A stretch of 35,576 nucleotides of DNA from an uncultured marine group I thaumarchaeote (GCA_902511735.1 CABXGK010000005.1:1-35576); one strand, 5' to 3'; numbered from the stretch's first letter, positions 1 through 35,576 are shown. The notes: generated from the letters alone by a model not told the origin. A program made the numbers and translations.

Positions 1-735
1 AAAATATTCTCTTGCAAATCCAGCTAATCCTGCATGATCTGCCCAAATTGCTACTATTTCTGATGAATTAGAACTACTAATCTCAGGACCTAACAAAATT
101 ACAACATATCTACTATCTGAAATAATACCTCCGCCAAACAATCCACCTTTTACTTTAACATTTGCAACTCGAGAAATCGATTTGATTGATTCTTTATCAA
201 ACTCATCAGAAATTAAAATTGTAATTTTTACTCCCTTGTCGTGTAACTGTCTTAGTTTTGGCAGTGCCTGTTTTACAATCAACTCTCCTGCTTGAGGAAC
301 TGCAATCATAACTTCTTCTCTACAATGTTCAACCATTTCCATAATTTTTGAAACAATATTCATTACTCCTGAAATGAACCAAATGTCTGGTTTTTCACTT
401 GTTCCACTTTTTTCATAGAGAGGAAGTAATTCAGATAAAATTACATTTTTGTTTTCTGAAAATAATGCATCTGTATTTTGTTTTGTTGTCTCTAATGCAT
501 TTGCAGGAGCTTTTGCTACATATTTTGTTGGTCTGGAATCATCAGAACCAATCCATCCTTTTTCTTCTAATGTACCTAAAATCTCATAAATTTTTGAATA
601 AGGAACTCCAGAATTTTGACTTATTTCTGATGCATTACTTTCACCATCTTTGATCAAAGTTGTGTAAGCTCGAATTTCGTAGCTTGTTAGACCTATCTTT
701 TCTAATGACTTCTTTGTTTTATCAGAAATGCTCAC
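1..735 (-). CDS. TrmB-family transcriptional regulator, partial (C-terminus beyond left edge)
   Basis: An open frame of 245 codons runs from a GTG at 735 leftward to base 1 without a stop, so the C-terminus lies outside the window. Residues 1-75 form a winged helix-turn-helix (KIGLTSYEIRAYTTLI, then NASEISQNSGVPYSKIYEIL), the pattern of archaeal TrmB/TrmBL proteins. It is followed by a basic wing and a domain resembling the TrmB effector domain (WFISG, EEVMIAVPQ). A TATA-like box 26-28 nt upstream of the GTG supports this start and a leaderless mRNA; an in-frame TTG five codons upstream is the alternative. It diverges from the Tes-like gene. In this family the C-terminal domain senses sugars or other metabolites; the ligand cannot be read here. 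Confidence 0.85.
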   Translation of the reverse strand, partial: MSISDKTKKSLEKIGLTSYEIRAYTTLIKDGESNASEISQNSGVPYSKIYEILGTLEEKGWIGSDDSRPTKYVAKAPANALETTKQNTDALFSENKNVILSELLPLYEKSGTSEKPDIWFISGVMNIVSKIMEMVEHCREEVMIAVPQAGELIVKQALPKLRQLHDKGVKITILISDEFDKESIKSISRVANVKVKGGLFGGGIISDSRYVVILLGPEISSSNSSEIVAIWADHAGLAGFAREYF

Positions 736-757
736 GAACAGAATAATCAAATTCTCT

Positions 758-765
758 ATTTAAAT
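758..765 (-). promoter_or_regulatory. TATA-like box for the TrmB-type gene
   Basis: The A/T element ATTTAAAT (read on the minus strand as part of caatttaaatag) is centred about 27 nt upstream of the GTG at 735. That is the spacing expected for an archaeal core promoter giving a leaderless transcript. Confidence 0.5.
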
Positions 766-812
766 TGACTATGATCGTTCCCTAATTCATCTGGTGGTTA
801 GTAGGAATTGCA

Positions 813-819
813 TTATATA
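813..819 (+). promoter_or_regulatory. TATA-like box for the Tes-like gene
   Basis: TTATATA is centred 27 nt upstream of the ATG at 843, with no Shine-Dalgarno-like sequence between. This fits a leaderless archaeal promoter. The rest of the 736-842 spacer shows no other clear feature. Confidence 0.55.
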
Positions 820-842
820 CTAATTCTCAAGAAAATTAGTAA

Positions 843-2516
843 ATGGCTCTAATTCAGATATCCAATCAGTCATCAAAGACTCAGGGTAAGAAATCAACTA
901 TTAGATTTACCCAAAGTATTTGCCCTGATTGTAACATGATTTTAGATGCTGAAGTTTTTGAAAGAGAAGGCAAAGTCTTCATGTCCAAAGTTTGTCCAAC
1001 ACATGGAGAAACAGAGGAACTTTATTTCGGTTCTTATGATATGTATAAAAAATTCAGTACATACTGGGTTGATGGAAAAGGTGCACATGCTCCAAATGTA
1101 GTAATGGAAGACAAATGTTCTTGTCCAAACAACTGTGGATTATGTACAAACCATCTGTCACACAGTGGATTGGCAAACATGATTGTTACAAACAGATGTG
1201 ATCTTACTTGTTGGTATTGTTTCTTTTATGTCAAGAAAGGATTGGAAGGTGCTTACATGTATGAACCAAATCATGATCAAGTAAGAGCAATGATGAAAAC
1301 TCTACGAGCAGAAAGACCAATCCCAGGAAACTCTATGCAAATTACTGGCGGTGAACCAATGCTTAGAGAAGATATCGCAGACTTAATCAAAATTATGAAA
1401 GAAGAAGGTGTTGAACATATTCAAATGAATACAAATGGAATTAGACATGCAATGGATCCAGAAGCAGCACGTGAAGTGAGAGTTGCTGGTTGTAACAATT
1501 TGTACATGAGCTTTGATGGTGTAACTGCAAGAACAAATCCAAAGAATCACTGGGAAATTCCATATGCATTAGATAGTTGCAGAAAAACTGGAACAACTGT
1601 TGTATTTGTCCCAACTGTTATCAAATCAATTAATGATCATGAACTAGGTGGAATTATTAGATATGCACAAAAGAATTTAGATGTTGTACATGCAGTAAAC
1701 TTCCAACCAGTATCACTTACTGGAAGAATGGGTAAAGGAGAACGTGAAAAATATAGAATTACAGTACCTGATTGTATACAAAGAATTGAAGAACAAACAG
1801 ACGGCCAAGTAACTGTTGATGATTGGTATCCTGTACCAAGTTGTATGCCTTTAACAAATGTCATTGAAGCATTTTCAAGTAAACCAAAATACGAATTATC
1901 TATTCACTTTGCATGTGGCGCAGGGGCTTATGTATTCCAAGATGCAGATACAAAGAAACTTGTTCCAATGACAAGATTCTGTGATATTCAAGGAATGTTA
2001 GAATTATTTGAAGATAAAGCAGAACAAATCCGTTCTGGTGCAAACAAGTACTTTACAATGCTTGAAGTTGTACGAAAACTCAAAGGATTTATCAATAAAG
2101 AAAACCAACCAGCCGGACTTGATTTGGCAAAAATGTTTGGAAATATCTTAATGAAGAGATCATTTGACGCCGTAGGTTCATGGCATGTCAAAGGCTTATT
2201 CTTAGGAATGATGCACTTCCAAGACAAATACAATGAAGATTTAGAAAGATTACAAAGATGTGATATTCACTATGTTACTCCAGACCTTAGAATTATCCCA
2301 TTCTGTGCATTTAATGTAATTCCAGAATGGTACAGAGATAGAATCCAAAAGAAATATTCTATCACTGTTGAAGAATGGGAACAACGTGAAGGCGTAAAAC
2401 TTGAAGACGGTCTTTACAGAGGTCTTATGAGACGAGGTGCAGGTGATGAACTTGCAGCAGGTTGTGCAAAGAGTGAGATGTTCCATCAAGCAGAACAAGC
2501 AATGGGCGCTCAATAA
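843..2516 (+). CDS. tes: Radical SAM protein, tetraether lipid synthase (Tes)-like
   Basis: 557 aa. The radical SAM cluster motif CX3CX2C is at C119, C123 and C126 (CDLTCWYCFFY), followed by a GGEP-type SAM-binding motif at 169-172. The N-terminus carries extra metal-type cysteines: CPDC (27-30), CPTH (51-54) and CSCPNNCGLC (92-101). This arrangement is that of the archaeal Tes/MJ0619 group. Tes joins the phytanyl chains of two archaeol-type lipids into a tetraether (GDGT) at the membrane, using several Fe-S clusters and SAM. Archaea often carry several Tes-like paralogues, so the exact substrate is inferred. The gene has its own promoter, and its reading frame has visibly fewer long A/T runs than the glycan genes to its right. 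Confidence 0.8.
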   Translation: MALIQISNQSSKTQGKKSTIRFTQSICPDCNMILDAEVFEREGKVFMSKVCPTHGETEELYFGSYDMYKKFSTYWVDGKGAHAPNVVMEDKCSCPNNCGLCTNHLSHSGLANMIVTNRCDLTCWYCFFYVKKGLEGAYMYEPNHDQVRAMMKTLRAERPIPGNSMQITGGEPMLREDIADLIKIMKEEGVEHIQMNTNGIRHAMDPEAAREVRVAGCNNLYMSFDGVTARTNPKNHWEIPYALDSCRKTGTTVVFVPTVIKSINDHELGGIIRYAQKNLDVVHAVNFQPVSLTGRMGKGEREKYRITVPDCIQRIEEQTDGQVTVDDWYPVPSCMPLTNVIEAFSSKPKYELSIHFACGAGAYVFQDADTKKLVPMTRFCDIQGMLELFEDKAEQIRSGANKYFTMLEVVRKLKGFINKENQPAGLDLAKMFGNILMKRSFDAVGSWHVKGLFLGMMHFQDKYNEDLERLQRCDIHYVTPDLRIIPFCAFNVIPEWYRDRIQKKYSITVEEWEQREGVKLEDGLYRGLMRRGAGDELAAGCAKSEMFHQAEQAMGAQ

Positions 2517-2518
2517 TT

Positions 2519-2532
2519 AATTTTTAAAAATT
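2519..2532. terminator. Possible bidirectional A/T terminator between convergent genes
   Basis: The perfect 14-bp palindrome AATTTTTAAAAATT lies between the stop of the Tes-like gene (2516) and the converging deacetylase stop (2531). It gives a T-run on both strands, which suits archaeal oligo-T termination. Function is inferred only from sequence and position. Confidence 0.35.
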
Positions 2533-3299
2533 ATTTTAAAATTTTAACAAGATCTTTTCCAGGTAGAATTTTTACGTCTTCTTGTGATGTAAGAAATTCT
2601 AAAATTTTTCCATAAACTCTCCCGCCTTTCATTTTTAGAATATTATCGTGCCAAATCACACTAATGACATTTTGATCTGAAAACGCTCTACCTAATTCTA
2701 ATGTTTTTTTAAATTCTGGAATAATTTCATTTTCTTTGATTCTCATATGTGTAAACAAATATGCATCCATTAATGTAACAGGAAATTCAATTAACTCATC
2801 AATCTTTGAATATCCCATTTCTTTTTCATCAATTTTATCTTTTGAATGTCTAAGAGATGAATCATAATCAAAACCTAATTCTTTTAATTTTAATGGTAAT
2901 TCGTCATTATAATTTAGAAAGTGAACTCTGTTCCCAATAATTGGTTTTTTTTGTTAATGATTCTAGTTTTTCTTTTTCCTGTCTGATTTTTTCAATATTA
3001 TTTACAGATTGAGGATCTGTATGTAATCCAATTTCCCAATTCCCTTGTTGTAATGTTTGTATATCATCTTCATAATCCTCCACATTTCCATTTTCATATA
3101 AGGTTCTAAAGAAAAATGTTGAACGAATTCCAAATTTTTCTTCTAGTTCCATATATTTGGGAATATTACGATACAAATCTTCTGGTTTGGTATTGGCAAA
3201 CATTTCTGCATCAAATCTATCTTTTCTTTCTAATACGTGCTCGACAGGTGGACCCTGTCTTCTCCAGTCAACATCATGGCTCAGAAAAATATTCTGCAT
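2531..3299 (-). CDS. Polysaccharide deacetylase-like (NodB fold) protein, frameshifted
   Basis: Two frames join at the T8 run 2945-2952; dropping one T yields a continuous 255-aa protein. The N-terminal part carries the NodB metal motif HDVDW (8-12), STFFF (60-64) and GLHTD (91-95, H93). After the junction come GFDYDSS, an FPVTLMDAY segment and a late WHDN motif typical of the last NodB block. The predicted role is a metal-dependent de-N- or de-O-acetylase acting on a glycan or sugar precursor; no signal peptide is present, so it probably acts in the cytoplasm. The start is ATG 3299, with an A/T box about 24-27 nt upstream. It faces the ATP-grasp gene head to head. The break is probably a sequencing error, though a decaying gene is possible. 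Confidence 0.75.
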
Positions 3300-3397
3300 A
3301 TTTTCATCAATTTTGTTATCTATTTAGCCTTGTTTTTTAAAACAGTTACGTGCAATTCATAAGCTTAACATATTTTGGTTCTTTTTAGATAACAACT

Positions 3398-4474
3398 ATG
3401 AAAAAAATACTTGTAACTGGTTCTGGTGGTATAGGTGGTGTAAATTTTGTTAGAGCATTAAGAGCCACCGATGAAGAATTTTTCCTTGTTGGAACTGATT
3501 TTAATAAATATTATTTAGAATTCCCTGATGTTAACTTACGTGTAAATACACCAAGACACTCTGATTCTACATTTCTTCCACAAATTAAAAAAATTATTAA
3601 TGAATATCAAATAGATTTTGTCCATCCTCAACCTTCCTCTGAAGCATTAGTGATTTCTCAAGATAATGAATTAAAATCAAAAACATTCTTACCATCATCT
3701 ACCATAATTGCAAATGATAAATTAACAACCCAGAAAATTCTGTCTCAAAAAAACATTGATGTAGCATACACGAAAACACTTGATTCTTTGAATGACTTGG
3801 AAAAAAATTTTGAAGAGTTAGGTGGAGGACCATTATGGGTTCGCTCAAAAAAAGGTGCAGGTGGAAATCTTAGTCTTTTATGTGAAACTAGTACCGAAGC
3901 AAACCACTGGATAAATCTCTGGATCTTAAGAAAGAAAGCACAATTAGATGATTTTATGATACAAGAATATTTACCTGGACAAAACATTGCATGGGATAGT
4001 TTTTGGTTTAATGGAAAATTAATTGCATCTTATACTAGGGAACGACTTGAATATCCATTCAAACATATTTCTCCATCTGGAATAACTGGAACACCTACAG
4101 TTTCAAAAATAATTGTAGATGAAAAAATTAACAAACTTTGTGAAATGGCGGTTACATCTGTTGATAGTAATCCACACGGAAATTATTCTATAGATCTAAA
4201 AGGTGACACAGAAAACAATATGCACATAACTGAAATTGATTCTGGAAAATTTCATACTACAACTCCTTTGTGGGGTTACATTTCTTCAAAATTCTTTAAT
4301 CAAGATCCAAAATATAATCTTCCATATCTTTACACAAAAATTGGATTAGGAGAAATCTCTGATCCTGAAATTCTTGGAAATGATATTTATCCAAAAGAAA
4401 CGATTCTTGTGCGACATATTGATTGTGGGGACTGGATAATCAAAGATGATGGTACAAAGGTACAAGTTCTATGA
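3398..4474 (+). CDS. ATP-grasp domain ligase (CarB/PylC-like)
   Basis: 358 aa. It begins with a Rossmann-like pre-ATP-grasp segment (VTGSGGIGGVNFVRAL). The ATP-grasp domain follows, with the flexible nucleotide loop RSKKGAGGN, the hinge region IQEYLPGQ and a late metal-binding TEIDSGKF. ATP-grasp enzymes activate a carboxylate as an acyl phosphate and couple it to an amine or thiol. Here the likely job is ligating an amino acid or similar group to a sugar acid or carrier, but the substrate is unknown. Its stop overlaps the start of the HAD gene by 4 nt (ATGA), so the two are translationally coupled. The ATG has a TATA-like box around 3364-3372. Confidence 0.75.
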   Translation: MKKILVTGSGGIGGVNFVRALRATDEEFFLVGTDFNKYYLEFPDVNLRVNTPRHSDSTFLPQIKKIINEYQIDFVHPQPSSEALVISQDNELKSKTFLPSSTIIANDKLTTQKILSQKNIDVAYTKTLDSLNDLEKNFEELGGGPLWVRSKKGAGGNLSLLCETSTEANHWINLWILRKKAQLDDFMIQEYLPGQNIAWDSFWFNGKLIASYTRERLEYPFKHISPSGITGTPTVSKIIVDEKINKLCEMAVTSVDSNPHGNYSIDLKGDTENNMHITEIDSGKFHTTTPLWGYISSKFFNQDPKYNLPYLYTKIGLGEISDPEILGNDIYPKETILVRHIDCGDWIIKDDGTKVQVL

Positions 4475-5034
4475 CAAAATGTCTAATCTTTGATTTAGAT
4501 GGAACGTTGATTAAACTTCCAATTCGTTATGAAATACTACAAAAAAACCTTCAAAATTTTTTCCACACGGAAGATAATTTCTCACCGTTAATTCCAAGTA
4601 TAATTAATGAAGCAAAAAATAATCAAAATGTAATTGATGATGCATTTAAGATAGTATGTGATGAAGAATTAATTGCTACTGAAAGTTTAGAAGAAATTGA
4701 AGGATTACGTGATGTAATCAAATATGTGACATCAAAAAATTATACAATATCCCTTGTCACAATGCAATGTAAACGATCTTTAGATATTATTCTAAAAAAA
4801 CTAAATCTAGAAGAAAAATTTTCTTCTATTCTAACCAGAGATGATTATCATGATCGTTTTTTACAAATCCAAAAAACATGTGAATCACTAAATTTGATTC
4901 CTTCAGATGTTACCATGATCGGTGATAGAATCCATGACATAAATTCAGCCAATCAAGCAAATTGCAAATCAATTCTTGTTAACAGAGATGATATAGATTC
5001 GAAGAAATTAATAGAATTAATCAATATCCTATGA
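4471..5034 (+). CDS. HAD-superfamily phosphatase
   Basis: 187 aa. Motif I is DLDGTLI near the N-terminus (nucleophile and acid aspartates). A helical cap follows, then SLVTMQ as motif II, a lysine-rich motif III region, and MIGDRIHDI as motif IV, which supplies the metal-binding aspartates. This is the phosphoglycolate-phosphatase-like subfamily of the HAD hydrolases, acting on small phosphates in the cytoplasm. The gene overlaps the ATP-grasp stop by ATGA and is followed 42 nt later by a glycosyltransferase. It probably removes phosphate from a sugar intermediate of the same pathway; the substrate is not visible. Confidence 0.85.
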   Translation: MTKCLIFDLDGTLIKLPIRYEILQKNLQNFFHTEDNFSPLIPSIINEAKNNQNVIDDAFKIVCDEELIATESLEEIEGLRDVIKYVTSKNYTISLVTMQCKRSLDIILKKLNLEEKFSSILTRDDYHDRFLQIQKTCESLNLIPSDVTMIGDRIHDINSANQANCKSILVNRDDIDSKKLIELINIL

Positions 5035-5076
5035 AATCAATAAAAGAGATTAAAAAGCCAAAAACGAATTTTAAAT

Positions 5077-6027
5077 ATGAAATTTCTTTTTATTTCGCCT
5101 AGATTTTCTGGAGGTATTGGTGGTCATGCTGCAATGCTTGCTGATAAGTTAACTCAAAATGGTCATCAAGTAAAAAAACTAGAGACTACTCATCTACCAA
5201 TAAAAAATCTCAAAAATCCCAGTTTTGCTGTTCTTAGCAGTCTTAGGAGTTTAGTTGATAGAGACTCTTATGATATTGTTCATGGATTTAATATTCCATC
5301 TGCTTACGCAATGAAATATGCTAAAGGAAAAAAGAAAGTACTTTCTGTTCACGGTGTATTTAGTGAACAAGTAGATACATTACATTCAAAATCAGTTTCA
5401 TCACTTGCAAAATCTTCTGAATCTCAAGTCTTACAGTGGCCAGATAAACTAACTACTGACTCAAAAGCAACACAAAAACTATACAAAGAAAAATTTGATA
5501 TTGATTTTGAGTATCTCCCATCACCCCTTGACACAGATATGTTTGAACATCTTGATTTTACTGAAAGAATTGAAAATCAAATTGCATATGTTGGACGTGA
5601 TAGTTATGAAAAAGGAATTGATATTCTAAAAGAAGCTGAATCAAAAATTAATGGAAATGTTGTATATTGTACGGATCGTTCCTGGGAAGAAGCAATGAAA
5701 ATAATCAAATCGTCTAGTATTGTTGTAGTTCCATCTAGAATGGAAAGTTTACCAACAACTGTTAAAGAAGCATTTTATCTCAATGTACCAGTAATAGGAA
5801 CCGATGTTGGAGGAATTCCTGAATTAATAAAAAATAATGAGACAGGAATCATAGTTCCACCCGAAAATCCATCTAAACTAGCACAGGCTATTAATCAATT
5901 ATTATCTGACAAAGAAAAAGCAGAAAAACTTGCTGTAAATGGAAATGCATTTGTTAAAAATAATATGACATGGAATGTTGTATTGCCAAAATACATTAAA
6001 TTCTATGAAGATTTGTTGAAAGATTAA
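5077..6027 (+). CDS. Glycosyltransferase family 4 (GT-B)
   Basis: 316 aa. The N-terminal start FLFISPRFSGGIGGHA is the acceptor-side Rossmann domain of GT4 enzymes. The C-terminal domain carries YVGRDSYEKG, then the EX7E motif (E223 to E231, ESLPTTVKE) and VIGTDVGGIPELI. It transfers a sugar from a nucleotide donor to a lipid-linked glycan at the cytoplasmic membrane face; donor and acceptor are unknown. It lies in the plus-strand run after the ATP-grasp and HAD genes and converges with the aminotransferase, overlapping it by 4 nt at the 3' ends. Confidence 0.9.
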   Translation: MKFLFISPRFSGGIGGHAAMLADKLTQNGHQVKKLETTHLPIKNLKNPSFAVLSSLRSLVDRDSYDIVHGFNIPSAYAMKYAKGKKKVLSVHGVFSEQVDTLHSKSVSSLAKSSESQVLQWPDKLTTDSKATQKLYKEKFDIDFEYLPSPLDTDMFEHLDFTERIENQIAYVGRDSYEKGIDILKEAESKINGNVVYCTDRSWEEAMKIIKSSSIVVVPSRMESLPTTVKEAFYLNVPVIGTDVGGIPELIKNNETGIIVPPENPSKLAQAINQLLSDKEKAEKLAVNGNAFVKNNMTWNVVLPKYIKFYEDLLKD

Positions 6028-7082
6028 CCTATTACTTTGTTTACACATTCACAAATTTCTAAAGCCTGCTCATCTGTTAGTTGTGGATATGAAGGAAGAG
6101 ACATAATTTCTTTTGAGAATCTTTCACTATTTGGTAATTTGTATCCAAATTCTTCATAAATCGGTTGTTTGTGTATAGGTGTTTCATAATAAATTGCAGA
6201 ACCTATTTCATTATCAGTTAATTCTTTTCGTATATCATCTCTTTTTTCATGTTTAATTACAATTTGATGATAAACTGATTTTCCATCTTTATTCTCAGGC
6301 AAAATACAATCATGAGCCAAATTTTTTCTGTAAATTGCGGCAATTTCTCTTCTTCGTACAGTTTTTTCATCTAGATGTTTTAATTGTATTCTGCCAATAG
6401 CAGCATTTACTGTATTTAATCTCATAGTAAATCCTAATTTATCAAATTCATTTTTTGTTTTTCTACCATTATCTCGGATTGATTTTATTTTTAATGCAAT
6501 TTCTTCATTATTTGTTGTAGTCATTCCTCCATCACCTCCAACTGTCATATTTTTTGTTGGATAAAATGAAAAACATCCTACATCTCCAAGACTGCCGACC
6601 TTTTTTCCTTTGTATTCTGCACCATGTGCTTGACATGCATCTTCTATTATTGGAATTTTTTGATCTTCTGCAAATGATTTGACTGAATCAAAGTTACATG
6701 GGTTTCCGTAAATATGAACCGGAATGATTGCATTCACATTATTCTTAATATTTGATAGATCAATTCCTCCATCGTTCATATCAATATCAGTCAAAATTGG
6801 TTTTGCGTTTGTCATTCTGATACAATTTGCTGAAGCAATGAATGAATTTGTTGGTGTTATGACCTCATGTGATTCTCTAATTCCTAAAGCCATCAATGAA
6901 ATCTGTAGAGCGCCATTTCCAGAACTAACTGAAGCTGCATATTTTGTTCCTGTATATTGTGCAAATTCTTCTTCAAACTTTGTTACACTTTCACCTCCTA
7001 CAAATGATTCATTTCTTAATGCATGAATTGCAGCCTCTTCCATTTCATCTGTAAATTCTTGAACAAAAAATGGAATTTTCAT
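6024..7082 (-). CDS. DegT/DnrJ/EryC1/StrS sugar aminotransferase (first of three)
   Basis: 352 aa. The PLP Schiff-base lysine is K177 in FSFYPTKNMT, D148 in EDACQAHG holds the pyridine nitrogen, and SSGNGAL near 53-59 fits the phosphate-binding loop. This family transfers an amino group, usually from glutamate, to a keto-sugar nucleotide. The product would be an amino sugar for the glycan. The start ATG 7082 follows the glycosyltransferase stop by one base, so it lies downstream in the minus-strand run. Confidence 0.92.
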   Translation of the reverse strand: MKIPFFVQEFTDEMEEAAIHALRNESFVGGESVTKFEEEFAQYTGTKYAASVSSGNGALQISLMALGIRESHEVITPTNSFIASANCIRMTNAKPILTDIDMNDGGIDLSNIKNNVNAIIPVHIYGNPCNFDSVKSFAEDQKIPIIEDACQAHGAEYKGKKVGSLGDVGCFSFYPTKNMTVGGDGGMTTTNNEEIALKIKSIRDNGRKTKNEFDKLGFTMRLNTVNAAIGRIQLKHLDEKTVRRREIAAIYRKNLAHDCILPENKDGKSVYHQIVIKHEKRDDIRKELTDNEIGSAIYYETPIHKQPIYEEFGYKLPNSERFSKEIMSLPSYPQLTDEQALEICECVNKVIG

Positions 7083-7083
7083 A

Positions 7084-8147
7084 TTAATTATCTCCTATAT
7101 TGTGTTTTTTTAAGTGATTTAAAAAATCATTACAAATTTTATCCCAGTTGAAATTATCTTCTACGTATTTTCTACCCCTCTTGCCCATTTCATTTGCATT
7201 TTCTAAATTATTTAGTAATATTGAAAGTTTTTCAAATAATTTTTCTGGATTATCTTTCTCAATCAAGAAACCTGTTTCGCCATCTTTCATTAATTCTGGA
7301 ATTCCTCCAACATTAGTTCCAATTACTGGTTTTTCCATTAATTGAGCTTCTTGCAGTGTTAATGGTGACATGTCTATTCCGCTGATTAATGCGTAAACAT
7401 CTATCTCTGTCAAAAATTCTCTAACTTTATTTGGATATTCTAATGAACCTAGCCAATGAAAATTTTCATATTTTTCTAATAATGGAAGAACTTTATCCCT
7501 ATAAACTCCATCTCCTGCCCAATAGAAATGAACATCAGGCATTTTTTTCAAAATTTCTGGAAGGATCATTAGTTCTTTTGTTTTTTCCCAAATAGTTGCA
7601 CTTTGTAAAATCCCAACACATGGATGTTTCAATTTCATACCTTTTTTATGAAACCAATTATCAGGAGTAATTCCCTGGTACATTGTTTCAATAGGTTTTT
7701 CAGAATAGCGTTCCCTGGTAATTTTTGATAGATGATTACAAATTGGTAAAATTAATTTTGCATTTTTGAAACTTGCTTCACCAATCTCTTCCCATTTATT
7801 TATGGCAATTTTTTTCCCTGCTGATTTGTATAATGTTTCTCTTGCCATGATTAATTCTGCCCAATGATTTCCTCGTAAGTGAATCACTAACGGAATATCT
7901 GTTTTTGATGCTTCTAATGCAAAATGTTTTGTCCTATCGACAAAAATTACATCTGGATTGAATTCTTTAATTAAATTTTTGAATTTTTTATTTGAAGAAA
8001 ACCATTTTGAAATTTTTTTATTTGGAAAACCGTTTGCATAATCAGAATCAAAAACTACTTTACATTGAATATCTTTCTTTTCTAAATTCTCTGCAAATTC
8101 TTTTAAATGAAAAGCTTTGAACTTGATGCACCAATTAATAATTTCAA
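7084..8147 (-). CDS. Glycosyltransferase family 4, frameshifted near the N-terminus
   Basis: A clean frame reads from about 8110 to the stop at 7084. The first dozen codons lie in another frame, and adding one base to the A4 run at 8110-8113 joins them as LKLLIGASSSKLFHLKEF. The repaired protein is 354 aa, exactly the length of the paralogue at 15651-16715 and alignable throughout. Shared landmarks are VDRTKHFAL, LKHPCVG, HFYWAGDG and the nucleotide-sugar-side PLTLQEAQLMEKPVIGTNVGG. The start is TTG 8147, because the paralogue starts at the same point, also with TTG. It acts as a GT4 enzyme on a membrane-linked glycan; specificity is unknown. It lies 52 nt downstream of the SDR gene. Confidence 0.85.
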
Positions 8148-8198
8148 CTCAATTTTAGATAATTTTACAAGTATAATATCTGCTCGTATAATTTGTAA

Positions 8199-9119
8199 CT
8201 AAATCTCGTCAAATTTTTTCATAGAAATTATTTCATTGATCCATTCTTCAAGAAATACAGTAGGTTTCCAACCTATTTTCTCTTTAATTAAATCAATATT
8301 TGCAATTGTTTTTTGTACATCTCCTTTTAGGGCTGGACCAAAAATTGGTTCTATATTCAATTCAGCAGATTTTATGATAGTTTTTGCCAAATTTAATATT
8401 GTTATGGAAGTATTGGTTCCAACATTAAAAAATTCATGATCTACATCACTATCCATTGACATTATATTTGCATCAGCAACATCTTCCACATATACAAAAT
8501 CTCTAAACTGTGTTCCGTCTCCATTAATTTTTGGTGGTAGTTGATCTCTTATTCTCTCCAAAAATAATTTTAAAACTCCTGCATATTCTTTTGATTGACC
8601 TTTTCCAAATACATTGAAATATCGTAATCCAATCACTTTCACACCAATTTTTGAATATTTTTTAGCTAATTCTTCTTTTTTTAATTTTGTTTTAGCGTAT
8701 GGATTGATTGGGTTTTTACTATCTAATTCACTGATTGGAATTTTTTCTGGATTTCCATAAACACTTGATGAACTTGCATAAACAACTTTGAAATTATATT
8801 TTTTAGCTAATTTTAGAATATTTTCGGTCCCATTAACATTCACATCATGATATTCTTCAGGTTTAGAAAATGAATCTTGTACTGATGCAAGTGCAGCTTG
8901 ATGAAATATGCCATCTATTCCTTTAGTCTCTTTTTCAAGTAAATCCATATTCAAAATGGTATCATTCAAAAAAGTTATCTTATCTCGAACTAATTCTAAA
9001 TTTTCTTCCTTGCCCGTGTTCAAATTATCAATTACAGTAACTTTATCTCCTCTAGCAGCTAATTTTTTTACAATATTACTTCCTATGAAACCTGCTCCAC
9101 CTGTAACAATGTATTTCAT
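8199..9119 (-). CDS. NAD-dependent epimerase/dehydratase (extended SDR, GalE-like)
   Basis: 306 aa. The NAD-binding GGAGFIG is at 7-13, SSSSVYG at 116-122 carries the catalytic serine/threonine, and the YxxxK pair is Y141/K145 (YAKTK). RYFNVFG and the C-terminal GWKP region match UDP-hexose 4-epimerase-type SDRs. It most likely epimerises a UDP-hexose or UDP-HexNAc at C4; UDP-glucose from the neighbouring GalU-type enzyme is a plausible substrate. Other SDR activities such as C5 or 4,6-dehydratase chemistry cannot be excluded. It sits between the methyltransferase and the GT4 in a minus-strand operon. Confidence 0.85.
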   Translation of the reverse strand: MKYIVTGGAGFIGSNIVKKLAARGDKVTVIDNLNTGKEENLELVRDKITFLNDTILNMDLLEKETKGIDGIFHQAALASVQDSFSKPEEYHDVNVNGTENILKLAKKYNFKVVYASSSSVYGNPEKIPISELDSKNPINPYAKTKLKKEELAKKYSKIGVKVIGLRYFNVFGKGQSKEYAGVLKLFLERIRDQLPPKINGDGTQFRDFVYVEDVADANIMSMDSDVDHEFFNVGTNTSITILNLAKTIIKSAELNIEPIFGPALKGDVQKTIANIDLIKEKIGWKPTVFLEEWINEIISMKKFDEI

Positions 9120-9149
9120 AATTTTTTTATTAATATCTATAGTAAATCT

Positions 9150-9980
9150 TTAACTATTTTTTAAAATAATTCTTAGATATTTGCCATTGTTCTCATCTGT
9201 TTTTATTCTAGGATAATATGGAAATGAATTTTTTAGAATTTTATGTCTGATACCTTCTGTTTTTTTAGCTGGTCTAAATATATCACATGATAAAATTTTG
9301 TATCCTGTATTACTTGCAAGTATTGATAAGGATTTTTTTGTAAAATGATAAAGGTGTGGGCTTTTCTCAACCGAACTTTTTAACATTGGTTTGAATTCAC
9401 AATTTGGTACTTCTATGAATAAAACTCCATCTTTCTTCAACATATTTTTGATTTTTCTAAAAAAATCATCAGGTTGTAAAAGATGTTCTAAAACATGAGA
9501 CATCCAAATAACATCAAATTTTTCATCAATAGAAAACTCTTCAATAGATGATTCAATTACTTTTCCTCTTTTCAATTTTGCATTAATCATTGAAACATTT
9601 CTTCCATCGGGCTCAATTCCTTTTACATTAAACCCATTATTTTCAAACCAAAGAATTGCTTGTCCTGTGCCTACACCTATTTCAAAAAAATTTTTTCCAG
9701 CAATAAATTTTTTAGTATACGAATACTGTGAAATCAAATCTCTTTTTTTCCCTTCAGAATTATTATCTGTATGATCAGAATTTATTTCAACTTCTGCGTT
9801 ATTCTTATCCCAAAAATCCTTTTTGTACATATCTGAAACTTTTTCAGTTTTTTGTTGTAGACTGTCTCCATTCATGTAGATATTACAATCTCCACAAAAA
9901 TACACCGGTAATTTTAGAAAAGATGAATTTAAAATTTTTTTTGATGATTTATCACATAAGATGCATTTCATTTTTGTCAT
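9150..9980 (-). CDS. Class I SAM-dependent methyltransferase with N-terminal Cys pairs
   Basis: 276 aa. The N-terminus has CILC (5-8) and CGDC, a zinc-type four-cysteine module. The methyltransferase core follows, with FFEIGVGTGQAILWFE as motif I, GIEP as the acidic end of beta 2, and MSHVLEHLLQPDDFF as the post-motif typical of the Methyltransf_23 group. This resembles sugar C- or O-methyltransferases of glycan clusters. Its first 29 bases overlap the end of the UDP-glucose-dehydrogenase-type gene, so it is probably translated from the same transcript. A second in-frame ATG lies at 9971. Substrate unknown. Confidence 0.82.
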   Translation of the reverse strand: MTKMKCILCDKSSKKILNSSFLKLPVYFCGDCNIYMNGDSLQQKTEKVSDMYKKDFWDKNNAEVEINSDHTDNNSEGKKRDLISQYSYTKKFIAGKNFFEIGVGTGQAILWFENNGFNVKGIEPDGRNVSMINAKLKRGKVIESSIEEFSIDEKFDVIWMSHVLEHLLQPDDFFRKIKNMLKKDGVLFIEVPNCEFKPMLKSSVEKSPHLYHFTKKSLSILASNTGYKILSCDIFRPAKKTEGIRHKILKNSFPYYPRIKTDENNGKYLRIILKNS

Positions 9981-11283
9981 TTCCTATACCTATTGCATAA
10001 TAATCAACATCTAATTTTTTATCTACTAATATTCTTCTACAATCAATAACCATTTTCTTCTTCATTTGTTTAAAATTATTTTTAGTCAATTTTTCATATT
10101 GTTTCCACTGTGTCATAATTATCACACATTGACTTCCAGATATTGCATCTTCGATTGATTTTCCATAATTTATCTTGTCTTTAAACACATTTTTTGTGTT
10201 CTCTATTGCTCTTGGATCATGAACAGTCACCTTAACTTTTCTTTTCAAAAATTTCTTAATTAACTCTATTGCAATAGAATCTCGTATATCGTCTGTGTTT
10301 GGTTTAAACGATGTTCCTAGAATCGTAATCTTCTTTGATTCAAGAATTCCTAATTTTCTTTTTACTAATGAAATTACTTCTTCTAGTTGTTTTGTATTAA
10401 CATCTTCTACAGCATTCAATAATGTTGGTCTTACTCCTGTAATCTTTGCAAATTTTATCAATGCCTTCATATCTTTTGGTAAACATGAGCCTCCGTAACC
10501 TGGTCCTGCATTAAGGAACAATCCTCCTATTCTAGGATCTAATCCAATTGTTTTTGCAATATCATCTACATTTGCTCCAGGAATTTTTTGGCAAATATTT
10601 GATAATTGATTGATAAAACTGATCTTTGTTGCAAGGAATGAATTATTTGCATATTTTATCATCTCTGCCGTTTGATGATTAGTAATTATGATTGGTGCAT
10701 CTGGATGTAATTTTGTAAAGAAATTTTTTACTTTTTTCATAAACTTTGTGCTATATCCACCTAGTACTACTACATGAGGAAATTTTGTATCTCTTATTGC
10801 TGTACTTTCTTGTAAAAATTCTGGATTTGAAATCAATCCAAAATCTCTTCCTGCTTTCTTTTTTGAATTATTTTCTAAAATAGGTAATATGATATCCTTC
10901 ATTGTTCCAGGTACAACTGTACTTTTGACTAATATGATGTGTTGTTTTTTACTCTCTCGAATATTTTCCCCTAGTAACATCATTGCTTTTTTTATAATTG
11001 AAAGATTAATGGCACCAGTACTATTTTGTGGAGTTCCAACAGTAACAAAAATCAAATCACAATCTTTTACTAATGAAAAATCACTTTTAATTTTTAATTT
11101 CTTTTTTAATCCATTCTTCAAAGTTTTTTCTAAATCTGGTTCAAAGAATGGTGAAATTCCGTCAGATATTTTTCTACATTTCTCTTTATCAACATCTATT
11201 CCAACAACATTGAATCCCTTTGAAGATAAAACACTCGTGAGTGATAGACCTACAAATCCTAATCCTATAATTCCTATTTGCAT
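9952..11283 (-). CDS. UDP-glucose 6-dehydrogenase (UDP-glucose/GDP-mannose dehydrogenase family)
   Basis: 443 aa. The order is an N-terminal NAD domain (GLGFVGLSL at 7-15), a central helical domain with KYANNSFLA, the catalytic cysteine C267 in GYGGSCLPKD, and a C-terminal UDP-binding domain (ILGTSFKPNTDDIRDS). The enzyme oxidises a UDP-hexose to the uronate with two NAD+. With a UTP-glucose-1-phosphate uridylyltransferase just upstream, UDP-glucose to UDP-glucuronate is the most likely reaction. The length is normal for the family. It sits second in the minus-strand run 12142 to 7084. Confidence 0.9.
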   Translation of the reverse strand: MQIGIIGLGFVGLSLTSVLSSKGFNVVGIDVDKEKCRKISDGISPFFEPDLEKTLKNGLKKKLKIKSDFSLVKDCDLIFVTVGTPQNSTGAINLSIIKKAMMLLGENIRESKKQHIILVKSTVVPGTMKDIILPILENNSKKKAGRDFGLISNPEFLQESTAIRDTKFPHVVVLGGYSTKFMKKVKNFFTKLHPDAPIIITNHQTAEMIKYANNSFLATKISFINQLSNICQKIPGANVDDIAKTIGLDPRIGGLFLNAGPGYGGSCLPKDMKALIKFAKITGVRPTLLNAVEDVNTKQLEEVISLVKRKLGILESKKITILGTSFKPNTDDIRDSIAIELIKKFLKRKVKVTVHDPRAIENTKNVFKDKINYGKSIEDAISGSQCVIIMTQWKQYEKLTKNNFKQMKKKMVIDCRRILVDKKLDVDYYAIGIGNDKNEMHLM

Positions 11284-11299
11284 ATAATCACTCTGTTAT

Positions 11300-12142
11300 T
11301 CATGCTTTTCTAAATGTAATGTCTTGTGAATTTTTATATGATTCAACTGTACCCACATCAATTTCATCTTCATTTTTATTTAATGTAATTGCTAGAACTT
11401 TTTTTGTTTTTTCTTTAATTAGATTTTGGATTGCATCTGTTAATTGAAATTCTTTTCCTTTTCCTTTCTTTATTTTTTTTAAACTAGAAAATATATCTGA
11501 TCTAAAATAGTATAATGGTAAAACTCCAAAATTAGATTTTGGCCTATCTGGTTTTTCTATAATTTCTTCAACTGTGAATAAATTATTTGATATTTTTTTT
11601 ATTGTTGGTACGCCATATTTTTTTGAATCTTTAATTTTTTTGCAAAGTAGAATTGCTTTAACATCAGGATTTTTTTTGGCCGTTTCAATTAATCTTACTA
11701 TAGGATGCTTTCCATGACTAAGAATTGTCACATCTCCGGCATGAACAATAAAATCTTCCTTACCAACATATCTTTCTGCACGTTTTACTGCATCACCAAA
11801 TCCTAATGGTTTATTTTGATTAATCCACACCAAATGCGAATTTTCTAATTTTTGGTAAAATTTTGTTATGAATTTTTTATAATCGCCAGTTAATTCCTTC
11901 AAATATGTTTCATGTGGAGTAAAATGATCCTCGATTGATCTTTTCTCTCTACCCACAACAAAGCAATAATCCCTAAAATTCATGGAATATAGCTGTTCGT
12001 AGATGTATTGTAACAATGGTAAAACTACTCTATTTTTTGTAAAAGTTTGAGAAAAAATTGGCATCATTTCTTTTGGCATTTCTTTTGTAAATGGCAATAA
12101 TCTTGTTCCTTTACCTGCTGCTGTAATTATTACTTTAGTCAC
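11300..12142 (-). CDS. galU: UTP-glucose-1-phosphate uridylyltransferase (GalU type)
   Basis: 280 aa from a GTG start at 12142. The nucleotide-binding signature is AAGKGTRLLPFTKEMPKEMMPI near the N-terminus. Further family landmarks are LGFGDAV, FIVHAGDV (acidic metal-binding region) and EEIIEKPD. It joins UTP and glucose-1-phosphate to UDP-glucose in the cytoplasm. Its place 16 nt before the UDP-glucose-dehydrogenase-type gene suggests it supplies that enzyme. An A/T element about 28 nt upstream (around 12168-12177) may be the promoter of this minus-strand operon. Confidence 0.9.
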   Translation of the reverse strand: MTKVIITAAGKGTRLLPFTKEMPKEMMPIFSQTFTKNRVVLPLLQYIYEQLYSMNFRDYCFVVGREKRSIEDHFTPHETYLKELTGDYKKFITKFYQKLENSHLVWINQNKPLGFGDAVKRAERYVGKEDFIVHAGDVTILSHGKHPIVRLIETAKKNPDVKAILLCKKIKDSKKYGVPTIKKISNNLFTVEEIIEKPDRPKSNFGVLPLYYFRSDIFSSLKKIKKGKGKEFQLTDAIQNLIKEKTKKVLAITLNKNEDEIDVGTVESYKNSQDITFRKA

Positions 12143-12246
12143 AAAAATCTACTCTTAGTCTTATCATTAAGTTTTTAACATTTTGGAATAAAAGCTATCA
12201 TTACAAAATTATAATAGGTAAAAATAGGTTCAAAATACAGGCATCT

Positions 12247-13629
12247 GTGATAATAATGTCAAATTTAAAAATTAATATGAATAATTTTGAAGACGTTCAG
12301 GAATCATTAACTAAAAAAACTCTTCGAGTTTGTGTAATTGGCATAGGTAGAATTGGTTTACCTACTGCATTATCTTTTGCAAAATCTGGATTGCAAACAA
12401 TTGGTGTTGATATAAATGAAAATTTAGTTCAAAATGTAAATTCTGGAAAATTTCCATTAAAAGATGAACCTGGATATGAAGAAATCTTCAATGATGTAAT
12501 AAAAAATAAAAAATTTACTGCAACAACAAAAATTGAAGATGCTGTCACAAATTCAGATTTAATACTTTTATCATTGCCTACCCCAATGGATGAAAATAAT
12601 ATTCCTGATTATTCTGCATTAAGAAATGTGGGCTCTCAATTATCAGATATATTGTTAGATAATTCTTTAGTTATAGTTGAGAGTACCATTGAACCTGGAT
12701 TTATAGAAGATGAAATGATATCCCTTATCTCAAAATCAGGAAAATTACAAGTAGAAAAAAATTTCTTTATTGGTGTATGTCCCGAAAATGCTAATCCTGG
12801 TGAAATTTTACATGATTTTACAAATCTTCCACGATTAGTTGGAGGGATAAATCCTCAAATTACAAAAATTATAAAAATTATCTATGATTTTGTTTTTTCA
12901 GTTGAACTTGTTGAAATGCCTGACTGTAAAACTGCAAATGCTGTCAAACTAACAACAAATGTTTTCCGTGATATCAACATTGCATTTGTTAGTGAATTAT
13001 CTTTAATGTTTGAAAAATTAGGAATAGATACAAACAAAGTTCTAGAAGCAGCCAAAAGGAAATATAATTTCCAAGTTCATTATCCTGGAGCCGGTGTTGG
13101 TGGGCCTTGTCTTCCAATTAATTCTTATCAATTACTTAATACCGCAAGACGTACTGGTTCTAATCTTAGTATTATTGAATCTGGTAGAAAAATTAATGAA
13201 AAAATGCCTTCACATGTTATAGATCTAACATCTGATGCATTCAAAGAATGTGGAAAATCATTTGATAATAGTGAAATCCTCATTCTTGGCATATCATACA
13301 AACCTGATGTAAAAGATATTCAATTAACTCCTGCTGAAAATATTATTAAAAAATTAAAATCATTAGGTGCAAATGTGCATATTTATGATCCATATTACTC
13401 ATCAGTAAAAATATTTGATATTGATGTTAAAGAATCTCTTTCTGATGAATTACTTGAAAAGATGGATGCAGCAATAATAGTAACTGCACATGAAGAATTT
13501 ACAAAAATTATTGTATCTGATTTTTGCAAAATGAAAACTCCTATCTTAATTGATAGTCGTGGAATAATAGATCCTGTTGTTGCTAAAGATTCAAAGTTGA
13601 TTTTTAGAGGGTTAGGTCGTGGAAAATAA
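12247..13629 (+). CDS. Nucleotide-sugar dehydrogenase, UDP-HexNAc 6-dehydrogenase (WecC/TviB) type
   Basis: 460 aa from GTG 12247; an ATG four codons in (12256) is equally possible. The NAD motif GIGRIGLPTALSF begins at 32, the catalytic cysteine is C288 in GVGGPCLPIN, and a C-terminal substrate domain begins at ILGISYKPDVKDIQ. GPCLPIN and the longer N-terminus set it apart from the UDP-glucose-type enzyme at 9952-11283 and match the UDP-ManNAcA/GlcNAcA-forming branch. The product would be a UDP-HexNAc uronate. The amidotransferase gene overlaps its 3' end by 11 nt, suggesting that this uronate is amidated next. Confidence 0.85.
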   Translation: MIIMSNLKINMNNFEDVQESLTKKTLRVCVIGIGRIGLPTALSFAKSGLQTIGVDINENLVQNVNSGKFPLKDEPGYEEIFNDVIKNKKFTATTKIEDAVTNSDLILLSLPTPMDENNIPDYSALRNVGSQLSDILLDNSLVIVESTIEPGFIEDEMISLISKSGKLQVEKNFFIGVCPENANPGEILHDFTNLPRLVGGINPQITKIIKIIYDFVFSVELVEMPDCKTANAVKLTTNVFRDINIAFVSELSLMFEKLGIDTNKVLEAAKRKYNFQVHYPGAGVGGPCLPINSYQLLNTARRTGSNLSIIESGRKINEKMPSHVIDLTSDAFKECGKSFDNSEILILGISYKPDVKDIQLTPAENIIKKLKSLGANVHIYDPYYSSVKIFDIDVKESLSDELLEKMDAAIIVTAHEEFTKIIVSDFCKMKTPILIDSRGIIDPVVAKDSKLIFRGLGRGK

Positions 13630-14839
13630 TCATCCTGTTATCAATCCGTCATCATTAGTAAATATTCTAACATTAAGATATGATTCGAATTTAAACCCAA
13701 ATCTACCAATTAAAACTGCAAATGATTTCAAACCAACCATTCAATCTGTAAATATAGACTCGATAGAAAAATCAATATTAAATTACATAGAACAAAAATT
13801 AGAAATTTCTTCTGATGAAAAAATATCTATTGCTTTAAGTGGTGGAGTAGATTCTACACTTGTTTTATCATTAATTCGAAAAATAAAACCTGATGTGAAT
13901 ATAGAAGCTGTTTCTATAAAATTTGCTGACAGTGTTGATGAAACAAATGCTGCCTCAAAAATTGCTGAAACATTTGAAGCTAATCATCATGTAGTATATC
14001 TTGAAAATTATCTCTCTGAATTACCTAAAGCTATTAGTATGATTAAAATGCCTTTTTGGGATTTACATTGGTATTATGTTGTTAAAAAATCACAGTCTCT
14101 GTCCAAATTTTTGATTTCTGGTGATGGAGGAGATGAGCTTTTGCAGGTTATACTTTTAGATACAAAAAATTTCTTTCATTAACATCTGAAAAATCAACAC
14201 CATTAGACAAAGTAATTGCATATATGGAATGTCATGAAAGAGATCGTGTTCCTGATCAAGAAAAAATTTTTAACTATAATTCTAATTTTTTCTTGGAAAT
14301 CAATTCATGATATTCTTTTACCATATTTTGACAATGAATTATCTAGACTTGAACAGGTATTTCTAGCAGATTATAATGGAAAACTCCTCTATAATTTTAA
14401 TCCAATAAATACCAATATTATAAAAAATTTTAAAATGAATTTACTAACCCCAATTTTAAATGATGATTTACTTTCTATTGGTCCTCATTTAATACATGCA
14501 AAAAAATATGATTCTACTAATGATTTAGGGAAATTACCTTTTAGAACAATATTGAAAAATAATGGACATGATCACCTAGTCGGTAATCAAAAATTAGGAT
14601 TTAATGTTAATACAATTAATTTATGGAAAAATAATGGACACAATTTGTGCAAAGAATTTCTTACTGATTCTAGAGTAGTAAAAGATGGTTGGATAAATGA
14701 TGATTGGATAAAGAAACACATTGATTCTTTGGAGTTAGATGTAAAGTATGTCAATAAATTTTTTGGAATCCTTGCATTTGAAATATGGTATAGATTATTC
14801 ATTACAAAGGAAATGAATAGTAATACTACACTAGATTAA
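13619..14839 (+). CDS. Asparagine-synthase-type amidotransferase without glutaminase domain, doubly frameshifted
   Basis: The PP-loop SGGVDS (74-79) and SGDGGDEL identify the synthetase domain of asparagine synthase. There is no N-terminal Ntn glutaminase domain: the protein begins MENN with no Cys2, and about 60 residues precede the synthetase domain. Two opposite indels break it, a missing T at the T4 run near 14141 and an extra T at the T6 run near 14290. Repair gives GDELFAGY, RVPDQEKIF and FSWKSIHDI in one 406-aa frame, ending with the typical LGKLPFR and QKLGFNV. The enzyme adenylates a carboxylate and amidates it. The GTG start overlaps the WecC-type gene, so a HexNAc uronate is the likely substrate (inference). 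The ammonia source is not visible. Confidence 0.8.
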
Positions 14840-14852
14840 TTTAGTCTATTGA

Positions 14853-15633
14853 ATGAATAAAATAATGAAGAAAGACATTGTTGCTGGATTGGGAGAAATA
14901 GGTCTTCCAATTTTAAAATTAATATCTAAAAAAGAAAATGCTATTGGCTATGATCTAGATAAAAAATTAATGAATGAAAAAAAATTCAATAAATTCCAAA
15001 ATATACAAACACGTTTTTTACATATTTCAATACCTGTAAAAAAAAATTTTATTTCCAATGTACTTACATTATACAAAAAAATTTAATCCCGAATGTATTG
15101 TTATACATAGTACAATCAGTCCTGGAACTACCGAACGTATACAAAAAAAATTGAATATACCTGTAATTTTTAGTGCAACGCGAGGTGTCCATAAAAGAAT
15201 GTTGAAAGATCTTCGAATATATACAAAATTCTTTGCTATATCAAAAAATGCACCGAAAAAAAATTGGGCTATTTCACAATATGAAAAAACTATGAAAAAA
15301 TCTGGAATTAAGACTCAACAAATGTCAAAACCTGAAACTTTAGAGCTTGCAAAAATTCTCTGTGATACAACATATCTTGGATGGTTAATTAATTATGCAC
15401 AACTCACTAACACAATTGCGATACAACATAATGTGAATTATGATGAAATGTGGCAATTCTCAGATGAAATTCACGATAAATTAGGTAATCGCCCAAAAAT
15501 GTTTCCTGGTTTTATAGGCGGTCATTGTGTCATTCCAAATTTAGAATTAATCCAAAATCAAACATTTGATATTATTAAATCAATAAATAAAAAATATTCA
15601 AAACAGGTAAAAAACTCAAAAAACTATTTATAA
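14853..15633 (+). CDS. Short nucleotide-sugar-dehydrogenase homologue lacking the C-terminal domain, frameshifted
   Basis: Dropping one A from the A7 run 15075-15081 gives a continuous 259-aa protein. It has a Rossmann start (GLGEIGLPI), the dehydrogenase segment IVIHSTISPGTTERI, a central helical region, and GFIGGHCVIPN in place of the usual GGxCLPKD, so a cysteine sits where the catalytic one lies in UDP-sugar dehydrogenases. The family is normally 430-460 aa; the C-terminal nucleotide-sugar domain is absent, with only about 40 residues after the cysteine. The NAD domain is also compressed. It may be a different oxidoreductase on a small substrate, or a relic. The start could be ATG 14853 or ATG 14865. 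It follows the amidotransferase by 13 nt. Confidence 0.65.
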
Positions 15634-15650
15634 AAAATATTCAAAATAGA

Positions 15651-16715
15651 TTATTTTATTTTTAAATACGGGTTGATTGTTTCCAAAAATTTTTTTGCTA
15701 CTAATTCCCAATTAAATTCTTGTTTGATAAATTTTTCACCTTCTTTTCCCATTTTATCGGCAAAATTTTTATCTTCTAATAATTTTGTTATTTTTTTTAT
15801 AATATCTTCTGAATTACCTTCTTTCACTAAGTAACCAGTTTTTCCATCAACCATCATCTCTTTATTACCACCAACATCTGTTGCAATTACTGGTTTTTCC
15901 ATCAACTGTGCTTCTTTTAATGTAAGTGGCGCAAGATCCATCCCAGTGATTAATGCGTAAATATCAACTGTTTCCAAAAACTCTCTAATTTTTTCAGGGT
16001 ATTCTAATCGCCCCAACCATTTGAAATTATCAAATTTTTCTAATTTATCAGTAATTTGTTTTCTATATTGACCATCTCCTGCCCAATAGAAATTAACATT
16101 TGGCATCTTTTGTAAAACATCCTCCAAAACCAACAGTTCTTTTGTTTTTCCCCACCAATTTGCATCTTGTACTAATCCAACACAAGGATGTTTTAATTCC
16201 ATTTTTTTTGCATGATACCACCGTTCTGAATTTATTCCTTCTAAAAATACTCCTGTATTCTGTTTTGGATAATGCTCTTTTACAACATTTTCTAAATATT
16301 CACAAATAGGAATTATTCCTGTTGCATCCCGAAAAACTTTTTCTGAAATTCTATTTCTTAACCAAATTATACATCGAGTTTTAAAATTTTTTCCTAGTGT
16401 TTTCATTCCCCAAAAATATTCTTGCCAATAATGCCCCCTAAGTAAAATAAATGTTGGAATTCCTGATTTTATTGAATGCAAAGCAAAATGTGTTTGACGA
16501 TCGGTAAAAATAGCATCAGGTTTGAAATCTTTTATCAATTTTTTAAATTTTTTGTCGCCATTTACCCAATCAGAAATATTCTTACTAGGAAAACCTCTGC
16601 TAAAATCGATATCTTTAACCAATTTTACCTGTACATTTTGTTTCTGTAACTCAGTAGAAAATTCTTTTAAATGAAATAATTTTCCCAAGCTTCCATATGC
16701 TATCAATATTTTCAA
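15651..16715 (-). CDS. Glycosyltransferase family 4 (paralogue of 7084-8147)
   Basis: 354 aa, intact. The TTG start at 16715 is backed by a TATA-like box (TTTAATAT on the minus strand, 16741-16748). Landmarks are KILIAYGSLGKLFHLKEF at the N-terminus, TDRQTHFAL, LKHPCVG, NFYWAGDG and PLTLKEAQLMEKPVIATDVGG in the donor-binding half. It is a GT-B enzyme that adds a sugar to a lipid-linked glycan at the cytoplasmic membrane face; donor unknown. It converges with the short dehydrogenase homologue. Its colinear similarity and identical repaired length to the GT at 7084 indicate a gene duplication inside the locus. Confidence 0.88.
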   Translation of the reverse strand: MKILIAYGSLGKLFHLKEFSTELQKQNVQVKLVKDIDFSRGFPSKNISDWVNGDKKFKKLIKDFKPDAIFTDRQTHFALHSIKSGIPTFILLRGHYWQEYFWGMKTLGKNFKTRCIIWLRNRISEKVFRDATGIIPICEYLENVVKEHYPKQNTGVFLEGINSERWYHAKKMELKHPCVGLVQDANWWGKTKELLVLEDVLQKMPNVNFYWAGDGQYRKQITDKLEKFDNFKWLGRLEYPEKIREFLETVDIYALITGMDLAPLTLKEAQLMEKPVIATDVGGNKEMMVDGKTGYLVKEGNSEDIIKKITKLLEDKNFADKMGKEGEKFIKQEFNWELVAKKFLETINPYLKIK

Positions 16716-16740
16716 TACATTTTTTTAAAATTAACTTCTA

Positions 16741-16748
16741 ATATTAAA
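16741..16748 (-). promoter_or_regulatory. TATA-like box for the GT4 gene at 15651-16715
   Basis: Read on the minus strand the element is TTTAATAT, centred about 29 nt upstream of the TTG at 16715. It supports that non-ATG start and a leaderless transcript. Confidence 0.45.
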
Positions 16749-16833
16749 TCTCTCATAATTTATCAGTAAATGATTAATTGTTTAATTGAACATTAATTAG
16801 AATATTTTAAAAGGATGGGATAAAACAATTTTT

Positions 16834-17946
16834 ATGAGTAAAAGAACTATGCTTATTTTCGGTGTATCTTTGACATCGGTTTTGATATTTGGAATATTTG
16901 TTGGTTTGACATCTTCTGTACAAGAATTGAAGTCAATTTCTTCTCAATTAATTAATGATAAATCTAATATTCAATCATCAGATATAGAATTTACTCCTTC
17001 GCTTTCAAATCAGATTAGCTTCATAAACCAATCTGAAATTTCTGAAAGAAAAATTGATTTAATTAATTTTATATGGAATTCAAAAGTACTGCCTTCAAAT
17101 TATCCAGATTTAGTTGAAAAAAATTTTCAAGATTCTAGATTTGATAATATAAAGAATTTAAAACAAATTGATAAAATTTCAATTTTTATGGAAAATGATT
17201 TTCATTCTTATTCATATCTATTTCTTCCTGAACAAAGTAATGGAAAATTAATAATCTATCATCAAGGTCACTCTGGTGGTTTTATTAATGGAAAGAATGT
17301 GATTGATAAATTCGTTAATTCTGGTTTTTCTGTTGCAGCATTTTCTATGCCTTTAATTGGATTAAATAATCAACCAACTGTACAATTAGAAAATCTAGGC
17401 CATGTCAAATTCTTTAAGCATAATCAACTTGTACTTTTAGAGTCGGATGATTTTTCTAGCATGACTTATTTCTTTTCCCCTGTTAATATCACATTAAATT
17501 ACATTGAGAATAACTTCTCTTTTGATGAGTATCATATGGTTGGAATTTCTGGTGGAGGCTGGACAACAACTGTTTATTCTGCAATTGATGATAGAATCAC
17601 AAAATCATTTTCTGTTGCAGATTCACTTCCTTTTTCATTAAGAAATACTGAAGCTGATGTAGGAGATTATGAACAATTCAATCCCAAATTTTACTTAATT
17701 GCAAATTATCTTGAACTATATGTTATGAGTTCATTTGGAGAAAACCAAAAACATATACAAATTATCAATGAATATGATCCGTGTTGTTTTTCTGGTAATT
17801 ATGAAGAAGATTCATATCCTGATTTAGTTAATCAATTTCTTTTGAATAATGGTCCTGGAAATTTTGAACTAATTACTGACGATACTCATTTTGAGCATAA
17901 AATATCTAATTTTGCTCTTGAACATATTTTACAAAACCTTTCTTAG
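16834..17946 (+). CDS. Membrane-anchored alpha/beta hydrolase
   Basis: 370 aa. A hydrophobic segment at about 7-28 (LIFGVSLTSVLIFGIFVGL) follows a short basic N-terminus, so the catalytic domain is probably outside the cell on a single N-terminal anchor; no lipobox cysteine is seen. The nucleophile elbow is GISGG with S239. Candidate acid and base are D315 (NEYDPCC) and H352 (DDTHFEHK), in the right order for a serine hydrolase. An early YHQGHSGG could form the oxyanion-hole region. The predicted role is an esterase or lipase-like enzyme, perhaps removing acyl groups from the glycan. It has its own A/T promoter region (16799-16811) and is not obviously in an operon. Confidence 0.7.
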   Translation: MSKRTMLIFGVSLTSVLIFGIFVGLTSSVQELKSISSQLINDKSNIQSSDIEFTPSLSNQISFINQSEISERKIDLINFIWNSKVLPSNYPDLVEKNFQDSRFDNIKNLKQIDKISIFMENDFHSYSYLFLPEQSNGKLIIYHQGHSGGFINGKNVIDKFVNSGFSVAAFSMPLIGLNNQPTVQLENLGHVKFFKHNQLVLLESDDFSSMTYFFSPVNITLNYIENNFSFDEYHMVGISGGGWTTTVYSAIDDRITKSFSVADSLPFSLRNTEADVGDYEQFNPKFYLIANYLELYVMSSFGENQKHIQIINEYDPCCFSGNYEEDSYPDLVNQFLLNNGPGNFELITDDTHFEHKISNFALEHILQNLS

Positions 17947-17973
17947 AAATTTCAATTAAATCAAAATCTATGA

Positions 17974-17982
17974 GTTATATTA
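17974..17982 (+). promoter_or_regulatory. TATA-like box for the APS kinase gene
   Basis: GTTATATTA is centred 27 nt upstream of the GTG at 18005. It supports the GTG start and a leaderless mRNA for the adenylylsulfate kinase. Confidence 0.45.
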
Positions 17983-18004
17983 CAGATTTCTTACGTAACC
18001 AATT

Positions 18005-18518
18005 GTGGCATTTGTTATTTGGATGACTGGTTTATCGTGTTCAGGAAAAACTACAATTTCTACAGAATTAAGTAAAATTTTTCCAGACATGGAAGTATTG
18101 GATGGTGACAAATTGTATGATTGGCTTGCACCTTTAGATATGTCAAAAAAAGCGAGAATGGCTCAAACACTAAGAATTGCACACATAACAAAAAATGCTC
18201 ATCAAACACAACATTTCTGTATGTGTTTCTGTGGTAAGTTCTTTTGAAGAAAGTAGAACAAAGGCAAAAGAGATTATTGATGATGACAGGTATGTTCTAA
18301 GTTACATTAAATGTCCTTTAGAAATATGTGAGAAAAGAGATGTAAAAGGATTGTATAAGGCTGCTAGAACAGAAAATTCAAAAATAATTCTTTCTGGGTT
18401 TAATGATCCGTATGATGTTCCTAATGATCCAAATCTCATTTTAGACACAGACAAAAATTCAATATCTGAATGTGTTGAAAAAATAAAAAATTATTTAGTA
18501 AAAAATAATCTTGTTTGA
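18005..18518 (+). CDS. cysC: Adenylylsulfate (APS) kinase, CysC-like, frameshifted
   Basis: From GTG 18005 the protein opens with the P-loop GLSCSGKTT (9-17) and LDGD. The frame breaks in the caaac stretch near 18205; removing one A gives HQHNISVCVSVVSSFEESR and a 170-aa protein. The C-terminal half has CPLEICEKRDVKGLYKAAR and NDPYDVPNDPNLILDT, the CysC lid and substrate signature. The usual DGDxxR arginine appears as tyrosine (DGDKLY). The enzyme phosphorylates adenylylsulfate to PAPS, the sulfate donor. Two sulfotransferase genes lie within 5.5 kb, so it probably feeds glycan sulfation rather than assimilation. No ATP sulfurylase is in the window. Confidence 0.82.
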
Positions 18519-18528
18519 TATATCAATT

Positions 18529-19395
18529 TCAATTAAATTCGTCCCAACCAAACTTATTATCAATTAATTTTTGAAATTTTTTATTATACAATTTATAAAA
18601 ATCAATTAAAATCTTTCTTGTTTCTTTTTTCATAGGCGGATATTTTCCAACATTTTGTTTTTCAAAATTTTTTATCGTAAATTTAGGTAAATCAAGAAAT
18701 TCAAATATGTCATTGAATATTCTAATAGGGTCTTTTTCTAAATCTTCTGTTTTGATAAATAATAGTTGATCTTTTTGGAATAATTCGGACCAAATTTTTA
18801 ACTGTTCGAAGTAAATTCCCCTTGCTAAAAATGAGTTTTCTAATAATTCTAGTGGAAATTCTTTCGATTTTTTTATTTTAGTTTCATGTATTTTTATTTC
18901 TTTTTCAATTGCTTCTTCAAATGATATTTTTTTTGATAATCTAGTGTCACCATTGAAATATGAATATGCTACATCTGCAGGATTTCTACAAATTATTATT
19001 AATTTAATTTTAGGTAGTGTTTTAAGAATTTGTTTAGCACATAATGGACTTGTGATATACCAAGCTGTAACATCATAAGTTAAAAATTTACCATATTTTT
19101 TCAAAATTTCATTTTTTGTTTTACGAGTAGGAAAAAATGATTTATAAAAATTCAAACCTAAATGAAAATTGTCATCAAAAAATCCTAAATGATCATGTGA
19201 TGATTTTATAATACATGGATGTTCTCCTAAGTAATGATAGAGTGTGCTAGTTCCAGCTTTACCAAATCCTATGACCATAAAATCTGGCAGTACTCTGAAA
19301 GATGCTGTAATTCCATACACATGTCTTTGTAAAAAATTATATCTTATTTTTTGGTAAATGTTTACCAGGAATTTTCTAACAATTTCAAACGTCAT
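18529..19395 (-). CDS. PAPS-dependent sulfotransferase (first of two)
   Basis: 288 aa. The 5'-phosphosulfate-binding loop is GFGKAGTSTL (43-52), preceded by LPDFMVI. The 3'-phosphate motif is CRNPADVAYSYF with R137 and S145. The FDDNFHLG and KFLTYDVT blocks are shared with the second sulfotransferase at 22680. It transfers sulfate from PAPS to a hydroxyl or amine, here probably of a glycan; no signal peptide is seen, so it acts in the cytoplasm. Its ATG lies inside the last codons of the membrane-protein gene (11-nt overlap), so the two are cotranscribed. It converges with the APS kinase gene with 10 nt between the ends. Confidence 0.88.
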   Translation of the reverse strand: MTFEIVRKFLVNIYQKIRYNFLQRHVYGITASFRVLPDFMVIGFGKAGTSTLYHYLGEHPCIIKSSHDHLGFFDDNFHLGLNFYKSFFPTRKTKNEILKKYGKFLTYDVTAWYITSPLCAKQILKTLPKIKLIIICRNPADVAYSYFNGDTRLSKKISFEEAIEKEIKIHETKIKKSKEFPLELLENSFLARGIYFEQLKIWSELFQKDQLLFIKTEDLEKDPIRIFNDIFEFLDLPKFTIKNFEKQNVGKYPPMKKETRKILIDFYKLYNKKFQKLIDNKFGWDEFN

Positions 19396-19948
19396 CGTTT
19401 TCTTTTAGAAGTTTTGTTAGACGTGACCAGTCATCATTTTTATTGTTGCCAATTCTATATTCAAATTTTCTTTTACTAACAATTTCTAAATATTCTTTAT
19501 GAAATGTTTCAAATTCTTCTAATTCTTTTTGAGAGATTTTTTCATTTTTCGAAATATTGATCAATCTTTCCATTATTCTTAGATTTAGTCTTATCATTAA
19601 TTCTGTATTAACTAATTGTCTTATCATATAGGGATTAGTTTCAGCAAGGATGTCAACTTCTGCCTTTCTTGCTTTTGTTCTTTTGTAATGTGTATATCCT
19701 ATTCCAACTAAAAGAGGAATTCCAATACTAACAATAATAATTATATAAATTTCAAACGATGGAAAAACTACTTTCAAGGAAGGATAATTTTCAATCGCTA
19801 AAAAATATGTTACAGTTAGTGTATTTATTGCAGCAAATATGAACGCAAAATAAGTCCCCCAGCCCATTCTAAAATAATACCATGCACGAAATCCAATGGA
19901 ACCTACAGTGGTTTCAAAGTGTGAAGCGTCACGAGATGTTTTTGCCAT
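19385..19948 (-). CDS. Small membrane protein with two TM segments and a cytoplasmic helical tail
   Basis: 187 aa, family not recognised. Hydrophobic stretches at about 30-52 and 66-87 should span the membrane. The remaining half is charged and helical (ELMIRLNLRIMERLI, then a glutamate-rich EISQKELEEFETFHKEYLE-type segment) and could form a coiled coil. It overlaps and precedes the sulfotransferase, so it may anchor that enzyme or simply share its transcript. The start ATG 19948 has a TATA-like element 28 nt upstream that it may share with the divergent phosphodiesterase gene. Confidence 0.7.
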   Translation of the reverse strand: MAKTSRDASHFETTVGSIGFRAWYYFRMGWGTYFAFIFAAINTLTVTYFLAIENYPSLKVVFPSFEIYIIIIVSIGIPLLVGIGYTHYKRTKARKAEVDILAETNPYMIRQLVNTELMIRLNLRIMERLINISKNEKISQKELEEFETFHKEYLEIVSKRKFEYRIGNNKNDDWSRLTKLLKENDDV

Positions 19949-19971
19949 AATTGAATATTTTTTGTGATATC

Positions 19972-19981
19972 ATTTTATATT
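19972..19981. promoter_or_regulatory. Shared TATA-like element between divergent leaderless genes
   Basis: ATTTTATATT lies near the middle of the 51-nt spacer between the starts 19948 (minus) and 20000 (plus). Its centre is about 28 nt from one start and 24 nt from the other, so one A/T element could serve both directions. Confidence 0.4.
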
Positions 19982-19999
19982 GATTGCTATTAAACAATT

Positions 20000-20551
20000 A
20001 TGATATTTATGAAAATAGGTATTATTTCCGATAGTCATGATGATATTACAAATGTCAATAGAGCAATAGACATTTTTATTGAAAAAAAGATTAGATTTGT
20101 TATTCATGCAGGTGATATTATTTCACCTCCAGTAATTACAGAATTTAAAAGATTAACTGATGAGGGTGTTGATCTTTTTGGAATTTACGGAAATAATGAT
20201 GGTGAGAAAAAAGGATTAAAATCGGCATTTAATTCTGTAAAAGGAAATTTGTTAGGAGATGAAGGAAAATTTGAAATTGATGGACTAAAATTTTGTGTTT
20301 TACATGGTCAAGATCTTCGAAAGAAAGAAAAATTCATTCAATCACAAAAGTTTGACGTAGTTATTTATGGTCATAGTCATACAAAACATTCAGAAATTTC
20401 TCATGGAGATAAACGTGATACAATAATTATAAATCCAGGTTCTAGTCATAGTCCTGCAAAAATGAGATGTCAAGAAAGACCGTATTTTGGTGATCCATCA
20501 ATTGCTATTTTTGATTCGGTAACAAAAGAAATAGAATTCATTGATTTGTAG
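20000..20551 (+). CDS. Calcineurin-like metallophosphoesterase (YfcE/MJ0936 family)
   Basis: 183 aa. Metal-binding motifs occur in order: ISDSHDD (D and H ligands), HAGDII, GNND, LHGQD and GHSHTKH. This is the compact YfcE/MJ0936 phosphodiesterase type, a cytoplasmic enzyme that cleaves phosphodiesters with Mn2+ or Ni2+ in characterised members; the natural substrate is unknown. The start may be ATG 20000 or ATG 20009, since MKIGIISDSHD is the canonical beginning. It is probably a conserved housekeeping gene rather than part of glycan synthesis. Confidence 0.9.
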   Translation: MIFMKIGIISDSHDDITNVNRAIDIFIEKKIRFVIHAGDIISPPVITEFKRLTDEGVDLFGIYGNNDGEKKGLKSAFNSVKGNLLGDEGKFEIDGLKFCVLHGQDLRKKEKFIQSQKFDVVIYGHSHTKHSEISHGDKRDTIIINPGSSHSPAKMRCQERPYFGDPSIAIFDSVTKEIEFIDL

Positions 20552-20570
20552 AAGAAATCAGTGAAAAGCT

Positions 20571-20580
20571 TATTATATTT
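20571..20580 (+). promoter_or_regulatory. TATA-like box deciding a TTG start
   Basis: TATTATATTT is centred 26 nt upstream of the TTG at 20601. An in-frame stop (TGA 20592-20594) rules out any longer frame, so the box and the stop together fix the start at this TTG. Confidence 0.5.
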
Positions 20581-20600
20581 TTTTAAAATTTTGAATCATA

Positions 20601-21173
20601 TTGCTAATAATTTCTCAAAATGCCACAAATTATGATTTAAGTTTTCCAAATGATGTAGTGCTGAGAATAAATTTGGCATGGTGTAATAGTTTGGATGAAT
20701 TAGAAAATAATTTAAAAAAACATTTGAACCAAGAAATCTTTATTGACTTACCAACTGGTAGACTCAAACCTCCAAATAATAGATATTCTTTAAAAGATCT
20801 TAAACCGATTTTAAATACTTACAAAAATATAAAATATTTTGCAATTTCAAATGTTGAAAATGGGATTGATTTAGATGAGTTTTTAGATATAATTCCTAAA
20901 ACTATTACAATAATTCCAAAAATTGAAAGTCCAAAAGGAGTGATTAATATTAAAAAAATTATTGAAAAATTGAATTATGATGAAAAATATGTTATGTTAG
21001 ATCATGATGATCTTTTTTCGGCTATAAAAAGAAATGATGAGAGTCCGTCAATGTTTCAAACTTATGTTAAACAATTAATCACTTCATGTAAGGATAATGA
21101 TGTTGGACTACTTAGAACTGTTGGGGTAGTATTTAGTGATGATGAAAAACGTGAAACACAATACATAAAATAA
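20601..21173 (+). CDS. Short pyruvate-kinase-like TIM-barrel protein
   Basis: 190 aa from TTG 20601. Blocks line up in order with pyruvate kinase: VVLRINLAW with vRiNlSH, IFIDLPTGRLKPPN with DlxGPkiR, IIPKIESPKGVINI with the IaKIEnxeGv catalytic K and E region, and YVMLDHDDLFSAI with the vaRGDLg metal-binding block. Pyruvate kinase is about 470 aa; the B domain and the C-terminal allosteric domain are absent. It therefore belongs to the phosphoenolpyruvate/pyruvate-domain superfamily in the broad sense. A PEP- or pyruvate-using step such as aldol chemistry or pyruvylation for the glycan is possible but unproven. It converges with the SGNH hydrolase gene. Confidence 0.6.
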   Translation: MLIISQNATNYDLSFPNDVVLRINLAWCNSLDELENNLKKHLNQEIFIDLPTGRLKPPNNRYSLKDLKPILNTYKNIKYFAISNVENGIDLDEFLDIIPKTITIIPKIESPKGVINIKKIIEKLNYDEKYVMLDHDDLFSAIKRNDESPSMFQTYVKQLITSCKDNDVGLLRTVGVVFSDDEKRETQYIK

Positions 21174-21207
21174 TAATTTCTGTTTGTAATTAATTTTTAT
21201 AATAAAT

Positions 21208-22327
21208 TTATCTATTTAATCGACTTTCTAATATGGGTAAAATTCCTTCATAAATTTTATCTGCCATAATTTCATTTCCTTTATCTCCAACATGAATTAA
21301 ATCATAAAAAATTGTTTCAGAATTACTATCAAACGAATTTGTTAAATTCAATGTTTTAGTACATTTTTTTTCAATTTTTTTCAAGTGTTCAACTAGTAAT
21401 GGAAAATATTTTCCAACATCCGTTTTCATATTGCTTTTTTTTGCAATTTTTTCCCAGTCAGAAAATTTCTTTTCCCCTGTACCTAAATATGGTTGAACTG
21501 CAACAATGATGTCTTTTTCACTCATATCTTTTCTCTCACAAAAATTACTCCATCTCTCACTCCATATTGCAACTTTTCTTTCTATTTTATCCTTGGAAAT
21601 ATACTCTAATTTTTTATTTTGATCATTAAAAATATTTTTTTGGATTACTCTATCTGAAAATTCTATCAAATGTGTTGTTTTATAATAATTTCTAAGATTT
21701 TTAGAAAATTTTTCAAATTCAGTAGGCCAAGATTCTTCCAAAATTTCTTCTTCATTAATTTTATTTAGTAAATCATTTCCACCATCATAAACAAATATCA
21801 TATCTGGTTCAAGTTCTAACAATCTGTCTGTTAAGAAACTTATTTCATCAAATGAATTTGATCCATTAATTCCTGCATTAATTATCTCTACTTTGTAATT
21901 TGGATTTTCACTTTCAATTTTTTTTTTCTAAAAAACCTGGAATTGTTGATGAATCTGATGTTGCATAAACACCATACATAGTAGAACCTCCTAACATAAC
22001 AATTCTATATACATCATATTCTTTTTCTATATTGAATTCTTCACCTCTCACACCAAAACTGTTAATATTTACAATCTCTGTTTTTTGATTCGGCTCTAAG
22101 TGTTTGTATGGTTTTTCAAAATCAATGATTGATTTATAATCAGAACATAGTGATTTAACAAAATTTTCTGAATAATTAAAATATAATCCACTTTCCCACA
22201 ATCCCACGATGCAAGAATCTTTCTCATTAAGAATAATATAAGAAAAAATTTCAACAGCGATTAATATGATTACTAGAAAAATTATACCTAAAGTAAATTG
22301 TTTTGAGTATGAAACCTGGACAGACAT
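21208..22327 (-). CDS. Membrane-anchored SGNH/GDSL hydrolase, frameshifted
   Basis: The frame breaks at the T10 run 21918-21927; removing one T joins the halves into 372 aa. A hydrophobic helix at about 12-33 (LGIIFLVIILIAVEIFSYII) anchors it, with the catalytic part probably outside. The SGNH blocks follow in order: MLGGSTMYG (block I, serine), NAGINGSNS (block II, glycine and asparagine), VYDGGNDL (block III, GxND) and YDLIHVGDKG (block V, DxxH). Likely activities are O-acetyl esterase or O-acetyltransferase on a surface polysaccharide. The gene lies alone on the minus strand with an A/T promoter region at 22356-22364. Confidence 0.78.
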
Positions 22328-22402
22328 TTTAATTCAATTTATTCCAATATGATTCTAAATTATATCTTTATGAAATAATAATTACTACTAATTTATTTTG
22401 AT

Positions 22403-22421
22403 CAAAAAATTGAATTTTTTG
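22403..22421. repeat. Inverted repeat in the AT-rich spacer
   Basis: CAAAAAATT and AATTTTTTG form perfect 9-bp arms around a single G. It lies in the 352-nt spacer 22328-22679 between the divergent SGNH hydrolase and sulfotransferase genes. A second, smaller palindrome TATTCAATGAATA is at 22548-22560. Function unknown; a regulator site or transcription stop are both possible. Confidence 0.4.
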
Positions 22422-22505
22422 TATTTATAACTTAGAAAATTTTTCAAATTTAACACATTATTCTATGGTAAATTTTTAATATATTCATATTTTTTTTATG
22501 TTTGT

Positions 22506-22643
22506 ATGAAATTTTTTAAAATTTTTAGAATACCTGTAATAATTAATTATTCAATGAATATTCATGAAAAATCTATCTTTGACATATCTCAACAAGAATG
22601 TAACATTATTCTTAAAACTGATATGAATTGTATTGTATTATAA
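22506..22643 (+). CDS. Possible small ORF (45 aa), unverified
   Basis: An ATG at 22506 opens a 45-codon frame ending at TAA 22643. The peptide starts MKFFKIFRIPVIINYSMN and contains two cysteines. A TATA-like TTTTTAATATATT (22473-22485) lies about 27 nt upstream, as at other leaderless genes here. It matches no family I recognise, and the DNA is so A/T rich that a chance frame is easy; a palindrome also lies inside it. Apart from this and two inverted repeats, I see nothing in 22328-22679. Confidence 0.2.
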   Translation: MKFFKIFRIPVIINYSMNIHEKSIFDISQQECNIILKTDMNCIVL

Positions 22644-22679
22644 TGAAAAAATCCCATTTTCAAATTGTGATAAAAAGAA

Positions 22680-23552
22680 ATGAAGTATAATACACAATCT
22701 AACGGAAATATCAGAAATATCTATCAAAAAATTTTTTATGGATTATACAAACGTAATATTTTCTATATCACTAGTAGATTTCGTGTATTGCCCGATTTTT
22801 TTGTCATTGGTGTAGTTAGAAGTGGAACAACATCCTTGTTTCATTATATGAGTCAACATCCTTGTATTGAAAGTTCTGCTTATGATGAAATAGGATATTT
22901 TGATGACAATTTTCATTTAGGGTTAAGTTGGTATAAATCATTATTCCCTACTAAATTTACAAAAAATAAAATTAAAAACAAACATGGTAAATTTTTAACA
23001 TATGATGTAACGCCATTCTACATTTATAATCCATTAGTGGCAAAAAGAATTTTAGAATCATTTCCAAACGCAAAAATTATTTCAAACTTACGTAATCCAA
23101 TTGATCGTGCATATTCAAATTACATAATAGCATTTCAAGAAGGAGATACCACTAAAACTTTTGAAGAAGTAATACACATTGCAATGGATGAACTTAAAAA
23201 AAACAAATCAAAATTAAATGACAATGCATATCTCGTAAATGTACATTATGAAAATATTCTGGCAAGAGGATTTTATGCAGATCAATTAAAAATATGGTAT
23301 GAATTTTTTCCAAAAGATCAACTTCTAATGGTTTCATCAGAAGATCTTGCAAATAACACAAATAATTCATTAAATAAAATTTTTAATTTTTTGGATCTTT
23401 CAGATTTCAAAATTAATGATACTACAAGAAAGAACAAACGTGAATATTCTCCGATGAAAAAGGATACAAGAAATTTATTAATAGAATTTTATAAACCTCA
23501 TAATGAAAAACTCTATAGATTAATTGGTAGAAATTTTGATTGGGATAAATAA
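22680..23552 (+). CDS. PAPS-dependent sulfotransferase (second of two)
   Basis: 290 aa. The 5'-phosphosulfate loop is GVVRSGTTSL (44-53), with arginine in the position that is often lysine. The 3'-phosphate motif is LRNPIDRAYSNY with R138 and S146. It is clearly a paralogue of the enzyme at 18529-19395 (shared FRVLPDF, FDDNFHLGL, KFLTYDVT, ILARGFYADQLKIW-type blocks). The two probably sulfate different positions or sugars. The formyltransferase gene begins 3 nt after its stop, so the two modifications may be coexpressed. Confidence 0.88.
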   Translation: MKYNTQSNGNIRNIYQKIFYGLYKRNIFYITSRFRVLPDFFVIGVVRSGTTSLFHYMSQHPCIESSAYDEIGYFDDNFHLGLSWYKSLFPTKFTKNKIKNKHGKFLTYDVTPFYIYNPLVAKRILESFPNAKIISNLRNPIDRAYSNYIIAFQEGDTTKTFEEVIHIAMDELKKNKSKLNDNAYLVNVHYENILARGFYADQLKIWYEFFPKDQLLMVSSEDLANNTNNSLNKIFNFLDLSDFKINDTTRKNKREYSPMKKDTRNLLIEFYKPHNEKLYRLIGRNFDWDK

Positions 23553-23555
23553 AAA

Positions 23556-24216
23556 ATGAAGAAAAAAGTAATTTTATTTGGTAGAGGCAATCTTGCTATT
23601 CGAATTGCTGATTGGTTTATGGATAATGCCGATTTTGAATTAGTTACTGTCGTACCTGTAATTCCTGAACCATTATGGATGGATTCATTAACTGAATGGT
23701 GCAAAAAAAATAAAATTTCATATATTCCTTCAGGAAATTATGCTGACATCGAGAATGTTTCTAGATCTGATTGGAAAATAGATTTAGTATTTTCTTGCTT
23801 TTATGATAAGATAGTAAAACAATGGTTCATTGAAAAATGTGAAAATATTTTGAATCTTCATCATGCACCACTTCCAAAATATAGAGGTATTTTACCAATC
23901 AATTGGGCTTTAAAAAAACAAAGAAAAAAAACATGGTGTTACAATTCATAAAATAACTCAAGGAATTGATGATGGTCCAATAATTTCACAAATAGATTAT
24001 TCAATTTATGAGGATATTGATGAAGTTGAAGATGTATACAAAAGAGCAACAGAATATGCATGGACTCTATTTCAACAAACAATTCCAATTCTTGATAAAA
24101 TTAATCCTATTCCACAAGATGATTCTCTATCATCTTATTACAGTAAAGAAGATAGAAAACGTCTTGGAGATAGATTAAGCTACAATAGAAAAATTAACAA
24201 AAATTTTTTAGAATAA
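23556..24216 (+). CDS. Sugar N-formyltransferase-like protein, frameshifted
   Basis: The frame breaks between the A7 and A8 runs at 23912-23930; removing one A gives a 219-aa protein with GVTIHKITQGIDDGPII after the junction. The formyltransferase signature is NLHHAPLPKYRG (Asn-x-His catalytic pair), and the later aspartate is in GIDDGP. The protein resembles methionyl-tRNA formyltransferase but is shorter, as are the sugar-nucleotide N-formyltransferases that use N10-formyltetrahydrofolate. Next to three sugar aminotransferases in the locus, formylation of an amino sugar is the likely role (inference). Its start lies 3 nt after the sulfotransferase stop. Confidence 0.78.
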
Positions 24217-24222
24217 GTTCAC

Positions 24223-24238
24223 ATTAAAATTTTTTAAT
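24223..24238. terminator. Possible bidirectional terminator between convergent genes
   Basis: ATTAAAA and TTTTAAT form a perfect 7-bp inverted repeat around TT, giving T6 on the plus strand just after the formyltransferase stop (24216) and spanning the stop of the converging SDR gene. Role inferred from position. Confidence 0.3.
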
Positions 24239-25262
24239 TGGGATTGTTTTCAAGTAATGCCTTTTCGTTTATAGAACCTTCAATTTTATGTGTTTTTAGA
24301 TACCATTCAATTGTTTTTTGTAATCCTTGTTCTAAGTCATATTTTGGTTCCCATCCAAGTAATTTTTTAGCTCTAGCATTATCCAATGATCTAGAAACTG
24401 CACCCGTTGGTTTTGATTCATCGAATTTGAGATTTTTTGGTTCCCAATTTAAAATCTTAAATATCATTTTAGCTACATCAACCATTTTGTAACGTCTTCC
24501 AGTTCCTAAATTTACAGGTGTCATATCTGAAATTTTTTCAGCACAAAGTATTGTTCCATCAACAATATCTTCGACATACGTAAAATCTCTTTCTTGTTGA
24601 CCGTTTCCCCAAATCTCATACGGATCCATTTTTTCAACTGCTTTGTAAATTAAAGCAATAATCGCATGAGTTTCATTTTCACGTGGACCGTAAGCAGTAA
24701 CAAATCTAACTGGACATCCTTTTAATCCAAACTGTTTTTGAAAAGAATTCATTTGAACTTCACTCATTAATTTTGCCCAGCCATATTCAATATCTGCACT
24801 GAGATAGCTTCCAAGATTACTTGTATCTGAATCACTTTCTTTTAATTTATAATCTGAACCAACATCTTTTTGTAGATCAGTAGGATAAACACATGCACTA
24901 CTAGAGAAAATAACTTTCCCAACATTTGTATCTGAACATGCTTCAAGAACATGATGGTCAACAGCAAAACTAGAACACACGTCAGCTGGATGTGTTGTAA
25001 TATATCCTCGTCCTCCATGATCAGCAGCCAAATGGAAAACCACTTCATTATCTTTAAAAATATTCCTTGCTTCAGCTTTTGAATTATATTCGAGATCTGT
25101 TTTGATGAATTTTATTTTATCTTGTGATTGTTTCAAATTATCCATTTTTCCTGTACTAAGATCATCAGCAATAGTTACTGAAGCTTCAAGAGAAACTAAT
25201 TTATCAACTAAATGACTTCCAATAAAACTGGCTCCACCAGTCACAAGTACATTTTTTTTCAT
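24234..25262 (-). CDS. Extended SDR epimerase, GDP-mannose 3,5-epimerase-like
   Basis: 342 aa. NAD motif GGASFIG (9-15), then HLAADHGGRGYI (77-88), SSSACVYP (120-127) and the catalytic YGWAK with Y160/K164. The AAD-GG-GYI segment and the cysteine C124 in SACVYP match GDP-mannose 3,5-epimerase, where that cysteine is an acid/base residue; ordinary GalE proteins lack it. The C-terminus has TGAVSRSLDNARAKKLLGWEP. The predicted reaction is epimerisation of GDP-mannose toward GDP-L-galactose or L-gulose; a related nucleotide sugar is possible. It is downstream of a DegT aminotransferase on the same strand, with a 78-nt gap that holds an A/T box. Confidence 0.75.
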   Translation of the reverse strand: MKKNVLVTGGASFIGSHLVDKLVSLEASVTIADDLSTGKMDNLKQSQDKIKFIKTDLEYNSKAEARNIFKDNEVVFHLAADHGGRGYITTHPADVCSSFAVDHHVLEACSDTNVGKVIFSSSACVYPTDLQKDVGSDYKLKESDSDTSNLGSYLSADIEYGWAKLMSEVQMNSFQKQFGLKGCPVRFVTAYGPRENETHAIIALIYKAVEKMDPYEIWGNGQQERDFTYVEDIVDGTILCAEKISDMTPVNLGTGRRYKMVDVAKMIFKILNWEPKNLKFDESKPTGAVSRSLDNARAKKLLGWEPKYDLEQGLQKTIEWYLKTHKIEGSINEKALLENNPN

Positions 25263-25340
25263 TCCAAAATTCTGAAACCAATATTATACCTCATCAATAT
25301 GAACAGAAAATTCTAATCTGTACAAAAATCTTTCCATGAA

Positions 25341-26348
25341 TTATTCATTTTTTAATAAAATCTTAATTTTATTTGTTATGTATAGCAATTCTTTATCAGA
25401 TAGATTTGTAGTTGAGGGTAACCATAATCCATGTTCATAAAGATAATTGCTGTTTTTAAAATTATTTTTTTTATTTTTATATAACGGTTGTTGATGTAAT
25501 GGTCTGTAAAACCTTCTTGCCTGTATTCCATGTTTACGAAGTTTTTGTATAAGAGTCTCAGGATTTTTTACAAGTATGTCGATATACCATTGAGGAGAAT
25601 CTTGAAAAAAATCCACTTCTTTTGTATTTTTTAATTCATCTTTTACAAGTTTATACATTTTATTAAGACGGGTTAATCTCTTGGGTAGTTTCTTTAATTG
25701 TGCTAATCCAAATGCAGCTTGAATTTCAGTAAATTTTGAATTAATTCCCCAAAATGCAAAATGATCACTCATTGGTTTTAAATTCTGTCTATCATTTCTA
25801 CCTAAATCTTTTAGTCTACTTAAAACATCAAATATTTTTTGATCATCACAACATATTGCACCTCCTTGTCCACTAGTTGTAATATGTTTAGTACTTGCAA
25901 ATGAATAACAACTAATTGAATTCTTTGTATGGTGGGAGATTGCTTGAGCACAATCTTCTAAAAGTTGAGTGGAACCTAACCTTCCATTAGAATGAACTAC
26001 AAATCGTGGTTTTTTATTAGATACAAATGAGCCATTTTCTGACACATCATGTAATACAGGAGAGATGCCTGCTTGAATACAAGCATTTCCAACAAATATT
26101 CCTGCATAATCAGGTATATTGATTTTTTTTGGATTATTTTTATCATATGTGGATTTTAGCGCAAGATAAAGTGCAGTTGTTCCGCTGGTACAAGTAATAC
26201 AATATTTGGCACCAACAAATTCAGCAAATTTTTTTTCAAATTCTCTTACTGTTTTATGCTCATTCAAATAATCACGTTCTAAAACTTTTGTTACAGCTTT
26301 TTTTTCTAATTCATCCCAATATGGAATAAACTGTGGAATGAATTTCAT
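25341..26348 (-). CDS. DegT/DnrJ/EryC1/StrS sugar aminotransferase (second of three)
   Basis: 335 aa. The PLP lysine is K154 in YSFASTKHIT, the pyridine-binding aspartate is D132 in EDCAQAI, and CTSGTTAL (53-60) is the phosphate-binding loop. It is more divergent from the other two DegT proteins than they are from each other: the middle region is shorter and it has ASTKH rather than YPTKN, which suggests a different keto-sugar substrate. Its ATG lies 3 nt after the stop of the SDR gene at 26352, so the two are probably translated together and may act in sequence on one nucleotide sugar. Confidence 0.9.
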   Translation of the reverse strand: MKFIPQFIPYWDELEKKAVTKVLERDYLNEHKTVREFEKKFAEFVGAKYCITCTSGTTALYLALKSTYDKNNPKKINIPDYAGIFVGNACIQAGISPVLHDVSENGSFVSNKKPRFVVHSNGRLGSTQLLEDCAQAISHHTKNSISCYSFASTKHITTSGQGGAICCDDQKIFDVLSRLKDLGRNDRQNLKPMSDHFAFWGINSKFTEIQAAFGLAQLKKLPKRLTRLNKMYKLVKDELKNTKEVDFFQDSPQWYIDILVKNPETLIQKLRKHGIQARRFYRPLHQQPLYKNKKNNFKNSNYLYEHGLWLPSTTNLSDKELLYITNKIKILLKNE

Positions 26349-26351
26349 GTT

Positions 26352-27295
26352 TTAAACGTTAGATTGTTCCAGATCGAAATCACCATCTTCAAGAATTTTT
26401 ACCATTTCTTCAATTCCATCTTCAGCCAAAAACTTAGTTGAAAAATTCAATTCATTTTTTATTCTATCAAAATTTACAATGTAGTCTCTTTTATCTTCTT
26501 TTTCAACAATATTCAATGGTACATTTAGTCTATCACTCACTTTTTCAGCAATTTCTCGTTTTGTGTAATTTTGAATAGACGAGCCAACATTATACACACG
26601 AGAAAGTATGCCTTCATGTTCAATACATAACAGTATTGCATTAGAGATATCACTTACATGAACAATAGGTCTGTGTACTTCTGGCATAAAGACATTGATT
26701 TGTTTTTTCTAACCATGCTTCTTTGATAAAATCACTTACTAGCAAATCAAATCTCATTCGTCCTACAGATAATCCATATGCTGTTGCACAACGTAATACA
26801 GTTGAATTAGAAATATTTTTGATCAAGTATTTTTCAAGATTTACCTTCGTTTCAGCATATAATGATGTAGGGAATAAATCACCATCTTCATCAACCATTT
26901 CTTTGGCTTGACCATAATTAGAACAAGTTGATAATTGAATGAATTTTTTAATATTTTTTTTCTTTGCAAAGATCTGCAAGGTTTTTTGCTGCTTCAAAAT
27001 TTACTTCAACTGCTTCTTCTGGTTTAATTTTACAAAGTGGTTCACCAACTAATGCTGCAAGATTAACAACATAATCTCCTTCATGAATATGTTTACTCAT
27101 AAAATCTAGATCTCGAATATCTTTCTGATAAAATTCAATTCTATTAGAGTTATAAAATTCATTTTTAAAATTAGAATCTAATTTAAAATCTAGTCTATCT
27201 ATTATTGTAAGATTATAATCAGTTTTTTCAAGTAGAATTTCTGTTAATTTTGTACCAATGTACCCAGATCCACCACAAAGAATTATCCTTTTCAA
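26352..27295 (-). CDS. NAD-dependent epimerase/dehydratase (extended SDR), doubly frameshifted
   Basis: Two extra bases break it, in the T8 run 26954-26961 and the T6 run 26703-26708. Removing one base from each gives a 313-aa frame. The NAD motif is GGSGYIGTKL, VNLAALVGEP follows, the active-site region is STCSNYG, the catalytic pair is in YAETK, and VHRPIVHVSDI is the usual late motif. This form, with a cysteine next to the active-site SNYG, is common in SDRs of surface-sugar clusters. Exact reaction unknown. It begins at TTG 27295 and is followed at once by the DegT gene, which may aminate its product. Confidence 0.75.
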
Positions 27296-27335
27296 TTATT
27301 TTTTCAGAGTTTTATTTCATTGAAATAGGTTTCTA

Positions 27336-27406
27336 TTGAATAAAACTTGAATATTTTTTTAAATTATTCAATGTTGTTTTGATAAGTAATAGATAAAAAT
27401 TGAATA
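27336..27406. promoter_or_regulatory. Divergent promoter region with repeated TTGAATA motifs
   Basis: TTGAATA occurs at 27336-27342, 27347-27353 and 27400-27406, and its complement TATTCAA at 27365-27371. The second copy and the complement form a perfect 7-bp inverted repeat with an 11-nt spacer. The motifs lie between the divergent SDR (27295) and glycosyltransferase (27449) genes and could be regulator sites; base composition makes chance possible. Confidence 0.35.
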
Positions 27407-27448
27407 AATGAAACAATTTTAATAAACAAATTTTTAGATGATAAATAA

Positions 27449-28431
27449 TTGGTTGACAAAATTAGAATTGCTGTAATTTATAGAAAAGAGATGGAATTTT
27501 TATCTCCTACTTTCAGAGATAATACATTATATTATTTTTTCAAACATGCATTAAATAGAAATCAACGTTTAGATGTAGAATTTTTTCTTGCAGAAAAAAA
27601 ATTTGATATAAAGATTTTAAAAAATAATTTTGATGTTATCTTGTTACCTGATAATAGATTTCCACATATTCCAACTGAATTATTAAATATTGAAGAAACA
27701 AATATCCCTGTAATATCTAGAACAGGAGATCCACATCATATAAAAAAATATAACAAATTACAAATTCATGAATCACATAAAATAAAATATTATTTTGGAC
27801 CCTTGACAGAAGATTATTTCCATAAATTCTTTCCTAAAGAAATAAAATTTAAGTTCATAATGGCAGGATTAGAATCTGATTTATATAATTCAATAAAACC
27901 ATTTGATGACCGCATATCTAACAAAATTCTTAACACCGGAAATATAGGAAATATAAAAATTAAATCTCGTATTGCAAATGCAATATTAAATCCAAAAATG
28001 TCAAGTTGGTATTTTATAAATTAAGAACTTTGTGTAATCAATTTCCACACGTGGATTATTCTGGTATGTCTCAGAATTCTTACATACATGAAGATTATCC
28101 ATCATACGTATCTGGATATAAGAGTGCTATTGCTGCATCAACATATTATGCAGTAATAAAATATTTGGAACTTACAGCTGCTGGCTGTTTAACATTTATG
28201 GAAGTTTCAGAAAAAAATTACGATGCAAAAATTTTAGGTTTTGAGGATTACAAAAATGCCATATTTATTAATGAAAAAAATTACAAAGAAAAATTCAATG
28301 AATTCCTTCACAATAAAGACAATCCTGAATGGAAGAAAATTGCTAATGCGGGTAGAACACACACATTAGCAAATCTGAATAATGATAAAATGGTTGAATC
28401 ATTAATTGAATTAATTGAAGAAATAATTTAA
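27449..28431 (+). CDS. CgeB-like glycosyltransferase, frameshifted
   Basis: Adding one T to the T4 run near 28010-28014 joins both halves as SSWYFYKLRTL and gives a 327-aa protein. The C-terminal half has KYLELTAAGCLTFMEVSE and ILGFEDYKNAIFINE, the glycosyltransferase group 1 pattern of CgeB/PF13524-type GT-B enzymes. The N-terminal half is a Rossmann-like domain with VILLPDNRFPHIP. A nucleotide-sugar-dependent transfer to the growing glycan is likely, donor unknown. The start is TTG 27449, supported by an A/T box around 27413-27426. It is transcribed alone and converges with the GT39-like gene. Confidence 0.7.
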
Positions 28432-28446
28432 AAAATATTTTTTTTT
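28430..28446. terminator. Possible terminator between convergent genes
   Basis: The palindrome AAAAAATATTTTTT (28430-28443) continues into a T9 run just after the CgeB-like gene and before the stop of the converging GT39-like gene. An oligo-T stop of this kind suits archaeal termination. Confidence 0.4.
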
Positions 28447-28451
28447 ATTTA

Positions 28452-30042
28452 TTAATAATTTAAGTTGTATTTTTTTTCAAATTCGATATAGTTAATATGG
28501 AAAATTTTAACTCTTTTTTCTTCTGCTATTCTTTTGGAATCATAAACTTTTTCTAAATATGGATATTTTTGTTCATTATTATAAATTGAATTTAAATAAT
28601 CACTATTATTTTTTTGATAAATCACTAAATGTGTTAAACCTTTTTTATAATTTTTAGAAATAAATTCTTCAATGTTTTCATGTTCTTCAGTTACAAATTT
28701 TTTTATATCTAATGAAATTTTTCGATTTTCACCATATGGAACTAATTCAGGCCATTTTTCTTGTATAATTGCAACTTTTACTAACGTACCTCCGTCATAA
28801 TTATTGATGCCTTTTGCAAATTTTACTACTTTTTTTGCATCCTCAAAAGACTCCATTTGGTTTGCAGAATTATAAGAGTTGAATCCCTCATCATTTTCTA
28901 AAATTACTAGAAAAAATGCAGATGAAATCACTATCGGAATTATTAACATTAAAACATTCTTTCCAATTTTTGAATAAATCTGATTTATTCCATATCCAGA
29001 AAATAATGTTATTATTGGAATTAATATGAACAAATATCGAACTTCTTGAATTCCTTTTCCATATGCGTATAAACTAGTCAAAGATAAAATTATAAAAAAT
29101 ATTAAAATTATGATTTTATTTGAAGAAATTCTTTTTTTGAATACAATAAATGAAAATATTGAAAATAAAATCAAATTTGGCATTAAAACCCATACCAAAT
29201 ATTTTGAATAATTAAAAATTCCATTTTTAATAAATTCTCCCATATTTTCTGACATGCTTGCAGTTTTTTCAAGTTGATTTTCTGTGTTAATTATCATTTC
29301 TTGTTCTGAAATTTGCGCAGCATATACTACGGTATCAAAAATACTCATATTCATATCACTTGTCAATGCAAAATCTGCAGAAAATGCTATAACACAAAAT
29401 ATAATTAAACCAATTGCTAACTTTGCAATTTTTTTTATTTTGAAATCTTTTTTAATAATGAAACTTACAATTAATGGTATCAAAATCAAGATACCTTCTT
29501 GTCTTACAATGAATCCAAAACCTGCTATAATGTATGAAATAAAATAATATTTTGAATCTTTAACAAAAACAAACATTATCGATAAAGTAATAAAAAATAC
29601 AAAAAGTGGATCTGAAATACCTAATAAAGAATTTTCTATAATTTTTGGATTAAAAATAAATAATGATGCTGCAACTATTCCAATTTCTTTTTTAAAAAAA
29701 TATTTTATTAGATAATATAATGGGATCAATGTTAAAACAGAAATTAATACACTAACCATTCTTTGAATATTCATTAAATCAATCATTTCTGGATTGTTGA
29801 TTATTGCAAAGAATGGTGAAAGAAAAATTGGCCATCCAAATTTGTTAATTACATATCCATCCGGAAAAAACATCTCCTTGTGCTAACGCTATTGAATATG
29901 AAAAATAATCAATTGCATCAGTTGAAACAGGAATGTCAGTTGGAAAAAAATATAATCTTACTAATAATCCTGCTATACCTACAAGACTGATGATTAGAAT
30001 CTCTTGTTTTTTATTAATTGATTTTTTTTCTATTTCTAACAT
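28452..30042 (-). CDS. GT39/ArnT-like integral membrane glycosyltransferase (GT-C), frameshifted
   Basis: Dropping one base from the A6 run 29865-29870 joins the N-terminus to the rest as GDVFPDGYVINKFGWP, giving 529 aa. The first helix (15-34) is followed by STDAIDYFSYS with D42 and D45 in the first extracytoplasmic loop, where GT-C enzymes keep their catalytic aspartate. About nine further hydrophobic segments follow, then a soluble C-terminal domain of roughly 150 residues. Such enzymes use polyprenyl-phosphate sugars to glycosylate proteins or glycans outside the membrane. The start is ATG 30042; a TTG three codons upstream is possible. It follows the DegT aminotransferase by 17 nt. Confidence 0.75.
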
Positions 30043-30059
30043 TTCACACAACTAATTTA

Positions 30060-31238
30060 TCACAAATTTTTTTGAATTGAAATTATTGTTTTTATAACGA
30101 CATCTTGTTCTTGTTTCTTAATATCTGGATATAATGGAAGTGATATAATTTCATCATATAATTTATTAGAATTTTCAAGTTTATCTCTTGTTATTCCTAG
30201 TTTTCTGTAAATCAAAAATTTATTCAATGGTTTGTAGTGAACAGTTGTTCTAATCCCTGCTGACAACAACTTTTTGAATAATTGATTACGTGATATAGGG
30301 AATTTATTTTTTAATATTCGTAAAACATACAAATGACATGCATGATCATTTAGATTTTTTTCATTTGGGATGGATACACCTGTGATATTTTTTAAAAATT
30401 TATTATAATATTTGAAAGCATCTCTTCTTTTCTTATTCATTATTTGAATTTTTTTTAATTGACTTAGTCCTAATGTAGCACGAATCTCATCTAATCTATA
30501 ATTATATCCTGCATCATCAATTTCATAATCCCATGGAAAGCCTTTGGAATATCTTTCTGTTAATGAATGTGTTATTCCATGATTTCTAGCAATTCGTGTA
30601 TTTTCGGCTATTTTTTTATTATTTGAAATAACCATTCCTCCTTCTAATGTTGTAATATTTTTAGTTGGATAAAATGAAAAACATCCACAATCACCAAATG
30701 TACCTACATGTTTCTTTTTGAATTTTGTCCCAATTGCATGTGCACAATCTTCTACAACAAATAATTTGTAAGATTTTGCTATTTTCATTATTTTTGTCAT
30801 ATCACATGAACGTCCTGCAAAATGAACTGGCATTATAGCTTTAGTTTTATTGGATATGTTGGATAAAATTGATTCAGGAGAAATATTCATTGTATCTTCT
30901 TCAACATCAGCTAAAACTGGTTTTGCACCTGCCAATAAAACAGCATTTGCAGTTGCAACAAATGTCATATTTGGTACTATCACTTCGTCATTTTTGCCTA
31001 TGCCTAGAACTTTTAATGATAAATGTAATGCTGCAGTTGCATTTGATACACCTACTGAATATTTTGAATTTACAAATTTTCTAAATTGGTTTTCAAATTT
31101 AATTAATTTTGGACCATTTGTAAGTAATTTTCCATTTAATGCATCTAAAACTGCTTTTTTATCTGAAGTTGATAATGATGGAGTAAAAAATGGAACTTTT
31201 ATGTTAGGATTTGCAAATGAATCTTTTATATTTTTCAT
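30060..31238 (-). CDS. DegT/DnrJ/EryC1/StrS sugar aminotransferase (third of three)
   Basis: 392 aa. The PLP lysine is K193 in FSFYPTKNIT, the pyridine-binding aspartate is D164 in EDCAHAIG, and VSNATAAL is the phosphate loop. TNGPKLIKFE near the N-terminus and a long C-terminal substrate half make it the fullest of the three DegT proteins. It aminates a 4-keto or 3-keto nucleotide sugar, using glutamate in characterised members. It lies 8 nt downstream of the GT4 gene and 17 nt upstream of the GT-C gene, in a minus-strand run from 32447 to 28452. Confidence 0.92.
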   Translation of the reverse strand: MKNIKDSFANPNIKVPFFTPSLSTSDKKAVLDALNGKLLTNGPKLIKFENQFRKFVNSKYSVGVSNATAALHLSLKVLGIGKNDEVIVPNMTFVATANAVLLAGAKPVLADVEEDTMNISPESILSNISNKTKAIMPVHFAGRSCDMTKIMKIAKSYKLFVVEDCAHAIGTKFKKKHVGTFGDCGCFSFYPTKNITTLEGGMVISNNKKIAENTRIARNHGITHSLTERYSKGFPWDYEIDDAGYNYRLDEIRATLGLSQLKKIQIMNKKRRDAFKYYNKFLKNITGVSIPNEKNLNDHACHLYVLRILKNKFPISRNQLFKKLLSAGIRTTVHYKPLNKFLIYRKLGITRDKLENSNKLYDEIISLPLYPDIKKQEQDVVIKTIISIQKNL

Positions 31239-31245
31239 ATAAATT

Positions 31246-32447
31246 CTAGCCTAAATCTCCGTTGTTTAACTTTATAGCTTTTTCATAAACCGAAAAAACT
31301 TGATTCGACATACTATCTAAATTAGCCTCGTTAGAAACCATTTCGAATCCTGATTCAGCTAATTTTTTACATTTTGATGGATTTTGTATTAATTCCAAAA
31401 TTGCATTGGCAAGATCTTGCGGGTTTGAAGGTGGAACAAGTAAACAATTTTCATTATGAGAAATTGTAAATGGAATTCCGTGTGCAGTAGTACTAATGAC
31501 AGTTTTTTTACATGCAAAACCTTCTAAAGGTGTAAGTGGAGATAACTCCCATTTAGATGGTAATACTAAAAATTTACATTCATTATATGCTGAGATTACA
31601 TCTTCTCTTTTAGGTTTTTTAATAATTATTAATTTTTCAGAAATATCAAATTTTGTAATTATTTCTTCCATTTTTTTTTCATAGCCGAAGTCAACACCCA
31701 TGATTACAATCTTTATTTTTTCTAAAAATGGATTCTGTTTAATTAGATCTACTGCTTTTAAGAGTGTGTCAATACCTTTTACTTCATGAAATCTTCCTAA
31801 AAATAAAATAAATTCATTATTAATTCCAAATCTTTTAGCAAAATCAGGTTTAAAATTTTTTATTTCATTAAGATCAATTCCATTTTTTACAATAGAAATT
31901 TTTTTTTCATCAGAAAATTTTAAAAATATTTTCTTTTCATATTCATTAGGTACTATGATTTTAGTTGCTTGATTTACTATGAATTTAATCAATGGTTGTT
32001 GTATTTTTATCAAAATTTTCTTTTTAAAAGAAGATTTTTTGAGATCTGGATGAGTTGTAAGTCCACCCTGGTCCGAAATTACCAATGGAACATTTTTTTT
32101 CTTTGAAACAATGGTGGCTATGAATGCCTGAAAACTTCTAATTCCAACTGCATGAATAACATCAAAGTCATCTTCCATCATTTGTTTATACATTCCTGGA
32201 TTTACAAAAAAAGAAATACTGAAAACCAAACATTAGTTCTTTTAATTGTAAAATTTTCAATTTTTTCTTTTTTTGGTAATTTCTTATTGAATGTATTACT
32301 GTTATTTGCAAAATCTAGATTTGTAGTATAAATCGTTAATATGTGACCAATGTTTGAAAGTTTTTTTGAAATATTCACACATAAAAACATAATTCCTCCA
32401 AATTGAGTTGCAGGCAATGATGCTGGACATACTAGTGCAATTTTCAT
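31246..32447 (-). CDS. Glycosyltransferase family 4, frameshifted
   Basis: Adding one base to the A7 run 32206-32212 joins the halves as FSVFLFFVNPGMY, giving 400 aa. The N-terminus MKIALVCPASLPATQFGG is a standard GT4 opening and argues for ATG 32447 rather than the TTG at 32456; an A/T box 27 nt upstream agrees. Further landmarks are VIHAVGIRSFQAF, DQGGLTTHP, FLGRFHEVKGIDTLL and the EX7E motif in WELSPLTPLEGF. It adds a sugar to a membrane-linked glycan; donor unknown. It leads the minus-strand run that includes the third DegT gene and the GT-C gene. Confidence 0.85.
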
Positions 32448-32531
32448 AATATTCAAAGTCTAAATCCAAAGTATTTATCATTCACTCAGTTTTAATCAAA
32501 CGATAAATCAATTATATTTATAATTCTAAAA

Positions 32532-33305
32532 TTATTTTTTCTTAGCTATTAAAAACCCCATATCATTATGATGTTGTCTTGTTGTTATATCATAACCGGC
32601 ATTTTTAATTTTTAATATAAGATTTTCTCCAAGTTCTGGTTTTGAATCTGCTAAATGATATTCTATTATTATATTTTGAATTCTATCAAAATATTTGTCT
32701 GGTAGTGAATTAATAATTTCATATTCTGCACCTTCACAATCTAATTTTAATATTTTACATGAATTGATATTATTTTCGTCAAAAATTCTTTTTAGTGGAA
32801 TAGATTTGACTGTAACAAAATTATTATTTTTTCCAAAAACACTGTGTGCTGAATCATCATTATTTAAAAATAATTTCATTTCAGATGAATTTTCTGATAC
32901 CGCTAAATTAAATGGAAAAACATTTTGTAATTTATTAGATTTTAAATTATCTATTAATAAATTAAAATTATTTTGAATTGGTTCAAATGAAAAAATTTTT
33001 CCATCTGAACATAATTTTGAAACTAATAATGAAAATAATCCAATATGTGCACCAATATCAATAATTATATCGTCTTGACTAATACTAAATTTTTCAATTT
33101 CATATTCTTTCATCATCCAGACATTGGTTAATGCCATTAAATCAGTTGATTTAGTACGAATTTTTATTTTTAAATCATTTTTTGTTTTAAAAATAATAAA
33201 TTCATCTTTTACAAGATTATAGTAAACTTTTGGGTAGGAGTACCAATTTTTGAATATTTTTCTTGAATCAAGAAAAATTTGTAAATTTTTGAAAAAACCA
33301 GTCAT
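32532..33305 (-). CDS. FkbM-family SAM-dependent methyltransferase
   Basis: 257 aa. Motif I is IIDIGAHIGLFSLLVSKL, followed by FSFEPIQNNF and the family-typical LKLDCEGAEYEII late motif. FkbM enzymes O-methylate hydroxyls of polyketides and sugars; here the likely target is a glycan sugar. It is the first minus-strand gene left of the palindrome-bearing spacer at 33306-33388, and 84 nt separate it from the next gene start on its strand, so it may have its own transcript. No membrane segment is seen. Confidence 0.88.
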   Translation of the reverse strand: MTGFFKNLQIFLDSRKIFKNWYSYPKVYYNLVKDEFIIFKTKNDLKIKIRTKSTDLMALTNVWMMKEYEIEKFSISQDDIIIDIGAHIGLFSLLVSKLCSDGKIFSFEPIQNNFNLLIDNLKSNKLQNVFPFNLAVSENSSEMKLFLNNDDSAHSVFGKNNNFVTVKSIPLKRIFDENNINSCKILKLDCEGAEYEIINSLPDKYFDRIQNIIIEYHLADSKPELGENLILKIKNAGYDITTRQHHNDMGFLIAKKK

Positions 33306-33350
33306 TATGTTAAACTAAGATTTGGTCTGAAATATATTTTCGTAGTAATG

Positions 33351-33373
33351 AGTAAGTTAACTTTTAACTTACT
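33351..33373. promoter_or_regulatory. Perfect 23-bp palindromic site in a divergent promoter
   Basis: AGTAAGTTAA (33351-33360), CTT, then TTAACTTACT (33364-33373): perfect 10-bp arms with a 3-nt centre. It sits 16 nt from the TTG at 33389 and 46 nt from the FkbM start, over the expected TATA zone of the plus-strand gene. That position suits an operator for a dimeric regulator; a hairpin in RNA is less likely because it lies upstream of the expected transcript. Confidence 0.5.
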
Positions 33374-33388
33374 GAATTTTGAATCAAT

Positions 33389-34330
33389 TTGTTGAGATTA
33401 CTAATAACTGGAGGTCTTGGTTTTATTGGCAGTCATCTAGTAGAATCATTATCAAAAAAAAATCACAATATATTGATTTTAACAAAAACTTTCTCTAAGA
33501 AATCTAATATTCAAAAACTGAATAAAAATATCACCATAAAAAAAATTGATATAACAAATTTCCAAAAAGTTGGGAAAATAATTGAAAGTTTTAAACCAAA
33601 TATGATAATACATTTAGCGGGTAATACCTCGCATTCGAAATCATTTGAGAAACCACTCCAAGATGTTGATTCAAATACAAAAACTACATTATTCATGCTA
33701 GAAAAAATCAAACAACTTGAAATTCCATGTAGATTCATTCTTGGAAGTACTTTCATTGTAATTGGAAAACCAACAAAACTTCCAGTTGATGAAAAAACAC
33801 CGTGTAATCCAACCACGATTTATGGAACTAACAGATTAGCAAGTGAACATCTTTGTAAAATTTATCATGATCTTTATGGAGTAAATACCAATATTTTTCG
33901 AATAACAAATTCATATGGTCCCAGAGAACAAATTATACCAAATAAAAACGCAGTAAATTTTTTAATTCATAATTCATTCCAAAAAAGAAAAATTAGTATT
34001 TTCAATAAAGGAAATTTCTTTAGAGATCTAATTTATGTTGAAGATGTTATTACTGGAATAAACACAATTATCAGGAAGGGAAAATCTGGTGAACTATATT
34101 GGATCTCCTCAGGAAGAAAAACATGGTTTAAGAAATTTGCAAAAATATTGCAAGAACAAACACAATGTGAAATAAATTATCCGCCAACTCCAAATTACAC
34201 TAAAAAAGTTGATGTAGGAAATTTTGTAGTGAATAACTCAAAATTAAAAAAATTAGGCTGGAAACCAAAAGTTACACTTAATGAAGGAATAAAGAAAACA
34301 CTAGAATTTTTTGAAACTAATACTTTATAG
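33389..34330 (+). CDS. NAD-dependent epimerase/dehydratase (extended SDR) with YxxxR active site
   Basis: 313 aa from TTG 33389 (a second TTG follows at once at 33392). The NAD motif is GGLGFIGSHL; HLAGNTSHSKS, LGSTFIVIGKP and FRDLIYVEDV follow in the usual order. The active-site pair reads YGTNR, with arginine where YxxxK has the catalytic lysine. This may change or weaken the chemistry, although some extended SDRs tolerate such a change. The C-terminus LGWKPKVTLNEGI is typical of sugar-nucleotide SDRs. It is the only plus-strand gene in this part and overlaps the converging deacetylase by 14 nt. Confidence 0.8.
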   Translation: MLRLLITGGLGFIGSHLVESLSKKNHNILILTKTFSKKSNIQKLNKNITIKKIDITNFQKVGKIIESFKPNMIIHLAGNTSHSKSFEKPLQDVDSNTKTTLFMLEKIKQLEIPCRFILGSTFIVIGKPTKLPVDEKTPCNPTTIYGTNRLASEHLCKIYHDLYGVNTNIFRITNSYGPREQIIPNKNAVNFLIHNSFQKRKISIFNKGNFFRDLIYVEDVITGINTIIRKGKSGELYWISSGRKTWFKKFAKILQEQTQCEINYPPTPNYTKKVDVGNFVVNNSKLKKLGWKPKVTLNEGIKKTLEFFETNTL

Positions 34331-35159
34331 AATTTTTTGATAAAAATTTTGTAAAAGATGTAAATTCAAATTTGTTTAGAATTTCTTCCATTTTATTAAA
34401 TGCAGTATTAATATTATGAAATGTAATAAATTGTTCTTTTATTGGAAGTTTTATTTTTGGTATATGTTCTGGCGTTAATTCCCATGAATGAATATAAAAT
34501 GTTGCAGGAATATTTTGCTTTTGATAATTCATTATAGCATTTTTAATAATTTTTTTTGGTAATGTTCTTAGATAAAATCCTCCACCTGCAGGCATTTTTT
34601 TACCTAGGAATTTTGTAACTAATAAAGGAAATTCTATTAATTTTCCATTAGGATCATCTTTTTCTAGAGAGTTACTTGATATTCTGTAAGGCTTAATTTC
34701 TGCATTTGGCAGTCCATAAAGTTCAGTTTTTACAGGCACAACACTGCTATCAAAACTATAATTATATTCAGCTAGAAAATCAATAATCCATGAACTATTT
34801 TTATTCAATGAAAATGTAGGTGCACGAAAACCTTTTGATCTCTTATTAGTTAATTTTGAAAATTGTGAAATTTCATTAGCAAAGTTATCTTTAAAATTTA
34901 AAGAATCTATTTTTTTATGATTCATTGTATGAAATGCAATTTCATGTTCATTTTCTATTATTTTATCTAAAATTTCTGGATTTTTTTCAATCAATTCACC
35001 AACTACAAAAAATGTTGCTAATGTTTCATTTTTACGAAGCATGTTTAGTATTTTATCTAAGCCTTTGAACATTGTTTGTGTATGATTGAGATCTTTTACA
35101 TATTTTTGAACTAATTCTGGATGATACCAATCTTCAAAATCTATTCCTAAGAGATTCAT
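34317..35159 (-). CDS. Polysaccharide deacetylase (NodB fold, DUF3473-like)
   Basis: 280 aa. FEDWYHP at 8-14 is the first metal and catalytic motif, with ATFFVVGEL next, HTMNHKK supplying the H-x3-H metal ligands, FRAPTFSL as the RAP motif, and FYIHSWEL near the end. FEDWYHP and the GGGFYLRTLP segment match the subgroup seen with exopolysaccharide systems (PEP-CTERM/XrtA-type deacetylases). It removes N-acetyl groups from glycan HexNAc residues using a divalent metal. No signal peptide is visible. Its ATG is next to the stop of the acyltransferase, so the two are probably one operon. Confidence 0.9.
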   Translation of the reverse strand: MNLLGIDFEDWYHPELVQKYVKDLNHTQTMFKGLDKILNMLRKNETLATFFVVGELIEKNPEILDKIIENEHEIAFHTMNHKKIDSLNFKDNFANEISQFSKLTNKRSKGFRAPTFSLNKNSSWIIDFLAEYNYSFDSSVVPVKTELYGLPNAEIKPYRISSNSLEKDDPNGKLIEFPLLVTKFLGKKMPAGGGFYLRTLPKKIIKNAIMNYQKQNIPATFYIHSWELTPEHIPKIKLPIKEQFITFHNINTAFNKMEEILNKFEFTSFTKFLSKNSIKY

Positions 35160-35160
35160 T

Positions 35161-35576
35161 TTATAAATCGATTTTTTTTATTACACGAGCGGGATTACCT
35201 AAGACAACAGAATTATCTGGAATGTTTGTGCTGACTACACTTCCAGCACCAATTATACAATTCTTACCAATACTTGTTCCAGCAGTGATTATAGATCCTG
35301 GACTAATAATTACCCCATCATCTATTTTTACAGGATCTACTTTTCGTGGATAACCATTTTTTTTCAAGGATGGATTAGTGGTTGGATTAACATGTGCAAA
35401 GATCATGACATTGGAACTAATTGTTACATTATTTCCGATTGATATCATTTTTGGATATATTAGATCAAACAAAACGTATGGTGCTATATGACAATTATTT
35501 CCAATCTCTACACCTCTCATACGTTGCATTGATACAATCCATGTAGATGCAGCAGAAGAATAAGCAGTTTTATGAA
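35161..35576 (-). CDS. Left-handed beta-helix O-acyltransferase, partial (N-terminus beyond right edge)
   Basis: The frame stays open to the right edge (residues HKTAYSSAASTWIVSMQRM precede the in-frame ATG at 35529), so the real start lies outside the window. The C-terminal 138 residues show hexapeptide repeats (VEIGNNCHIAPYV, ISIGNNVTISSNVMI, VKIDDGVIISPGSI, TSIGKNCIIGAGSV) and the terminal VVLGNPARVIKK, typical of xenobiotic-type acetyltransferases. It transfers an acetyl group from acetyl-CoA to a sugar hydroxyl or amine. It stands one base upstream of the deacetylase gene. Confidence 0.88.
   Translation of the reverse strand, partial: HKTAYSSAASTWIVSMQRMRGVEIGNNCHIAPYVLFDLIYPKMISIGNNVTISSNVMIFAHVNPTTNPSLKKNGYPRKVDPVKIDDGVIISPGSIITAGTSIGKNCIIGAGSVVSTNIPDNSVVLGNPARVIKKIDL

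Follow-up and report, generated by a model that had tools for sequence, protein, structure and literature searches.

Genes of the locus and the interrupted reading frame

The window analysed here (the whole stretch of 35,576 nucleotides) is contig C5 of genome G000, a 758-kb assembly from an uncultured marine group I thaumarchaeote that is 57% complete; going by its near relatives, the organism belongs to the ammonia-oxidising Nitrosopumilaceae. In its glycan locus a dehydrogenase gene (DH) is followed by the gene of a synthetase of the asparagine synthase type (AS), and further genes with likely relation to nucleotide sugars are found on both sides of the pair (Table 1). Two sulfotransferase-domain genes and one gene for an ATP-grasp protein were also observed in the glycan locus.

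Table 1. Position of the features discussed in the text, counted from the first nucleotide of the window.
Feature	Position	Strand	Remarks
ATP-grasp protein (RimK/PRK12767-like)	3398-4471	+	62 bits; copy in G021 96% identical
GalE/WbpP-like sugar epimerase	8199-9119	-	candidate UDP-GlcNAc/GalNAc 4-epimerase (presumed substrate); common near DH-AS
Second dehydrogenase, UDP-glucose 6-dehydrogenase/AglM-like	9952-11283	-	DH-AS locus; 408 bits, cut-off 670
NTP_transferase (sugar-1-P nucleotidyltransferase)	11300-12142	-	divergent neighbour of DH
DH, UDP-HexNAc-type 6-dehydrogenase	12247-13629	+	460 aa, complete; three UDPG/MGDP_dh Pfam domains
AS, first frame segment	13619-14140	+	PP-loop SGGVDST, SGDGGDE; 83% identity with G018 (residues 3-174)
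AS, middle segment	14141-14290	+	not in the frame of the first segment; FAGYTFRYKKFLSL...NSNFFLEINS; bounded by one deleted and one inserted base, both in T runs
AS, last segment	14310-14839	+	first frame again; IHDILLPYFDNE...LADYNGKLLYNF...NQKLGFNVN...
Short UDPGDH-like protein	14853-15633	+	downstream neighbour of AS; frame-broken here
Sulfotransferase-domain protein	18529-19395	-	candidate sugar sulfation
Sulfotransferase-domain protein	22680-23552	+	candidate sugar sulfation
Gene frame-broken compared with relatives	26352-27295	-	indels checked at base level
Gene frame-broken compared with relatives	27449-28431		

The ATG at 12256 represents an alternative start of DH and is, by homology, possibly the true one. 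The catalytic-Cys motif GVGGPCLP is invariant across 10 orthologues, and the best solved relatives of DH are the UDP-ManNAc dehydrogenase of P. horikoshii and Cap5O. The first-pass annotation had named the protein a WecC-type dehydrogenase. This naming holds at the superfamily level, where DH reaches 361.6 bits against TIGR03026 (nucleotide-sugar 6-dehydrogenase, cut-off 189.8), but not for WecC specifically, since only 206 bits were obtained with PRK11064 (WecC, cut-off 459) and 278.8 bits with NF040825 (cut-off 750). DH shares the three-domain fold and the catalytic Cys with WecC, WbpA, TviB and Cap5O, which are its best PDB matches, but it stays under every equivalog cut-off and belongs to the TIGR03026 superfamily.

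The short UDPGDH-like gene downstream of AS carries one single-base insertion near an A/T run. The protein is intact in another locus (L039:11000-11800), measures 250-266 aa, lacks the C-terminal UDP-binding domain and has the Cys motif GGHCVIP. Proteins of this type gave zero Pfam matches and, against TIGR03026, only 23.8 bits. The gene often adjoins AS, while in other genomes it is sited elsewhere.

AS opens with GTG at 13619 and overlaps the end of DH by 11 nt, which confirms the earlier observation that the amidotransferase starts within the last codons of DH; likewise, the PP-loop and the SGDGGDE motif ascribed to it can both be read in the sequence. However, the assignment of 13619-14839 to one AS gene stands only with regard to these motifs and the overlap, because two 1-base indels prevent a single open frame in this assembly. 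Frame 1 runs up to ...SGDGGDEL, meets a stop at 14180-14182 and resumes at about 14310, and the middle part, which can also be read as FAGYTFRYKKFLSLTSEKS...NSNFFLEINS, is out of frame 1. Alignment to an intact relative revealed that CTTTTG, at about 14140, has lost one T and that AATTTTTTC, at about 14290, has gained one; both changes lie in homopolymer T runs and compensate each other. Reading through the stops, AS gives a profile match of 544 bits.

The local AS could be a decaying pseudogene, which would fit any function of the intact family. The two indels in AS, the one in the next gene and additional ones at 26.3-28.4 kb point in this direction, and 4 of the 26 window genes with orthologues are broken, all of them right of 13.6 kb (three flagged by a frame change, and AS, whose compensated shift escaped that method). 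Nevertheless, each indel in AS and its neighbour affects a single base within or next to a homopolymer, and the other broken genes of the window have unrelated functions, which suggests that assembly quality is impaired in the right half of this contig; the genome as a whole is only 57% complete. Moreover, comparison with AS of G018 yielded dN 0.108 and dS 1.12 (dN/dS about 0.1), and even the out-of-frame middle alone keeps a ratio of about 0.12 in its own frame (dN 0.148, dS 1.28), while uninterrupted orthologues exist in 30 of the 72 other genomes of the family. Strong purifying selection thus acted on AS until very recently, so that a fault of the assembly or a mutation of very recent date is likelier than long decay, and we regard a pseudogene as rather improbable. 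The functional claim discussed below is made for the intact AS family and not for this local copy.

The AS family and its pairing with the dehydrogenase

Intact AS orthologues are mostly 400-412 aa long, with PF00733 covering residues ~65-391. The lack of an Ntn glutaminase, initially noticed in this one protein, is common to the whole clade: intact relatives gave no Pfam match to a GATase domain, and the MC[GAS] start providing the Ntn nucleophile was found in 0 of 24 AS sequences vs 41 of 41 other synthetases compared. AS retains the catalytic elements SGGxDS, SGDGGDE and the Lys of K-x-G-F. The loop E-x-R-x-P-F-L-D, searched as a strict pattern, occurs in 27 of the 41 other synthetases but in none of the 24 AS proteins. 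According to our own mapping of the numbering, we take this loop to be the site of Glu-414 and Leu-415 of ASNS. Near its place AS has the conserved block LADYNGKLLYNF. In human ASNS, Glu-414 and Leu-415 belong to the ammonia tunnel and gate (PMC11615228). The AS segment ILTLRYDP..., situated before the PP-loop, can be aligned with the linker that joins the two domains in AsnB-like proteins (for example NYLSFRY in an archaeal AsnB), which suggests that AS may descend from a two-domain protein that lost its glutaminase.

Established family models describe AS poorly. All intact AS proteins tested scored 62-88 bits against TIGR01536 (cut-off 267) and 39-78 bits against TIGR03108, where bacterial relatives reach 540-698 bits (cut-off 816.9); taking TIGR01536, TIGR03104 and TIGR03108 together, the values were 50-88 bits (39-64 for one distant paralogue), all far below the cut-offs, so that AS is no more than a putative member of the WbpS family. 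The AS profile matches AsnB in the PDB. The nearest structures to an AlphaFold model of a named relative (pLDDT 85.5) are TsnB9, the AsnB enzymes of human and E. coli, and carbapenam/beta-lactam synthetases, with a TMq of 0.62 for TsnB9 vs ~0.51 for the two AsnB enzymes. Compared with AsnB/ASNS (E. coli 1ct9, human 8sue), AS shares the fold, the PP-loop, G-[DE]-G-x-D-E and the Lys of K-x-[GQ]-F, but it differs by the missing glutaminase and E-x-R-x-P-F-L-D loop, the separate clade, the location in a glycan locus and the patchy presence.

In a phylogenetic tree that compares AS with bacterial TIGR03108-like proteins, with the AsnB of E. coli and with two AsnBs of archaea, AS forms a single, separate clade (SH-aLRT 100, stem 1.8); the branches are long, which makes the nearest sister uncertain. 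AS hence did not group with true asparagine synthetases, as far as these are represented by E. coli AsnB and the two archaeal AsnBs. A strong AS match was obtained in 27 of 398 genomes of the phylum, belonging to families f1 and f8 and one genome of f27; members of the clade thus occur in ammonia oxidisers and in one other lineage of this phylum. Several other leads on AS were discarded. A close viral copy was not found, the 68 viral loci being only 21-35% similar, and the best plasmid matches were AsnB-like or N-acetylglutaminylglutamine amidotransferase proteins with 23-25% identity. An apparent 785-aa fusion (L059) owes its length to an N-terminal extension of low complexity, implausible and with no domain match, and a role in a defence system was based on nothing but a weak match to a QueC domain.

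The association with DH is tight. Among 73 Nitrosopumilaceae genomes, 31 contain AS and 25 contain DH, and every one of the 25 DH genomes also has AS (hypergeometric 3e-14, ignoring kinship and linkage). When longest-ORF starts are used, 16 of 17 adjacent pairs overlap by 8-26 nt, which suggests translational coupling of the two genes. This recurrence, together with the uninterrupted orthologues in 30 of 72 genomes, shows that the arrangement is not a product of chance. DH and AS adjoin or overlap in nearly all loci; the adjacency was also seen in three named records, and in G008 another gene is placed between DH and AS. Six Nitrosopumilaceae genomes (G006, G007, G011, G031, G050, G052) harbour AS without this DH, hence AS may also accept other acids. 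Frequent neighbours of the pair encode glycosyltransferases, a GalE/WbpP-like epimerase, a UDP-glucose dehydrogenase and a nucleotidyltransferase; in some loci aminotransferase, methyltransferase or sulfotransferase genes are added.

Acceptor sugar and the asparagine question

We assign a probability of about 0.5 to the reading that the DH-AS pair makes a HexNAc uronamide for a surface glycan with free ammonia as donor. DH would oxidise C6 of a UDP-HexNAc, UDP-GlcNAc or UDP-GalNAc being likelier than UDP-ManNAc, to the uronate, and AS, as PF00733 synthetase without Ntn glutaminase, would use ATP to adenylate the C6 carboxylate and form the uronamide with free ammonia. Together, the two enzymes would modify a nucleotide sugar in two steps on its way to the surface glycan of Nitrosopumilaceae. 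The acceptor, the nitrogen donor, the order of steps and the glycan destination are what we infer.

Alternatively, AS might be a true ammonia-dependent asparagine synthetase that is found beside DH by chance. It belongs to PF00733, a canonical glutaminase-bearing AsnB was found in only one of the 16 Nitrosopumilaceae genomes tested (at least 85% completeness), and an 'asparagine synthetase' of Ca. N. brevis, which may be this gene, was annotated as housekeeping in a population study (PMC9239043). However, the near-complete genomes G033, G038, G041 and G059 are without both AS and AsnB; they possess GatB, in several of them near an AspRS above the aspS_nondisc cut-off, and AsnRS stays under the cut-off throughout the family. 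Each of the 16 f1 genomes tested (at least 85% complete) has a GatB above the cut-off, irrespective of whether AS is present. The nearly constant absence of AsnB and the presence of GatCAB regardless of AS make asparagine synthesis an unlikely role, although two AspRS-like genes were found per genome, one of which might be an AsnRS of archaeal type. Furthermore, a chance neighbourhood leaves the co-occurrence with DH unexplained, and AS branches apart from the AsnB of E. coli and those of archaea. Hence, we consider asparagine synthesis very improbable, and a role as uronate amidotransferase is the better fit. A small PF00733 protein of ~264 aa at L002:1429-2223 (G000:C16), found in nearly all relatives, may be an Asn synthetase and could bear on the asparagine question.

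Regarding the sugar, the WecC-type label would imply a product of the mannuronate type. This is doubtful, because WecB, the UDP-GlcNAc 2-epimerase (TIGR00236), gave no match in G025 and G063 (both 99% complete) and in G018 (85% complete), which all carry DH-AS; in G035, G044 and G061 WecB was above the cut-off. UDP-ManNAc is therefore unlikely as general substrate of DH. Given the neighbouring 4-epimerase-like gene, UDP-GlcNAc or UDP-GalNAc seems more plausible. The pathway would then resemble the WbpP-WbpO-WbpS route of P. aeruginosa O6.

Several known systems resemble the pair in part. PGN_1234 (WbpS) is required for a uronamide, and the uronamide enzymes WbpS/WbqG are AsnB-like (PMC7468200). 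The chemistry of a PF00733 synthetase is common to AS and to PGN_1234, WbpS (P. aeruginosa O6) and WbqG (E. coli O121), which amidate the uronate of a HexNAc on the way to a surface glycan (PMC7468200). AS has the PF00733 domain with PP-loop and G-D-G-x-D-E and is linked to DH in a glycan locus. However, stand-alone synthetase domains, initially given as the bacterial precedent, were not what we encountered: the tested WbpS/WbqG are AsnB-like, and the TIGR03108-like proteins compared measure ~630 aa with an N-terminal Ntn glutaminase, whereas AS has ~405 aa without it. WbpG/PseA/WbuX, proposed earlier for comparison, are, like AS, PP-loop enzymes acting on glycan sugars but belong to another family, TIGR03573, which is not among the TIGR matches of AS at E <= 0.01 and of which the genome has a separate member (G000:C20, 304 bits) in a nonulosonate-like cluster. 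This cluster (L230, G000:C20:1-9000) comprises PseB/CapD-like, aminotransferase, cytidylyltransferase-like, acetyltransferase-like and WbuX/PseA genes, with roles assigned by eye, and is a candidate for a nonulosonic-acid pathway. Finally, the amidated mannuronate of methanogen archaellin is not a simple uronamide: its C6 amide is a threonine amide, and a WbpG homologue adds an acetamidino group (PMC2952790).

Collectively, the domain content, the catalytic motifs, the absence of a glutaminase, the conserved pairing and the separate clade, as read from sequence, are consistent with the uronamide reading first put forward for the pair. The DH linkage in 25 of 25 genomes, the glycan loci, the patchy distribution, the independence from GatCAB and the separate clade speak for it, whereas the local AS frame is broken, a mannuronate product is doubtful and the precedents named for it needed correction.

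Nitrogen donor and meaning for the surface glycan

No glutaminase was recognised among the conserved DH-AS neighbours scanned. Matches to GATase_7 in the family are of GlmS or PurF size; the exceptions are the AsnB of G036 and, in two genomes, an additional copy as large as GlmS. The single-domain NAD synthetase of M. jannaschii uses ammonia and not glutamine (PMC3376133). Such NadE enzymes, common in Archaea, carry out a PP-loop amidation with NH3 without a glutaminase (PMC3376133), though acceptor and family differ from AS. Since an archaeal single-domain synthetase takes ammonia directly, free ammonia is the simplest donor for AS, a role that we propose from the missing glutaminase. Alternatively, the uronamide could be made with ammonia delivered in trans by a separate glutaminase. 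Split arrangements are known from GatCAB and from NAD synthetases with separate G-subunits (PMC3376133), and cytosolic ammonia may be scarce in oligotrophs. Nevertheless, delivery in trans is unlikely, because no candidate was recognised among the conserved neighbours, the GATase_7 matches are mostly accounted for by GlmS- or PurF-sized proteins, and AS misses the tunnel/gate loop of glutaminase-type synthetases.

The missing glutaminase might also indicate a different nucleophile instead of free ammonia, in which case AS would couple the uronate to another amine such as an amino acid or hydroxylamine. The hydroxyamidotransferase TsnB9 is the best fold match, and beta-lactam and carbapenam synthetases, which have the same fold and are among the fold matches, use an amine other than ammonia. 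Moreover, the glycans of M. voltae and M. maripaludis bear a Thr amide at C6 of the ManNAc uronate, the ligase for which was unidentified in a 2010 review (PMC2952790). However, the lead of TsnB9 is narrow and the fold is silent on the donor. The scan of the conserved neighbours brought up no recognisable gene for loading an amino acid. Hydroxylamine is thought to arise outside the cytoplasm in ammonia-oxidising archaea, which also argues against its use. Coupling to another amine is thus unlikely. Its more specific version, in which both the loss of the glutaminase and the replacement of the tunnel/gate loop reflect a changed nucleophile and the uronate is joined to hydroxylamine, the intermediate of ammonia oxidation, or to an amino acid to give a surface sugar bearing a hydroxamate or aminoacyl amide, appears distinctly unlikely.

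The one known N-glycan of Nitrososphaerota is that of Ns. viennensis, while no N-glycan was detected in Np. piranensis (PMC12153357). The former is nitrogen-rich and contains four units of 287.11 Da, proposed as Hex(NAc)2(CONH2) (PMC12153357). We considered this sugar as proof of a uronamide and ruled it out by mass arithmetic: 287.11 Da fits a di-NAc-hexose plus CHNO (carbamoyl), whereas a di-NAc-hexuronamide would have 257.10 Da. Hence, it gives no direct support for the DH-AS pathway.

If the uronamide reading with free ammonia is true, AS flags a group of proteins that general annotation may name asparagine synthetase, and DH-AS provides a defined gene pair for work with cultivated strains. 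Many marine ammonia oxidisers would then invest nitrogen in the amide of a surface sugar, perhaps taking it from free ammonia and not from glutamine. The surface coat surrounds an ammonium-binding S-layer (PMC11153153), and turning an acidic sugar into a neutral one would alter the charge of this coat.
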